The notes beneath the pieces were generated by a model. It made no database searches and was not told where the DNA came from. It saw only the letters and a list, made by a program, of their open reading frames with translations. A stretch of 64,000 bases of DNA from Erysipelotrichaceae bacterium. Lineage in GTDB: Bacteria; Bacillota_I; Bacilli_A; Erysipelotrichales; Erysipelotrichaceae. Positions 1 to 64,000 of the stretch are shown one piece after another. Position 1 is the stretch's first letter, and the number at the start of each line of letters is the position of its first letter. Where the stretch lies: positions 41,897 through 105,896 of the forward strand of contig WSYG01000001.1 in assembly GCA_009773735.1 (NCBI GenBank). The letters are read 5' to 3'. Position numbers and translations under genes: made by a program.

Positions 1-429
1 TTTATTGGTGAGCGTAATGGAGTTGATTTGAACAGGATCATCCTTTGAGACAAACACAGTCATTTCAGAAAGTATGCCATTTATTTCTCTGGTAAATCGA
101 CTATAACCTAATCCATGGGCAACTTCATAAAATGTCGATTTACTCATCACGGGTTTTAAAGTAACAGACCAGAATTTTTTTGAATCCAAATCACGAATAT
201 AGAAATACTGTCCCCAATTGTCTTTGATCAAATCCTGGAAAGATCGTGTAATGCGATTTTGACCCGCATTTCCTCTCCAACAATATCCAGAACCGTTTTG
301 GGAAACCATCATCCCAAAATCGCCATTAGAGATGATATTTCCCCATGGACGAGGTGTATTTGGGTTGGTGATGATGTATTCTCTGCCATCAGGGCTGAAA
401 TGTCCGTATTTATTCGTAAATGTGTTCAT
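1..429 (-). CDS. GH94-like glycoside phosphorylase, N-terminal part (runs off window start)
   Basis: Minus-strand frame from ATG at 429: MNTFTNKYGHFSPDGREYIITNPNTPRPWGNIISNGDFGMMVSQNGSGYCWRGNAGQNRITR..., resembles cellobiose/chitobiose phosphorylase N-termini; start overlaps the stop of the upstream GH35 gene (ATGA). Confidence 0.8.
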   Translation of the reverse strand, partial: MNTFTNKYGHFSPDGREYIITNPNTPRPWGNIISNGDFGMMVSQNGSGYCWRGNAGQNRITRSFQDLIKDNWGQYFYIRDLDSKKFWSVTLKPVMSKSTFYEVAHGLGYSRFTREINGILSEMTVFVSKDDPVQINSITLTNK

Positions 430-2756
430 TGAAGTCCTCCGGTTGATATAGTAACGATTTGTTCATCCTGGTTCTTGAGATGAACAATCACAGCGTGTCC
501 CTCTTGAATGAGATCATGCGGATGAGAAACGGTTATCTTTGAGATATGATTGAATCTAATCCAAGCATCTTTAGCACTGATGGAAAAGGTAAGTGTGTCT
601 TTTTCTACTTTAACCATCTCTACGGTACTGTATTCTAGAATTACACCGTTGTCTAAGGTCAGTTTAAGAGGCAAAATGACACCTTGACGAGACTGTAGAA
701 TCAATGGATGACCATCAAACAGAGCTTTACCTTGACGTTTAATATTCAAGACCTTGCGATATTCATCTAAATTTAAAACACTTAGATATGTTGTATTTGC
801 AGATCTTCGTTCACTGAGATAAACACGATCATTTACTACGTATTTTGATTTAATGTCTAGTTTCGCAAGTAAGGATGCCCAAACTTCTGCCTTAAACAAT
901 CTCTCATTATCCAAAAGAATGCCAAGCATCAATAGTTTTCCTTTGCCGACTTCTTTTATGAATCCAGCAGTTTCTTTTGTTTTTGCGCTTTCGAAGAACC
1001 CATTTTCATGTTCATAAAGGTGCATTTCCATGAAGTTGATGGAATCCCAAACATTATACGAAGCAAAACCCCAATGTTCATCACCCTTATGTTTTAAATC
1101 CAATACATCGCTTAGAATCAAACAAGGATTTCCATAATAATCCATGGTTGGGACTTCGTTGATCAGAACTAAATTTCCGCCATCTTGGACATATTTTACG
1201 AGTTTCTCTTGAAGCCAGGCATTCATCCAAGGACAGCCAACGATGATCAATTTTTTGATTGAGGATTGAATGGATTCATTCCCATACAGATCTAAGGCAT
1301 CATAAGTAATGTTGTTAAGGGATAAATTTCTACCTATCCCAAACAAACCGACTTCACGAATACGACTTAGCCTATCTTGCATAGGTTTTGTTGCTGCTAC
1401 CCAATACTCTGTCATATACATATCTGGATCCCAGCCAATGGTGACATCGACATGGGTTTTTGAATTAATAAAGTCTTGTCCTAACGCAGAAACACAATGA
1501 CCTAATGCTTTAATCGCATGATAACTGGGACGATAATTCCCTTTGATATCAATTGGAGCCTGCCAATCATGAATCTTACCTAAAAGACCGGAATCATGAA
1601 AGTTGTAACCTCCTACAAACATGTAGTAATTGATCCCATTCATCCCATCCGCAATACATAATCTTGAATTCAAATCGATGGATGTTGGTTGTAATACAGG
1701 GTAATCTGTTTGAAAACCCCCTTGAAATTCTGCAGAAAATAAAGGTTGTTCTGGTCTTTGAAGTGAAGTTGTTAAAGCATCAGCCATGATCACATCGGTA
1801 AAATTCTCCAGGACCAGATTTCCAATATAGTAATCTCCAGCGAGTATTGCGTTTTGATTATACATGGTATCTCTGAGCTGTGATAATCCGATTGGATAAC
1901 GCAAACCACGCTTAGCATAGTCACGTTGATCAAAACCATGCACATTGACTACAAAAGGTACTTTCATCCCAAACTCATTCGCATAGCTTTCTAATTCATT
2001 AAGATAAAGCCAGAAATAAGATCGATTAAATAAGCCATAGACATGATGTAAAGGTAAAGCATAATCATGATCTAAGGTTTTGATCAAAGGCAATAAATCA
2101 TTCCAGACTTTAAGTTGTGTATGTAAACATTGATTGGCCATTTTTAGAGTCTTAAATTTTCCTTTTACAAAACTCATAAAATAAGACAAGGTAGTAGGTG
2201 AATAATCTCCTTGGTTAACAATCCATTGAAACATCCCCACTTCATTGTCCAACTGCATCAAGACAATCGGTCCCCCATTTTCACATGAATATGGAGCACA
2301 TATTTCAAAGACCGCTTTATACCATTTCTTAACGCGATCCAAATAAACAGGATGCATATAACTAAAGATACGATGAGGTAAACCTTTCTGTGTCTGTGCT
2401 AAAGCTTCAGGATAGTTGTTGATGAGCCATGATGGTATGCCATCGGTTGTCAGTTCACTCATCACATATGGTCCAGGACGGACCAAACAAACCATTCCTG
2501 ACGCTTTAACAAGGCCCATAAACGTCGCTAAATCATTTTCAGGACAGGTTCTGCCTGTTAAGTCGATATCCCCTTCAGATTGCTCATGAATTTGCCAAGG
2601 AATATATGTAGAAACCATATTACATCCAGCTTCTTTCATTTTATTTAAGCGATCTTGCCACTCACTTTTAAAAACTCGGAAGTAATGTAGCTCACCTCCA
2701 TATAAAAAAGTAGGTTTTTGTTCGATTATGAATTTTTTATCTCGAATCTCGATCAT
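426..2756 (-). CDS. beta-galactosidase, GH35 family
   Basis: 776 aa; N-terminal FLYGGELHYFRV...GCNMVSTYIPWQIHE...GPYVMSE..PSWL and LMQLDNEVG, typical of GH35. Confidence 0.88.
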   Translation of the reverse strand: MIEIRDKKFIIEQKPTFLYGGELHYFRVFKSEWQDRLNKMKEAGCNMVSTYIPWQIHEQSEGDIDLTGRTCPENDLATFMGLVKASGMVCLVRPGPYVMSELTTDGIPSWLINNYPEALAQTQKGLPHRIFSYMHPVYLDRVKKWYKAVFEICAPYSCENGGPIVLMQLDNEVGMFQWIVNQGDYSPTTLSYFMSFVKGKFKTLKMANQCLHTQLKVWNDLLPLIKTLDHDYALPLHHVYGLFNRSYFWLYLNELESYANEFGMKVPFVVNVHGFDQRDYAKRGLRYPIGLSQLRDTMYNQNAILAGDYYIGNLVLENFTDVIMADALTTSLQRPEQPLFSAEFQGGFQTDYPVLQPTSIDLNSRLCIADGMNGINYYMFVGGYNFHDSGLLGKIHDWQAPIDIKGNYRPSYHAIKALGHCVSALGQDFINSKTHVDVTIGWDPDMYMTEYWVAATKPMQDRLSRIREVGLFGIGRNLSLNNITYDALDLYGNESIQSSIKKLIIVGCPWMNAWLQEKLVKYVQDGGNLVLINEVPTMDYYGNPCLILSDVLDLKHKGDEHWGFASYNVWDSINFMEMHLYEHENGFFESAKTKETAGFIKEVGKGKLLMLGILLDNERLFKAEVWASLLAKLDIKSKYVVNDRVYLSERRSANTTYLSVLNLDEYRKVLNIKRQGKALFDGHPLILQSRQGVILPLKLTLDNGVILEYSTVEMVKVEKDTLTFSISAKDAWIRFNHISKITVSHPHDLIQEGHAVIVHLKNQDEQIVTISTGGLQ

Positions 2757-2766
2757 GGAATCTCCA

Positions 2767-2935
2767 TATGTATCGTTTCATACTTTTGCGATATTCATTG
2801 TTCGACTGCCTACTTACATTTCTACAATACAGCACATTTTTATTTATGTAAAGGGTTTCATATACTTTTCGCTGTTTTATATTGACATTTTTATGAAAAA
2901 GAACCATCATATTGATAGATATGAATCGTTTCATA
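2767..2935. promoter_or_regulatory. Divergent GH35/GH3 control region with three operator-like palindromes
   Basis: TATGTATCGTTTCATA (2767-2782), TATGTAAAGGGTTTCATA (2846-2863), TATGAATCGTTTCATA (2920-2935; perfect 6-4-6 inverted repeat). Confidence 0.6.
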
Positions 2936-2948
2936 CTATGGAGACAAA

Positions 2949-5033
2949 ATGGCCACATCAATCCAAAAAGCTAAGAGATTACTCACTAAAATGACCCTTG
3001 ATGAAAAAATCGGTCAAATGGTCCAATTTGGACGCATTAAACTTAATGAAAAGAATCTTGTCAGAGAAGGAAAGATTGGATCTTTTTTGAATTCACGCAA
3101 TGTTGCCTTGGTAAATGAAGTCCAACGCATCGCTATGGAACAATCCAGATTAAAAATACCCCTTCTCATTGGCAGTGACATCATTCATGGTTATGTATCG
3201 ACTTTCCCTATACCGGTAGCTGAAGCCTGCTCATGGAATCTGGATCTTATAGAATCATCCGCCAAACATGCGATGACTGAAGCTGCAGCAGACGGCATAC
3301 GTTGGAATTTTGCCCCAATGGTCGACATTGCACGTGATCCTCGATGGGGTCGTATTGCTGAAGGTGCTGGAGAAGATCCTTATCTTGGAGCCCAAATCGC
3401 CAAAGCAAGAGTTAGAGGCTTTCAAGCTAAAGGTAAGAATGGATATCCACTTGCTGCTGCATGCGCTAAACATTTTGTGGCTTATGGCGGAGCCGAAGGC
3501 GGTCGTGATTATAATACCGTTGATATGTCTGAACATGTGTTGAGAACCACTTACCTACCTCCTTTTAAAGCTGCTGTTGATGAAGGTGTCATGTCCTTTA
3601 TGAGTTCTTTCAATGATATTCTTTCTGTGCCAAGTTCAGCCAATGATTTTTCATTAAGACAAGTTCTTAAAGGAGAATGGCGTTTTGATGGCTTTGTTGT
3701 TAGTGATTGGGAATCCATTGAAGAAGTTATTGCTCATGGTATCGCTGATGATCGCACATCATCTGCATTGGCAGGTTTAAAAAGCGGAGTTGATATGGAT
3801 ATGCATTCTGGAGTATATCATGATCATCTTAAAGAATTGGTCATCAAAGATAAAAAGTTAGAACTGTTGATTGATGATTCTGTCTTGCGTATCTTAAAAA
3901 TCAAGTATGATCTTGGCTTGTTTGAACATCCCTATACTGATCCAAACCTTAGAGATGAAGTCATCCTAAACAAGGAAACCGTTGAGATGACTTTAAAGAT
4001 GGCTCGCGAATCCATTGTACTACTAAAAAATGAAGCACTTTTACCATTAAGCAAAGAACAAAAGATCGCTTTAATTGGTCCATTTGGTGATGATCCTCAT
4101 ACCCCTATTGGTTGTTGGGGAGCTGAGGGAAATCACAAGAATACCGTTACCGTTAAAATGGCTTTTGAAAACGCTGGACTTGATTTTGTGATTGCTCAAG
4201 GTTGTGATAGTATCGATCCCAAAGTTGAATGGATTCAAGAAGCTGTTGACCTTGCTTCACACCAAGACATCATCATATTAACCTTAGGTGAACGCCAAGA
4301 TATGAGTGGTGAAAACAACAATCGTGCTTTTCTTGATTTACCTGGTGCACAACTTGAATTACTCAGAGCATTGAAAAAACTAAACAAACCAATCATCACC
4401 TTATTGTTTAATGGCAGACCCATGACCATTCCAGAAACGGTTGAGAAATCAGATGCTTTACTGGCAGTTTGGCATCTTGGATTAAGTAGTGGTACCGCCA
4501 TTACAGAGATTTTGTTTGGTGATGTTAATCCTAGCGGTAAACTGGTTACAACCTTCCCTAAAACTGTTGGTCAAATTCCCCTTTACTACAATCATAAACG
4601 TACCGGAAGACCAAAATTTAGACGCTATATCGATTGTGATGAAGAACCCTTGTTTCATTTTGGCTTTGGATTAAGTTACAGTAACTTTATTTATGACAAG
4701 CTGATCATGAAGAAATCGCGCTTAGGCAAAAAAGATAAACTAGAATTTACGATTGATGTCTATAATGATTCTGATATCGATGGTCAAGAAATCGTTCAAG
4801 TATATTATCGAGACTTATTGGCTCAAGTAACTCGTCCAGTTAAAGAACTCTGTGCCTTTGAAAAAGCAAACTTCAAGGCTCATCAATTAAAAACTTTATC
4901 ATTCTCAATACCAATATCTCAATTTGGCTACTATGATCCAGAAATGAACTTTATCATCGAAAAAGGCAATTTCGCATTATGGGTTGGGCCAAGCAGTATT
5001 GAAGGCATTGCCTCTGAATTTACGATTCGATAA
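2949..5033 (+). CDS. beta-glucosidase-type glycoside hydrolase family 3
   Basis: 694 aa; NFAPMVDIARDPRWGRIAEGAGEDPYLG, FVVSDWESIEEV, C-terminal fibronectin III-like domain; no signal peptide visible. Confidence 0.93.
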   Translation: MATSIQKAKRLLTKMTLDEKIGQMVQFGRIKLNEKNLVREGKIGSFLNSRNVALVNEVQRIAMEQSRLKIPLLIGSDIIHGYVSTFPIPVAEACSWNLDLIESSAKHAMTEAAADGIRWNFAPMVDIARDPRWGRIAEGAGEDPYLGAQIAKARVRGFQAKGKNGYPLAAACAKHFVAYGGAEGGRDYNTVDMSEHVLRTTYLPPFKAAVDEGVMSFMSSFNDILSVPSSANDFSLRQVLKGEWRFDGFVVSDWESIEEVIAHGIADDRTSSALAGLKSGVDMDMHSGVYHDHLKELVIKDKKLELLIDDSVLRILKIKYDLGLFEHPYTDPNLRDEVILNKETVEMTLKMARESIVLLKNEALLPLSKEQKIALIGPFGDDPHTPIGCWGAEGNHKNTVTVKMAFENAGLDFVIAQGCDSIDPKVEWIQEAVDLASHQDIIILTLGERQDMSGENNNRAFLDLPGAQLELLRALKKLNKPIITLLFNGRPMTIPETVEKSDALLAVWHLGLSSGTAITEILFGDVNPSGKLVTTFPKTVGQIPLYYNHKRTGRPKFRRYIDCDEEPLFHFGFGLSYSNFIYDKLIMKKSRLGKKDKLEFTIDVYNDSDIDGQEIVQVYYRDLLAQVTRPVKELCAFEKANFKAHQLKTLSFSIPISQFGYYDPEMNFIIEKGNFALWVGPSSIEGIASEFTIR

Positions 5034-5054
5034 GACGCCCTTCGCGTCTTTTTT
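5033..5054 (+). terminator. Rho-independent terminator after GH3
   Basis: AGACGC-CCTTC-GCGTCT-TTTTT. Confidence 0.8.
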
Positions 5055-5140
5055 ATGTGATCTCGTTATTTGCTTGTCTTTTGCCTAACTTCTTCATTAT
5101 TCAAAATCGAAATAACATGATAAACTGTGTTTGAGGGTAC

Positions 5141-5611
5141 ATGCACATATACGTATTGTTTAAAAAGCACGGCTCATGGTCCAATGGCAGTTCAAAAACC
5201 ATGATCAAGGAACTATGCGACCTGATCGCCTTTAAAGATGAGTTGGCGTTTGATCAAGGTAAACCTGTCTTCATCAATTCCAATTACTTTTTAAGTGTTT
5301 CACATAGTACCAATCTTATGGTCATTGCAATCGCTGATCAAGAAATCGGCATCGATATAGAAAAAGACAGGATCATAGATAAAGATGTCATCGAACGTTT
5401 AAATTTAGACCTCAATAACCCACTAGAAGACTGGTGCAAAAGAGAAGCAACGATCAAGCTCTATAATGACGCTAAATACTTATACACTCCAGCGCCTTCA
5501 GAAACGCTCTATACAGATGAGAACATCTTTGATGGATATACTTGTATGGTGGCATCAAGAACTAAGATTGAGCATTCTAAAATCTTTCATTTAGATGAAC
5601 AAGCTTTATAA
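5141..5611 (+). CDS. 4'-phosphopantetheinyl transferase-like (Sfp/HetI-type, short)
   Basis: FLSVSHSTNLMVIAIADQEIGIDIEKDR and downstream WCKREATIKLY resemble PPTase motifs; next to the FASII cluster. Confidence 0.65.
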   Translation: MHIYVLFKKHGSWSNGSSKTMIKELCDLIAFKDELAFDQGKPVFINSNYFLSVSHSTNLMVIAIADQEIGIDIEKDRIIDKDVIERLNLDLNNPLEDWCKREATIKLYNDAKYLYTPAPSETLYTDENIFDGYTCMVASRTKIEHSKIFHLDEQAL

Positions 5612-5656
5612 AAGCACTGATTAGAAACAACTCTGTTTCTAGTTCAGTGCTTTTTT
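5610..5656. terminator. Bidirectional terminator between PPTase-like and plsC
   Basis: AAAAGCACTGA...TAGAAACAACTCTGTTTCTA...TCAGTGCTTTTTT; long stem with A-run/T-run flanks between convergent genes. Confidence 0.75.
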
Positions 5657-6325
5657 GATGTTGGATTCGATCACATCATGGATCTTGATGGCCATTTGAG
5701 CATATGGAACATCTTTATACTGATCATATTCAATGGGTTCACCAATGATGACTTGGAGCACATTTTTATGTTTCCACAATTTATCAAGTTCATGCGTATG
5801 GATTTGGGTGATGGGAACAATCGGTACTTTCGCTAAATATGCTGGCAATAAAGCACCTGGTTTAAACACTAGAAGTTCATTGCTTTTTGATCGAGTTCCT
5901 TCAGGAAAGATCAAAACAGATCTGCCTTCTTTTAATGTACGAACACTTTGTCTAAGCATCGTCACATTCGCATCAAATTCTTCGCGTTTAAAGGTGATAA
6001 AGCCAATCAACTTGCCCCATCTTCCAATCACAGGAAGTTTTAAATTCTCAACTTTAGAAATAAAGGTCATTGGTTTCTGTAAGACCGCCATCAATAGTAT
6101 GGGATCAAATTGACCTTGATGGTTGGAGACATAATATACTGTTTGATTTGTTGAAACAGAGCTCATATGACCTTCATATTTAATCTGAGTCCATTTAAAA
6201 AAACGTTCACACCACTGTTTCAAAGTAAACCAACGTTGTTCAAAAGTTCTTTTTTTCTGTTTCAGCGACGAAAAATAAACAGGAAACAATAAAGCAATAA
6301 ATCTAAACCATTGATTCAATTTCAT
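5639..6325 (-). CDS. plsC: 1-acyl-sn-glycerol-3-phosphate acyltransferase
   Basis: VSNHQGQFDPIL (HX4D-like NHQGQFD) and FPEGTRSKSN motifs. Confidence 0.88.
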   Translation of the reverse strand: MKLNQWFRFIALLFPVYFSSLKQKKRTFEQRWFTLKQWCERFFKWTQIKYEGHMSSVSTNQTVYYVSNHQGQFDPILLMAVLQKPMTFISKVENLKLPVIGRWGKLIGFITFKREEFDANVTMLRQSVRTLKEGRSVLIFPEGTRSKSNELLVFKPGALLPAYLAKVPIVPITQIHTHELDKLWKHKNVLQVIIGEPIEYDQYKDVPYAQMAIKIHDVIESNIKKALN

Positions 6326-6326
6326 T

Positions 6327-6755
6327 CTATGTTCCTACTTTAAAGATCAAATCACCACTGGCTACCACTACCCCTCTTACTGAAGCTTTCGCAGATGCAA
6401 ATCCAACAGGTCCACGTTGTTTGGTTAAGGTGACTTCTAGAGTTAACAAATCACCGGGAATAACTGGAGCTTTAAAACGAACGTTTTCCATGCCTGCAAA
6501 ATAAGCAATCTTACCTTTAAAGGCTTCTTGAGATAAAAGCAATACTGCTCCTGTTTGAGCCAAAGCTTCCATAATCAAGACACCAGGCATGATGTGTTGT
6601 TGAGGAAAATGACCCATAAAATGCATCTCGTTGGCACTCACTGCTTTGGTTCCAATAATCGTAACATTGTCTACAATGGATTCTATGGTATCTACCATTA
6701 AAAAAGGATATCGATGAGGAATGATGCCTTGGATTTGATTTGAGTTATAAAGCAT
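6327..6755 (-). CDS. fabZ: 3-hydroxyacyl-ACP dehydratase
   Basis: IPHRYPFLMVD, GHFPQQHIMPGVLIMEALAQTGA. Start set at ATG 6755, which overlaps the fabF stop (TAATG), rather than track start 6770. Confidence 0.94.
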   Translation of the reverse strand: MLYNSNQIQGIIPHRYPFLMVDTIESIVDNVTIIGTKAVSANEMHFMGHFPQQHIMPGVLIMEALAQTGAVLLLSQEAFKGKIAYFAGMENVRFKAPVIPGDLLTLEVTLTKQRGPVGFASAKASVRGVVVASGDLIFKVGT

Positions 6756-7996
6756 TAGATCCCCTTCCATTTCTTGAGTATGATCGAAGCATTATGTCCA
6801 CCAAAGCCTAAAGAATTGCTCATGGCGATGTTTATGTCAGAAAGTCTAGGTGTATTGGCAACGATGTCCAGATCGCACAGTGGATCAGCAGTGGTGTAAC
6901 CGATGGTGGCCGGAATCACACCTTCCTGTAGAGCTTTGACACATATCACAGCCTCTACTGCCCCTGAAGCACCCAATAAATGACCCGTAGAAGATTTAGT
7001 AGATGAGATGGGAACTTGATAAGCTCTATCTTTAAATACGGTTTTAACAGCCAAGGTTTCTGTCTTATCATTAAGAGGTGTAGATGTACCATGGGCATTG
7101 ATATAATCGATATCTTGGATGGTTAAATTGGCATCTTCAATGGCTAAAGCCATCGCATGGGCACCCATCGATCCATCTTCTAAAGGCGCGGTAATATGAT
7201 TTGCATCGCAAGATGTTCCATATCCTACCATTTCACCATAGATCGGTGCTTTACGATCTAGGGCATGTTGCAGTTCTTCTAGAACCACAACAGCAGCTCC
7301 TTCTCCCATCACAAAACCTGAACGATTCGCATCAAAAGGAATACTGGCATGCAATGGATCTTGACCGTCATGCAAAGCCCTCATGACCATAAATCCAGCA
7401 ATCCCCAGTGGTGTAATTGCAGCCTCTGAGCCGCCTGCCAACATAACATCTTGATAACCATCACGTATCTTATGAAAAGCTTCACCAATCGCATTGGTAC
7501 CAGCTGCACATGCGGTTACGATCGCACTACAATGGCCTTGAGCTTGAGCATCAATCGCCACTTGTCCGGCCGCTAAATTGATCAACGTCATGGGAATAAA
7601 GAATGGTGAAATTCGAGTGGGTCCTTTTTCATTGAGATTGTTGTTGGCGTTTTCTAAAGACTGTAGACCACCTATGCCAGAACCTATGATGACTCCATAT
7701 CTTTGTTTATTCAGGTCTTGTGGATCTAATCCAGCATCCGCAACAGCTTGTTTAGCCGCAATGCGTGCAAATATAGTAAAGCGATCATTGAACTTCAATT
7801 CTCTGGCACTAAAGTAAGATTCCATATCCAATCCTTTAACTTCAGCAGCCAACTTTGTTTTATAGGCTGTGGTATCAAAAGCCGTGATGAAATCTATCCC
7901 ACATCTGGCACTTTTAATGCTATCCCACAGTTCATTGACACTGTTTCCAATGGGTGATACTGCACCCAATCCTGTAATGACGACTCTTCTTTTCAT
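6755..7996 (-). CDS. fabF: beta-ketoacyl-ACP synthase II
   Basis: RRVVITGLGAVSPIG, VTACAAGTNAIGEA, NAHGTSTPLND, SSTKSSTGHLLGA. ATG at 7996 with GAGGGT upstream preferred over GTG 8008. Confidence 0.96.
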   Translation of the reverse strand: MKRRVVITGLGAVSPIGNSVNELWDSIKSARCGIDFITAFDTTAYKTKLAAEVKGLDMESYFSARELKFNDRFTIFARIAAKQAVADAGLDPQDLNKQRYGVIIGSGIGGLQSLENANNNLNEKGPTRISPFFIPMTLINLAAGQVAIDAQAQGHCSAIVTACAAGTNAIGEAFHKIRDGYQDVMLAGGSEAAITPLGIAGFMVMRALHDGQDPLHASIPFDANRSGFVMGEGAAVVVLEELQHALDRKAPIYGEMVGYGTSCDANHITAPLEDGSMGAHAMALAIEDANLTIQDIDYINAHGTSTPLNDKTETLAVKTVFKDRAYQVPISSTKSSTGHLLGASGAVEAVICVKALQEGVIPATIGYTTADPLCDLDIVANTPRLSDINIAMSNSLGFGGHNASIILKKWKGI

Positions 7997-8004
7997 GTGT
8001 ACCC

Positions 8005-8742
8005 TCACATGGCCATTCCGCCATCCACTTGGATGACTTGACCGCTGATATACGATGCTTTATCACTGGCGATAAACAAGGCACAATGTGCGATGTCTTC
8101 TGCTTTTCCAAATCTTCCCAAAGGAATTTGCTTCAAAATATTTGTTTTGACTTCTTCGCTTAACACATCAGTCATTTTTGTTTGGATAAAACCTGGTGCG
8201 ATCGCATTGACGGTGATGCCTCGACTCGCAAATTCTCGAGCCAATGACTTGGTAAATGCAATGATTCCGCCTTTTGATGCTGCATAATTGGCTTGACCTG
8301 CATTACCTAAGATGCCAATAACCGATGCCATGTTGATGATACGGCCACTTTTGGCTTTCAACATATACTTTGAGACATGGGATACGGTATTAAAGGTTCC
8401 TTTAAGATTGACAGAGATGACCTCATCGAAATCTTGTTCTTTCATACGTAAGATCAAATTATCTTTGGTGATCCCTGAATTGTTGATCAAGACATCGATC
8501 TTACCAAAGGTTTCAATGGCTTGTTTGATCATAGAACCAACTGCAGCATAATCCGATACATCACAACCAACTACCAGTGTATTGACCCCATAGCTTTGAC
8601 ATTGTAATGAAACTTCCAATGCCGCAGCTTCAGATTTACCATAATTGATGATCACATCGTATCCATTTTGGGCAAAACTCAAAGCCAATTGTTTACCGAT
8701 CCCACTGGATGCCCCTGTAATCAAGACCACAGGATTACTCAT
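8005..8742 (-). CDS. fabG: 3-oxoacyl-ACP reductase
   Basis: SDR fold: LITGASSGIGKQLA, INNSGIT, YAASKGG, GFIQTKMTD. Confidence 0.95.
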   Translation of the reverse strand: MSNPVVLITGASSGIGKQLALSFAQNGYDVIINYGKSEAAALEVSLQCQSYGVNTLVVGCDVSDYAAVGSMIKQAIETFGKIDVLINNSGITKDNLILRMKEQDFDEVISVNLKGTFNTVSHVSKYMLKAKSGRIINMASVIGILGNAGQANYAASKGGIIAFTKSLAREFASRGITVNAIAPGFIQTKMTDVLSEEVKTNILKQIPLGRFGKAEDIAHCALFIASDKASYISGQVIQVDGGMAM

Positions 8743-9652
8743 GTTTTAGTTCTCCTTTCAACTTTTCGATCGATGCACAGCTCTCTACCGAATACACATT
8801 TACTTGTGGATCAATTTGACGCACAAGACTGGCTAAGGTCTTTCCTGGACCGATCTCAATGAAGGTATCATAATCATCCTTGATCATGTTTTGGATCGTC
8901 TTGACCCACTCTACACTGTTATAGATTTGAAGTGTCAATGCGCTGATCACATCAGCTTCAATTTCGCCACTAACATTGAAGTATACTGGGATCTCTGCTG
9001 ATTTAAACGCAGCATTCTCAAGACAAATCTTTAGACTGCGTGATGCTTCTTTCAATAAACTACTATGAAATGCACCTGATACTTTAAGGGGAATGATACG
9101 TGAAATGCCTTTTTCTTTAAGATTCTTTTCAACGATTGATAAGGCTTCTTTCTCGCCACTCAATACAAACTGAGATGGTGAATTGTAATTGGCGATCTCA
9201 ACGATGCCTGTCTTGTTTTCTTTTAATGTTTCTAGTATCACATCAATTTTATCTGACAAAACAGCACTCATAGAACTAAATCCTATCGGTAAAGCTTCAG
9301 CCATGATCTGACCTCTTAATCTGACCAAAGGGATGACTTTGTTTAGATTTATGGCCTTTGCGTAGGTCAAAGCACTATATTCACCCAGACTTAAACCTGC
9401 AGTACCTGTAGCAACGATCCCTTCAATTTCAAGTGCCTTGGCGATCATCAACGAAGTCATGACCAAACATACTTGCGTGTAACTGGTATCATTTAAAACT
9501 TCTTCAGGTCCTTCAAACATAATTTTTTTAACATCAAAATCGACTTCAACTGAATCAAGAAGCGCTTTGGCTTGCGGATAGGCATCATAAACTTCTTTGC
9601 CCATCCCGACTTTCTGTGATCCTTGTCCAACAAACAGAAATGCGATTTTCAT
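8735..9652 (-). CDS. fabD: malonyl-CoA:ACP transacylase
   Basis: FLFVGQGSQKVGMGKEVY, GLSLGEYSAL, SGAFHSSLL. Confidence 0.95.
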   Translation of the reverse strand: MKIAFLFVGQGSQKVGMGKEVYDAYPQAKALLDSVEVDFDVKKIMFEGPEEVLNDTSYTQVCLVMTSLMIAKALEIEGIVATGTAGLSLGEYSALTYAKAINLNKVIPLVRLRGQIMAEALPIGFSSMSAVLSDKIDVILETLKENKTGIVEIANYNSPSQFVLSGEKEALSIVEKNLKEKGISRIIPLKVSGAFHSSLLKEASRSLKICLENAAFKSAEIPVYFNVSGEIEADVISALTLQIYNSVEWVKTIQNMIKDDYDTFIEIGPGKTLASLVRQIDPQVNVYSVESCASIEKLKGELKHE

Positions 9653-10710
9653 CTCATTGCCACCTGCATTTCATTCATTAATTCATCGATAAGTTCTTTG
9701 ACATGGACAATCTTATTGAGTCGATATCCATTGGATCCTGTAAAAATCAATCCATGTTCAACATCTCCAGATACAGAGTTGATCAAAGCTTCAGTGATAC
9801 AGTACGGTGTGGTTGGTGGATTACAAGGTTTCAAACAATTGACACAATGAAGTGGGGGTATACGTTGAGTCCGCATCAATTTAACAAAATCATTGACGAT
9901 GGCTCTTCCCGGATAACCAGAAGGACTGATGACGAATTCGATGTCAGATTCACTAGAATCGATCAAAGCTTGTTTAAATCGATCATGAGCATCACATTCA
10001 TAGGTTGCGATAAAGCGTGTCGCCATTTGAACAGCAGCAGCTCCTTTTTTTAAATAAGATGCAATATCGCTTCCACTATAGATCCCTCCAGCAACAACCA
10101 AAGGGATATTTTGACCCAAATCTTCTAGTGCTTTCTTACAATCTTCAAAGATATCTTCTAGCTTCTGTTCACTGTGACTTTTCAAATCGGCCCATGAGAA
10201 ACCAAGATGACCTCCTGCTTCAGGACCTTCAATGACGATGAAATCAGGATAACGCATGTAGCGTTGAAACCAACGACGACATAGTAAATAGGCTGCTTTA
10301 CCTGAAGATACAATTGGGGCTAAGGCAACCTGTTCATTTTTTACGAGACTTGGAAGTTCTAAAGGCAAGCCAGCACCTGAGATGATCACATCGATGTCCA
10401 TGTTTCCAATCTCTTGGGCATAACGATCGTAATGCTGACCCGCAACCATGATGTTGACACCCAATAAACCGTTGCCTTCAGAAATTAATCTTGCTTTCTT
10501 GATTTCTTCTCTTAAAGCTTTTATGTTGCTTGAGAAAGGATCTCTCTTAAAGTTAGGATCTCTGTAACCAGGTTGGGCAGCAGAAATAACACCCATACCG
10601 CCTTCTTTCATCACATGACCAGCAAGATTGCCCAAAGAGACCCCAATACCCATTCCCCCTTGGATGATGGGTACCTCTAAGTGTTTCCCTTTGAATTGAA
10701 GATAACTCAT
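9649..10710 (-). CDS. nitronate-monooxygenase-family flavoprotein with C-terminal Cys cluster (FabX/UfaA-like)
   Basis: VPIIQGGMGIGVSLGNLAG, IEGPEAGGHLGF, PLVVAGGIYSGSDIA, C-terminal HCVNCLKPCNPPTTPYCITEALINSVSGDVEHGLIFTGSNGYRLNKI; in-operon next to fabK. Confidence 0.85.
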   Translation of the reverse strand: MSYLQFKGKHLEVPIIQGGMGIGVSLGNLAGHVMKEGGMGVISAAQPGYRDPNFKRDPFSSNIKALREEIKKARLISEGNGLLGVNIMVAGQHYDRYAQEIGNMDIDVIISGAGLPLELPSLVKNEQVALAPIVSSGKAAYLLCRRWFQRYMRYPDFIVIEGPEAGGHLGFSWADLKSHSEQKLEDIFEDCKKALEDLGQNIPLVVAGGIYSGSDIASYLKKGAAAVQMATRFIATYECDAHDRFKQALIDSSESDIEFVISPSGYPGRAIVNDFVKLMRTQRIPPLHCVNCLKPCNPPTTPYCITEALINSVSGDVEHGLIFTGSNGYRLNKIVHVKELIDELMNEMQVAMR

Positions 10711-11651
10711 TTAAAAACCTCAAGTTTTGAGTTTAAAACGACCGCCTGTTTCTGTGCATCTTGAATTATGCTTTCAAATATTTCAGCTAGAGGCTTGATT
10801 TCTTTGACCATTCCAGCGATTTGTCCCATCATGACAGAACCATTTTCCATGTCTCCATCAAATACAGCTTTACGCAATGACCCTAAGGTCAACTTCTCGA
10901 GTTCTTCTCGATCAGCACCTTCCTTTTCAAGCTTGATGTATTTTTGACTCATAAGATTTTTCTTGATTCGTACAGGAGCAGAAACAGAACGTCCTGTTAC
11001 GACCGTATCCGTATCTTTCGCATTGATGATCGCATCTTTGTAGTTTTGATGAACTGGGCATTCTTCTGCGACCAGTAAGCAAGTTCCCACTTGAACCCCA
11101 ATAGCACCTAAAGACAAAGCAGCATTAAATCCTCTGCCATCAGCGATTCCTCCCGCTGCAATAACGGGGATACTTAGCGCATCGACGACTTGGGGAACCA
11201 AAGCCATGGTGGTTAATTCTCCAACATGACCTCCAGCTTCAGTCCCTTCAATGATGACCATATCGGCACCTGCTTGTTGCATACGCAAAGCCAAACCAAC
11301 CGTTGGGACGATCGGTACGACGATGATACCCAAAGCTTTTAACTTAGGGATGTATTGTCCAGGATTACCAGCACCGGTTGTGACCAAAGCTGGTTTAAGT
11401 TCTGCAATCACATCAAAGATGGCTTCAGTATGAGGATTCATCATCATCACGTTGACCCCAAAAGGTTTATCGGTCAATTCGCGACATCTTAAAATGGCAG
11501 CTCTGGCAACATCTGCTGGCCAACCACCTGTTCCGATGATGCCTAAAGCACCAGAATTACTGACCGCTGCCGCAAATTCAGCTGTGGCGATGTTGGCCAT
11601 AGCCCCTTGTACGATCGGATACTTGATTCCCAATATTTCATTTAACAACAT
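10707..11651 (-). CDS. fabK: enoyl-ACP reductase II
   Basis: IKYPIVQGAMANIATAEFAAAVSNSGALGIIG, IIEGTEAGGHVG, PVIAAGGIADGRG; within fab operon and no fabI seen in window. Confidence 0.9.
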   Translation of the reverse strand: MLLNEILGIKYPIVQGAMANIATAEFAAAVSNSGALGIIGTGGWPADVARAAILRCRELTDKPFGVNVMMMNPHTEAIFDVIAELKPALVTTGAGNPGQYIPKLKALGIIVVPIVPTVGLALRMQQAGADMVIIEGTEAGGHVGELTTMALVPQVVDALSIPVIAAGGIADGRGFNAALSLGAIGVQVGTCLLVAEECPVHQNYKDAIINAKDTDTVVTGRSVSAPVRIKKNLMSQKYIKLEKEGADREELEKLTLGSLRKAVFDGDMENGSVMMGQIAGMVKEIKPLAEIFESIIQDAQKQAVVLNSKLEVFK

Positions 11652-11663
11652 GTTTCTTTCCTC

Positions 11664-12635
11664 CTAGAGTTCAATCAACGTCCCAGCCCAGATCAATCCT
11701 GCCCCAAATCCAACCAATATGATGTTCATATCTTGATGGATCAAACCTTTTGATTTGGCTTGGGCATAAGCGATTGGGATACTGGCAGACGATGTATTTC
11801 CAAATTCATCCATATTCATCACAAATTTATCCATGGGAAACTTCATTTTTTCAGCAACATGACTTAAGATTCTCGCATTGGCTTGATGAGGAATGATCAA
11901 ATCGATTTCCTCTATGCTTAAGTTACTTTTCAATAGGATCTGTCGAATCGCATCTTCAACCGCTTTGACCGCAAAACGAAATACTGCTTGACCTTTCATC
12001 CGTAAATAAGGTGTTTGACCTTGGATATTACGTAAACTACCATTCAGCTCAACCCCATCTGTCGTTAATGTTTGTTCAGTATCCCCTTGTGTATTCACGA
12101 AATGAACCCAAGGTTTACAAATTTGATCTTGACCAACTACAAACGCACCTGCGCCATCCCCAAACAGGACGGCTGTACTGCGATCAGAATAATCTAGGAT
12201 CTTGCTTAAGGTTTCTGCACCAATGACTAAGGCCATGGTGACTTGACCACTTTGAATCAACGCATCAATCGTCTGTAGAGCCAATATGAAGCCACTACAT
12301 GCCCCGTTTAAATCAAAGACCATCATTCGTTGTGAGTTCAGGTTTAGTTTCGCTTGAACCAAAGCTGCAGTACACGGCATCATCGCATCAGGGGTTAAAG
12401 TCGCAACCAAGATACAATCAATCATCTGTGGATCGATCTGCGCATCTTTTATCGCACGTTGAGCAGCCATTACAGCTAAGTCTGATGTATTCTCATGGTT
12501 TGATAAATAACGGGTCTTAATGCCTGTTCGTTCAGTGATCCAAGCATCATTGGTGTCGATGACTTGAGCTAAATCTTGATTGGTGACACGATGATCAGGA
12601 ACACTGTAACCAACACCTAGGATTTTAGGACTCAT
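11664..12635 (-). CDS. fabH: beta-ketoacyl-ACP synthase III
   Basis: GVGYSVPDHRVTN, NGACSGFILAL, IIPHQANARIL, GNTSSASIPIA. Confidence 0.95.
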   Translation of the reverse strand: MSPKILGVGYSVPDHRVTNQDLAQVIDTNDAWITERTGIKTRYLSNHENTSDLAVMAAQRAIKDAQIDPQMIDCILVATLTPDAMMPCTAALVQAKLNLNSQRMMVFDLNGACSGFILALQTIDALIQSGQVTMALVIGAETLSKILDYSDRSTAVLFGDGAGAFVVGQDQICKPWVHFVNTQGDTEQTLTTDGVELNGSLRNIQGQTPYLRMKGQAVFRFAVKAVEDAIRQILLKSNLSIEEIDLIIPHQANARILSHVAEKMKFPMDKFVMNMDEFGNTSSASIPIAYAQAKSKGLIHQDMNIILVGFGAGLIWAGTLIEL

Positions 12636-13435
12636 ATTTTAACCCCGATGTCTCTGAATTTTTTATAACGCAAATCCAGAAGTGTGGTTATTTTTAAAGG
12701 ATTTAAGATACTGAGATCTTGTCTAATGGTGGCTTTGATGGCACTGATGACCGCTGCTTTATTTTGAGCAAAGCCTTCACTAGGTTCAGGAATGATCTTA
12801 TCGATGATGCCTTTGTTGTAAAGATCAAAAGCAGTACACTCCATCAACTCTGCAGCTTCTTGAGCTCTGCTTTCATCTTTCCATAAGATAGAGGCAAATC
12901 CTTCTGGAGACAAGATCGAATATATGGCATTCTCAAGCATGTACAAACGATCTGCAACGCTTAATGCCAAGGCACCACCACTTCCCCCTTCAGACAACAC
13001 AAAACTGATGATCGGCGTTTTTAGGCTTGAGAAAACTTTTAAGGATTCGGCGATGGCAGATGCTTGACCGCGTTCTTCTGCTTCTTTACCTGGAAATGCA
13101 CCTGCAGTATCGATGATACATATGATGGGTCTTTTAAATTTTTCAGCTTGTTTGGCCAATCTTATGGCTTTACGATATCCTTCCGGATGAGCCATTCCAA
13201 AATGACATGCCATGTTTTCTTCGATATTACGTCCTTTGGATTGAGCAAGAACAGTAACAGGATGGCCTTCAAAAAAAGCTAAGCCAGCAATGATCGCTTT
13301 ATCATCGCCATAAGCACGATCACCACACAACTCTGTAAAATCATCAAAGATATACGGAATCAAATCCAGAGCCTTAGGACGATCTGTTTTACGGGCATTG
13401 AGAACCCTTTGCCAAGCTGTAATTTTTTGGGTCAT
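12632..13435 (-). CDS. accA: acetyl-CoA carboxylase carboxyltransferase alpha subunit
   Basis: DDFTELCGDRAYGDD, IDTAGAFPGKEAEERGQ, SEGGSGGALAL. Confidence 0.95.
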   Translation of the reverse strand: MTQKITAWQRVLNARKTDRPKALDLIPYIFDDFTELCGDRAYGDDKAIIAGLAFFEGHPVTVLAQSKGRNIEENMACHFGMAHPEGYRKAIRLAKQAEKFKRPIICIIDTAGAFPGKEAEERGQASAIAESLKVFSSLKTPIISFVLSEGGSGGALALSVADRLYMLENAIYSILSPEGFASILWKDESRAQEAAELMECTAFDLYNKGIIDKIIPEPSEGFAQNKAAVISAIKATIRQDLSILNPLKITTLLDLRYKKFRDIGVKI

Positions 13436-14301
13436 GTTGATCTCCTGTGCATCAGAATCAGCCGTGATAAGGTTGATTTGAGGTCTTTACGAGCTATGAT
13501 TTGATCGATAAAGCCTTTTTCTAGTAAGAATTCTGATTTCTGAAATTCATCGGGAAGTTGTTCATTCATGGTTTTTTCGATGACGCGTCTTCCAGCAAAA
13601 CCAATCAAGGCTTTAGGTTCAGCCAAGATGATGTCACCCAACATCGCAAAACTGGCAGAAACGCCACCTGTCGTTGGATGTGTCAATACACTGATGTATA
13701 AACCTCCATGATCATCAAATCGAGCTAAAGCTGAAGCCGTTTTAGACATTTGAAACAAAGACAAGATGCCTTCTTGCATTCTGGCTCCGCCTGATGCGGT
13801 AAAGATGATCAAGGGATATTTCTTTTTATCCGCAACTTCAATCAAGCGCGTTATCTTCTCACCAACGATTTGACCCATAGAACCCATAATAAAGCGACTA
13901 TCCATGATCGCTAAAGCAATTGGTAAACCATTGATTTGAGCAATTCCTGTCACCACAGCTTCATTAAGATGCGTCAGTTCTTGAGCCTTGGTTATTTTCT
14001 TATGATACTCAGGAAAATCATTGATTCGATTAGATTTGGCCATACGATACAACTCTTTGAAACTTTTCTCATCGACGATTTGAAAGATCCGTTCTTGGGC
14101 GCCTAAAGGAAAATGATGGTCACAGCTTGGACATACCGATAAATAAGCTTGAAAATCCACCTGTGAGATTGCATTTTGACAATTGGGGCACATCAAAGGG
14201 GTTAAATCATGACTTGTTTTTGATTCAGCTTGTTTGTCTTTGGTAAATAACTTTTGAAAAAGCGAAAGTCTTTCTTTACGCTTGTTGAATAGAGTGTTCA
14301 C
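13432..14301 (-). CDS. accD: acetyl-CoA carboxylase carboxyltransferase beta subunit
   Basis: Zn ribbon CPNCQNAISQVDFQAYLSVCPSCDHHF; SGGARMQEGILSLFQM. GTG at 14301 (VNTLFNKRKERLSLF) proposed as start, overlapping the accC 3' end by 26 nt. Confidence 0.9.
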   Translation of the reverse strand: MNTLFNKRKERLSLFQKLFTKDKQAESKTSHDLTPLMCPNCQNAISQVDFQAYLSVCPSCDHHFPLGAQERIFQIVDEKSFKELYRMAKSNRINDFPEYHKKITKAQELTHLNEAVVTGIAQINGLPIALAIMDSRFIMGSMGQIVGEKITRLIEVADKKKYPLIIFTASGGARMQEGILSLFQMSKTASALARFDDHGGLYISVLTHPTTGGVSASFAMLGDIILAEPKALIGFAGRRVIEKTMNEQLPDEFQKSEFLLEKGFIDQIIARKDLKSTLSRLILMHRRST

Positions 14302-15652
14302 GTTCTTTGAGTTCCTTGATCCAAACTGCTGCAAAATCGGTCGTATATCTGCCACTGATGAACGTTGAATTAAACATCGTGAAATAACAGAATTCGATGT
14401 TGTTTTCAATCCCATCGATGATGAATTCTTCTAATGCTCCCCGCATTCTTTTAATCGCATTCAATCTTGAATCGCCAAAACAGATCAGTTTAGCGATCAT
14501 CGAATCATAAAACGGTACGACCGTATAACCGTTATAGGCAGCACTGTCAATTCGAACATCTTTACCCCCAGGAGCATGATAAAAAGTAATCTTCCCTGAT
14601 GAAGGTTTAAAATCATTTCTAAAATCTTCCGCATTGATTCGGCATTCAATTGCATGACCCAAAATTTTAATGTCTTCTTGGGCATATGGTAAAGTTCCCC
14701 CACCTGCTGCCCGAATCATATTTTTGACCAAGTCGATCCCTGTGATCATTTCTGTTACTGGATGTTCAACTTGAATGCGTGTGTTCATTTCCATAAAGTA
14801 ATAGTTGTTTTGATCATCCAATAAGAATTCAACGGTACCCACACTATCGTACTCGACGGCTTTGGCTGCTTTTACAGCATCTGCACATATGGCACTTCTT
14901 AAAGCCGCACTCAGATAATGGCAAGGGGCTTCCTCGATGACTTTTTGATGACGACGTTGAAACGAACAATCGCGTTCAAACAAATGCAACACATGACCAT
15001 GTTTATCAGCCATGATCTGAACTTCGATATGTTTGGCCGCTTTGACTAATTTTTCAATATAGATGCTTTCATCATTGAAGTAATTCTTTGCTTCTTGGCG
15101 AATCAAAGGATAAACAGATTTGAATTCTTCGTCGTTATTAACGATACGAATGCCTCTGCCTCCACCTCCTGCAGCCGCTTTGATCATCAAAGGATATCCA
15201 AAGGTATTGGCTTGTTTAAGTCCATCATCAAGGGATGTTATGGGATCAACTGACCCAGGAATGATGGGGACATGCGCATCCTTCATTAAACGACGTGCAT
15301 TGATCTTATTGCCCATGAGGTCGATACACTTTGAATTGGGTCCGATAAAAATCATCCCGCATTCTTCAACCAATCGTGCAAATTTGGCGTTTTCTGATAA
15401 AAAGCCGAAGCCAGGATGAATCGCATCACAGTCTTTTAAAGTCGCAGCTGAAATGATGTTGTTGATGTTGAGGTAACTGTCTTTACTGTTGGGACGACCC
15501 ACACATACAGATTCATCCGCAATATTGACATGTAAGGCATCTTTGTCTGCCTCTGAGTAAATCGCAACAGTTTTGATGCCCAGATCCTTACAGGCCCTGA
15601 TGATCCTAACCGCGATTTCACCTCGATTGGCAATCAATATCTTACGTAACAT
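14276..15652 (-). CDS. accC: biotin carboxylase
   Basis: MLRKILIANRGEIAVRIIRACKDLGI start (15652), AAAGGGGRGIRIV, EMNTRIQVEHPVTEM. N-terminal extension in the track runs through accB and is rejected. Confidence 0.95.
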   Translation of the reverse strand: MLRKILIANRGEIAVRIIRACKDLGIKTVAIYSEADKDALHVNIADESVCVGRPNSKDSYLNINNIISAATLKDCDAIHPGFGFLSENAKFARLVEECGMIFIGPNSKCIDLMGNKINARRLMKDAHVPIIPGSVDPITSLDDGLKQANTFGYPLMIKAAAGGGGRGIRIVNNDEEFKSVYPLIRQEAKNYFNDESIYIEKLVKAAKHIEVQIMADKHGHVLHLFERDCSFQRRHQKVIEEAPCHYLSAALRSAICADAVKAAKAVEYDSVGTVEFLLDDQNNYYFMEMNTRIQVEHPVTEMITGIDLVKNMIRAAGGGTLPYAQEDIKILGHAIECRINAEDFRNDFKPSSGKITFYHAPGGKDVRIDSAAYNGYTVVPFYDSMIAKLICFGDSRLNAIKRMRGALEEFIIDGIENNIEFCYFTMFNSTFISGRYTTDFAAVWIKELKEREHSIQQA

Positions 15653-16091
15653 CGTGATTACCGATATAGAAGAGCTTCTGACTGTATTCCACCATCGTTC
15701 CATTCTCAGCGTTGATTTTTGTAACGATTCCACTGCGATGAGCCTTGATTTCACTCATGACTTTCATTGCTTCAATGACACATACCACATCCCCTTCCAT
15801 GATTTTTTGTCCAACAGTCACAAATGGTGTTGAAGTCGGTGACGCTGAAGCATACATCGTTCCCACCAGTGGTGCTTTGACCCATCCACTTTCATCTTCA
15901 GATCCGGTTTCATTCAAACTTAAAACATTCAGCGCTTTGGATGAATCAGAAACAGGATGTGCTAACCCACTGGAAAAGGGTTGATCCTTCTTTAAACGGA
16001 TCTTTGATCCATTAAGTTCCAGTTCGAGTTCTGAGATATCGCTTTTCTCAAATAAAGCGATGATCTTTTTAATTTCTTGGATGTCCATCAT
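15642..16091 (-). CDS. accB: biotin carboxyl carrier protein
   Basis: C-terminal CVIEAMKVMSEIKA biotinyl motif. Confidence 0.95.
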   Translation of the reverse strand: MMDIQEIKKIIALFEKSDISELELELNGSKIRLKKDQPFSSGLAHPVSDSSKALNVLSLNETGSEDESGWVKAPLVGTMYASASPTSTPFVTVGQKIMEGDVVCVIEAMKVMSEIKAHRSGIVTKINAENGTMVEYSQKLFYIGNHDVT

Positions 16092-16109
16092 GGTCTTACA
16101 AAAAAGAGA

Positions 16110-16340
16110 CTAAGCTCCCTTTTTAGCACTGACGACGTTGACAACGTCTTGAACCGTCAATAACTTAACCAATTCTTCATCTTCAATTCGGATATCAAAA
16201 GCACTTTCCAACTCAAGTGCCAATTCTACAGCGGATAAAGAATCGATATCAAGATCTTCTCTGAGTTTGGCTTCTGGGGTCACCAAAGCAGGGTCGACAT
16301 GAATGGCATTGACTAAGACATCTTTGATTTCGTTAAACAT
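16110..16340 (-). CDS. acpP: acyl carrier protein
   Basis: LREDLDIDSLSAVELALELE phosphopantetheine motif (DSL); ATG at 16340 with AAGGAGAAC RBS. Confidence 0.95.
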   Translation of the reverse strand: MFNEIKDVLVNAIHVDPALVTPEAKLREDLDIDSLSAVELALELESAFDIRIEDEELVKLLTVQDVVNVVSAKKGA

Positions 16341-16374
16341 AATGTTCTCCTTGTGCTTAAAAAGCATAGGCCAA

Positions 16375-16402
16375 AGTATAGGGTTTATAAGGCACTTGTA
16401 AA
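16375..16402 (-). promoter_or_regulatory. Sigma-A-like promoter of the FASII operon
   Basis: TTTACA - 16 nt - TATACT upstream of acpP. Confidence 0.6.
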
Positions 16403-16507
16403 GGCGTTTTAGTGAAAGTTATGTGAAATAATAAGGTAAATAAACAATAAAAGCGCTTACACTTCAAAGAAGCCAGAGTTATGCTAAAATGAAAGTGAGG
16501 AATCCAT

Positions 16508-17293
16508 ATGAGCAACCTGTCCAATAGCAAACTTGATCAAGAACTAATCCGAGCCAAAACCAGTGCCTTCTTTTCATCGATCACGGTTGTTAATGAAACC
16601 AAGTCAACCAATGAGGATCTGAAAAGACTTGCCTCTGAATTAAAAAACGGTAGTGTTTTATTAAGCGAAAAACAAACTGCAGGTAAGGGTCGTAATGGTC
16701 GAACTTTCATCAGTAATGATCAAAAAGGCATATACTGTTCGATTTATGTGACACCTACTTTTGATCCTAATCTCTATTTAAAGTTATCGATTTTGAGTGG
16801 CATTATTTTATGTGAGACCATTAGAAAACACACCGGTTTGATTCCAGTGTTAAAGTGGCCTAACGACATATTGATCAAGGGCCAGAAAGTTGCTGGGATC
16901 TTATGCGAGAGCAGTTTTCAATCCAATAAACATGCTTACTTTATTATCGGCTTTGGATTAAATGTCCATCTACAAACTTTCCCTGATGAACTATCAGAGA
17001 TTGCGACGACTTTAGAAGAATATTGTTCAAGACCACTGGACAGAAATGAATTGACTATAGAATTCTTAAATCGATTTGCGACCTACTATCCACGTCTCAA
17101 ACAGTTAAGTTTAGAAAAAATGGCAGCTCCTTATGAACTCAAAACTGGTACACCCATCACAGTTCATGGTCCAAAAGTAATGTATAACGCAATCATCGAA
17201 GGCATCGAAGATGATGGCCAACTTCAAATCAGAGTCGAAGATAAGGTAGAATCATTGATTTCCTATGAAATTACGATTCGCGAAGACAGTTAA
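16508..17293 (+). CDS. birA: biotin--[acetyl-CoA carboxylase] ligase, no N-terminal HTH
   Basis: ETKSTNEDLKRLA, QTAGKGRNGRTF, LKWPNDILIKGQKVAGIL; only about 30 aa precede the catalytic core. Confidence 0.93.
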   Translation: MSNLSNSKLDQELIRAKTSAFFSSITVVNETKSTNEDLKRLASELKNGSVLLSEKQTAGKGRNGRTFISNDQKGIYCSIYVTPTFDPNLYLKLSILSGIILCETIRKHTGLIPVLKWPNDILIKGQKVAGILCESSFQSNKHAYFIIGFGLNVHLQTFPDELSEIATTLEEYCSRPLDRNELTIEFLNRFATYYPRLKQLSLEKMAAPYELKTGTPITVHGPKVMYNAIIEGIEDDGQLQIRVEDKVESLISYEITIREDS

Positions 17294-17301
17294 ATGTATT
17301 T

Positions 17302-17323
17302 TCAAAAGACCTTAGGGTCTTTT
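17302..17323 (+). terminator. Terminator after birA
   Basis: AAAAGACC-TTAG-GGTCTTTT. Confidence 0.65.
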
Positions 17324-17371
17324 CATGTGGATCATATGACAATTGATCTGTAATTATCGATAAAAGAAAAT

Positions 17372-17456
17372 TATTACATGAATGTAATATATTTGTATTT
17401 TCTTTCATTTATTTACATCACAAAGCATTGATTTACTTAAGGTTAAAGGGTACAAT
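17372..17456 (+). promoter_or_regulatory. Aconitase operon promoter with upstream palindrome
   Basis: TATTACAT-GA-ATGTAATA (17372-17389) and TTGATT (17428-17433)-17 nt-TACAAT (17451-17456). Confidence 0.55.
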
Positions 17457-17483
17457 ATGGGACATACTTTAGCGAGGTAAATT

Positions 17484-19421
17484 ATGGGTAAAACACTCAC
17501 AGCGAAAATACTAGAAAGTCATCTGCTTCAGGGTACTTTTGAAGTTGGCTCTGAGATTGCAGTCAAGATCAATCAAACATTAACTCAAGACTCAACAGGA
17601 ACCATGTGTTACCTACAGCTTCTTGCCTTAGATCCTGATCGTTGTCATACTGATTTATCAGTTGCCTATATCGATCATAATATGCTTCAAACGGGGTTTG
17701 AAAATATGGATGATCATGTCTTTATTCAATCGGTTGCCCAACATTATGGGATCATTTTTTCTAAAGCTGGAGGAGGCATTTGTCACCAAGTTCATTTAGA
17801 GCGCTTTTCTAAGCCCAATTCGATCTTAATTGGATCTGACAGTCATACCCCGACATGTGGTGGTGTTGGATCTATAGCGATCGGTGCTGGAGGTTTAGAT
17901 GTGGCCATTGGGATGGCTAAAGGATTTTACTTTATGAAAGTCCCCAAAGTATTCAATGTTATTCTTACAGGCAAACCAAAATCTTATCTCAATGGGAAAG
18001 ATATCATATTAAGTGTCCTTCAAGCCATATCCGTTAAAGGTGGCGTTGGTTACATCATGGAATATAGTGGCGATGGCTTACAATATCTAAGCGTTACAGA
18101 TCGAGCAACGATTTGTAATATGGGGGCAGAACTTGGGGCAACGACTTCCATCTTCCCTTCTGATGAGATTACAAAGACTTATTTTACTCAGCATCAACGA
18201 CCAGAAGATTTTGTTGCGATGAGTGCTGATGCTGATGCAGTTTATGATGAAACTTTAGTCTTGAATCTATCAGAAATCGTACCTTTGGCAGCCAAACCAC
18301 ATTCACCAGACAATGTTGTCAAAGTTAGCGAATTGGTTGGCATCAAAGTTGATCAAGTGGCGATTGGTTCATGTACAAACTCTTCCTATGCCGACATGAT
18401 GAAAGTCGCAAAAATCCTAAAAGGTAAACAAGTTCACCCTAATGTATCCTTGGTCATTAGTCCTGGTTCTGCCAACATTCTTCGGCTATTGGCTGAAAAT
18501 GGCGCCTTATCTGACATGATCAGTGCTGGTGCTCGTATCTTGGAATCAGGATGCGGGCCTTGTATTGGGATGGGTCAAGCACCCAAATCAGAAGGAGTCT
18601 CCTTAAGAACGTTTAATCGTAATTTTATGGGACGAAGTGGTACACAAAATGCCCAAGTGTATTTGGTATCGCCTGAAACAGCAGCTTACTCCGCCATCGA
18701 TGGAGCCATCAGTGATCCACTTACACATCAAGATGATTTAACGATCATCCAACCGGCAACTTATGGTCGTGTCGATCGTTACTTTATTTATCCGCCTGAG
18801 ATTCGTAAAGCCAATCCCATATTGATGGGACCCAACATTAAACCATTTCCACTTTCTGAAATCATGAGCGATGATTTGACTTTACCTGTGCTCATAAAAC
18901 TCAAAAGCAACATCACAACGGATGACATCGTGCCTTCGCATGCGAAACTCTTGCCTTATCGATCCAATGTCCCATACTTATCGGATTATTGCTTAACTGT
19001 TTTTGATCCTACGGTGCCAAAAAGAGCCAGAGCACTAAACGGTTCGATCATTGTCGCACAAGAAAACTATGGACAAGGTTCAAGTCGTGAGCATGCTGCA
19101 TTGGTTCCTTTATACTTAGGGATCAAAGCTGTCATTGCCGTAAGTTTTGCTCGGATTCATCGATCGAATTTGATCAATGTGGGGCTTTTTCCATTTACAT
19201 TTGAAAATCCAGAAGATCTGAATTTAATCTTACCTACAGATTCCATAAAACTAGTCAATGTTGTAGAGCAAGTTCAAAGTGGAAATCGAATTGAAGCAAC
19301 AATCTTGCCTTCTCAAAAGAAAATCTATCTTAAACTAGATTTAAGTGATCGCGAAAGTGAAGTCTTGCTTAAAGGTGGTTGGCTCAATTACGTCAAAGGA
19401 CTGAAAGTTGGTTTAGTATGA
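17484..19421 (+). CDS. aconitate hydratase (single-chain, approximately 645 aa)
   Basis: GSDSHTPTCGGVGSIAIGAGG, AIGSCTNSSYADM, SGCGPCIGMGQAP, NYGQGSSREHAAL. Confidence 0.94.
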   Translation: MGKTLTAKILESHLLQGTFEVGSEIAVKINQTLTQDSTGTMCYLQLLALDPDRCHTDLSVAYIDHNMLQTGFENMDDHVFIQSVAQHYGIIFSKAGGGICHQVHLERFSKPNSILIGSDSHTPTCGGVGSIAIGAGGLDVAIGMAKGFYFMKVPKVFNVILTGKPKSYLNGKDIILSVLQAISVKGGVGYIMEYSGDGLQYLSVTDRATICNMGAELGATTSIFPSDEITKTYFTQHQRPEDFVAMSADADAVYDETLVLNLSEIVPLAAKPHSPDNVVKVSELVGIKVDQVAIGSCTNSSYADMMKVAKILKGKQVHPNVSLVISPGSANILRLLAENGALSDMISAGARILESGCGPCIGMGQAPKSEGVSLRTFNRNFMGRSGTQNAQVYLVSPETAAYSAIDGAISDPLTHQDDLTIIQPATYGRVDRYFIYPPEIRKANPILMGPNIKPFPLSEIMSDDLTLPVLIKLKSNITTDDIVPSHAKLLPYRSNVPYLSDYCLTVFDPTVPKRARALNGSIIVAQENYGQGSSREHAALVPLYLGIKAVIAVSFARIHRSNLINVGLFPFTFENPEDLNLILPTDSIKLVNVVEQVQSGNRIEATILPSQKKIYLKLDLSDRESEVLLKGGWLNYVKGLKVGLV

Positions 19422-20419
19422 CAAAAGTAACGTTGATCCCAGGAGATGGGATCGGTAAAGAAATATGTGCAGCCATGATGGTCGTTGTCCAAGCCACAGG
19501 TGTACTCATTGATTGGGAAATCACTTCGGCCGGTATTGAAACATTTGAGAAAACTGGGACTTTGGTTCCTCAAGAAGTTTTTGACTCGATCGAACGGAAC
19601 AAAATCGCGATTAAAGGACCTTTAGAGACTCCTATTGGGAAAGGTCATAGTTCAATCAATGTCATGTTGCGTAAAAAATATGATTTATATGCTTGTATTC
19701 GACCCGTTAAATCGATCGCCAATATTTCACCACGCTTTCCCAATGTCGATCTGGTCATCTTTAGAGAGAATACTGAAGATTTATATATGGGCGTTGAAGA
19801 AATCATCAGTGGTGATGAAGCGCACTCGATAAAGATCATTACCCGCAAAGCATCTGTCAAGATCGCACAAGCTGCATATGAATTTGCCGTCAAAGAAAAT
19901 CGCAAAAAAGTTAGCATCGTAACCAAAGCCAACATTATGAAAGCAACAGATGGTTTATTCCTTGACGCATGTCGATCTGTAGCCGCTTTATACCCACAAA
20001 TCAAGACCGATGAGATCTTGATCGATAACATGTGTATGCAGTTGGTCATCGATCCAACTTCGACCGATATCATTTTGACCCAGAACCTTTATGGTGATAT
20101 CTTGTCCGATCTATGTGCAGGTTTGGTAGGCGGAGTAGGATTTGTACCAGGAGCCAACATTGGAACCGATATCGCATTGTTTGAAGCAGTCCATGGGGTT
20201 GCCAACGACATTGCAGGTCAAGGCATCGCAAATCCAACTGCCATGATCTTAACAGCTGCCATGATGTTAAAACATCTTGGCTATGCTCAAGAAGCCCTCA
20301 ATATTGAAAATGCTGTAGAAACTGTATTTCAAGATCCAGCCAACTATACTCGTGATTTGAAAGGACCACTCGATACTCAAGCCATTACAAAAAAGATCAT
20401 CAGTGCACTTAAACCCTAA
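19418..20419 (+). CDS. isocitrate dehydrogenase (IMDH/IDH family, probably NAD-dependent)
   Basis: MTKVTLIPGDGIGKEIC, FRENTEDLYMGVEE, NLYGDILSDLCAGLVGGVG; start overlaps aconitase stop (ATGA). Confidence 0.9.
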   Translation: MTKVTLIPGDGIGKEICAAMMVVVQATGVLIDWEITSAGIETFEKTGTLVPQEVFDSIERNKIAIKGPLETPIGKGHSSINVMLRKKYDLYACIRPVKSIANISPRFPNVDLVIFRENTEDLYMGVEEIISGDEAHSIKIITRKASVKIAQAAYEFAVKENRKKVSIVTKANIMKATDGLFLDACRSVAALYPQIKTDEILIDNMCMQLVIDPTSTDIILTQNLYGDILSDLCAGLVGGVGFVPGANIGTDIALFEAVHGVANDIAGQGIANPTAMILTAAMMLKHLGYAQEALNIENAVETVFQDPANYTRDLKGPLDTQAITKKIISALKP

Positions 20420-20421
20420 CC

Positions 20422-21774
20422 ATGAAAAAAACAGAAACTCACAAACGATTGGCTGAACTTGCGAAAGTCATCGAGAAAAACAACATCATCCCGCAAGAAA
20501 TCTATGAACAAAACAACGTCAAACGCGGATTAAGAAACGCCAATGGGACGGGTGTTTTGGTTGGGATCACCCATGTGGGAAGTGTCATTGGTTACGAAAA
20601 GATCAATGATCAAAAGATCCCAGTCGAAGGCCAATTGCATTATCGAGGAATCAGTATTTTTGATTTGGTGGATGGTTTTCAAAAAGATCATCGTTTAGGC
20701 TTTGAAGAAACTACCTATCTTTTACTTTTTGGACATTTGCCTAATCCTGTACAACTGAAAGAATTCATCGAAATGCTTGAAGATGCTCGTACTTTACCTC
20801 AGTCCTATAAAGAAGATGTTATTTTTAAAATCCCAGCTGTTAACCTTATGAATAAGCTTCAACGCACTGTGTTGACCCTTTACTCTTATGATGACAATCC
20901 AGATGACATCTCAACAGAAAATGTCTTAAGACAATCCATTGATTTGATTGCTAAATTACCCTTGTTGACTGCTTATTCTTATCAAGCCAAGAAACATTAT
21001 TTCGATCATGAAAGTTTGGTGATCCATACTCCTAAAAAAGGATGTGGTACAGCTGAAAATTTTCTTTATCTGATCAGATCTAACGGTACTTATACCTATG
21101 AAGAAGTAGAGATCCTAGATCTTTTGATGGTCATTCAAGCTGAACATGGTGGAGGTAATAATTCTGCTTTTGCGACCCATGTGGTATCATCTACGGGTAC
21201 AGATACCTATGCTGCCATATCAACTGCCATCGGTTCTTTAAAAGGTCCTAAACACGGTGGTGCAAATGCCATGGTGGATGCTATGATTAAAGACATAAAG
21301 AACCATGTGTCTGATTCAGATGATCTACAGTTAAAAGATTATTTACGAAAGATCCTTAATAAAGAAACCTTTGATCAAAAAGGATTGATCTATGGTTTAG
21401 GTCATGCTGTATATACTTTATCAGACCCTAGAGCCATCTTACTTAAACAAAAAGCGGAAGCTTTAGCGAAACATAAAGGCAGACTGGATGAATTTACTTT
21501 GATAAGTAAGATCGAAAGCATTGGATGTGAATTGATTAACTCAAAAGTAAAAAATGATAATCGAATTGCAGCCAATGTTGATCTGTATGCAGGTTTTGTC
21601 TTAGAAATGTTGGGTATTCCTCAAGAATTATTTACCCCAATATTTGCATTCTCTAGGATTGCGGGATGGTCAGCCCATCGCTTAGAACAAATCCTAGATG
21701 ATAAGATCATGCGCCCTGCTTATGTAACACTTCGCGATAATGCTCAATATATCCCCATGAAGGAGAGAAAATGA
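20422..21774 (+). CDS. citrate synthase
   Basis: VEGQLHYRGISIFDLVDGF, AEHGGGNNSAFATHVVSSTGTDTYAAISTAIGSLKGPKHGGAN, GLGHAVYTLSDPRA. Confidence 0.94.
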   Translation: MKKTETHKRLAELAKVIEKNNIIPQEIYEQNNVKRGLRNANGTGVLVGITHVGSVIGYEKINDQKIPVEGQLHYRGISIFDLVDGFQKDHRLGFEETTYLLLFGHLPNPVQLKEFIEMLEDARTLPQSYKEDVIFKIPAVNLMNKLQRTVLTLYSYDDNPDDISTENVLRQSIDLIAKLPLLTAYSYQAKKHYFDHESLVIHTPKKGCGTAENFLYLIRSNGTYTYEEVEILDLLMVIQAEHGGGNNSAFATHVVSSTGTDTYAAISTAIGSLKGPKHGGANAMVDAMIKDIKNHVSDSDDLQLKDYLRKILNKETFDQKGLIYGLGHAVYTLSDPRAILLKQKAEALAKHKGRLDEFTLISKIESIGCELINSKVKNDNRIAANVDLYAGFVLEMLGIPQELFTPIFAFSRIAGWSAHRLEQILDDKIMRPAYVTLRDNAQYIPMKERK

Positions 21775-22445
21775 TCCGTATCGGTATTCCAGTTCGATTT
21801 ATTGATGGACGTTATGTTGTCAATGCCAATTACATTGAAGCTTTAGTGAAAGCTCATTCAGAACCAGTCATCATCGTTCCACAACATGATCTAGAATCAT
21901 TAATCCCAACTTTAAATGGTGTATTGATTCCCGGCGGTTTTGATGTAGATCCAAAGTTTTATCATGATGCTGATCTTTATTGCGGACCACTTCACCTTGA
22001 AACAGATCAACTGGATCTCGCTTTGATAAAAGCTTCACTTAAGGCAAATCTTGAGATATTTGGCATATGTCGTGGTCAACAAATCATCAATGTTGCATTA
22101 GGCGGTACTCTGATACAAGACATCCCAACTCAAGTTGAAACTCAACTGGATCATAACACCAGTCAAGTTCATGGCACTTTAACCAAAGGACATCTTATCC
22201 AAGTCTACCCTAACTCCAGATTAGCAAGTCTATGTCCTAGTGAAATAGAAGTCAACTCTTATCATCATCAAGCCATTAAAAAACTGGCTGAAGGATTATC
22301 AGTCAGTGCTTTAGCAGAAGATGGCGTTATCGAAGCCATTGAAGGACATAAGATCTTTGCGGTACAATGGCATCCAGAACGTATGATATCTGATCCAATC
22401 TTTCAAGGTTTATTTGATGATTTTATAACAAGATGTTCGTTATAG
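21771..22445 (+). CDS. class I glutamine amidotransferase-like / gamma-glutamyl-GABA hydrolase-like (PuuD family)
   Basis: LIPGGFDVDPKFY, IFGICRGQQIINVALGGTLIQDI, VNSYHHQAIK, AVQWHPERM. Confidence 0.88.
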   Translation: MIRIGIPVRFIDGRYVVNANYIEALVKAHSEPVIIVPQHDLESLIPTLNGVLIPGGFDVDPKFYHDADLYCGPLHLETDQLDLALIKASLKANLEIFGICRGQQIINVALGGTLIQDIPTQVETQLDHNTSQVHGTLTKGHLIQVYPNSRLASLCPSEIEVNSYHHQAIKKLAEGLSVSALAEDGVIEAIEGHKIFAVQWHPERMISDPIFQGLFDDFITRCSL

Positions 22446-23051
22446 ACAACGATCCATCATCGCATGATCAACCATGGGTTTTATCACAGAGACCCATTTT
22501 TCATAACCTTTTGAATTCATGTGTAAGGCATCCTCAAGAAACAGATCCAGTCTAGGCATCCCTGAGTCTAAGAATTCATCTTGAAGATCAATAAACGTAA
22601 ATCCAATTGTTTTAGAGAGATGTTTGATCAAACGATTGGCTTTTAAAACATCTGTGATGACATTGAATCGACAAGGAGCTGGTGTGAGTGAAATATAAAA
22701 GAGCTTGGCTTTTGGACAATGTTTTAATGATAAACGCATGAACTCTTCAACTTTATCACACACATAAGCTGGTGTTGCGCTGTCTTGTTCACCATGAAGA
22801 TCATTGGTTCCAGAAAACAAGACGATCAATGAAGGATCATAAGGCTTTACGAGTCGCTCATACGCATCAATCGCATCCTGAATCTTAGATCCCCCAAATC
22901 CTGCATTCACCACACTATAAGCCTTAAAATCCTCTTTAAGCGTCGTCCAGTATACAATACTGCTTGAACCGATGAATACGAGGTCAACTGAACTGAGTCC
23001 TTTATAAGTCTCTTCAATCTTCTTTATGTCAGCTTCCCAGATCGAGTTCAT
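22440..23051 (-). CDS. SGNH/GDSL hydrolase
   Basis: VFIGSSSIVYW, NAGFGGSKI, FSGTNDLHG, LEDALHMNSKGYEKW; start taken as MNSIWEAD. Confidence 0.85.
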   Translation of the reverse strand: MNSIWEADIKKIEETYKGLSSVDLVFIGSSSIVYWTTLKEDFKAYSVVNAGFGGSKIQDAIDAYERLVKPYDPSLIVLFSGTNDLHGEQDSATPAYVCDKVEEFMRLSLKHCPKAKLFYISLTPAPCRFNVITDVLKANRLIKHLSKTIGFTFIDLQDEFLDSGMPRLDLFLEDALHMNSKGYEKWVSVIKPMVDHAMMDRCL

Positions 23052-24375
23052 GATGATCCGCCTTTCTAACTTCAAAACGTTTGTATTTAGAATTATCTTG
23101 TGGAATCGTAATCTGAGTCACAAAGATCTTAAGTTGGGGTTGAATATCAAAGGCACTAAATTCTTTAACCAATCGATCATATAAGCCTTCTACAAAAGAT
23201 TCTGAAGGCATTCCACTTAAACAATCGATCATTAATCCCATCCCATTGGCTTCACTTTGAATGACTTTGAATTCCCGGATATCGTTACTGTATGTAATGA
23301 TCCAACGACTGATCAAATCCGGGAAAACATGCTGAAGACGATGATCATTGGTCATAAACATCATAACATCATCTTGCCTACCAATGATGTGATCTAAAAC
23401 ACGATAATGCGAACCACATGGACAAGAATCCTTTAATACGACCCAATCATTCATACGATATCTAAACAGCGGTTGAATGGTGTTGACAAGATTGGTCACA
23501 ACAAGTTGTCCAGGAACACCGCTTTGATCTACCACCTGTCCCTTTTCATCCATCATTTCTACAAACACCAAATCTTCATTGATGTGTAAATTCCCTTCTT
23601 TACATGCTGAAGCGATTTGTCCTTCTGATGCTTGATAGATTTCAATGACCTGACAATGAAAAAATGTCTTAAATTTTTCTTTTTCTTCTTTGGTCAATAC
23701 TTCCGCATAACATACGATACAACTAAAAGTACTCTTTATTTCTTCGCGATGCGATATTAATAGTCTTACAAAACTAGGTGGAGCCATCAGTATGTTTATT
23801 TTTTGACGGTTGATTTCACGGATGACGTGATCGATGGGAGTCATCGTACTGACATAATTCAACTTGATCAAAGGACTATTGATATCCGCAAAGCCTTGTG
23901 AAAAGACCCTAAGACAAAACATGATCTTAAAAGGCAAATACTTCAGGGATAAACCACTGCGTGCTAAAAACACAAAAGGCAATTTCTTTGTCAGCGCTTT
24001 GTCGGTCAAATAGAGACCTTTATTACCACTGGTCCCACTGGATAAGCCCACCACATAACGATCCTTATAGTAGCCTGTATAGTCTTTACGGGTTTCTTTA
24101 TCACAGGCAAAAGCTTCGACCTCAGTTCTTTTTAAACCAACCGTATTGATCTCATCGAAATGATTCATTAAGATATTCTTATCCATGATGGGTAATCTAA
24201 AGAAATCACCCCAACTGAGTAATCCTTTCCCATCATTTAAAGCTTCATAATAAGGTGCTTTGGCTTGAGCTAAAGCGAAATTTCTTTGGATGGTTTTGAA
24301 TTGATAGGCTTGAATCTGTCTTCTAGAATAAAACCTAAATCCGATCTTCAGCCTAACATAATCGAATATGCCCAT
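23029..24375 (-). CDS. PaaK/CapK-like (F390-synthetase-related) adenylate-forming ligase
   Basis: VGLSSGTSGNKGLYLTDKA, YQASEGQIASACKEG, NTIQPLFRYRMNDWV, IGRQDDVM. Confidence 0.85.
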   Translation of the reverse strand: MGIFDYVRLKIGFRFYSRRQIQAYQFKTIQRNFALAQAKAPYYEALNDGKGLLSWGDFFRLPIMDKNILMNHFDEINTVGLKRTEVEAFACDKETRKDYTGYYKDRYVVGLSSGTSGNKGLYLTDKALTKKLPFVFLARSGLSLKYLPFKIMFCLRVFSQGFADINSPLIKLNYVSTMTPIDHVIREINRQKINILMAPPSFVRLLISHREEIKSTFSCIVCYAEVLTKEEKEKFKTFFHCQVIEIYQASEGQIASACKEGNLHINEDLVFVEMMDEKGQVVDQSGVPGQLVVTNLVNTIQPLFRYRMNDWVVLKDSCPCGSHYRVLDHIIGRQDDVMMFMTNDHRLQHVFPDLISRWIITYSNDIREFKVIQSEANGMGLMIDCLSGMPSESFVEGLYDRLVKEFSAFDIQPQLKIFVTQITIPQDNSKYKRFEVRKADHHELDLGS

Positions 24376-24376
24376 C

Positions 24377-25591
24377 TTATCCTTTAAGTTTCTTCAGTTT
24401 TTCACTGGTGGCTGTGTGATTAAGCGATTTACTCATGAAATATTCGATCCCATATTTATAGTGCTTCTTTTCCCACAAGATCAACACGAAACCCCAGATC
24501 AAGCTTAAGGTCAAACCAAATGCTAAAGCTCCTAAGATGTCCAGTTTGATTTCTAAGCCAAATTGACGCAAAACCATCATGATCAAAGCACTAACAACGC
24601 TTTCGATAAAGAAGACACTTAATCCGCCTTTAGAATAGCGACTAAAAAATCTTGAGATGGGCTTTAGTGATCTCTTCTTCACATCAAACCAATGGATCAT
24701 GACTCCAATCATCAATGCAAACAAACCCAATTGAGCCATCATGATCGCAAACCATACTGGATCGATCGCTCTTTGGAGCATGGTGTCAGGTAAAGTAATA
24801 TAGAAAACTACCCCAATGATCAATAAAACAGCCCCAAAGAATCCAAGTTTACGATTGAAGTAACGATCTTTCTCAATCAACAAGTAAGCCAACCACATCC
24901 CCATCAACGCAAACGAGAAATAAGGCAAGATGGGATTATTTTTATTGACCAACCAATTGAGCGGCAAGATCAAAGACCAATTCATTGTATCTCGGCCTTC
25001 CAGATAGAGATTATAAAGTGGAATTCTTACTAGAGACAACATAAAGAAAACGATGGCTAGAATTAAAACCAACCACGATTTCTTTTTTGATTTTAACCAA
25101 CGGTTCAGTATCAAATACAATAACCCAACCAACAATATATTCATGGCAATCATGACCAATGAATCAATGTATAAGAAACGATCCAGACTAGGCATGATCC
25201 ATTTTCCGGTATTGATCAAATGTACCAAAATACTTTCATCCATGGATCTCTGTGCCATATTGACGATACCAGGACCAGTTATATTGAAATAAAGATATGC
25301 AATCAGCATCATCCAACCAAATGATTTGATGATGTATACAAGAATGACCTGTGTGCTCAATTTATATTCAGTGATTTTTCGTTCATATTGTAGGGTATGG
25401 ACAAGTCCACTGATCATCGCAAACAAGCCAGCAAACATCAGCATCAAGCCAATGATGGTGACCGTTATCGGAGGATTATCAAGATCTAAATCATATAGTC
25501 CACTGAAATGATAAAAAGCCGTATGCATCATAACCAATACGAAAATACCAAAGCCTCTAAGTATATCTAGCCCAAGGTAGTTTTTTCTCAT
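24377..25591 (-). CDS. multi-pass membrane acyltransferase-like protein (DUF1624/acyltransferase type)
   Basis: LGLDILRGFGIFVLVMMHTAFYH N-terminal motif and many hydrophobic segments. Confidence 0.7.
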   Translation of the reverse strand: MRKNYLGLDILRGFGIFVLVMMHTAFYHFSGLYDLDLDNPPITVTIIGLMLMFAGLFAMISGLVHTLQYERKITEYKLSTQVILVYIIKSFGWMMLIAYLYFNITGPGIVNMAQRSMDESILVHLINTGKWIMPSLDRFLYIDSLVMIAMNILLVGLLYLILNRWLKSKKKSWLVLILAIVFFMLSLVRIPLYNLYLEGRDTMNWSLILPLNWLVNKNNPILPYFSFALMGMWLAYLLIEKDRYFNRKLGFFGAVLLIIGVVFYITLPDTMLQRAIDPVWFAIMMAQLGLFALMIGVMIHWFDVKKRSLKPISRFFSRYSKGGLSVFFIESVVSALIMMVLRQFGLEIKLDILGALAFGLTLSLIWGFVLILWEKKHYKYGIEYFMSKSLNHTATSEKLKKLKG

Positions 25592-25669
25592 TATCTTTCC
25601 TCTGTTTTTATCATATCATACCTTTACACTTCATAGCTTCACTCTATAAACAACAAAAAAACAGAAAGC

Positions 25670-26362
25670 TTAAGCTTCCTGTTTAAAATAGTTTTCAGCT
25701 ATGGTATCTGCCTTGATGATGCCTTCATCTAGGACGATTACTCTTTGCGACAATGCTTTCGCAAAAGCCATATCATGGGTAATCAAGATCAAGGTCAATC
25801 CCGTTTTATGCAGATCCTTTAAGATGTCGATGACTTTCTGAGTATTTTCAACATCTAATGAAGAGGTTGGCTCATCGATCAGTAAGACAGTTGGCTTTAG
25901 GATCAATGCTCTGGCAATGGCGATGCGCTGTTGTTGCCCCCCTGAACACTTAAACGGATACTTAGTTGCTTGATCTTGTAAACCCAGTGAACTCAAGACA
26001 GCCTCTGCTTCTATCCTACATTCCTTCATCGACTTTTTTGAACGCAAATGTAAAGGCAAGGCAAGGTTATCAAGAACTGTTCGATGCATGAATAAATTGA
26101 ATTCTTGAAATACGACTCCTAATTCTTGGGAGATCGCACTTGTTCTTTTCCCATTAAGATAAGCAGCATTTGATTCTATCTCGTAGGTCCCTTCTGTGAT
26201 CGGCAATAGACCGCTTAAGATCTTCAATAAAGTTGTCTTACCACTGCCTGATAGTCCTAAGATCCCTACTATTTCTCCTTCATTGATGTTAAAGGATACC
26301 TGGTCAAGAACTTTCTTATCTTCATAAGCATAACTTAGATTTTTTACTGTGATGAGACTCAT
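25670..26362 (-). CDS. polar amino acid ABC transporter ATP-binding protein
   Basis: GLSGSGKTTLLK Walker A, CSGGQQQRIAIARAL signature, LLIDEPTSSLD Walker B. Confidence 0.94.
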   Translation of the reverse strand: MSLITVKNLSYAYEDKKVLDQVSFNINEGEIVGILGLSGSGKTTLLKILSGLLPITEGTYEIESNAAYLNGKRTSAISQELGVVFQEFNLFMHRTVLDNLALPLHLRSKKSMKECRIEAEAVLSSLGLQDQATKYPFKCSGGQQQRIAIARALILKPTVLLIDEPTSSLDVENTQKVIDILKDLHKTGLTLILITHDMAFAKALSQRVIVLDEGIIKADTIAENYFKQEA

Positions 26363-27000
26363 CGCTGCACCAACAATTTCTTTTCAAATTGCTTTCCGAT
26401 TGAAACAACAACCAAACTAAAAAGTAGATATATGATTCCAGCAATGACCAAGGCATCGACACGCAAATCCTTGGATACGATTTCACGAGCATTTCTTAAC
26501 ATTTCACCTAAGGCAATCGCAGCCAATAAGGACGTATCTTTAACCAACGTAATGGCTTCATTGATCAAAGGCAAAAGTGTATTTCTAAACATCGTCGGTA
26601 AGATGATGTACCAAACCGTTTGTACTTTGCTTAAGCCAAGGACTTCTGCAGCTTGCCATTGACCTTTAGGAATAATGGCTAAACCACTTCTGAAGATTTC
26701 CGCAAAATAAGCCGCGTAATTGATAATAAAGGTTATCGCACCTGCCGCAAATCGATCCATACGCATCGGAAATAAGAGTGGAATTGCATACATGGTGACA
26801 TACAATTGAAGCAGTAACGGTGTTCCACGTATGATCCAAGTAAAGACACTAATGAGTTTTCTAAGTGATTTGAATAGATCCGCAATCAAACCAATCATCA
26901 TCCCTATCGGTAACGCAAAGATCATCGTTAAAGCATACACGCTGACAGAGATGGTAAACCCGTCCAATAGGACGGGCAATATTTCTAACCAGTAAGCCAT
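26359..27000 (-). CDS. polar amino acid ABC transporter permease
   Basis: HisM/GlnP-type: RGTPLLLQLYV, INYAAYFAEIFRSGLAIIPKGQWQAAEVLGLSK. Confidence 0.94.
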   Translation of the reverse strand: MAYWLEILPVLLDGFTISVSVYALTMIFALPIGMMIGLIADLFKSLRKLISVFTWIIRGTPLLLQLYVTMYAIPLLFPMRMDRFAAGAITFIINYAAYFAEIFRSGLAIIPKGQWQAAEVLGLSKVQTVWYIILPTMFRNTLLPLINEAITLVKDTSLLAAIALGEMLRNAREIVSKDLRVDALVIAGIIYLLFSLVVVSIGKQFEKKLLVQR

Positions 27001-27001
27001 A

Positions 27002-27784
27002 TCAGCGTTTTAAGAGATCTTCGCCAAACCAATCGTTTGAAATCTCGGCTGCTGTTCCATCTTTGATCATCTCGTCGATGATCTTATCGACTTTATCGCG
27101 TAAAGCGATATCCTTCAAACGGAAACCGATCCCATAGTTTTCAGAGTTGAAAACTTCTGTAGCGACACGATAACCATCAGCACTCTTTGAGATGGCATAT
27201 CTGGCAAAGATTTCATCCGCAACGATCGCGTCGATGTTTCCAGCATTGAGATCCAAAACTGCTTCACTGATACTGGTAAATTTAACCATTTCATTTAGTG
27301 TGCTAAAAACGGTGCTTTTTTCTAGTGCTTCTTGACCAGAACTGGCAAGTTCTACCCCAACTTTAAGTCCGCTCAAGGATGCGATTGTATCAAAGGTCTT
27401 ATCAGATTTGGTCATGATGACGATCCGATTGTTGAAATATGGTTTTGAAAACAAGATTTCTTTTTCTCTGGCAGTTGTAATGGTTAGACCATTCCAAATG
27501 GCATCGATGTTCTTATTGCTGAGTTCCATAACTTTTGAATCCCAATCAATGTATTGAAATATCGCTTCAACACCCAAACGTTTACACACTTCTTTAGCAA
27601 TCTCTATGTCAAAACCTGTTACGACACCATTCTCCTTAAAGCCCATTGGAGGATATTCCGTAAACCCAATTACGAGTTTATCACGAGTCAATACATCCTT
27701 TAAACTCTTGTCACTTGATGATGCACTGCTGCATCCTACCAGTAAAAACAATACCAATCCTAAACTCAAATATTTTTTTAACAT
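27002..27784 (-). CDS. amino acid ABC transporter substrate-binding lipoprotein
   Basis: Lipobox LFLLVGCSS; SBP_bac_3 VIGFTEYPPMGFKENGVVTGFDIEIAKEVCKRLG. ATG 27784 with AGGAG RBS preferred. Confidence 0.93.
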   Translation of the reverse strand: MLKKYLSLGLVLFLLVGCSSASSSDKSLKDVLTRDKLVIGFTEYPPMGFKENGVVTGFDIEIAKEVCKRLGVEAIFQYIDWDSKVMELSNKNIDAIWNGLTITTAREKEILFSKPYFNNRIVIMTKSDKTFDTIASLSGLKVGVELASSGQEALEKSTVFSTLNEMVKFTSISEAVLDLNAGNIDAIVADEIFARYAISKSADGYRVATEVFNSENYGIGFRLKDIALRDKVDKIIDEMIKDGTAAEISNDWFGEDLLKR

Positions 27785-27809
27785 CGACTTTCTCCTGTTC
27801 AATGGGGAA

Positions 27810-27843
27810 AGTATACATCAATACTTTACCCTTGTAAAGTATT
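27810..27843 (-). promoter_or_regulatory. Promoter of amino-acid ABC operon overlapped by 10-bp inverted repeat
   Basis: TTTACA (27833-27838)-17 nt-TATACT (27810-27815); AATACTTTAC-CCTT-GTAAAGTATT at 27820-27843. Confidence 0.6.
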
Positions 27844-27868
27844 AAAGTATTATTTTGTTAAAAAAAGA

Positions 27869-28141
27869 TTATTTTTTTAGAATAACCTTTCGATAACCAC
27901 CATTTCCGTGTAATATACAACGGTTAATACGCGATATCGTCGCTGAACTCATTTTTGTTTTCGCTTCGATATGTTCATAGGTCACCCCATCAATCAAGAG
28001 CTGGGCAACTTCCAAACGATCTGCCATATCGTTGACCTCATTGATCGTACACAGATCATCGAAGAAATCTGTACACTCTTCTAATGTTTCTAACTTTAAA
28101 ATATGCTCAAACAAAGATATAATTTTGGGATCGTTTTTCAT
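27869..28141 (-). CDS. TrpR-like / YerC-YecD family DNA-binding protein
   Basis: 90 aa; DMADRLEVAQLLIDGVTYEHIEAKTKMSSATISRINRCILHGNGGYR. Confidence 0.85.
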   Translation of the reverse strand: MKNDPKIISLFEHILKLETLEECTDFFDDLCTINEVNDMADRLEVAQLLIDGVTYEHIEAKTKMSSATISRINRCILHGNGGYRKVILKK

Positions 28142-28216
28142 AAGTCTCCGTTTCGTATAAGCGTTACTCTGCGACTATCTTATCATTTTAGAGGGTTTTC
28201 GTCATCTTCAGCAAGG

Positions 28217-28242
28217 CAAAAAAACCGGAAGTTTCCGGTTAG
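28217..28242 (-). terminator. Terminator of ptb-buk-OFOR operon
   Basis: AACCGGAAACTTCCGGTTTTTTT on minus strand, at the stop of the gamma subunit. Confidence 0.8.
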
Positions 28243-28778
28243 TGATGGTCGTAAGCAACTTCAAATGCTTTTTGATTAAGTTTTGTTAGTTCTGGATTTT
28301 TCATCCCAAACTTTTCTTCGATGATTTCTATGCCATCTTGTTTATCAAAGATATCCAACTGAGCAGCAATCGATCCTAATGCAGCCATATTTTGGACTTT
28401 AGGATTCCCGATTTCAGAAGCGATCTTATTAAAGTCTACTTTTAGGACATGGACATCAGATGGAACTTCATCGGTATTGACCAAAGCTTCATTGACGATC
28501 AACCAAGCACCTTTTTCAAGTTTAGGTTGAAACTTAGTCAGCGCCATTTGATTCATCGCCAACAGTAAGGTAATGCCTTCAGCGATGATTGGTGATGCGA
28601 TCTCAGCATCATCGATGACGACTTGACAATTGGCTGTCCCGCCACGCATTTCAGGTCCATAAGAAGGCATCCAACTGGTATTAAAGCCTTTCTTCATGGC
28701 CATCAAAGCAACCATTTGACCCATTGACAAGACACCTTGTCCACCAAATCCTGCACATACCAATTTAATCGATTTCAT
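28239..28778 (-). CDS. 2-oxoacid:ferredoxin oxidoreductase gamma subunit
   Basis: CAGFGGQGVLSMGQ, PSYGPEMRGGTANCQVVI. Confidence 0.92.
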   Translation of the reverse strand: MKSIKLVCAGFGGQGVLSMGQMVALMAMKKGFNTSWMPSYGPEMRGGTANCQVVIDDAEIASPIIAEGITLLLAMNQMALTKFQPKLEKGAWLIVNEALVNTDEVPSDVHVLKVDFNKIASEIGNPKVQNMAALGSIAAQLDIFDKQDGIEIIEEKFGMKNPELTKLNQKAFEVAYDHH

Positions 28779-29521
28779 TAGATTTTCCCCTTGTCTTTAT
28801 ATACACCTAAAGGAAAGTAAGAGGCCATATCTTCTTTGATGTATTTTAAGGAATCGACTGGGTTTAAACCCCATCCGATATTACATGAAGACAATACTTC
28901 AACCATTGAGAAACCTTTCCCATCGACTTGATTTTGGAATGCTTTCTTAATGGCGGTCTTGGCTTTACGAACACTCACTGGATCTGCGGTCATGACACGT
29001 TCGACATAATAAGTGCCAGGAATCGTAGCCATCAATTCACTCACCTTGATTGGTTCGCCTTGTGTTTTCACATCGCGGCCATATGGAGAAGTCGTGGTGA
29101 TTTGACCAGGTAAGGTTGTAGGTGCCATTTGACCTCCTGTCATCCCATAAATCGCATTGTTGACGAAAATTACCGTGATGTTTTCACCGCGATGCGCAGC
29201 TTGTACGATTTCACCGGTTCCGATGGAAGCTAAATCACCATCCCCTTGATACGTAAAGACGATTGAATCTGGACGAACACGTTTAACTCCGGTAGCTACT
29301 GCAGGTGCACGACCATGTGCTGCTTGAATTGAATCACAATTAAAGAAATCATAACTCATGACTGAACATCCAACCGATGCGATCAAAATACTGCGATCCA
29401 AAACATTGAGTTCTTCTAATACTTCCGCAACCAAACGATGAATGATCCCATGTGTACAACCAGGGCAATACGTCAAAGGCTTATCGGTCAAACCTTTTGT
29501 TTTCTTAAAGATGACCGTCAT
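28778..29521 (-). CDS. 2-oxoacid:ferredoxin oxidoreductase beta (TPP-binding) subunit
   Basis: YCPGCTHGIIHRL, GDGDLASIGTGEIVQAAHRGENITVIFVNNAIYGMTGGQMAPTT. Confidence 0.93.
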   Translation of the reverse strand: MTVIFKKTKGLTDKPLTYCPGCTHGIIHRLVAEVLEELNVLDRSILIASVGCSVMSYDFFNCDSIQAAHGRAPAVATGVKRVRPDSIVFTYQGDGDLASIGTGEIVQAAHRGENITVIFVNNAIYGMTGGQMAPTTLPGQITTTSPYGRDVKTQGEPIKVSELMATIPGTYYVERVMTADPVSVRKAKTAIKKAFQNQVDGKGFSMVEVLSSCNIGWGLNPVDSLKYIKEDMASYFPLGVYKDKGKI

Positions 29522-29522
29522 A

Positions 29523-30578
29523 TTATTTACCTCCTAAATGCGATTTGACCGCATTGACGATTTCACTGGGTTCAAAGATGATCCCACCTGTTCGCCCATA
29601 GAAATGCACTGGAACGATTCCATTGACTGCCAATTTGACATCCACCAGCATCTGTCCCATGGAGAGTTCTGCACACAACACAAACTTAACGTTTTTAGAA
29701 GCTTCATGAAGCGCATCATAAGGATAAGGAACTAAAGTCTTAGGTCTAAACAGACCCGCTTTGATGCCTTCTTCACGCAAAGTTTTGATCGCAGATTTAA
29801 CGATACGAGATGGTGTCCCATAGGCTACGATCAACACATCCGCATCATCACTTAAGAATTTTTCATATTCAACTTCATTTTTTACGATTTCTAGGTATTT
29901 ATTGTTTAATAGGATATTGTGATCTTCTAATTCAACAGAATCCAGATGCATCGAATTGACCACATTTAAATGATCGCGATTACCTTTTCCAGTCGCGGCC
30001 CATAAATTGGCTGCTTTTGGGATGGGTGTCGTATCGATCTCAACTGGTTCCATCATCTGTCCAATGATCCCATCTGCCATAACCATGACAGGAATCCGAT
30101 AGGTATCTGCCAATCTAAACGCATGTCTAACCATGTCTGTGGCTTCTTGAACACCGTTAGGAGCTAAGACAATGACTCTATAGTCCCCATTGCCTCCACC
30201 TCGTGTGGCTTGATTATAGTCTCCCTGTGATGGCAAGATACTGCCTAAACCTGGTCCTCCACGCGATACAGATACAATGACGATCGGGAGTTGAGCCCCA
30301 GCACAATAAGATATGCCTTCTTGTTTAAGCGCAATACCTGGTGAAGAAGATGAGGTCATGACTCGAGCACCAGCAGCTGCAGCTCCATAAACCATATTGA
30401 TGGCTGCTATTTCACTTTCAGCTTGTACGAAAACACCTCCGCTTTTAGCGAGATATTTAGACATATATTCTGGAACTTCATTTTGTGGGGTGATTGGATA
30501 ACCAAAGAACCCTTCACATCCTGCAGAGATTGCAGCTTGGGCAATGGCTTCATTGCCTTTCATTAAGACTTTTCCCAT
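29523..30578 (-). CDS. 2-oxoacid:ferredoxin oxidoreductase alpha subunit
   Basis: GNEAIAQAAISAGCEGFFGYPITPQNEVPEYM, TSSSSPGIALKQEG; start at ATG 30578 overlapping ferredoxin stop (TAATG). Confidence 0.93.
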   Translation of the reverse strand: MGKVLMKGNEAIAQAAISAGCEGFFGYPITPQNEVPEYMSKYLAKSGGVFVQAESEIAAINMVYGAAAAGARVMTSSSSPGIALKQEGISYCAGAQLPIVIVSVSRGGPGLGSILPSQGDYNQATRGGGNGDYRVIVLAPNGVQEATDMVRHAFRLADTYRIPVMVMADGIIGQMMEPVEIDTTPIPKAANLWAATGKGNRDHLNVVNSMHLDSVELEDHNILLNNKYLEIVKNEVEYEKFLSDDADVLIVAYGTPSRIVKSAIKTLREEGIKAGLFRPKTLVPYPYDALHEASKNVKFVLCAELSMGQMLVDVKLAVNGIVPVHFYGRTGGIIFEPSEIVNAVKSHLGGK

Positions 30579-30796
30579 TAGACATCCAACCTTTCTACGG
30601 TAATGCATGAATCTGGACACATCAGTGCACAATTTGTACAAGCGATGCATTTATCCATATCAAAACAATGAGCCGGTGTATACCCTATCTTATTGACTCT
30701 GGTCAAATCCAAAGCCAAGATCTTCATCGGACAGGCATTGACACATAGTCCACACCCTTTACAGGTGTCTTCATTAAATATGACTCTTCCTTTCAT
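30578..30796 (-). CDS. 2x[4Fe-4S] ferredoxin (OFOR delta-like subunit)
   Basis: CKGCGLCVNACPMKI and CIACTNCALMCPDSCI. Confidence 0.93.
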   Translation of the reverse strand: MKGRVIFNEDTCKGCGLCVNACPMKILALDLTRVNKIGYTPAHCFDMDKCIACTNCALMCPDSCITVERLDV

Positions 30797-31449
30797 AATG
30801 TTTCTCCTTTCATCCAATCGCTTCTTAAGATCAAATGATCGAAGTAAACGACAGGATTATGAATGGTTTTCAGTTGCGGTAAAAATAAAGCATTGACCAT
30901 CGTATAGACAATGGGAATATTCAAATCTTTGGATATCAGTTCAAGCTGTGCTTGAGCATTTAAGATCATTTCTGGATCGCTTTGGTCCAACATATGCGTA
31001 TTATGAACCAAACCGTTGATTCTAAGATGACTTCTTGATTCAAAGAGTTCGATCATGGGTTTGATTTGATCAAAGAAAGATTCTGGTCGATTCGCATTGA
31101 CAACCAGCCAAACCGACGCTTTTTGTAGCACATCGTCAAAACTGGCGAGTGGTTTGAGTCCGTTTTCACTGCCCGCACAATCGATGATCAGCGGGATGTT
31201 TTGTGAGATGGCTCCTCTAAGATTTCCACTCATGGCAGGAAAATCTTGATTGATGTGGTTTTTTAAGATACTGCCGATGACATCGACTCCTTTGGATTTT
31301 AACCAAAGGGCTTGTTCACGCGGTCTAAAATATGGGTTGATGACATCCAGATCAGCCAATGCACAAGGGGCTTTTAATAAAGCCAATTGCGATGCAAATT
31401 CGCTCTTACCGACACCATAAGCACCGGTGATGATGAGCACTTCACTCAT
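30793..31449 (-). CDS. P-loop NTPase of unknown function embedded in OFOR operon
   Basis: LIITGAYGVGKSEFASQLAL Walker A; ADLDVINPYFRPRE; LIIDCAGSENG; VVNANRPES; ATGA overlaps on both sides. Confidence 0.8.
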   Translation of the reverse strand: MSEVLIITGAYGVGKSEFASQLALLKAPCALADLDVINPYFRPREQALWLKSKGVDVIGSILKNHINQDFPAMSGNLRGAISQNIPLIIDCAGSENGLKPLASFDDVLQKASVWLVVNANRPESFFDQIKPMIELFESRSHLRINGLVHNTHMLDQSDPEMILNAQAQLELISKDLNIPIVYTMVNALFLPQLKTIHNPVVYFDHLILRSDWMKGETL

Positions 31450-32528
31450 TTCTTAGCGATATGGATACTGTTGATGCGACTCATCATTTCAATGCGACGA
31501 TCAGCCATCCGTTCAGCCACTAAATACGATGGGATATTGGAATCTTTGGATTCACGAATGATTTCACGTACACGGTCATAAATCAAATCGATGGCTTGCA
31601 TCGAAGCTTCTTTATTGTATCCGATCTTTTCTTGATAGACATTGATCAAACCACCTGCATTGATGACATAATCAGGGGCATATACAATGCCCAATTCATG
31701 AAGCATCATCCCGTGTTTATTGGTATCTTCCAATTGGTTATTGGCACTTCCCCCTATGATCTTGGCTTTGATATTAGGTATGGTCTTATCATTCAACGTG
31801 GCGCCTAATGCACAAGGTGCATAGACATCCACATCTAAAGTATGAATCAGATCTTTATCAACGATGGTTGCCCCTGTCTTCTCAGAGACATTCTTCAGAG
31901 CTTCTTGATCGATATCAGAAATAAATAAGAGTGCTCCTTCTTCGTGTAGTAGATCAGCTAAGACAGCCCCAACATGACCAACACCTGAAATCGCAATTTT
32001 GATGCCTTCTAGTTTAGAAGTCCCATATTCTTCTTTTAGGCATGCTTTGATGCCTTTTAGGACTCCATAAGCTGTAAACGGAGAAGGATCTCCTGAAGTT
32101 GTCGGTAAGCCCATAACGTGATCTGTTTCGATCTTGACTAAATTCATATCAGCAGGAGAAGTTCCTACATCTTCAGCGGTAATGAAACGTCCGCCTAAAG
32201 AATCAACATAACGCCCAAAGGCTCTCCAGAAAGCTTCTCGTTTAACCGTATCTTTGCGTAAATTCTTAGAGTTTCCAATGATGACCGCTTTACCACCGCC
32301 TAAATTCAATCCAGCACAAGCAGCTTTTTTTGTCATTCCTCTGGCCAAACGCATAACATCCAACACAGCTTCTTCTTCGTTTTCGTATTCCCAAACTCTG
32401 GTTCCACCCAGTGCTGGTCCGAGTGTGGTGTTGTGTATGCAAATGAAACCTTTTAAGCCAGAATTACGATCATACATATAAATCAACTGTTCGTAACCGT
32501 ACTTCTCCATATACTCAAATTTAAGCAT
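31446..32528 (-). CDS. Leu/Phe/Val dehydrogenase (Glu/Leu/Phe/Val dehydrogenase family)
   Basis: CIHNTTLGPALGGTRVWEYENEEEAVLDVMRLARGMTKKAACAGLNLGGGKAVIIG; the ORF begins MLKFEYMEKYGYEQ. Confidence 0.94.
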   Translation of the reverse strand: MLKFEYMEKYGYEQLIYMYDRNSGLKGFICIHNTTLGPALGGTRVWEYENEEEAVLDVMRLARGMTKKAACAGLNLGGGKAVIIGNSKNLRKDTVKREAFWRAFGRYVDSLGGRFITAEDVGTSPADMNLVKIETDHVMGLPTTSGDPSPFTAYGVLKGIKACLKEEYGTSKLEGIKIAISGVGHVGAVLADLLHEEGALLFISDIDQEALKNVSEKTGATIVDKDLIHTLDVDVYAPCALGATLNDKTIPNIKAKIIGGSANNQLEDTNKHGMMLHELGIVYAPDYVINAGGLINVYQEKIGYNKEASMQAIDLIYDRVREIIRESKDSNIPSYLVAERMADRRIEMMSRINSIHIAKK

Positions 32529-32629
32529 TATTTTCTCCTTGAAGCCTGGTTCATGTTTTTTGGCTTCTCTTCGAATTCAATTATACCACCCAAAAAGACA
32601 AGCTGAAAGCCCTTTCATCTCCATTTCAC

Positions 32630-33691
32630 CTAATATGGTTTTAAAGCTTCTTCACCATTTAGGTATCTAAGACCACCACTGGCCAAGGCAACAAGTTCAT
32701 CTTCCCCTGGATAAACGGATACAGGAGCGATCCAATCGACCCGTTTTTTTAGCTCATCACAGATGTATTCATTATAGGCAACTCCGCCTGTAATCAAGAT
32801 CTGATCGACCTTACCACAGACGACTGTCGCATAGGCACCGATCTCTTTGGAGATTTGATAAATCATCGCATCCAAGATAAGTTTGGTATGCGGATCCGTA
32901 AGTGATCGTTCATAGATTGCTTTGACGTCACTGGTTCCTAAATGTGAAACAAGACCTCCTTGACCGACTAAGATCTTGGCGATCTTTTCATAATCATATT
33001 TGTTGTCTTTGATAACTTGGATGACCATACGTGCTGTTAGGCCCCCTACTCTTTCAGGTGAAAAAGGTCCTTCTCCATCCAAAGCATTGGAAGTATCGAT
33101 GACACGGCCATGAGAATGTATCCCAACAGATATACCACCACCAAGATGCGCAATCAGTAAATTGAGTTCAGTGATCGGTTTTTTGATCGATTTTGCGTAT
33201 TCTAGGGCGATTTGTTTTGTATTCAACGCATGAAAACCACATCGTCTTTGATGGCCTTTTAGACCTGATATACGTGCGATATCACTCAATTCATCGGTTG
33301 TAGGCGCATTGACAAACACCACTTCTTTACCGGATTCTTTGCCCCATTCATAACCGATACAGACCCCTACATTTGAGATATGCGAGCCATTTCTCTCATG
33401 ACTGATATCATCATAAACCACTTCATCTACACGATATACACCGCCTGGAATCGGTTTGGTGACAGCGCCTCTGACAACGATGAGATCCATGGAAGAAAGG
33501 TCAATATTGTTGGACTTTAACCATGTATCGATGATGTTTTTACGAAATGAGGTCTGCGATAAGATGTTAGGAAAGTGATTTAATGCTTCAGTGCTGTGTC
33601 TGAAGGTCTCACTGAGAATCAAATCTAAATCATGAAACAATGCGATCTTACTTGAAGTAGAACCTAGATTTAAAACAAATAACTTAAGCAT
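32630..33691 (-). CDS. buk: butyrate kinase
   Basis: VLNLGSTSSKIALFHD, LIAHLGGGISVGIHSHGRVID, ITGGVAYNEYI. Confidence 0.94.
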   Translation of the reverse strand: MLKLFVLNLGSTSSKIALFHDLDLILSETFRHSTEALNHFPNILSQTSFRKNIIDTWLKSNNIDLSSMDLIVVRGAVTKPIPGGVYRVDEVVYDDISHERNGSHISNVGVCIGYEWGKESGKEVVFVNAPTTDELSDIARISGLKGHQRRCGFHALNTKQIALEYAKSIKKPITELNLLIAHLGGGISVGIHSHGRVIDTSNALDGEGPFSPERVGGLTARMVIQVIKDNKYDYEKIAKILVGQGGLVSHLGTSDVKAIYERSLTDPHTKLILDAMIYQISKEIGAYATVVCGKVDQILITGGVAYNEYICDELKKRVDWIAPVSVYPGEDELVALASGGLRYLNGEEALKPY

Positions 33692-34601
33692 GCTGAACCC
33701 CTTTATGTTGAGCCATCAAAATGGCCAATAAGATCGAATTAAACTTGGCTTCATCACTATCTGATCGTGATGTCAAAACGATTGGGGCAGCTGCACCACT
33801 GATGACACAGGCTACCGAACCTTGCGCAAAATAAGTAATGGCTTTATATAAGATGTTGCCCGCTTCTATATTGGGCATCAATAAAACATCCGCTTTACCA
33901 GCATTGGGATTACTCATGCCTTTATGATGAGCTGCTTCGATCGATACTGCCCCATCAAACGCAAAAGGACCATCGACTTCACAACCGATAATGGCACCTG
34001 CTTTTTGAAGTGCACTTAATTCTTCAGCATCTAAAGTCGCTTGCATCTTCGGATTGATTTTCTCAACGGCACAAATAACTGCGACTTTTGGATTATTTAT
34101 CCCTAAAGCTGAAGTAACAGGGATACAGTTTTCTATGATCTGTTTTTTTGCGTTGACATCTGGGGCAATATTCATGGCTCCATCCGACATTAAAAACATT
34201 TTATCAACAGTGGGAACCGTAAATACTGTCACATGAGACAACAAGTGATCTGTTCTAAGACCCCATTCTTTGTTTAAAACAGCTCTTAGTAAAACACTGG
34301 TATCGACTAAGCCTTTCATTAAAAGATCTGCTTCGTGGTTAAAAACAAGTTTTACAGCCAATTCACAGGCTAAGACTGGATCCAACTCATTGATGATTCT
34401 GATTCCTTCTAGTGAAAAATGATGCTGGGAACTGATGTCTTTGATCAGTGCTTCATCACCAACCAATATGGCGGATACATAATGCTCAGATACAGCTTGA
34501 GTGACAGCTGAGATGACTTCTTCATCAGCAGCACAAGCAACGGCTAAAACCGTCTTTTGATGTGTTTTGATACGTTGACGTAATGTTTCTTGTAGGTTCA
34601 T
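33684..34601 (-). CDS. ptb: phosphate butyryltransferase / phosphate acyltransferase
   Basis: VLLMPNIEAGNILYKAITYFAQGSVACVISGAAAPIVLTSRSD; adjacent to buk. Confidence 0.93.
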   Translation of the reverse strand: MNLQETLRQRIKTHQKTVLAVACAADEEVISAVTQAVSEHYVSAILVGDEALIKDISSQHHFSLEGIRIINELDPVLACELAVKLVFNHEADLLMKGLVDTSVLLRAVLNKEWGLRTDHLLSHVTVFTVPTVDKMFLMSDGAMNIAPDVNAKKQIIENCIPVTSALGINNPKVAVICAVEKINPKMQATLDAEELSALQKAGAIIGCEVDGPFAFDGAVSIEAAHHKGMSNPNAGKADVLLMPNIEAGNILYKAITYFAQGSVACVISGAAAPIVLTSRSDSDEAKFNSILLAILMAQHKGVQHA

Positions 34602-34632
34602 AATTACTCCTTCGTTTCTATTATACGAAAAA

Positions 34633-34652
34633 AAGGGCCTTAATAGGTCCTT
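34633..34652 (-). terminator. Terminator after DUF308-like gene
   Basis: AAGGACCTATTAAGGCCCTTTTTTT on minus strand. Confidence 0.55.
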
Positions 34653-35881
34653 CTCTGCGTAATCTTATCGGTTTGAAGTTGAAAAGCTGTGTTTAGGAAG
34701 TCAAAATATGCACCTGGGGTAATGATCCCATTGAGTCTAAATAAACCCAGTTGTTTATCCTTGATGAAATAATCAACCAACTCGACACAATTGGTCCCAA
34801 ACGCAAAATAAGTTTTAAAATGACCTTGGGTAAACTTAAAGAAATCAGCCTTGGTTGCGCTTGATAAACGTTGGATATAATACAATGAATCATTTTCTTT
34901 AAAAGCAGGAATCCAAGATTGTGAACGATCAAGGAGTTGCTGCATTCGATTTTCAAACAAAGAGGCTTGTTGGTCATCCATATCATAGACAAACCCAATC
35001 ATCCTTTTCTGTTCAGTTCTAATGCAAAAGTCAAGATAAGGCTGAGGATCACTGATGATCAAGACGCCATCCCCCAGTGAATTATTGAGATATCGATGTT
35101 TTGGATCATACGCTCCATAGGAATAGAGCTTGTTTTGATAGATCATATCTAAATGTCCTAAATTATCAGATCGAGTCCCTTTCATATGAAACAAGATCTC
35201 TAATTGATTGGGCTTAAGCGGTTTATGAACCGTATTGACTTCCAGTCCTAGATGAATGAGTTGCTTAAGTACGCGTTGGGGATAAAGCATGGCGATGAAG
35301 TTTGGTAACGGTAATCTAAACAGATGATTGATTCTCTTCCTAAAAAAGCCAGCGGTTACCAATTGGACTCCAGATACGATTTGAAAAAGCCCAACATAAA
35401 TCAAATAAACACCTGCGACCCAAACTAAACGCAACATACTGGGAACCGGATCAAACAACAAGACAAACGCAAAACCCACTGAAATGATGGCATCGATCAG
35501 ATTCCATAAGCGAGGTCGAATATCATCGATCTTATACACGTAATAGATCATCGATTTAGAAATGGCACTGATCAAAGCCCAAACACCATACACCAAAGGA
35601 ATCATGGCAATTTGCATTTCTGGAATACGCCACAACAATACATTGATGATCAGTAAGTAGCCTGTGTTCCATAAGTGTTGAGTCTTCTTAAGTTTCTGGT
35701 TTTCTAAAAGAAATACCACAAATTGAAAGAGTCCTATGATCATCAAAACATATCGATTAAGTTGAATCAACAAACCCGAAATGATGCTGGTTTCAAAAAA
35801 TAACAAAGTGCCTAAGCTCAGGACTAATAAACCTGAAACCAAGACACTTGAATTTCTAATTTGATTCTTAAAGATGTTCAT
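34640..35881 (-). CDS. HdeD/DUF308-like membrane domain fused to soluble C-terminal domain with H...NC motif
   Basis: N-terminal half has repeated hydrophobic helices; C-terminal half has GTRSDNLGHLDMIYQNKLYSYGAYD and AFGTNCVELVDYFIKDKQLGLFRLNGIITPGAYFDFL. Confidence 0.65.
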   Translation of the reverse strand: MNIFKNQIRNSSVLVSGLLVLSLGTLLFFETSIISGLLIQLNRYVLMIIGLFQFVVFLLENQKLKKTQHLWNTGYLLIINVLLWRIPEMQIAMIPLVYGVWALISAISKSMIYYVYKIDDIRPRLWNLIDAIISVGFAFVLLFDPVPSMLRLVWVAGVYLIYVGLFQIVSGVQLVTAGFFRKRINHLFRLPLPNFIAMLYPQRVLKQLIHLGLEVNTVHKPLKPNQLEILFHMKGTRSDNLGHLDMIYQNKLYSYGAYDPKHRYLNNSLGDGVLIISDPQPYLDFCIRTEQKRMIGFVYDMDDQQASLFENRMQQLLDRSQSWIPAFKENDSLYYIQRLSSATKADFFKFTQGHFKTYFAFGTNCVELVDYFIKDKQLGLFRLNGIITPGAYFDFLNTAFQLQTDKITQRRTY

Positions 35882-35983
35882 GAATCAAGTATAGTGTTTC
35901 TACTGATAAGACGCAATCGACTTGTTGATTTGCCATTTCGCTTGTTTATTATTATGATATAAATACAGACAAAGGAGGATCAT

Positions 35984-36223
35984 ATGACCTCACAAGCGAC
36001 CTTAAATCGGTTATACGACTATATCTTGGCCATTAGAGATAGACAAGGTTCGTTAGAATTGTTTAAAGCCCATGAAAAAGACATCAAATCTTTGTCGACC
36101 ATGGATCTGTTTGATCTATTCAACAGAGTACTAGAAGTCGATGAACCAAAAGGAAGCGATGAAACTCAAGCTCACTGCGATCCAAACACTGATGCATGCC
36201 TCACTTCAAAATGTGGATCCTAA
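35984..36223 (+). CDS. small protein, possibly the N-terminal module of a DUF438-like system
   Basis: 79 aa with AAAGGAGGATCAT RBS; Cys-rich tail CDPNTDACLTSKCGS; overlaps the next gene. Confidence 0.6.
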   Translation: MTSQATLNRLYDYILAIRDRQGSLELFKAHEKDIKSLSTMDLFDLFNRVLEVDEPKGSDETQAHCDPNTDACLTSKCGS

Positions 36224-37031
36224 GGTGTTATTGCCTTTATTTACTGAACTTCAAGATTTCACACCTCATTATGTTAAGATCCAGAATGTTTTGTTTCCTC
36301 ACCTAGAAAAAGTTGATGATCGTTGTACCGGATTAAAAATCATGTGGTCACTTCAAGATCAAACAAAAACAAATTTAAAGCACATCGTGTCAAAATTGGT
36401 CGATGTACAACAATTGGATGATGCGCTCATCATTTCGATCGGTAATTATTTCTTTGCGGCATATGGATTGATTCAGAAAGAAGAACTCATATTGTTTCAA
36501 GTCGCACTTGATCTGTTAACTCCAACACAACTCGAACAAGTAGAGATTCACTGTGCAGAATTTGATGCATGTTTTATTCAACCTTTACCAAAACGTAAAT
36601 CAAATGTTGAAGAATCACCTGCTTTCTTCTTTAACACAGAAACAGGTCATCTAACAAAAGAACAGTTGATGTTGGTACTGGGTGCGATTCCTTTAGACAT
36701 TACATTGATCGATGAACATGATAAAGTGTTGTATTTCAACAATGCGAAAGATCGCCTATTCCCCCGTTCCGCAGCCGTCATTGGACGTGATGTGCGTAAT
36801 TGTCATCCGGCAGAAAGTGTTCATGTGGTCAATGAAATTCTTAGTGCTTTTAGAAACAAATCACGAGATGAAGCAAAGTTTTGGATCCACATGAAAAATA
36901 AATTTGTCTACATAAAATATGTTGCACTTAGAGATCCGCAAGGAAGCTACAAAGGCTGCTTAGAAATCACACAAGAAATCTCGGAGATACATGCTTTAAA
37001 AGGCGATCGAAGATTATTAGATTGGGACTAA
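36159..37031 (+). CDS. PAS-domain protein (DUF438/hemerythrin-PAS-like)
   Basis: C-terminal GAIPLDITLIDEHDKVLYFNNAKDRLFPRSAAVIGRDVRNCHPAESVHVV...GCLEITQEISEIHALKGDRRLLDW; ATG 36159 preceded by AAAAGGAAGCG. Confidence 0.8.
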   Translation: MKLKLTAIQTLMHASLQNVDPKVLLPLFTELQDFTPHYVKIQNVLFPHLEKVDDRCTGLKIMWSLQDQTKTNLKHIVSKLVDVQQLDDALIISIGNYFFAAYGLIQKEELILFQVALDLLTPTQLEQVEIHCAEFDACFIQPLPKRKSNVEESPAFFFNTETGHLTKEQLMLVLGAIPLDITLIDEHDKVLYFNNAKDRLFPRSAAVIGRDVRNCHPAESVHVVNEILSAFRNKSRDEAKFWIHMKNKFVYIKYVALRDPQGSYKGCLEITQEISEIHALKGDRRLLDWD

Positions 37032-37057
37032 AAAACAACTGAAATTTCAGTTGTTTT
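37032..37057. terminator. Bidirectional palindromic terminator
   Basis: AAAACAACTGAAATTTCAGTTGTTTT between convergent genes. Confidence 0.75.
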
Positions 37058-37072
37058 GTTTAAGACTTTGAA

Positions 37073-37270
37073 TTATCCGCCTCTGCGATTGATTTGACCG
37101 CGTCCTATACCGTGATTGACCATCGCATGACGTCCCTTTTTCATCAATCCTCGAAACCCATGCTGAACACTTATTTTGGGGTCAGTTTTCATTGGGGCAA
37201 ATGCACCTTGTTTTTCTGGTGGAGTTTGCGGTGCATGTCCTAATGACCCCAGTTTTTCTTTCTGAAGCAT
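37073..37270 (-). CDS. 65-aa basic small protein ending in RRGG
   Basis: Near-consensus RBS AGGAGGACCTTA-ATG; own promoter and terminator; MLQKEKLGSLGHAPQ...HGIGRGQINRRGG. Confidence 0.65.
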   Translation of the reverse strand: MLQKEKLGSLGHAPQTPPEKQGAFAPMKTDPKISVQHGFRGLMKKGRHAMVNHGIGRGQINRRGG

Positions 37271-37282
37271 TAAGGTCCTCCT

Positions 37283-37336
37283 GACTAAGATCGTCCTTAG
37301 TCACTTTTAGTATAATCCATATGGATAACTTGTCAA
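37283..37336 (-). promoter_or_regulatory. Promoter, operator palindrome and 5' leader hairpin of the 65-aa gene
   Basis: TTGACA (37331-37336)-16 nt-TATACT (37309-37314); ATCCATATGGAT palindrome in the spacer (37315-37326); GACTAAG-GACGAT-CTTAGTC hairpin (37283-37302) abutting the SD. Confidence 0.6.
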
Positions 37337-37951
37337 TCAAGGCGAAATGAAGGTGTAATAGATGAAACCTCCACTGGATGTGGTCGTTTCAAGCCATAAA
37401 GCCAAGTCGATGATCAAACGTTCACCACCATCTAAGATATGAACCAATACATGATCTGGTCCTTCAACATCGATGCCTACGATCAATACCCAATGATACG
37501 CTTCAAGGTTATGTACTTTCCCATTGTTTAGATTTAAAAAAGCGATTGGGGAATCCTCAAGTAATCCAGATTGTATGAATTCTGAAACTTCAGACAATGA
37601 AGGACGATGTTCAACAAGTTTTGAAACCTCTAGGTTGTGTTTTGTATAGGGTAAATTCAAAGACGTAAAGTATTTAGACAAACCGTTGTAGAAACGATCT
37701 AAACGGTTGATACCGCCAAAACCTGGAGTAACATAAGTCCAGATCACATTCATCACAGATATGGCTTCTTCTTTGGTTTTAGGAGCTCTTTTAGGATCCG
37801 TTTGATAAAGAACCATCATGGATGCGCATGTTGGACCACAGCCTGATAAGCGTTGCCAAGGCTTTCCATACCAAAGCTGATCACAGCCATACAGCGATGA
37901 GTCTTCAATCTTAAGGTAATCTATGTTTTTTAAGGTCATGTTTTGATTCAT
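37337..37951 (-). CDS. C39-like papain-fold cysteine peptidase family protein
   Basis: LSGCGPTCASMMVLYQ (Cys), YHWVLIVGIDVEGPDHVLVHILDGGE (His/Asp); no signal peptide. Confidence 0.75.
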   Translation of the reverse strand: MNQNMTLKNIDYLKIEDSSLYGCDQLWYGKPWQRLSGCGPTCASMMVLYQTDPKRAPKTKEEAISVMNVIWTYVTPGFGGINRLDRFYNGLSKYFTSLNLPYTKHNLEVSKLVEHRPSLSEVSEFIQSGLLEDSPIAFLNLNNGKVHNLEAYHWVLIVGIDVEGPDHVLVHILDGGERLIIDLALWLETTTSSGGFIYYTFISP

Positions 37952-38015
37952 AAGGTTTTTTTGTATCTCTACAATACCATACCCATTAAATAACTCTAAG
38001 TCAATTGACTGACCT

Positions 38016-38042
38016 AAAAAAGATTCACGGATGTGAATCTTT
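38016..38042 (-). terminator. Terminator after second OFOR
   Basis: AAAGATTCACATCCGTGAATCTTTTTT on minus strand. Confidence 0.75.
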
Positions 38043-38895
38043 ACTTCGTAGGATTGATAAGTTTTTCTATGACTTTTGGATCGCGTTTACGCAGATATAG
38101 CGGAGTGAGATCACCTTTATAGAACGGGTGACGCTGAGGATAAGACTTGCCTTCAACTTGGAATAAGATACCACAAGCCAGTTTTTCTTCATCCAAGGCA
38201 AGTTTCATAGCAGCTAATTTATCTGTTTTGATATATGTTTCATCCAACCAGAAGGTATGTGACTTATACCAAGCAAAAGTATTGACCTTATTGTAGGTAA
38301 CACAAGGATGAAAGATATCGACGATCGCATATCCATTATGTAAGATGGCAGCTTTGATCAGTTCTTTTGTTTTTTCCTGATCACCGCTAAAACCTCTGCC
38401 AACAAATGTGGCTCCCATCGCTAAAGCTAAAGCCATAGGATTGATGGGTTGATTGTAGACCCCATCCAATTGAATTGGAGTAATCAAACCAATTGGAGAC
38501 GTTGGTGAAGCTTGACCTTTGGTCAAACCATAAACCATATTGTTATGAACGATGTGGATCAGATGAGGATTACGACGAATGTTATGAATCAAATGATTTC
38601 CGCCTTCACCATACATGTCACCATCGCCACCTTCAGCAATAACAGTCAGTTTAGGGTTAACAGCACTGATGGCACTGGCAACAGCCATTCCACGTCCATG
38701 AAGTCCATTGAAATAACTGGCATCCACATACTGTGGCATTTTCGCTGCTTGACCGATTCCTGAAGAAAATACGACTTGAGTTGGATCAAGTTCTAGTTCT
38801 TGTAGCGCTTTGATCAAAATGTTTCTTAGCGGGAAGTTACCGCATCCAGGACACCAAGCTATGTCGATGTCATGGTTGAATTCGAACTTAGTCAT
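38041..38895 (-). CDS. 2-oxoacid:ferredoxin oxidoreductase beta subunit (second system)
   Basis: AWCPGCGNFPLRNIL, GDGDMYGEGGNHLIHNIRRNPHLIHIVHNNMVYGLTKGQASPTS. Confidence 0.93.
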   Translation of the reverse strand: MTKFEFNHDIDIAWCPGCGNFPLRNILIKALQELELDPTQVVFSSGIGQAAKMPQYVDASYFNGLHGRGMAVASAISAVNPKLTVIAEGGDGDMYGEGGNHLIHNIRRNPHLIHIVHNNMVYGLTKGQASPTSPIGLITPIQLDGVYNQPINPMALALAMGATFVGRGFSGDQEKTKELIKAAILHNGYAIVDIFHPCVTYNKVNTFAWYKSHTFWLDETYIKTDKLAAMKLALDEEKLACGILFQVEGKSYPQRHPFYKGDLTPLYLRKRDPKVIEKLINPTK

Positions 38896-40574
38896 TGTTT
38901 TTCCTCCAATATGGTGACCAGTTCATCGATGTGATAAGGCTCACCATTGTATTTTAAGATGCGACGCGATACTTTAATTCCATAAGTCATTTGAATCAGA
39001 TTTGCGAATTGTCCAGTGGCATTGTTTTCAATGACAGTGATGGATTTTGCGCCCCGGATCAGCTTTTCTACAGAAGTAGGTAAAGGATAAACTTGGGTAA
39101 AATGCACATGGGTATAGCCCCACTTAGGATTGGTCACTAGGGCTTCTTCGATGACACCATACGTTGAACCCCAACTCAGGAGCAGTTTTTCTTTTTCAGT
39201 TGCACCACTGATCAATGGTTCTAGAATGTCTTCTTTCATCAGTTCAAATTTATGAAGACGTTTTTCATGCATATCTACACGCATGGTAAAGGATTCAGTA
39301 ATCATGCCTTCCTCATCGTGTTCATCGGAGTCTACTTTCACATAACCTAAACCATAACCTGGAATACCTCTAGGTGAGATCCCGCTTTGATCAAAGGCAT
39401 AGCGTTTATAATCACGTTCTGTTTTAACAACGAAACTTTCAAGATATTTAGGATTGAATTCTAAATGTTCAACTTGACTCATTGATTCTAACCAATATTG
39501 ATCCGACAAGACAAAGACAGGGATCTGATACTTATCTGCCATATAGAAAGCTCTGGACATGACTTCAATTCCATCTTCTAAACGTCCAGGTGCAAGAATC
39601 ATTCTTGGGAATTCACCATGACCTGCATAAAGTACCAAGTTCAAATCAGCTTGTTCAGTACGCGTTGGTAAACCTGTGGCTGGTCCTGGGCGTTGTGCCA
39701 CATGGACAACAGCTGGCGATTCTGTGATCCCGGCCAAACTAACAGCTTCGGTCATCAAGGCAAAACCACCACCAGAGGTCGTAGTCAAAGCTCGCGCTCC
39801 GGCATACCATGCCCCAATAACCATATTTAATGCTGCAATCTCATCTTCAGCCTGTTCAACCAAGATATCGACATCACGGCTCTTTTCTTCAAGCATAGTC
39901 ATCAAGGAAGTTCCTGGTGACATTGGATAGGCAGCTACATAATTGACGCCACCTGCGATGGCTCCTAGAGTCAACACATCATTACCTGTCATAACGCGTT
40001 TTGGTGTAAATTTAAGTGGCTTTAGTGCTTTAGGACGATCTGCATCCACTAAACCTAACGCATATCCCAAATCAAACGCTTTGATGTTTCCAGATACGAT
40101 GTCTTCACCTCGTTTGGTAAAACGTTTCGTGATCAATGCTTTCGCATTATCAGAAGATGCGTCGATCATGCCTGCGATATAGCCAAACATGGCTGTATTC
40201 TCATACAATCTGTTTCCTGCTTGTTTTGCTAAATCCAAAAAGGCAACTTCTTTGGTTTTAAACTTTGTTGGTACTGATTTTAGAAATGGAGCTTCTCCAT
40301 AAATAACAGTATCTTTTTTGATTCTTGGACTGAGTCGATCAAATGCATGGTCATTGAATAAAAACAAATAATCGATGGTATATCGTAAAGCTTGGATGGG
40401 ATGATCTGAGATTCGAATCTCAACAGAGTTATTGCCTCCGCGAACTCGACTCATAACCTCTTTGGATGAGAATACATAGGCTTCCTGGGTCAAGGTCTCA
40501 ACCAAGAATTCTTCAACGGTCTGTAGACCTTGGCCCGCTTCACCAGATAAAACAATGGTAATGGAATCGCGCAT
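38892..40574 (-). CDS. 2-oxoacid:ferredoxin oxidoreductase, fused gamma-alpha subunit
   Basis: 560 aa: SGEAGQGLQTVEEFL gamma domain, then GNDVLTLGAIAGGVNYVAAYPMSPGTSLMTML alpha domain. Confidence 0.93.
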   Translation of the reverse strand: MRDSITIVLSGEAGQGLQTVEEFLVETLTQEAYVFSSKEVMSRVRGGNNSVEIRISDHPIQALRYTIDYLFLFNDHAFDRLSPRIKKDTVIYGEAPFLKSVPTKFKTKEVAFLDLAKQAGNRLYENTAMFGYIAGMIDASSDNAKALITKRFTKRGEDIVSGNIKAFDLGYALGLVDADRPKALKPLKFTPKRVMTGNDVLTLGAIAGGVNYVAAYPMSPGTSLMTMLEEKSRDVDILVEQAEDEIAALNMVIGAWYAGARALTTTSGGGFALMTEAVSLAGITESPAVVHVAQRPGPATGLPTRTEQADLNLVLYAGHGEFPRMILAPGRLEDGIEVMSRAFYMADKYQIPVFVLSDQYWLESMSQVEHLEFNPKYLESFVVKTERDYKRYAFDQSGISPRGIPGYGLGYVKVDSDEHDEEGMITESFTMRVDMHEKRLHKFELMKEDILEPLISGATEKEKLLLSWGSTYGVIEEALVTNPKWGYTHVHFTQVYPLPTSVEKLIRGAKSITVIENNATGQFANLIQMTYGIKVSRRILKYNGEPYHIDELVTILEEKQ

Positions 40575-40855
40575 AATGCTCCTTTCACGATGGGTCTTCT
40601 TTAAACACAGTATGCTCCAAAAACGACAAATTTGACAACTATATCTTTATTATGTGTTAAGCAGTATTCATACTTTAACTTATCAGCGCATGCCTTTCAA
40701 TTTATTTACCCAACTAAAAACCTTCTCGTTACTGAAGGTTTTTAGAAGGAGAATAGATTACGAGAAAGGGGGGATTTCATCGCTAACTATAGTTTAATTA
40801 ATGAATATTGTTTACGCCAATGAAATGCTCATGTTTTTATCATTGTTTTCATTAA

Positions 40856-40880
40856 AAAACACCAGTTTTTATTCTGGTGC
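40856..40880 (-). terminator. Terminator downstream of DsbA-family gene
   Basis: CACCAG-AATAAAAA-CTGGTG-TTTTTT on minus strand. Confidence 0.7.
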
Positions 40881-40886
40881 TTGGAA

Positions 40887-41528
40887 TTATTTTCCCATCT
40901 CTGTAATATAGGCATTTCGCAGTGTTTCCACAAACGTATCGATGGGTTGAGCACCTGGAATAATGTGCTTTTTATTGATACGGAAATATGGAACGCCGCG
41001 AATGTTTAGTGCTTTTGCTTCTGAGATATCAGATAACACCATATCCTTTAATTTATCTGAATACAGCATTGCTTTGATTTCATCTTTGTTCATCTTAAAA
41101 CTCAACCCAAGTTCTTTTAAGACATCAAAATCAGCCAGATTCTTTCCTTGGGTAAAATAGGCATCATACAAAGCCGCATTCAGTGCTTTTGCTTCAACTG
41201 GATCACAAAGCTTCATCAAACGATGAGCATCCAAGGTATTGGTTGCCTTAACAATATCGTAATTGTAGACCAATCCTAAAGTTGCGGCTTTATCCGTAAC
41301 TTTTTGAGTCATCGCTTTAGCTTCACTAAGACTGACTCCATATTTAGACGATAAAACGTCATGGGTGCTTTGTTTAATGGCTTTAGGGGCACTGGGATCC
41401 AGTTGATATGCTTTATAAATGATCTCAACTTTATCGGTTAGTTTCAACTCTGCTAACGCTTTATCCAAGTGGACCTTTCCGATATAACAGAACGGGCAAC
41501 TATAATCTGACCAGACTTCTATTTTCAT
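40887..41528 (-). CDS. DsbA/FrnE-family thioredoxin-fold oxidoreductase
   Basis: MKIEVWSDYSCPFCYIGKVHLDKAL with CPFC; RGVPYFRINKKHIIPGAQPIDTF. Confidence 0.9.
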   Translation of the reverse strand: MKIEVWSDYSCPFCYIGKVHLDKALAELKLTDKVEIIYKAYQLDPSAPKAIKQSTHDVLSSKYGVSLSEAKAMTQKVTDKAATLGLVYNYDIVKATNTLDAHRLMKLCDPVEAKALNAALYDAYFTQGKNLADFDVLKELGLSFKMNKDEIKAMLYSDKLKDMVLSDISEAKALNIRGVPYFRINKKHIIPGAQPIDTFVETLRNAYITEMGK

Positions 41529-41690
41529 AAGAAAACCTCACTTTACCGATTCATTATACGATAAAGTGAGGTTCTTGAGTTGATTATGAGTTTTTTCAGA
41601 TAATGTAGCGTTAAAATTGATGTTTAGAAAAGCAAGTTAATTTGAAAACACAAAATGATATCAAATGACCAACCTCTTTATTAAATACAT

Positions 41691-43187
41691 CTATTTCAAC
41701 AATACATCCGGATTGATAAATGCCTTAAAATCTTCGATTCTAATGCTGAAACTTATCTCGTTGTAGTCTTGATCAGGAGGTGTAGAAGAGAAATTATAGA
41801 AAGTGATCCAATCATAACTCAGTGAAAAGTTCAACGAGTTATACGCTTCATCTACAGTAGGGATCTTCCCATCTTCAAACATAAAATATTCTTCATTGAT
41901 GTACTTTGATAATAGATTCTTGAGAGTACTTTCGTAATCATACCCATCAATAAAGACATCATCAAGCGTTAACATTTTCCCATCTTGGGTAACCATATGT
42001 ATCTTTTCAGTAATGATATTTGATAACCAATTTCCATTGGCATCAAATTTATAGGACTCAAATCTTCTTGAGATCCGCATGTATTGACTTACTACATTTG
42101 CATGGAACCAGTAATTAACCTGATCCACATCATTCTTTAGAGTGTTCTTAAAACGATTTGTATCCTCTTCTTTTAAAGTCTTAATAACGTTTAACCACGA
42201 GCCTTCAATCCCATCATAAATGACACTCGAAGTGGTGAAATGAATGTCGTTAAGCACAAAATCATCTTTTTCAATGGTAAATGTATAAAGATAATTGTTT
42301 TGTCTCGTAATTTTTGGATTTGTAAACAAGGATTCTTCACTCATGAAACGTTGACCAAAAGCCCAAGCATCTTTTAACTGGCTATAAGGAATTGTTACAT
42401 ACGAATACGAGAATTTATTGTCAAATTCTTTATAGCTTGTGTTAAAAGTTAAAGTCAATCCACCATATTCAGACAAACTAAAACCAACATCGCTTCTAAT
42501 CCCTGTAAAACCACCTCGATATATATAGGATTCAAACATACTGTCAAGTGCTTCTTCGGTCTTTGAAACAGCATCTACCAAAACGAGAGAATTTAAAACT
42601 GTTTCATAATCAAAGCCATTGATGAAAAGATCGCTTAAATGAATGATGTTGCCTGTATTTAAATCAAAGGTCAGGTCTTCTGAGATAACGATTCTATTCT
42701 CATGATTTTTATCCATCCCTATCGTTGTATAAATAGAAAGGCTCAAGATGTTGTTATAGTTGAAATTTTCATCGAATCTAATACTGACAAACGGTATCAC
42801 AGTAGTGTCTTTGGGATACTTAATGTACAAACCTTGTGAAGGTGGGATGTTTTTAAAGTCAGCATACTTTATCATTGAATCAACTTTATCTGCGATGGCT
42901 TTGTTTATTTTAGCTTCTACAGCTTCATCTTTTAACCCATCGATGACATATGATTCCGTTTGAATTTTCGTTTCTTCACGAGGGTGTACTTCAGAATTTT
43001 CGAGCTTAAATGTCAGTTGATTTCTGATCCAAGTCACCTCATGATCAGGCTCAGTGACTGTGCCTTTAGGGGATTCAAAGGTACCCTTCTCTGGTTTTGT
43101 GAATACTACAGGCGTTACACTTTGACCTTGGACACAAGATGATAAAAGCATAAGAATCAAAGTTAATAAAAGACCATGCTTTATCAT
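41691..43187 (-). CDS. putative lipoprotein of unknown function (DUF3298/DUF4163-like repeats)
   Basis: Lipobox MLLSSC; repeated pattern of ITEKIHMVTQDGKMLTLDDVFIDGYDYESTL / LTFDLNTGNIIHLSDLFINGFDYETVL. Confidence 0.6.
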   Translation of the reverse strand: MIKHGLLLTLILMLLSSCVQGQSVTPVVFTKPEKGTFESPKGTVTEPDHEVTWIRNQLTFKLENSEVHPREETKIQTESYVIDGLKDEAVEAKINKAIADKVDSMIKYADFKNIPPSQGLYIKYPKDTTVIPFVSIRFDENFNYNNILSLSIYTTIGMDKNHENRIVISEDLTFDLNTGNIIHLSDLFINGFDYETVLNSLVLVDAVSKTEEALDSMFESYIYRGGFTGIRSDVGFSLSEYGGLTLTFNTSYKEFDNKFSYSYVTIPYSQLKDAWAFGQRFMSEESLFTNPKITRQNNYLYTFTIEKDDFVLNDIHFTTSSVIYDGIEGSWLNVIKTLKEEDTNRFKNTLKNDVDQVNYWFHANVVSQYMRISRRFESYKFDANGNWLSNIITEKIHMVTQDGKMLTLDDVFIDGYDYESTLKNLLSKYINEEYFMFEDGKIPTVDEAYNSLNFSLSYDWITFYNFSSTPPDQDYNEISFSIRIEDFKAFINPDVLLK

Positions 43188-44062
43188 TTGACTTTTACAT
43201 ATCCAGCATCTTCCATCAATTGCTGACCTTCCTTGGATAAGATGAAGTCGATGATTCTTCTGGCTTGGCTACCAATCATTTCATCCTTACGTATGACCGC
43301 ATAATAGGCTGTATGGATTGGATAAGAATTATCTTGTATGGTTGCTGAGGTCGGAAGAATACCATTGACCTTGATTAGTTTTACATTAGTATTGACCCAC
43401 ATGTCAGTCACATAGTAATAATAAGAATATCCAATCGCATCTGAGGTATTATCGAAAACCGCGACTCTTTCAATCAACTCATCCATCCCTGCTGGCATCA
43501 TTTCAATTGGAGCTTCCATCGGGATCTTATTTTTCATGACCAATTCGAGGAAACCTGTTTGTGATCCTGAATTAATTGGACGTTGAAAAGCCTTGATGGG
43601 CATGTCATTTCCGCCAACCTGTTTCCAATTGGTATATTCACCCGTGTATATTCTTTGAATCTGATCGATGGTCAATGAATCAATCGGATTATCTTTATTT
43701 GTTAAGAAAACAAAAGCTTCTGAAACGATAGGGATGATTTCTAGTTCGACCTTGGCTTTTTTAGCTAAATCCAACTCTTCGGCAGAAGGACTGGTCACAA
43801 AAATCAAATCAACCTTTTTATTGATTAAGTTGACATACGCTTGATGTGTCTTTGTGTGCAAAACATAAGGTCTGACTTCTTCTATGGTTTGACGGGTTAT
43901 TGCTGCCCTGACGGCTTCCGCTAAAGGAATGGTCACTGTTGAGCCATCTACATTAAGATAATATTTCGGATCGATAAAATAACGTCTGGTTTGATTAATA
44001 GAACAGCCCCCCAATAAAAAGGCCAAAACCACAATCATGATCTTTCTCATATTCCACCTCAT
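43184..44062 (-). CDS. PstS-like periplasmic-binding lipoprotein
   Basis: Lipobox LLGGC; TIDQIQRIYTGEYTNWKQVGGNDMPIKAFQRPINSGSQTGFLELV. Confidence 0.85.
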   Translation of the reverse strand: MRWNMRKIMIVVLAFLLGGCSINQTRRYFIDPKYYLNVDGSTVTIPLAEAVRAAITRQTIEEVRPYVLHTKTHQAYVNLINKKVDLIFVTSPSAEELDLAKKAKVELEIIPIVSEAFVFLTNKDNPIDSLTIDQIQRIYTGEYTNWKQVGGNDMPIKAFQRPINSGSQTGFLELVMKNKIPMEAPIEMMPAGMDELIERVAVFDNTSDAIGYSYYYYVTDMWVNTNVKLIKVNGILPTSATIQDNSYPIHTAYYAVIRKDEMIGSQARRIIDFILSKEGQQLMEDAGYVKVK

Positions 44063-44127
44063 TATTAGTTTACACCCGTTTTGTGTGAAAACTCTATCAA
44101 TTGAAAAAAACCCTTTAAATTGGTCGT

Positions 44128-45228
44128 TTAATAGAGATAGGAAACCAGTTTTCCTAGTTTTTTATGAGACCTTAGTTTAATCACAAGGACTGCTAACCCA
44201 AAAGACATTGCGGTTACAAATATAAAGCGATAAACACTCTGCAAAGCATCAAAATCTGGTCCTAAGTAAGGAAGGATCAAGTCAAAGAGAAGGATGAATA
44301 AAGGGTGACTGAAAAAGATAATCACACTTGAGTCTCTTAGAAATCGATAGTTCCACTTGAATTTTAAATCGACGCCTAAAGTCAATTGAAAACTAAAATA
44401 AGTCACGGGTATGACTCCAAGCATGACATTATAATCTACAGGTTTTGAAAAGGCTCTTAAAGCAAACACTTCAACCGCCAGCAAAGCAATCGAGATCACC
44501 ATATACAGTGCTGCTTTCGATGGCTTAAAACGTAACTCGCGTTGACTCATCATGGCGCCCAATACCACAAAAAACAAGGCCGAAGTCAATCCATTGCGTG
44601 TTGTATAAAAAAGCATGAAGATCGTTTTATAAAAATCAGAGATGATTGGTATGTTTTCAACAAACCCATAATAAGCATCCCCAAACATACCGATGATATA
44701 GAAACCAAAAGCAATCATAAGTAATTTATTCAGTCCTATTCTTTTCGATAGCAAATGGATAACAGTTACCGAAAATAACAAAGCCGGGAAAAACCAGAGT
44801 TGATAATAGGTTCCATAAACTGCACCCCAATAGACATATAATGGAATAAGCAAGATAATCGGAACATCCCCACTCAAGAAGAATCTATTTACAACATCAA
44901 ACAAATAGATCAAACTCCAAACCAAATAGATCTGAAGCATTCTTTTTGTGTATTTATAATAATACTCATTGACTGTAAATCTTCCAATCTTGATTGTTTG
45001 TGTTCCCCGCTTATAATAGAAAAAATAACCTGAGATCGCAAAAAATAAGGGAACCACTGTTCTAGAAAAAACATTATATAGAATAAAGCTGGGCATAAAC
45101 CCAAATGATCTTAACGCAAATGTGTGAGCCGCAACAACAAAAATAGACAAAACAAACTTAGCCACATCGACTCCATTCAAGTGTTTATGTACAATTGTGC
45201 TTCTCTGCATTTCCCTTTTGCCAATCAA
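44128..45228 (-). CDS. acyltransferase 3 family membrane protein
   Basis: NGVDVAKFVLSIFVVAAHTFALR, VPLFFAISGYFFYYK and multiple TM helices. Confidence 0.85.
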   Translation of the reverse strand: MIGKREMQRSTIVHKHLNGVDVAKFVLSIFVVAAHTFALRSFGFMPSFILYNVFSRTVVPLFFAISGYFFYYKRGTQTIKIGRFTVNEYYYKYTKRMLQIYLVWSLIYLFDVVNRFFLSGDVPIILLIPLYVYWGAVYGTYYQLWFFPALLFSVTVIHLLSKRIGLNKLLMIAFGFYIIGMFGDAYYGFVENIPIISDFYKTIFMLFYTTRNGLTSALFFVVLGAMMSQRELRFKPSKAALYMVISIALLAVEVFALRAFSKPVDYNVMLGVIPVTYFSFQLTLGVDLKFKWNYRFLRDSSVIIFFSHPLFILLFDLILPYLGPDFDALQSVYRFIFVTAMSFGLAVLVIKLRSHKKLGKLVSYLY

Positions 45229-45382
45229 GTGTCTGACAAAAAACAGTTTATTAGAAAAAAACGATTTTGTATACCTATTTCGATATCAAAAATAATCCCA
45301 TTATCAACTTTCGTCCTTTTTTCACATAAGTAGGAAGTATGATAGAATAAATTTGTTCATTTGAAAGAACTTTGAGGAAATC

Positions 45383-45898
45383 ATGATCCAATCGTATAAA
45401 GGTAAGTCACCCATCTTAGGCAAGAATGTTTATATCGCACCAACCGCATGTGTTATAGGCGATGTCATCTTAAATGATGATGTTTCTGTATGGCCTTCTG
45501 CTGTCATACGTGGGGATATGAATCGAATCGAGATTGGCTGTGGAACGAACGTACAAGATGGTGCTGTGATCCATGTTGATGTGGATTCACCGGTCATTAT
45601 AGGTTCTTTGGTTACCATTGGTCATTTGGCTCATGTTCATGGGGCAAATGTTGAAGATGAAGTATTGATTGGTAGTGCCTCAATTATTTTAGATCATGCC
45701 TTGATCAAACGTCATGCCATGGTTGCAGCCGGGGCACTGGTATCCCCAAACAAAATCATTGAATCCAATACCTTAGTTGCTGGAATCCCCGCTGTACTTA
45801 AACGACAGGTCAATGACGAAGAAATCCAACACATCTTAAGCAATGCTCAACATTACATTGAAATGAAAGATGAGTATTTAAAATCTAACTCAAAGTAA
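45383..45898 (+). CDS. gamma-carbonic anhydrase-like / hexapeptide transferase protein
   Basis: Left-handed beta-helix repeats; VWPSAVIRGDMNRIEIG, NVQDGAVIHVD, IGHLAHVHGA. Confidence 0.9.
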   Translation: MIQSYKGKSPILGKNVYIAPTACVIGDVILNDDVSVWPSAVIRGDMNRIEIGCGTNVQDGAVIHVDVDSPVIIGSLVTIGHLAHVHGANVEDEVLIGSASIILDHALIKRHAMVAAGALVSPNKIIESNTLVAGIPAVLKRQVNDEEIQHILSNAQHYIEMKDEYLKSNSK

Positions 45899-45916
45899 AA
45901 GACCAATTGGTCTTTT
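45897..45916 (+). terminator. Terminator after gamma-CA gene
   Basis: AAAAGACCAATTGGTCTTTT. Confidence 0.6.
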
Positions 45917-45955
45917 ATTTAGAATTAAACATCTGTTTATGTTTTCGCTTTAATT

Positions 45956-46855
45956 CTAATAGACATCAAAGAGTGATAACTGATCAAATCCATATCCTTT
46001 TTGATATCCTTGAATGATGTCTTTCATCCGATAAACGATTCCATATTTTTCACACTCTTTGGTAAACACCTCCCACAAGTGTTTTGAGTTGGGTGATGTA
46101 CATGAATAGGAATCCCCAAAAGTAGACATATATTTTTCTTTCATTCCTGGAAATAAGAGATCTAGTTTTTGGTAAAACCAATCTCTTTGATTGGTTCTTA
46201 AAGTAACCCCAAAGTATGGCATCGTATAGATAAATTTGGCACGATGTTCATGAGCCAATCTTACGATTGAGCGAATATTGTCGGGTGTATCTTCGATAAA
46301 TGGTAATGTAGGCATCATGATGATCCCTGCATATAAGCCTTGATCATTTAAATTTTGAATGGCTTTGAAACGAAGAGAGCTGACAGCAACATTTTGTTCA
46401 AGACGCTTGCATAAAACATCATTGGCAGTCGTAATGGTGATCCCAATCAAGACTGGCGAATGTTTTGATATTTCTTTTAGAAGTTCTGCATCTCTTACCA
46501 CAAGATCACTTTTGGTAAAGATCGAAACTCCAAATCCATAACGATGAATTAAAGCTAATGCTCCACGTGTCAACACCAGTTCTTTCTCAAATGGATTATA
46601 TGGATCACTCATGGAGCCAGTCCCAATAACACCTGTCTTACGTTTTGATTTTAAGTCGCGTTCAATCAAGGTCAAGGCATTTGCTTTGGATCTTACACGA
46701 TCAAATTCTTCGACTTGATAACAGTCACTGCGACTGTCACAGTAAATACAACCGTGATTACAGCCTTTGTAGATGTTCATGTTGTAATGGGCACCAAACC
46801 ATTCATGGTTGCTTTTATACTCAGACACGATGGTTTTAGCGATGATCTGATCCAT
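45956..46855 (-). CDS. radical SAM protein, SPL/Rv2578c family
   Basis: NIYKGCNHGCIYCDSRSDCY, GTGSMSDPYNPFEKE, SIFTKSDLVVRD. Confidence 0.87.
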   Translation of the reverse strand: MDQIIAKTIVSEYKSNHEWFGAHYNMNIYKGCNHGCIYCDSRSDCYQVEEFDRVRSKANALTLIERDLKSKRKTGVIGTGSMSDPYNPFEKELVLTRGALALIHRYGFGVSIFTKSDLVVRDAELLKEISKHSPVLIGITITTANDVLCKRLEQNVAVSSLRFKAIQNLNDQGLYAGIIMMPTLPFIEDTPDNIRSIVRLAHEHRAKFIYTMPYFGVTLRTNQRDWFYQKLDLLFPGMKEKYMSTFGDSYSCTSPNSKHLWEVFTKECEKYGIVYRMKDIIQGYQKGYGFDQLSLFDVY

Positions 46856-46888
46856 AATTCCCCTTTTGTATGTTGTTTATAGTTTAGT

Positions 46889-47176
46889 TTACAGTTTTTT
46901 CTTGACGATTTTATGTTCAACAAAGGTTTCATCATACTCTATGTTCATTTCCTTGTCATAACGGATCCATGAACCGTGCTTAAGTCCATTTTTAAAGTGA
47001 CCTATTTGAGATATCTGTCCGTTTTCTCGATAAAAAAACCACTCACCTTCCATGATTTGATTATTCACTGGTCCTTTGGCTTTAAGGGATCCATCCTTAT
47101 AGAAATAGGTCATGATGGCATTTTCTGTGATATGAATCACCTGTCCGTTTTTATAATGAGTTAGTTTTGAGTTCAT
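46889..47176 (-). CDS. MORN-variant / YwqK-like repeat protein
   Basis: YKDGSLKAKGPVNNQIMEGEWFFYRENGQISQIGHFKNGLKHGSWIRYD. Confidence 0.8.
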   Translation of the reverse strand: MNSKLTHYKNGQVIHITENAIMTYFYKDGSLKAKGPVNNQIMEGEWFFYRENGQISQIGHFKNGLKHGSWIRYDKEMNIEYDETFVEHKIVKKKL

Positions 47177-47205
47177 ATTAAAAGTATATCATAGGCATCT
47201 TAACT

Positions 47206-47232
47206 AAAAAGCACAGGCGATGAGCCTGTGCA
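47206..47232 (-). terminator. Terminator of P-type ATPase gene
   Basis: GCACAGGC-TCATC-GCCTGTGC-TTTTT on minus strand. Confidence 0.75.
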
Positions 47233-47240
47233 ATATTCCT

Positions 47241-49832
47241 TTATTTTCCGTTAAGTTTGAGTAACTTAGCAACTTCAACAACCACGATCGGCATCAATGA
47301 TAAAGCGATGATGACTTCCCAGTGTTCAAAGTCAATCGGGACTACTTTAAATAAAGTATTGACTCCTGGAATAAACAAGACTGCCATCATCATCCCAACA
47401 TTGATCACAGTGGCACCAATCAACCATTTGTTGATGAAGAATGAACCTACGACAGATTTGGAATTGGAGTGAATATTGTATGAATGGGCCAATTGACTAA
47501 AGGCCAAAACACTAAAGGCCATAGATCGTCCGAGTTCTAGTGATCCTTCGATCCATAATCCACCTGATCCATATAAGTAGGCAAATATGGTTAAACCACC
47601 AATCATGAGTCCTTGATAAGAGATACGATAAACCATGGATTTATTTAATAATGATGTATCGCGATTAGGCAATCTTTTCATGATGCCGCTTTGTGCAGGA
47701 TCTACACCAAGCGCTAAAGCAGGAAGACTATCCGTAACAAGATTGATCCATAAGATATGAATAGGCAGTAAAGGTGAATCCCAGTTTAAGATGGTTGCGA
47801 TCAATAAGACCGACAATTCTCCAACATTACAGGATAGTAGATAACTTATTGCTTTACTGATGTTGTCTCGTATACGACGTCCTTCTTCGACTGCATGCAC
47901 GACTGTGGCGAAGTTATCATCTGCCAAGACCATATCAGATGCCCCTTTGGCAACTTCAGTCCCTACGATGCCCATAGCCGCTCCAATGTCGGATTTCTTT
48001 AAAGCTGGAGCATCATTGACACCATCTCCAGTCATCGCTACAATTTCACCATGCTTTTTCCAAGCATCGATGATGCGCATCTTATGTTCAGGAGATACTC
48101 TGGCATACACAACGATTTGTTTGACTTGATCAAATAGATCTTGATCGCTCATTTCATCGAGTTCATTGCCGGTAACGACACGATCTCCTTCCAACATCAA
48201 ACCAATCTGACGTCCAATCGCTTCAGCTGTTGTTTTATGATCACCTGTAATCATGATCGGACGTATGCCTGCACTGCGACATTCTTCTATGGCAACCTTG
48301 ACTTCTTCTCGAGGTGGATCGATCATTCCCATAAGCCCCACAAATGTCATGTGTGCTTCAACAGATTGATCGCCATCCTTAATGACCTCATTGAGTTCAC
48401 GCTTCGCTAAAGCCAAAACACGCAAAGCTCTGCGTCCCATGTCTTCATTGGCATTTTGAATGTTTTGTCGATCTTCATCTGTAATTGGACGTTTTTGTGA
48501 CCCAGAAGCGATATGTGTTACACCCGCTAAGATTTCATCGACTCCGCCTTTGATGTAGGCGATAAATTTATCTTCAACTTGATGAACCGTTGTCATTTTC
48601 TTACGACCAGAATCAAAAGGTACTTCAGCTACTCGTGGATAACTTTCCTCAATCATCTGTTGATCCATATCTGACTTAATGGCCCATTCAGAAAGTGCTG
48701 TTTCAGTTGGATCGCCAACCCAAGAACCATCGATCAAACGAGCATCATTACATAAGAAAGCCCCTTTTCTTAATTCCCTAAGATTATCCTCATGACTGAT
48801 CCAATAATCAGTAACCGTCATTTTATTTTGAGTCAAGGTCCCAGTTTTATCGGAACATATGATGGTTGCCCCACCTAAAGTCTCAACACTGGACAAATTG
48901 CGTATGATCGCATTGCGTTTCGCCATACGTTGAACACCCATCGCCATAACGATGGTTGCGACGGCAGGTAAACTTTCCGGAATGACTGCTACTGCTAAAG
49001 AAACAGAAGTCAAGAATAACTCCAAGATTTCTCTTTGATTGATTAGACCAATTACGAAAATCAAGACGACTGAAACCACAGCCCCAACACCCAATACTTT
49101 TCCTAAATGATCCAGTTTTTTCTGTAAAGGCGTTTGTTCATTGGGAGTTCCTGTCAACATTTTCGCGATTTTGCCGACTTCTGTATCCATGCCTACACCG
49201 ATGACCAAACCTGTTGCCCGTCCATAAGTAACATTGGATGAGGCATATGCCATATTTTTACGATCACCTAAAGATGCATTTTCAGATAAGATCAATTCAG
49301 CTGATTTATCAACCGGGACAGATTCTCCAGTCAATGAAGATTCCTGGATTTGCGTACTGGATGTTTTGATCAAACGAACATCAGCCGCAACTTTATCACC
49401 TGCTTCAAGCATTAATATATCGCCTACCACAACATCCTTTGAAGGAATAATTGTTTCTTGCGCATTGCGTCTTACTTTCGCCATTGGCGCAGACATTTCT
49501 TTTAATGCAGCCAAAGCTTTCTCAGCTTTATTTTCTTGCAGGATGCCTAGTAGTGCATTAAGAATAACGATGGCCATGATGATCATCGCATCTGTAACTT
49601 CACCTAAAAAACCAGAGATGACAGCTGCCGCAATCAAAATCAAGATCATCGCATTGTTGAATTGTTCAAGCAATAGGATAAAAAACGATTTCTTCTTGCC
49701 TTCATCAAGTTGGTTTTCACCATTGTCTTGTCTTGACTTTAAAACTTGATCAGAATTAAGTCCTTGTTGGACATCGATTTCTGATAATACATCGATCAAC
49801 TTCTTTTCATGCCATTTTACTTGTTTACTCAT
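47241..49832 (-). CDS. P2-type cation-transporting ATPase (annotatable as Ca2+-ATPase; Mn2+ efflux likely from leader)
   Basis: ICSDKTGTLTQNKMTVTD, AVIPESLPAVATIVMAMGVQRMAKR, MTGDGVNDAPALKKSDIG. Confidence 0.93.
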   Translation of the reverse strand: MSKQVKWHEKKLIDVLSEIDVQQGLNSDQVLKSRQDNGENQLDEGKKKSFFILLLEQFNNAMILILIAAAVISGFLGEVTDAMIIMAIVILNALLGILQENKAEKALAALKEMSAPMAKVRRNAQETIIPSKDVVVGDILMLEAGDKVAADVRLIKTSSTQIQESSLTGESVPVDKSAELILSENASLGDRKNMAYASSNVTYGRATGLVIGVGMDTEVGKIAKMLTGTPNEQTPLQKKLDHLGKVLGVGAVVSVVLIFVIGLINQREILELFLTSVSLAVAVIPESLPAVATIVMAMGVQRMAKRNAIIRNLSSVETLGGATIICSDKTGTLTQNKMTVTDYWISHEDNLRELRKGAFLCNDARLIDGSWVGDPTETALSEWAIKSDMDQQMIEESYPRVAEVPFDSGRKKMTTVHQVEDKFIAYIKGGVDEILAGVTHIASGSQKRPITDEDRQNIQNANEDMGRRALRVLALAKRELNEVIKDGDQSVEAHMTFVGLMGMIDPPREEVKVAIEECRSAGIRPIMITGDHKTTAEAIGRQIGLMLEGDRVVTGNELDEMSDQDLFDQVKQIVVYARVSPEHKMRIIDAWKKHGEIVAMTGDGVNDAPALKKSDIGAAMGIVGTEVAKGASDMVLADDNFATVVHAVEEGRRIRDNISKAISYLLSCNVGELSVLLIATILNWDSPLLPIHILWINLVTDSLPALALGVDPAQSGIMKRLPNRDTSLLNKSMVYRISYQGLMIGGLTIFAYLYGSGGLWIEGSLELGRSMAFSVLAFSQLAHSYNIHSNSKSVVGSFFINKWLIGATVINVGMMMAVLFIPGVNTLFKVVPIDFEHWEVIIALSLMPIVVVEVAKLLKLNGK

Positions 49833-49856
49833 ATTGCTCCTTGATGGTCTAAAAAT

Positions 49857-49967
49857 AAAAGACCTTACCCCAAAAAAAATGATAAAGTCTTGAGATTTTG
49901 ATACGTCCGGACCTAAGTCGTGTTGACGAAACGGATCACCTTTACGGCCTCTACTCCCTTTAGCGAT
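49857..49967 (-). ncRNA. yybP-ykoY (Mn2+) riboswitch-like leader with terminator
   Basis: Minus strand: CTAAAGGGAGTAG...TTTCGTCAACACG...CTCAAGACTTTATC (P1 TAAAG/CTTTA), then AAGACTTTATC/GGTAAGGTCTT terminator and T-rich tail. Confidence 0.85.
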
Positions 49968-49970
49968 TCC

Positions 49971-49999
49971 ATATTATCATTTTTACATGTTTTAGTCAA
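49971..49999 (-). promoter_or_regulatory. Sigma-A-like promoter of P-type ATPase leader
   Basis: TTGACT-17 nt-TAATAT just upstream of the aptamer. Confidence 0.7.
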
Positions 50000-50108
50000 T
50001 TTTCACATGATTAAATAACCACATTTTTCCCACTTATTGTGTTTGCAAATGACCAAAAAAGCATAAGATTAAAGCAAGAGCAGTTCAACATAAGAAAGGT
50101 TAAGTACA

Positions 50109-51581
50109 ATGGCCGACTTGAAAAAATTGACGATTTTGCATTCGAATGATATGCACGGAGATTTTTTGTCTAAGGATAATAATGCACAACTGGTAGGTGG
50201 AGTCAGTATGCTGTCTGGTTACGTTTCAAAAGTACGTGAAGAAGAAGAAAGTGTACTCTATTGTATTGCGGGAGATATGCTACAAGGATCACTGATCGAC
50301 AGTGAATTCAAAGGCATCTCTACGATGGAAATCATGAATTATATCGCACCTGATATCGCATGTGTTGGAAATCATGAAGTAGATTATGGATTGCCGCACT
50401 TGTTGTTTCTGGAAAAATATGCCAAGTTTCCTATAATATCAGCCAATTTCTATTTAAAAAATCAAAACACGAGATTATTGAACTCGCATAAATTAATTGA
50501 GATCGATGGGATCAAAATCTTGGTCATTGGGATATTGACCGAATCGATCTTAGATTCCTTAAAGTTAGATAAGTTGATTTCAACATTTGTCGACATCAAA
50601 GATGCAGCTAAAGAAGTAGGTAAAATTTGTGACAGTTATAAGACGACTGATGTTGATTTAACACTCTTGTTAACGCATATCGGCTTCGAGAACGATTGTA
50701 CATTGGCAAGCTTGTTGGATCCGTTATGGGGTGTCGATGTGATCATTGGGGGACATTCTCACACCATATTAGAGTCACCTGCAGAAATCAATCAGATTCT
50801 CATCACGCAAGCTGGAGTAGGCACAGCTCAAATCGGACGTTTTGATTTGATCATCGATAAAGATCTCAATAAAGTCGATCGTTATACTTGGAAACTGATT
50901 CCAATCACCCCTGAGCATTGTCCAAGAGATCCTATACTAGAAAGCGTGATCCTTCGTTTTAAAGACCAGGTTGATGAAAAATATGGTCGCATCTTAACCC
51001 ATTTGGCACGTAAATTAACCCATCCCAAGCGTGAACAAGAATCAGAACTTGGTAATTTACTGTCAGATATCGCTAAAGAAATGTTAGGCTTGGATTTAAT
51101 GATGCTGGGGGCTGGAGCCATTCGCAAAACAGAACTCGGTCCAATCGTCACAGTCGCCGATTTAGTTACTTTACTTCCTTATGCAGAAGCCGTACATCAA
51201 ATCCAACTCACGGGAAATCAACTGATTCAAGCCTTTGAGTTCATTTTGAGACCTGAACGATGCAATCCTACCTTTGAACACTATCAGTTAAGCAAAGGAA
51301 CAACCATCATTTATGATCAAAGTCAACATAAAATCGTAAAATTCGATCTCAACCACAAAACAGTTGAACCCAATCATCTCTATAAAGTAGGTTTACAAAC
51401 TTTTCATCTCAGTAACTTAGATAAGTTTCTAGGGCTGGATCAAGCCGAAATCTTCAAAAACGCTAAACCACTTGTGCTTTGTACCTCTCTAAACAACATC
51501 ATTGAAGAATATCTTATGACCCACACCAATTTAAAATCTAAAGTAGAAGGTAGAATCCAACGCATCAATCAACCCAATTGA
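50109..51581 (+). CDS. 5'-nucleotidase / 2',3'-cyclic phosphodiesterase family (UshA-like), no signal peptide
   Basis: LTILHSNDMHGDF, CVGNHEVDYGLPHL, VDVIIGGHSHTIL, ESELGNLLSDI. Confidence 0.88.
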   Translation: MADLKKLTILHSNDMHGDFLSKDNNAQLVGGVSMLSGYVSKVREEEESVLYCIAGDMLQGSLIDSEFKGISTMEIMNYIAPDIACVGNHEVDYGLPHLLFLEKYAKFPIISANFYLKNQNTRLLNSHKLIEIDGIKILVIGILTESILDSLKLDKLISTFVDIKDAAKEVGKICDSYKTTDVDLTLLLTHIGFENDCTLASLLDPLWGVDVIIGGHSHTILESPAEINQILITQAGVGTAQIGRFDLIIDKDLNKVDRYTWKLIPITPEHCPRDPILESVILRFKDQVDEKYGRILTHLARKLTHPKREQESELGNLLSDIAKEMLGLDLMMLGAGAIRKTELGPIVTVADLVTLLPYAEAVHQIQLTGNQLIQAFEFILRPERCNPTFEHYQLSKGTTIIYDQSQHKIVKFDLNHKTVEPNHLYKVGLQTFHLSNLDKFLGLDQAEIFKNAKPLVLCTSLNNIIEEYLMTHTNLKSKVEGRIQRINQPN

Positions 51582-51659
51582 AGATTATCTGATGATGTAT
51601 TTGGCTTGATTTTACAATTCTAAAACGTCATAGTACGATTAGAAAGAAGATGGAAAAAC

Positions 51660-52091
51660 ATGACCAAATCAAACAGAAAATCAATAACGATAGAAACCGT
51701 GATCTCAGCTTCTCTGGATAAAGCTTGGGAAGTTTGGACAACACCCATGCATATCGTTAAATGGAATCATGCCTCAGAAGATTGGCATACAACACATGCG
51801 ACAAATGATTTAAAAGTCGGTGGTAAGTTTAACTATAGAATGGAAGCAAAGAATGGAAATGTAGGGTTTGATTTTTGGGGAATTTATGATGAGATCCACT
51901 TTCATCAAATCATAAGAAGCACATTAGGAGATGATCGCAAGATGGAAGTTCGTTTCTTCCAAGAAGGTTCAAAGATTAGAGTCGTTGAGTCTTTTGAGAT
52001 TGAAGATGAGAATTCTGAAGAACTTCAAAGAAAAGGATGGCAAGCCATACTTGATCATTTCAAATCGTACACGGAATCATTAAACAACTAA
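51660..52091 (+). CDS. SRPBCC/AHSA1-like protein
   Basis: TIETVISASLDKAWEVWTTPMHIVKWNHASEDWHTTHATNDLKVGGKFNYRMEAKNG. Confidence 0.9.
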   Translation: MTKSNRKSITIETVISASLDKAWEVWTTPMHIVKWNHASEDWHTTHATNDLKVGGKFNYRMEAKNGNVGFDFWGIYDEIHFHQIIRSTLGDDRKMEVRFFQEGSKIRVVESFEIEDENSEELQRKGWQAILDHFKSYTESLNN

Positions 52092-52103
52092 AGGAGCTAA
52101 ACA

Positions 52104-52529
52104 ATGATCCAATTCATGAACTATATTGATTTTAATGGGAATGCGTTAGCTGCAGTTGAATTCTACACAGAAGTATTTAAGCTTGATAAACCAAAAATGT
52201 TTCTGTATAAAGATGTCCCAACGCACAGTCCTACAACCCCTGAAACCGAGAATTTGATCGCACATGCCAATTTAAAAATCGGAGATTTTACTTTAATGTT
52301 TTCAGATACTCCACCAGGCAAACCTGTCAAGATCGGTGAAAACCTTACCTTGTTTGTACAATTCGATAATCTAGATGAACAAAAAGCTGTTTATGATAAA
52401 CTCAAAGTCAACGCTAGAGTCATCATTCCTTTATCAGAAACTTATTGGAGTAAGTCATATACCTATTTGATCGATCAATTTGAGATAGGTTGGCAACTTG
52501 ATTATGTTGAGCCTGAGAAACAAATATGA
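52104..52529 (+). CDS. VOC family protein, PhnB-like
   Basis: FMNYIDFNGNALAAVEFYTEVFKLDKPKMFLYKD. Confidence 0.85.
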   Translation: MIQFMNYIDFNGNALAAVEFYTEVFKLDKPKMFLYKDVPTHSPTTPETENLIAHANLKIGDFTLMFSDTPPGKPVKIGENLTLFVQFDNLDEQKAVYDKLKVNARVIIPLSETYWSKSYTYLIDQFEIGWQLDYVEPEKQI

Positions 52530-52972
52530 ATAAGATCACCCCTTTTCTTTGGTTTGATCATCAAGCCAAAGAAGCTGTAGATTTCTATGTTTCCATATTT
52601 CCAAACGCTAAGATCATCGATGAATCTTCCAATAGTGACGATATTCAATCCATATCATTCGAGTTGTTCAACCAACGTTTCATAGCCTTCAATGGAGGAC
52701 CTTACGCAAGTTTTTCCCCAGCGATTTCGATGTATGTCGACTGTGAAAACCAAGAAGAAGTAGATTCCTATTGGGATAGACTAGCCGTTGGAGGCAAGAT
52801 TGAACAATGCGGATGGCTTAGTGATAAATATGGTCTCACTTGGCAGATCATTCCTAATATCTTGTTTGATTGTTTAAATCATCCTGATCCGATCAAAGCT
52901 CAAAAAGCCATGGATGCGATGTTGAAGATGACTAAAATTAATGTGAATGAACTCTTAGATGCAATAAAATAA
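52526..52972 (+). CDS. VOC family protein (3-demethylubiquinone-methyltransferase-like fold)
   Basis: ITPFLWFDHQAKEAVDFYVSIFPNAKI, FNGGPYASFSPAISMYVDC, CGWLSDKYGLTWQIIP. Confidence 0.88.
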   Translation: MNKITPFLWFDHQAKEAVDFYVSIFPNAKIIDESSNSDDIQSISFELFNQRFIAFNGGPYASFSPAISMYVDCENQEEVDSYWDRLAVGGKIEQCGWLSDKYGLTWQIIPNILFDCLNHPDPIKAQKAMDAMLKMTKINVNELLDAIK

Positions 52973-53087
52973 GGATGTCGAAAGACATTCTTATTCGTAT
53001 ACAAAACAATAAGCTAACCTGCAGTCGACTATTTACCCAGACATATTCACATATGTTATAGTTTCTATAGCATATAAGGAGAAACCT

Positions 53088-54419
53088 ATGTTAGAACACC
53101 ATGCGTGGATACATTTTGCCCCTGAATTGGTTTTGGAATGGAAGCAAGCACAAGACGAAGGCAGAGATGTCAAACTTTTACGTGCCATATGTGAAGAGGT
53201 CGCAAAGCGAAGCATCACTGAAAATAAAACAGAAGTCGCTATAGCCATAAAGGCTCAGTTAGATAATGCCCCTATGATCAAAGGCTACCCTTTTATCGAA
53301 CCATCTGATTATCCAGGAATCCAATCCGCAAAACCCAATAGAAGACATAAGTTTTCAGTACAGCTGTCTGATGAAATCTTGTTTGATAAAATTAAAGGAG
53401 CTTGGATAGGACGCATCAGTGGTTGTTTATTGGGTAAACCTGTTGAAGGATGGCTCAGCAAGGATTTAAACAAACTGCTTAAAGACAGTGCAAATTATCC
53501 CATGGACAGATACATCAAACTAAGTGAGTTAACCCCGGAGTGGGTCAAAAAAGCAGATCCTACTCGCGCATGGGCAGATACACTGACAGGTTTTGCGCCG
53601 ATCGATGATGATACCAATTACACTGTTTTAGCATTAAAGCTGGTTCAAACTTATGGTAAAGATTTTAGACCCAATGATGTTTTAGAAGCTTGGTTGACAT
53701 GGATGCCCATGCTGGCGACATGTACTGCTGAACGTGTTGCCTACCGAAATGCTTCAATGGGATTATTGGCTCCCGAAACCGCAACCACCATGAACCCCTA
53801 TCGTGAATGGATTGGGGCTCAAATCAGAGCTGATTTCTTTGGATATATCAATGTTGGTGATCCTGATCTAGCGGCTGAAATGGCTTTTAGAGACGCCAGT
53901 ATTTCGCACATCAAAAATGGGATCTATGGTGAAATGTTGATGGCTGCCATGATTGCAGCAGCTGCCGTTAGTGATGATCTTTTGACCATCATCGAAGCAG
54001 GACTAGATGAGATTCCTGCTCGCTGTCGTTTACGCGGAGACATCCAGGCAGTTTTAAGTCATCATAGAGAACAAAAATCTTATGATGAAACGATTGCCTT
54101 GATCCATAAACTTTATGACGAAACAAGTGGCCATGGATGGTGTCATACCAATCCCAATGCGATGATCGTAGTTACAGCATTGTTGTATGGAAACAAGGAT
54201 TTCTCAAAGAGCTTAGGAATGTCTGTTCAAGCAGGATTTGATACAGACTGTAATGGAGCAACCCTAGGTTCACTACTAGGCATGTTGTTGGGAGCTCAAA
54301 GTATCCCAGACGAATGGATCCAGCCTCATCAAAATACCTTAGCAACCTCATTGATTGGTTTCAATAGTGTCACTGTGGATGAGTTGGTACAAGAAACGCT
54401 ATCTATACTCAAAAAATAA
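53088..54419 (+). CDS. ADP-ribosylglycohydrolase family protein
   Basis: IKGAWIGRISGCLLGKPVEG, PIDDDTNYTVLALKLV, QAGFDTDCNGATLGSLLGMLLGA. Confidence 0.9.
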   Translation: MLEHHAWIHFAPELVLEWKQAQDEGRDVKLLRAICEEVAKRSITENKTEVAIAIKAQLDNAPMIKGYPFIEPSDYPGIQSAKPNRRHKFSVQLSDEILFDKIKGAWIGRISGCLLGKPVEGWLSKDLNKLLKDSANYPMDRYIKLSELTPEWVKKADPTRAWADTLTGFAPIDDDTNYTVLALKLVQTYGKDFRPNDVLEAWLTWMPMLATCTAERVAYRNASMGLLAPETATTMNPYREWIGAQIRADFFGYINVGDPDLAAEMAFRDASISHIKNGIYGEMLMAAMIAAAAVSDDLLTIIEAGLDEIPARCRLRGDIQAVLSHHREQKSYDETIALIHKLYDETSGHGWCHTNPNAMIVVTALLYGNKDFSKSLGMSVQAGFDTDCNGATLGSLLGMLLGAQSIPDEWIQPHQNTLATSLIGFNSVTVDELVQETLSILKK

Positions 54420-54439
54420 GACCACTTGGTGGTCTTTTT
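54418..54439. terminator. Terminator between convergent genes
   Basis: AAGACCAC-TTG-GTGGTCTTTTT. Confidence 0.65.
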
Positions 54440-55634
54440 ACTCTTCAAATTTCAACATATGACTTAGTTTATTTTGCTTTGTCTTTAAATAAAGCTCATT
54501 TTTTTCATTATGATTGAGTTGTATTGGAAGTCTCTCAGAGATTTCGATCCCATAACCAGATAAACCTACCAATTTACGAGGATTGTTGGTCATAAGTCGT
54601 AATTGTTTGATGTTTAGATCGGCTAAGATTTGAGCCCCAATTCCATAGTCACGCATATCTGCCGCAAAACCCAACGCAAGATTGGCTTCAACGGTATCTA
54701 GACCTTGATCTTGTAGCGCATAAGCACGAATCTTATTGATCAATCCAATACCACGGCCTTCTTGTCTCATATATAAGAGCACACCTCGGCCTTCTTTTTC
54801 AATCGCTTTCATGGCCGCATCGAATTGTTGACCACAGTCACATCTCAGTGAACCAAACGCATCACCGGTCAAACATTCACTATGTACTCTAATTAAAACA
54901 GGTTCTCCATTGCTGACATCCCCTTTAACCAATGCGACATGATGTTCTTTGGTTAGGGTATTTTCATATCCGATGATCGTAAAGTTGCCATAACGTGTGG
55001 GCATTTTAGCACTGGATGCTCGTTTGATGATCGATTCTCGTTGACGACGATGGGCAATCAAATCTTCGATCTTGATGATCTGTAAGCCTTCTTTTTCTGC
55101 CAATCCAACTAATTCTTCATGATTATAGCGCGTGCCATCTTCATGTGCGATCTCACTGACCAAACCTACAGGTCTTAAATTCGCCAAACGAGCCAAGTCG
55201 ACTGAAGCTTCAATATGACCTACTCTTTTTAAGACACCCCCAAAATGAGCCTGAGTGATGTAGATATGTCCAGGTTGAACAAAATCATTGATTGTAGAAT
55301 TGTAATCTGCCAACTTTTGAATTGTTTTTAGTCGTGCTTTTAGACTTTGATTACCCAATACGCTTTTTTCTTCGATCGATACAGAATTGACAACCAAATA
55401 AGTATGGTCATCTAAACTGGCTTGAAAACCGAGATCTAATAAACGAGATGCCTCCAAAGCCACATGTAAGGTCAAATGACCAACTTGTTCAAACAGAGCT
55501 AAATTATTCGCTGAACCCTTTTCTGCAGCCATGATCAGATGTGCTTTTGACTCAGGCGAATCATCATCCAAAATGATGATGGGGTTACCCATAGTGGTTG
55601 CTTGAATGGCACTGGGAATGGTATTGAATTTCAT
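54438..55634 (-). CDS. RibBA-like: DHBP-synthase-like domain plus GTP cyclohydrolase II
   Basis: [53 protein letters not shown]-terminal RibB-like domain with altered catalytic motif. Confidence 0.88.
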
Positions 55635-55741
55635 TTTGTTCTCCCTATCGTTGATACTTCCATTAAAAGGTTAACGCATATATGATTTGTAATATATAAT
55701 TTTGCCCAAGAATCATTGTTTAACCTAAATCCTATAAGAAT

Positions 55742-55768
55742 AAATGCCCAATTAAAACCTGGGCATTT
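55742..55768 (-). terminator. Terminator after ABC transporter gene
   Basis: AAATGCCCA-N9-TGGGCATTT stem. Confidence 0.65.
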
Positions 55769-55771
55769 ATT

Positions 55772-57613
55772 TTAAGATTGATTTATAAGTTCAGCTTCTA
55801 TGTTAACTTCATTTGCCTTGATTTGAGCCTTAAACTGGGTTTCATATAAGTGAGCATACAATCCGTTTAACTTTAGTAATTCTTCATGTTTGCCTTGCTC
55901 AAGCAATACGCCTTTATCAAGCACAATGATGTTGTCAGCCATTAGAATGGTTGATAAACGATGAGCGATTACGATGCTTGTTCGTCCAATCAAGAGAGGT
56001 CCCATAGCTTTTTGGATGTATTCTTCAGATACGGAATCCAAAGACGATGTCGCTTCATCAAGGATAATGATCCTAGGGTTTTTCAATATGACACGGGCAA
56101 TCGATAATCGTTGTTTTTCACCGCCAGATAATTTAATTCCGCGATTTCCAACAATGGTATCATAACCTTCGGGTAAAGTACTGATGAAATCATGAATATA
56201 GGCTGCTTGACACGCTTTGATCATCTCGTCTTGTGTTGCATCTGATTTGCTGTATAAAAGATTGTCTTTGATGGAGGCATTAAACAGATAAGGCTCCTGC
56301 ATTACAATTCCAATGTGTGATCTTAATGATTCTAGTGTCACGTCTTTAATGCTGATCCCATCTACATTCACAATTCCAGATATGACATCATAAAGCCTAG
56401 GGATCAGGTTGGTGATCGTTGTTTTACCGGCACCACTAGGACCCACCAAAGCTGTAATCGTTGAAGGATAAGCTTTAAATGAGATGTCATGCAGGATTGG
56501 TTGATTGACATTATAGGAAAAATTTACATGATCGAATTCGATCAAACCTGCTTGAATGGGTAAATCTATCGCATTGTCTTTATCTTTCACTTCTTGATCT
56601 TGATCCAGGTATTCAAAGATACGGCCAAATAAAGCAAAGGATCTGGTCACATCGATATGAATGTTTGAGAGTTGGGTAACAGGTCCATACAATCGACTCA
56701 ACAACGCAACGAAGGCAATGATGCTCCCTACTGTCAATTCCCCTTGAATCAAAAGATAACCACCATAGAAGTAAACCAACATCGGTCCAATCGTCATAAA
56801 AATCTGAATCGTCATCATAAACCAACGACCCACCAATGATTCACGAAGTTGTAGCTTTATAAGATCTTTATTGGCTTTCTCAAAATGAAGTTTCTCTTGT
56901 CTTTCTTTCGTAAAGATTTTCATCAAAATCAAACCTGAGATACCTAACGTTTCTTGGATGATTTGATTGAGTTCACTGGCTTTTTCCTGTGACTTCAAAG
57001 CAACCTTCCATCTTACTTTCCCTACTTTTCGGGTAGGAAAGATAAATAAAGGCAAGACCACCATACTCAGCAAGGCTAATTTCCAATTCATATTAAACAA
57101 AACCAAGGCCGTGGTCAGTAGAGTAAAGGATGAATTTAGGGCATTGACGATCGTAGAATTAAAAATATCCTGGATCCCATCGATATCGGTACCCATCCGG
57201 GTCGTGATTTCACCAGGTTTAGCCATCGTAAAGAAATTAAGCGACATGCCTTGAAGATGATGATACATTTTGTTTTTAATGTTGAAGATGATGTGTTTTG
57301 AGATCCAAGAATTCAGATAACTTTGACCTACTTGGATCAAGTTGATTAGAATCGTTGTTGAAATCGAAATCATAACTAAGATACCTAGCATTTGGATATC
57401 TTTTTTAGGCAAAGCAACATCAATGATGTTTTTTAGCAAAAGTGACGGAATCAGATTTAAGATCGACATCACCAGAATCATAAAGATCGTCAAACTTAAT
57501 TGAAACATATACGGTTTAAAATGACTTAGGATACGTAAAAGGATCTTCTTTGAGATTTCTGGTGCTTTGTCATTTTCGCTGACATATCGTATTCTGCCTA
57601 AACCTGCTGGCAT
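55772..57613 (-). CDS. ABC transporter, fused permease-ATPase (MsbA/LmrA-like)
   Basis: GPSGAGKTTITNLIPRLYD Walker A, LSGGEKQRLSIARVIL, IIILDEATSSLDSVSE; N-terminal TM domain. Confidence 0.93.
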   Translation of the reverse strand: MPAGLGRIRYVSENDKAPEISKKILLRILSHFKPYMFQLSLTIFMILVMSILNLIPSLLLKNIIDVALPKKDIQMLGILVMISISTTILINLIQVGQSYLNSWISKHIIFNIKNKMYHHLQGMSLNFFTMAKPGEITTRMGTDIDGIQDIFNSTIVNALNSSFTLLTTALVLFNMNWKLALLSMVVLPLFIFPTRKVGKVRWKVALKSQEKASELNQIIQETLGISGLILMKIFTKERQEKLHFEKANKDLIKLQLRESLVGRWFMMTIQIFMTIGPMLVYFYGGYLLIQGELTVGSIIAFVALLSRLYGPVTQLSNIHIDVTRSFALFGRIFEYLDQDQEVKDKDNAIDLPIQAGLIEFDHVNFSYNVNQPILHDISFKAYPSTITALVGPSGAGKTTITNLIPRLYDVISGIVNVDGISIKDVTLESLRSHIGIVMQEPYLFNASIKDNLLYSKSDATQDEMIKACQAAYIHDFISTLPEGYDTIVGNRGIKLSGGEKQRLSIARVILKNPRIIILDEATSSLDSVSEEYIQKAMGPLLIGRTSIVIAHRLSTILMADNIIVLDKGVLLEQGKHEELLKLNGLYAHLYETQFKAQIKANEVNIEAELINQS

Positions 57614-57724
57614 TGTTACACCTCCAGTGGGTATACCTTATCCATACTACGAGGGGATGATTTGATCATCCTTTCTAATTCCATTAAGTCATCAAGAAAA
57701 ACAAGCAGAAAACTGCTTGGTTGA

Positions 57725-58453
57725 TCATTCATCTTGGTCAATTGTAAAATGTAGGTTTTCAGGTAAGATCCAGCACACATCGATTTCAATCAAGCGTTCT
57801 AGACGATCATATGTTTTAACGATCGAATAACAATACGCACTGCCAGTGGGTACATTCAAGAGTTCAGCTTCTTTCTTGCGAAGATTTCCAGCTTCCAGAG
57901 TTCTTTCTGAACGGCTGACTTCTATGTGATACATCGATTCGAATAATGAATAATAAGGTTTGTTGCTTTCAAGCGCATTTTCAAAGTCTGGAAATAAATC
58001 TTGTGGGAAGTAACAATCCATCAAGACTTGAGGGATATCATTGCCAAAATACAAACGACGGGTATACAGGATCTTACTAAAAGGTATCTTGATTCCAATG
58101 TCTTTGGTGATCTTGTGGTCTTTTTTAAGGGCTAAGGTTGTGATGCTTGGGGTTGATCCACTTAAACGAATAATGTCATGTAAAGAAGTAAAATCTCTAA
58201 AAATCAGCTGTGAGACCTTACCATAATTGACTACCCAACTCTGTTGCTTTTGAATCAGATGACTCGCTTTAGTCAATGCAAGATATGCCATCAATACATC
58301 GTTTTCTTCTACTTGAAGTTCATTGGCAAAATCAAAAGATCCGGGCAATTCTGTTCCCTGTAATAGTTCTCCACGCATCATACTTAAACGCAGTTCGATT
58401 TCTATTTGCTGAAAGATCGGTGTCTTTGAGCGTCGATCGATGGTGATGTTCAT
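57725..58453 (-). CDS. GntR-like regulator with degenerate N-terminal wHTH and UTRA-like domain
   Basis: RRSKTPIFQQIEIELRLSMMRGELLQGTELPGSFDFANELQVEENDVLMAYLALTKASHLIQKQQSWVV; UTRA-like C-terminus. Confidence 0.75.
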   Translation of the reverse strand: MNITIDRRSKTPIFQQIEIELRLSMMRGELLQGTELPGSFDFANELQVEENDVLMAYLALTKASHLIQKQQSWVVNYGKVSQLIFRDFTSLHDIIRLSGSTPSITTLALKKDHKITKDIGIKIPFSKILYTRRLYFGNDIPQVLMDCYFPQDLFPDFENALESNKPYYSLFESMYHIEVSRSERTLEAGNLRKKEAELLNVPTGSAYCYSIVKTYDRLERLIEIDVCWILPENLHFTIDQDE

Positions 58454-59229
58454 CTTTTCTCCTGAGTATAGACCAATTTCAAGTAACGGCCAGGGTAAGT
58501 AGATTGAATAAAAAACAAAGGTTTTTTATGTTGATCTAAATAGGTGCTGCGATAGATATAGGCTGCTTCATGTCGTTCAACTTGAAGCATTTGAGACGAA
58601 AATGATTGAAGATTCTCTACCGAAAAATCATGTTTAGAACTTGTTAGAGGCAATTGATACATGTCTTTAGCCAACAAGGTCAATGGGTAATTGGGGTTGA
58701 TAAATGCTTTATCCAAGTTTGGGAAACTCGAACAAGGCAAGATCAATTCTTGACCATAAACGGGAGTCGTTTGATAAACCGCAGTTAAGATGATTCGATA
58801 CACTAAAGTGCCAGATTCAAGACCTAAATAGGCAAAAGCCATATCATGTTCAGTAATGATCTCAATTAAATTGAGTCTTTTTAATACACCCATCTGGGCA
58901 AATCGTTGTTCTAAATTTTTGATGTTTGAAATGGCCATTTCGGTTTTTGGAACGGTTGTTACATAAGTTCCTTTGCCCCTTATTCTTGAGATCAATTTTT
59001 CTTGGGTCAAAACAGAATAAGCCTGCTTAACAACGATGTTGCTGATTCCAAATTGAGTACAGATGTCTTCATCGGTTGGCAACTGATCATCATGCTTTAA
59101 AACTTGATCTGTGATGGCCTTTTTAATGCACGAAACCAATTGCTGATAAATGGGTTGTTTTGAGGTTTTATTGATGTGTAGGTAAAACATAGTGTAATTA
59201 TACCAAAAAATAGTATAAAAAGATGACAT
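58450..59229 (-). CDS. GntR family transcriptional regulator (UTRA type)
   Basis: KQPIYQQLVSCIKKAITDQVLKHDDQLPTDEDICTQFGISNIVVKQAYSVLTQEKLISRIRGKGTYV. Confidence 0.9.
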   Translation of the reverse strand: MSSFYTIFWYNYTMFYLHINKTSKQPIYQQLVSCIKKAITDQVLKHDDQLPTDEDICTQFGISNIVVKQAYSVLTQEKLISRIRGKGTYVTTVPKTEMAISNIKNLEQRFAQMGVLKRLNLIEIITEHDMAFAYLGLESGTLVYRIILTAVYQTTPVYGQELILPCSSFPNLDKAFINPNYPLTLLAKDMYQLPLTSSKHDFSVENLQSFSSQMLQVERHEAAYIYRSTYLDQHKKPLFFIQSTYPGRYLKLVYTQEKR

Positions 59230-59274
59230 TTATCATCTTTTAGAGGGTTTATTGATTTATCTATACACCAAGCC

Positions 59275-60417
59275 TTACTTAAATTTCTTGATTTGATGAA
59301 GTAATCTCATGGTATTCTCCACCGCTAATTCCATATTCTTAGGGCCATCTGCCAAAGCTTCTTCAAGGCTAAATACACCTGGGACGATCCCAAAAACACT
59401 GCTTACACCACTTTTATACAATGGATGCAGATCTCCACTGATCTTGCCCGCAAAGACAATAACAGGTACTTTATGTTGCTTGGCTTTTTTAGCGATACCG
59501 ACGATTGTTTTTCCATAAGATGTCTGTTCATCGAGACTGCCTTCACCTGTCAACACCAAAGATGCTCCCTTTAAGAGCGTTTCAAATTGGGTCAATTGTA
59601 AGACAGTGTTGATGCCTGATGAGAGTTGAGCATTTAGGACGGCGATGAAAGCTGACCCAAGTCCTCCAGCAGCCCCTGCACCTGGTATAGAATCGACTTC
59701 TTTCTTCAGGGTTTTCTTTAGGATCGAAGCATAGTGTTTAAGATTTTTATCAAGGATCTCGACCATTAATAGATCAGCTCCTTTTTGCGGACCATAAACA
59801 ACACTAGCACCTTTAGAACCTGTTAATGGATTCATGACATCACAGGCAATTGTAAGTTCCACATCATTGATTCTAGGATCTAATTTTGAAATGTCGACAC
59901 TCGCCAACTGATTGAGAAAACCACCGCCTAAACGAAGTTCATGTTGATTTTTATCTGTAAATTTAACCCCTAAAGCACTCAACATTCCAGCTCCCCCATC
60001 ATTGGTAGAACTGCCACCCAAACCGATAATCAAACGTTTTGGCTTCAAATCGAGTGCTGCTTTGATAAGTTGTCCAACGCCATAAGAAGTCGTCGTAAAA
60101 GGATTGCGTAAGGCTTTGGGGACCAAGTGTAAACCACATGCCTGTGCGATTTCTACCACCGCAGTTTCATGATCGCCCAAAAGACCATAGGATGCTTGAA
60201 CCTGTTCACGTAAAGGACCCATAACCATAATTGAAAACATGGATCCATTGGTACTCTTGATTAGTGAAGACAAGAGTCCTTCTCCACCATCCGACATAGG
60301 TAAATGTATAATTTCAGCATCAGGAAAAACTTTCCGTATGCCTCTTTCCATACTTTGGCAGACAACGGAAGCATTCATGCTTTCTTTAAATGAATCAGGA
60401 GCACATATGATTTTCAT
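59275..60417 (-). CDS. glycerate 2-kinase (GlxK/GarK family)
   Basis: APDSFKESMNASVVCQSMERGIRKVFPDAEIIHLPMSDGGEG, IGLGGSSTNDGGAGMLSALG, GEGSLDEQTSYGKT. Confidence 0.95.
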   Translation of the reverse strand: MKIICAPDSFKESMNASVVCQSMERGIRKVFPDAEIIHLPMSDGGEGLLSSLIKSTNGSMFSIMVMGPLREQVQASYGLLGDHETAVVEIAQACGLHLVPKALRNPFTTTSYGVGQLIKAALDLKPKRLIIGLGGSSTNDGGAGMLSALGVKFTDKNQHELRLGGGFLNQLASVDISKLDPRINDVELTIACDVMNPLTGSKGASVVYGPQKGADLLMVEILDKNLKHYASILKKTLKKEVDSIPGAGAAGGLGSAFIAVLNAQLSSGINTVLQLTQFETLLKGASLVLTGEGSLDEQTSYGKTIVGIAKKAKQHKVPVIVFAGKISGDLHPLYKSGVSSVFGIVPGVFSLEEALADGPKNMELAVENTMRLLHQIKKFK

Positions 60418-60601
60418 GGATACTCATCTTTCCTAGGGATTAAAAGCTTTTTATTCTGTTACTTATGTTGCCATAATATTATAACATCAAATAAAATATA
60501 TTTAGGTCAAGTAAAGCTCAATTTGGCCAAATACAGACTAAAAAACCAGCTTATTTATGTTTTAATTCATTTTTAGTACAAGATAACTTTATAAATAAAG
60601 T

Positions 60602-61387
60602 CTATTTAATCGGGATTTCTTTTAATAATCGTTCATTGAAGAAATCATCGATAAGCTTTAGTATATCCTGATTAAGCCGATCATCATCAAGTAAACGATG
60701 CATGACGCCTGCAATCACAAGCAATAACTTCATTTCATGAGGTACTTTAGCATAAGCATTCTCACTGCTTCTGATGGGGATCGTTTCATCATCACTGCCA
60801 TGAAGAAATAAAACTGGAACATCGACTTTTCCGATTGAATCTCTACATAGCGCGATAATACTTCTAAAAACTGGAGAGAAACTTGTGGGTAATGGTGGAT
60901 AGTTTGATGATAAATTAGTTCTAGGTTTCTTTATGATTGTTCGGGCAACATTTTTTGCAGCCCCTTTTACGTTTTGCAGTGATAAATATTCAAATGCCGG
61001 AGCCAATAAAACAAGCCGTTCAACCGAATACAAGGTCGATAAATATGTCGCAATGACACCACCCATCGAAAATCCAATCAGCCACACTTTTCTCTCTTGA
61101 GCAATAAGTTGTGCTAAGCCATCTTCTGCCCTTTGTAACCATTGTTGCGGATCGGTATCATTAGGATCCCTTTGATCAAAAAGCTCGACACAGACAACCT
61201 TATGACCTAAATCTTCAAAGTACATTTTAAGCGGTAAAAACTCAACCGTTTTTCTGACCCCAAAACCATGGACACAGTAAATGACCGGAAGTTTTGCCTC
61301 ACGTCTTGATTTTAACCATGCTTTGATTCTCAAAATCCACTTTTGCATATGGTTCATTATCCCCTCGCATATTACTTCATGTATCAA
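60602..61387 (-). CDS. alpha/beta hydrolase
   Basis: VYCVHGFGVRKT oxyanion region, IGFSMGGVIATYLS nucleophile elbow, FLHGSDDETIP. Confidence 0.85.
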   Translation of the reverse strand: MIHEVICEGIMNHMQKWILRIKAWLKSRREAKLPVIYCVHGFGVRKTVEFLPLKMYFEDLGHKVVCVELFDQRDPNDTDPQQWLQRAEDGLAQLIAQERKVWLIGFSMGGVIATYLSTLYSVERLVLLAPAFEYLSLQNVKGAAKNVARTIIKKPRTNLSSNYPPLPTSFSPVFRSIIALCRDSIGKVDVPVLFLHGSDDETIPIRSSENAYAKVPHEMKLLLVIAGVMHRLLDDDRLNQDILKLIDDFFNERLLKEIPIK

Positions 61388-61402
61388 TCTCTTAAAAGTA
61401 CC

Positions 61403-62302
61403 TTACTCTCGATTACGCAGATCGAATTTCGTCAGTGGAACTGGACCTCTGATGATCTCGCGCACGATTTGCAGGACACCTTCAAGATTAACGATGGTTC
61501 GCCATTGAACCAACATGATCTCACCATTTTCGATTTCTATGGCAGTTAAACTCGTTGGATAGATACAACACCCTGTATTAAAATAAGGGAGTTCTGTTAA
61601 TTTGGGATACTTATATCGATGTGTATGACCACAGATCAACATCATCTGATGTTTTTCGATCCACTTATTGTAGTTCTTTTCGATCTTATGCCGTCTTTGA
61701 ACATTTCTAACAGGACTTGCTGGATTATGAAAACCAAAAGCATGCATAAATCGCCAGAAATATCTTAGTGACAACATCGACATAAACCAGTTTTGATCAT
61801 TGTTGAAATCACCTTGATGACCATGGACCACAAAGATTTCCTGGCCTGTCTCTTTGACCTTCAACACTAAAGCTTCAATCGGTTTGACATGATTCAACAA
61901 TTCATGAACGGTCTCACTATATTTGTCATAACTTGTAAAAAGGTTTTTTGTGACATAGTCTTGATTATTCATGAAGATATTGTGATTACCTATCATCATG
62001 ATCAATCTGTTATTTTTATGAAATAGTCGCATGACTGAAAAAGCATCCTCATGCGCTAACTTGATGTCTTTAAATTTATATTCCCACAATTCATCTCCAT
62101 CTCCAGCTTCTACATAGGTATAACCCAAATCCAGATAATGATACAAGGCATACACAAAAGCATTTTGATTACGACTAAATTCATCTGAGGAACTTCCATT
62201 GCCACGATGACAGTCACTCATAAAAACGATCTTAGAATCTTTGTCTATCGTTTCTATACGTGCATTACGATAGGCTTGTGTAAGCCTTTGATCTGTCTGC
62301 AT
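61403..62302 (-). CDS. calcineurin-like metallophosphoesterase
   Basis: VFMSDCHRGNG, AGDGDELWEY, IGNHNIFM, VVHGHQGDF, ICGHTHRYKYP. Confidence 0.9.
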   Translation of the reverse strand: MQTDQRLTQAYRNARIETIDKDSKIVFMSDCHRGNGSSSDEFSRNQNAFVYALYHYLDLGYTYVEAGDGDELWEYKFKDIKLAHEDAFSVMRLFHKNNRLIMMIGNHNIFMNNQDYVTKNLFTSYDKYSETVHELLNHVKPIEALVLKVKETGQEIFVVHGHQGDFNNDQNWFMSMLSLRYFWRFMHAFGFHNPASPVRNVQRRHKIEKNYNKWIEKHQMMLICGHTHRYKYPKLTELPYFNTGCCIYPTSLTAIEIENGEIMLVQWRTIVNLEGVLQIVREIIRGPVPLTKFDLRNRE

Positions 62303-62411
62303 GAATTTACCTCACCTCGATTAGATTATGGATGATCCATAAACTGTATCATTTTTGATTACCTATATTTTACACCTAAAAGTTATCAATGGGGTTTAAG
62401 AAACAAAACAC

Positions 62412-62437
62412 AAAAAAACCAGAACTTTCTGGTTTTA
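62412..62437 (-). terminator. Terminator of mntP
   Basis: AAAACCAGAAAGTTCTGGTTTTTTT on minus strand. Confidence 0.75.
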
Positions 62438-63004
62438 GATAAGATGGTCGATTAAGATTTTAATTCCGATACCAATCAAGACAAGACCACCTACGATTTC
62501 GGCAGTATTATCTATCAGAGCTGCATATCGTTTTCCAATCATGACCCCAATAATCGATAATATTAAGGTAACAAAACCTATAATCAATGAAGTCGATAAG
62601 ATGTTTGTGGTCAATAACGCTAAACTGATCCCTACGGCCAAAGCATCAATGCTGGTCGCAATCGAGACCCCTAACATTGCCTTTAGATCCGTTGATGGCT
62701 CAACCTCACAGCTTAGATCTTTAGGTTGAAATCCCTCATAAATCATTTTTGCACCAATGGCGGACAAGAGTATAAATGCGACCCAGTGGTCAAATGAGTT
62801 GATCAATGAACTAAATGTTAAGCCTAAATAGTAGCCTCCCAAAGTCATGATCGCTTGAAAGAAACCAAAATAAAGCCCTACTTTAAACGCAAATCTAAAA
62901 CGAGGATCTTTAGTACACAAACCCTTTACCATAGCCACAGCAAAAGCATCCATAGATAATCCAACACCTATAATTAATATTGAAACGAGATCCATACTTC
63001 TCAC
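62435..63004 (-). CDS. mntP: manganese efflux pump MntP/YtaF family
   Basis: LIIGVGLSMDAFAVAMVKGL and ATSIDALAVGISLAL (paired D-containing repeats). Start may be ATG 62995. Confidence 0.9.
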   Translation of the reverse strand: MRSMDLVSILIIGVGLSMDAFAVAMVKGLCTKDPRFRFAFKVGLYFGFFQAIMTLGGYYLGLTFSSLINSFDHWVAFILLSAIGAKMIYEGFQPKDLSCEVEPSTDLKAMLGVSIATSIDALAVGISLALLTTNILSTSLIIGFVTLILSIIGVMIGKRYAALIDNTAEIVGGLVLIGIGIKILIDHLI

Positions 63005-63011
63005 TTTCCAG

Positions 63012-63124
63012 CAAATAAAAAATCATGTTTGCTGTGAATATGAGTCTCTTTGTTTAAGGTTTGCCAGATGATGAATCACCGGGTTGTTGACAAAACCGCA
63101 CACTGTGCCAAGTACTCCCTCATA
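63012..63124 (-). ncRNA. yybP-ykoY-like Mn2+ riboswitch candidate upstream of mntP
   Basis: Minus strand: TATGAGGGAGTAC, hairpin GCAC-AGT-GTGC, TTTTGTCAACAAC, AAAGAGACTCATA (P1 TATGAG/CTCATA), then CAGCAAA...TTTGCTG expression-platform hairpin before mntP. Confidence 0.7.
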
Positions 63125-63134
63125 AGCCAAATCA

Positions 63135-63163
63135 ATTCTAGACGAACTTAACTTGACTGTCAA
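63135..63163 (-). promoter_or_regulatory. Sigma-A-like promoter of mntP leader
   Basis: TTGACA (63158-63163)-17 nt-TAGAAT (63135-63140), about 10 nt before the aptamer; overlaps AACTTGAC-T-GTCAAGTT palindrome (63150-63166). Confidence 0.7.
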
Positions 63164-63400
63164 GTTTTGACCAGTTTTGATTTTTAAAAGCATACATATT
63201 CCCAATTATACAGAGGTTAACACATGTTTTTGATTGCGTAGCAATCATTCATTTAGAAAATGATGATCTAGATCCAAAGTGCAACATGTTCGCTATTTGA
63301 GTGGAATAGGAATATAATGTAAGTGTATCCTCTGACATTCACACTGAATTCCCATAGATGTCATATAGAGCAGAATAGAAATCATCGATATCGAAAACCA

Positions 63401-63420
63401 GTATCCGGAGGATACATTTT
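63401..63420 (+). other. Hairpin GTATCC-GGA-GGATAC upstream of small membrane genes
   Basis: Perfect 6-bp stem followed by ATTTTT; the half-element GTATCCTC recurs near 63325. Confidence 0.4.
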
Positions 63421-63461
63421 TGCGTTTAAATTAACAACTACATAGAAAGGAGGTAATTGTT

Positions 63462-63611
63462 ATGCTTTGGACCATTGCTATTATATTAATCGTATTATGG
63501 CTATTAGGCATTGTCACTTCGACAACTGTCGGAGGCTTTATCCACGTATTGTTGGTTATTGCCATCGTAATCGTATTGCTCAGACTTATACAAGGTAGAC
63601 GCGTTTTATAA
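63462..63611 (+). CDS. lmo0937-family small membrane protein (49 aa)
   Basis: Perfect AGGAGG RBS; MLWTIAIILIVLWLLGIVTSTTVGGFIHVLLVIAIVIVLLRLIQGRRVL. Too short for the supplied ORF track. Confidence 0.85.
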   Translation: MLWTIAIILIVLWLLGIVTSTTVGGFIHVLLVIAIVIVLLRLIQGRRVL

Positions 63612-63630
63612 CTGATCAAGGAGGTTACTC

Positions 63631-63786
63631 ATGAAAGTAACTAAGAATCTAGGATTTCTACTTCTGGCAATTTGGATGATCATCTCAGGATTATCCGGTC
63701 TAGTTAAACTGCCAATCCCATCATTAGGACTAATCTTAGCCACGTTAGGCTTAGTTTCCGGTGTTTTTATTCTCCTAGGAAAATAA
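63631..63786 (+). CDS. 51-aa two-helix small membrane protein
   Basis: AAGGAGG RBS; MKVTKNLGFLLLAIWMIISGLSGLVKLPIPSLGLILATLGLVSGVFILLGK. Confidence 0.75.
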   Translation: MKVTKNLGFLLLAIWMIISGLSGLVKLPIPSLGLILATLGLVSGVFILLGK

Positions 63787-63804
63787 ACACTTAACCTAAT
63801 GAGT

Positions 63805-63832
63805 AACCTTGCAATAAAATGCAAGGTTTTCT
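63805..63832 (+). terminator. Terminator after small membrane protein pair
   Basis: AACCTTGCA-ATAAAA-TGCAAGGTT-TTC. Confidence 0.65.
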
Positions 63833-63957
63833 TTTGTATTTATCACTTTTATGGTTTTATCATATGATTTTCAGTTACATTATGATACTTAAGCACTTCA
63901 AAGGGTAGTATAAAATATCTTGTGTAAACGTACAAAGTAGAAAAGGACGAAATTTCT

Positions 63958-64000
63958 ATGAATAGAGGAAGCACTCCGTGTAAAATATTGGTGTCAAATC
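63958..64000 (+). CDS. possible start of a CDS running off the window
   Basis: AAAAGGACGAAATTTCT-ATG; MNRGSTPCKILVSN... open to the end; too short to identify. Confidence 0.3.
   Translation, partial: MNRGSTPCKILVSN

Follow-up and report, generated by a model that had tools for sequence, protein, structure and literature searches.

The leader of a P2A-type cation ATPase gene in the window, by which we mean the whole 64,000-nucleotide stretch of Erysipelotrichaceae DNA analysed here, is very probably a three-way-junction yybP-ykoY (Mn2+) riboswitch that serves as a transcriptional ON switch for the pump, which would export the metal. Read from the sequence, the minus strand carries, in order, a promoter, the aptamer, a terminator, a ribosome site and the ATPase gene (Table 1). 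The mechanism is a known one, with precedent on the same kind of gene, and the leader adds a new example to it. A first-pass annotation of this DNA had named a promoter (TTGACT-17-TAATAT), an aptamer-like leader closed by a TAAAG/CTTTA P1 and a terminator alternative to P1 with a T-rich tail, and had read these as a yybP-ykoY switch under Mn2+ control. The promoter and the P1 closure were located as claimed, the terminator was found as an 11-bp stem overlapping the 3' strand of P1.1, and the layout matches the expected transcriptional ON switch; the class itself is borne out by the structure of the leader and its covariation, by the L1/L3 core, which is conserved, and by the downstream genes. 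Class, ON layout and Mn2+ control are thus backed, and the part of the earlier interpretation that did not hold is its view of the pump as an Mn2+ exporter rather than a Ca2+ pump.

Table 1. Features of the two leaders and their genes in the window (positions counted from the first letter of the window)
Feature	Position	Strand	Basis or remark
Promoter: TTGACT (49999-49994), 17 nt, TAATAT (49976-49971), extended -10 TG	49971..49999	-	sequence; hexamers and spacing to P1 recur within the genus
yybP-ykoY-type aptamer, three-way-junction (P4-less) form	49883..49962	-	R1 match, covariation, pairs checked
P1.1 TAAAG/CTTTA	49962-49958/49887-49883	-	pairs checked
L1 GGAGTA (GGAGUA)	49957-49952	-	3' strand of L1 is AAGA
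P1.2 GAG/CTC	49951-49949/49894-49892	-	pairs checked
P2 GCC/GGT	49948-49946/49940-49938	-	pairs checked
P3.2	49937-49929/49908-49900	-	pairs checked; one mismatch
L3 CGTCAACAC	49920..49928	-	sequence
P3.1 GAC/GTC	49919-49917/49912-49910	-	pairs checked
Intrinsic terminator AAGACTTTATC / GGTAAGGTCTT, 11-bp stem 49891-49881/49869-49859, U-rich tail TTATTTTT	49851..49891	-	
Ribosome site AAGGAG	49842-49837	-	ahead of ATPase start at 49832
P2A-type cation ATPase, 863 aa	47241..49832	-	Pfam, NCBIfam; would be annotated 'Ca2+' pump
Promoter-like TTGACA-17-TAGAAT	63163-63135	-	by eye
Second yybP-ykoY-type aptamer	63038..63123	-	R1, 50.2 bits, E about 2.8e-11
Hairpin of the P1.1 3' strand (CUCAU) of the second switch with ribosome-binding region GGAAAGUGAG	62999..63044	-	fold
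mntP, Mn2+ efflux pump family, 186 aa from ATG	62435..62995	-	PF02659 Mntp, 172.8 bits

Aptamer structure and class membership

We built a 90-position covariance model, R1, from 34 ATPase leaders in genomes outside the genus of the window (alignment A1); these were aligned with MAFFT without use of structure, so that the alignment was not fitted to the covariation result. Four helices (P1.1, P1.2, P3.2 and P3.1) covary in A1. Across the 34 leaders P1.1 is 95% paired, through A-U, U-A, G-C and C-G types, and P1.2 is 96% paired, the P3 helices being less cleanly aligned than P1. Paired cells amount to 80.7% compared with 59.1% after shuffling and the covariation score is 0.62 compared with 0.24, a signal that collapses once the partners slide by one column. 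The covarying pairs of P1.1, P1.2 and P3 form in the window as well; the mismatch and G-U pairs in its P3.2, together with the lack of a P4 helix, were counted against the class reading. Applied to the held-out window, R1 matched 49962-49881 with 62.0 bits (E about 1.8e-14 in 64 kb, a rough value owing to the short calibration of the model). R1 also recovered the two E. coli switches, alx with 32.8 bits and mntP with 30.5, which ties the window leader to proven members by homology in both sequence and structure. On sequence, structure and covariation together the leader belongs to the yybP-ykoY class, an assignment that we regard as practically certain.

An ordinary terminator or attenuator leader with a chance resemblance to yybP-ykoY would agree with the lack of an Rfam match and with the folding energy of the leader alone, which was no better than that of shuffles (z -0.19). 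Single-sequence folding of the aptamer (z -0.19 and +0.84) was uninformative, however, and an unremarkable energy is what would be expected of a small tertiary-structured aptamer. Given the held-out R1 match and covariation, the conservation of the leader among same-genus genomes while its flanks diverge, and the consistent transporter context, a chance resemblance is scarcely credible.

Both the conserved L1 (GGAGUA) and an L3 with the metal-sensing adenosine occur in the window leader, in which CAAGAC is also present alongside the GGAGTA loop and CGTCAACAC. The L3 adenosine and the C preceding it were invariant in 34 of 34 training leaders. In published structures the Mn2+-sensing adenosine is the A of GUCA in L3, namely A41 in L. 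lactis and A48 in X. oryzae (PMC9190785, PMC6754395), and the L1/L3 core is shared with L. lactis yoaB (4Y1I; PMC9190785). Judged by this motif, on which the mapping rests, the A at 49924 is the equivalent of A41 and A48.

No P4 helix was found between 49900 and 49894 of the window aptamer, which is therefore a three-way junction. In contrast, the L. lactis yoaB aptamer has four helices including P4, and E. coli mntP and alx, although matched by R1 like the window, carry an extra hairpin in the place of P4. P4 is variable in the yybP-ykoY class rather than obligatory. The idea that its loss is peculiar to the genus of the window was rejected, as P4-less forms are common in ATPase-linked leaders and one is described for pneumococcal mgtA in a review (PMC9495176).

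Expression platform and switching

Taken alone, the promoter match is no more than chance would give, with 2 such matches found where 1.7 are expected. Its hexamers and their 8-nt spacing to P1 recur in same-genus leaders despite diverged flanks, with TTGACT and TGATAA retained in two same-genus genomes and TTG...-17-TATAAT found at an equal distance from P1 in three others. The RNA should start near 49964, one or two nucleotides before P1.1.

The terminator has an 11-nt loop and a fold z-score of -3.7, and was overlooked by a simple terminator scan because the loop limit of that scan is 8 nt. Its 5' arm, AAGACUUUAUC, holds the entire 3' strand of P1.1 together with the 3' strand of L1, and terminator and P1.1 are therefore mutually exclusive. 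The leader thus places mutually exclusive pairings ahead of a cation pump gene, with an expression platform in which P1.1 competes against a terminator. Ligand-free energies were -19.0 kcal/mol for the terminator plus partial aptamer and -9.8 kcal/mol for the full aptamer; the terminator is favoured when ligand energy is left out, and the default state would therefore be OFF. Among the ATPase leaders of relatives, a U-rich-tailed terminator using the P1.1 3' strand was present in 37 of 51, compared with 10 of 255 shuffled controls. From this arrangement we consider a transcriptional ON switch highly likely.

At low metal, the P1.1 3' strand (CUUUA) and the flanking AAGA of L1 would be drawn into the 11-bp terminator, and transcription would end about 20 nt ahead of the ATPase start codon. 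As cytosolic Mn2+ rises, the ion would link L1 to L3 through the adenosine of GUCA (49924), and docking of the two helical legs would keep P1.1 closed, so that the terminator is blocked and the ATPase transcribed; the pump would then export the surplus metal, most likely Mn2+ and possibly Ca2+ too. Stabilisation of P1.1 against a terminator by Mn2+ is the published mechanism (PMC6754395, PMC11087558), shown for L. lactis and X. oryzae, and L. lactis yoaB is likewise an ON switch that sets P1.1 against a terminator and has an Mn2+ efflux gene downstream (PMC9190785). E. coli mntP, by comparison, is described as a translational switch (PMC11647493), whereas the ATPase leader of the window looks transcriptional.

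Sensitivity of RF00080

The first-pass annotation had set a match to RF00080 as the check on the class and its absence as a refutation. The check was negative: RF00080 gave no match in the window at the Rfam gathering threshold, none in the leader at E <= 10 and none in the whole genome at E <= 0.001. Across 60 relatives it returned only sub-threshold matches, in 11, and none over the cut-off. At threshold it also missed 20 of 20 similar ATPase leaders from other Bacillota, and in Rfam 15 it stays below the gathering score on the mntP and alx leaders of E. coli K-12, two Mn2+ switches established in the literature (PMC11647493, PMC7266159). The negative result therefore carries little weight, the lack of an RF00080 hit is a poor criterion of refutation, and a match is not a valid defining test of the class; RF00080 was dropped as the decisive test after the negative result, having been shown to be insensitive. 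Other Rfam families searched on the leader at E <= 10 gave only weak chance matches that fell well short of the respective cut-offs, and none of these was another metal riboswitch.

The missing RF00080 match would also fit a yybP-fold variant with a changed ligand that responds to a divalent ion other than Mn2+, and specialists expect that some variants of the yybP motif may sense other divalent ions (PMC7266159). The GUCA adenosine, the GGAGUA of L1 and P1.2 are intact, however, and a sibling switch lies upstream of mntP, which makes such a variant improbable. Mn2+ is very likely the physiological ligand, for which the genomic context is well supportive.

A different Rfam family, RF02617 (SSRC10, 'Streptococcus sRNA 10'), catalogued as a small RNA and not as a riboswitch, picks out the same leader with 46.3 bits in Companilactobacillus and more weakly in Erysipelothrix, though not the window leader itself (E <= 10); the matches cover the ATPase riboswitch leader at 1778-1896 of locus L110 and 1842-1963 of L047. 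In S. pyogenes, SSRC10 precedes a 'putative calcium transporter' (PMC3675131). What RF02617 lists as an sRNA is thus probably the leader of an Mn2+ riboswitch, ended at its terminator and wrongly classified.

A second aptamer upstream of mntP

The second R1 match lies directly upstream of mntP, 13 kb from the ATPase leader, and the two matches in the window are the only ones in this Erysipelotrichaceae genome. Its P1.1 3' strand can form a stable hairpin (-17.7 kcal/mol, z -2.96) with the ribosome-binding region, and no clear terminator was found, for which reason we read this copy as probably translational. The same element occurs on mntP in two same-genus genomes (G001 and G002), where the mntP leader looks like a terminator. 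An mntP gene was located in seven genomes of the genus; in each of them it sits on the contig that carries the ATPase leader, and in four the two lie within a few kb of each other. The earlier proposal of Mn2+ control gains added support from this context, the only other copy in the genome being on mntP and the contig being shared in 7/7. The genes downstream of the two copies, a P2A ATPase and MntP, were both counted as genes of Mn2+ homeostasis.

Matches in relatives

Besides the two in the window, R1 matched 118 places, spread over 66 of the 80 genomes of the order. BLAST comparison with the proteins of the window sorted the downstream genes into 51 ATPases, 33 MntP and 34 others, so that 84/118 matches precede an ATPase or MntP gene, and every match in an ATPase locus was upstream of the ATPase on its own strand. 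The 34 others, assigned by eye, were mostly CaCA-type exchangers, CNNM/CorC-like proteins, and phosphate-type and other ion transporters.

Some matches stand before genes that are not commonly counted among the Mn2+ exporters, as judged by eye from translations. These include phosphate-type transporters (L191, L205, L252), flotillin-like proteins (L213, L245), ArsB-like transporters (L193, L232, L264) and CNNM/CorC-like proteins (L152 and similar loci), and possibly reflect wider Mn2+ regulons or ligand variants. A pair of tandem CaCA-type exchanger genes is preceded by two switches, L157 and L166 (G017:C44), which lie about 1.2 kb from each other; this arrangement suggests duplication of a switch-gene unit.

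Cargo of the ATPase

The best solved relative of the ATPase is the Listeria Ca2+ pump LMCA1 (lmo0841, 9euq). The protein falls below both NCBIfam equivalog cut-offs for Ca2+ pumps (673.5 vs 798.3 for the PMR1 type; 663.4 vs 703.4 for the SERCA type). It has the P2A fold, and its metal ligands are E286, N669, E672, N697, T700, D701 and Q780; in SERCA numbering, all SERCA-type ligands are retained except E908, which is replaced by Q780, so that Mn2+ and Ca2+ cannot be told apart from the sequence. The Mn2+-selectivity residue Q783 of yeast Pmr1 is absent, with L706 in its place, a point against the Mn2+ reading. We compared residues in 38 riboswitch-linked and 38 unlinked ATPases; the linked proteins keep E309, E771, N796, T799 and D800 throughout, whereas the unlinked ones vary at T799 and D800, and nothing in the comparison separates Mn2+ from Ca2+. 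Reading ion selectivity from residues was therefore rejected.

The closest precedent is S. pneumoniae mgtA (caxP; Martin et al. 2019, as described in PMC9495176 and PMC11434433), likened here by description, in which a three-way-junction yybP-ykoY aptamer likewise stands before a P-type cation ATPase; the window region differs in carrying a second switch, on mntP. According to these papers, the pneumococcal aptamer is Mn2+-activated (PMC9495176) and has a higher affinity for Ca2+ than for Mn2+, although in vitro Mn2+ is the stronger activator of transcription (PMC9495176, PMC11434433), and the pump is treated as an Mn2+ failsafe exporter under an Mn2+/Ca2+-responsive switch (PMC11434433). The statement 'Mn2+ exporter rather than Ca2+ pump' is thus too strong, since the Ca2+-pump ligands are kept and the nearest studied system involves both ions. 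A leader of the same class that acts as a dual Mn2+/Ca2+ sensor for an Mn2+/Ca2+ pump, as in MgtA/CaxP, would accommodate these points and the relationship to LMCA1. Set against it are the position of the only other switch copy, on a gene of an Mn2+ exporter family, and the scores of the ATPase, under every NCBIfam Ca2+-pump cut-off; we hold the dual system to be a serious but clearly less likely alternative. The residues being undiscriminating and the pneumococcal equivalent being treated as an Mn2+ failsafe exporter, we favour Mn2+ export if a single function is to be named, while Ca2+ may be both a second cargo and a second ligand. With the riboswitch and mntP linked to it, the pump is likely to carry mainly Mn2+.

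Implications

Together the ATPase and mntP make up a probable regulon of two genes for Mn2+ efflux. It is conceivable, though rather unlikely, that the ATPase-linked leaders without P4, in Erysipelotrichaceae as in other Bacillota, are a functionally distinct subtype tuned to Ca2+ plus Mn2+, or to a metal ratio, and separate from the mntP-linked copies in the same genomes; if so, this genus would have both kinds of switch, separated by 13 kb and with different expression platforms. Annotation pipelines that rely on the RF00080 cut-off will miss these regulons, whereas with the simple R1 model 66 of 80 genomes yield likely Mn2+ switches. What this example adds to a known mechanism is the paired mntP switch and the demonstration that in this setting the family escapes the public model. 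In an uncultured lineage, a pump normally annotated as a Ca2+ ATPase can thereby be assigned a probable metal control and a probable cargo.
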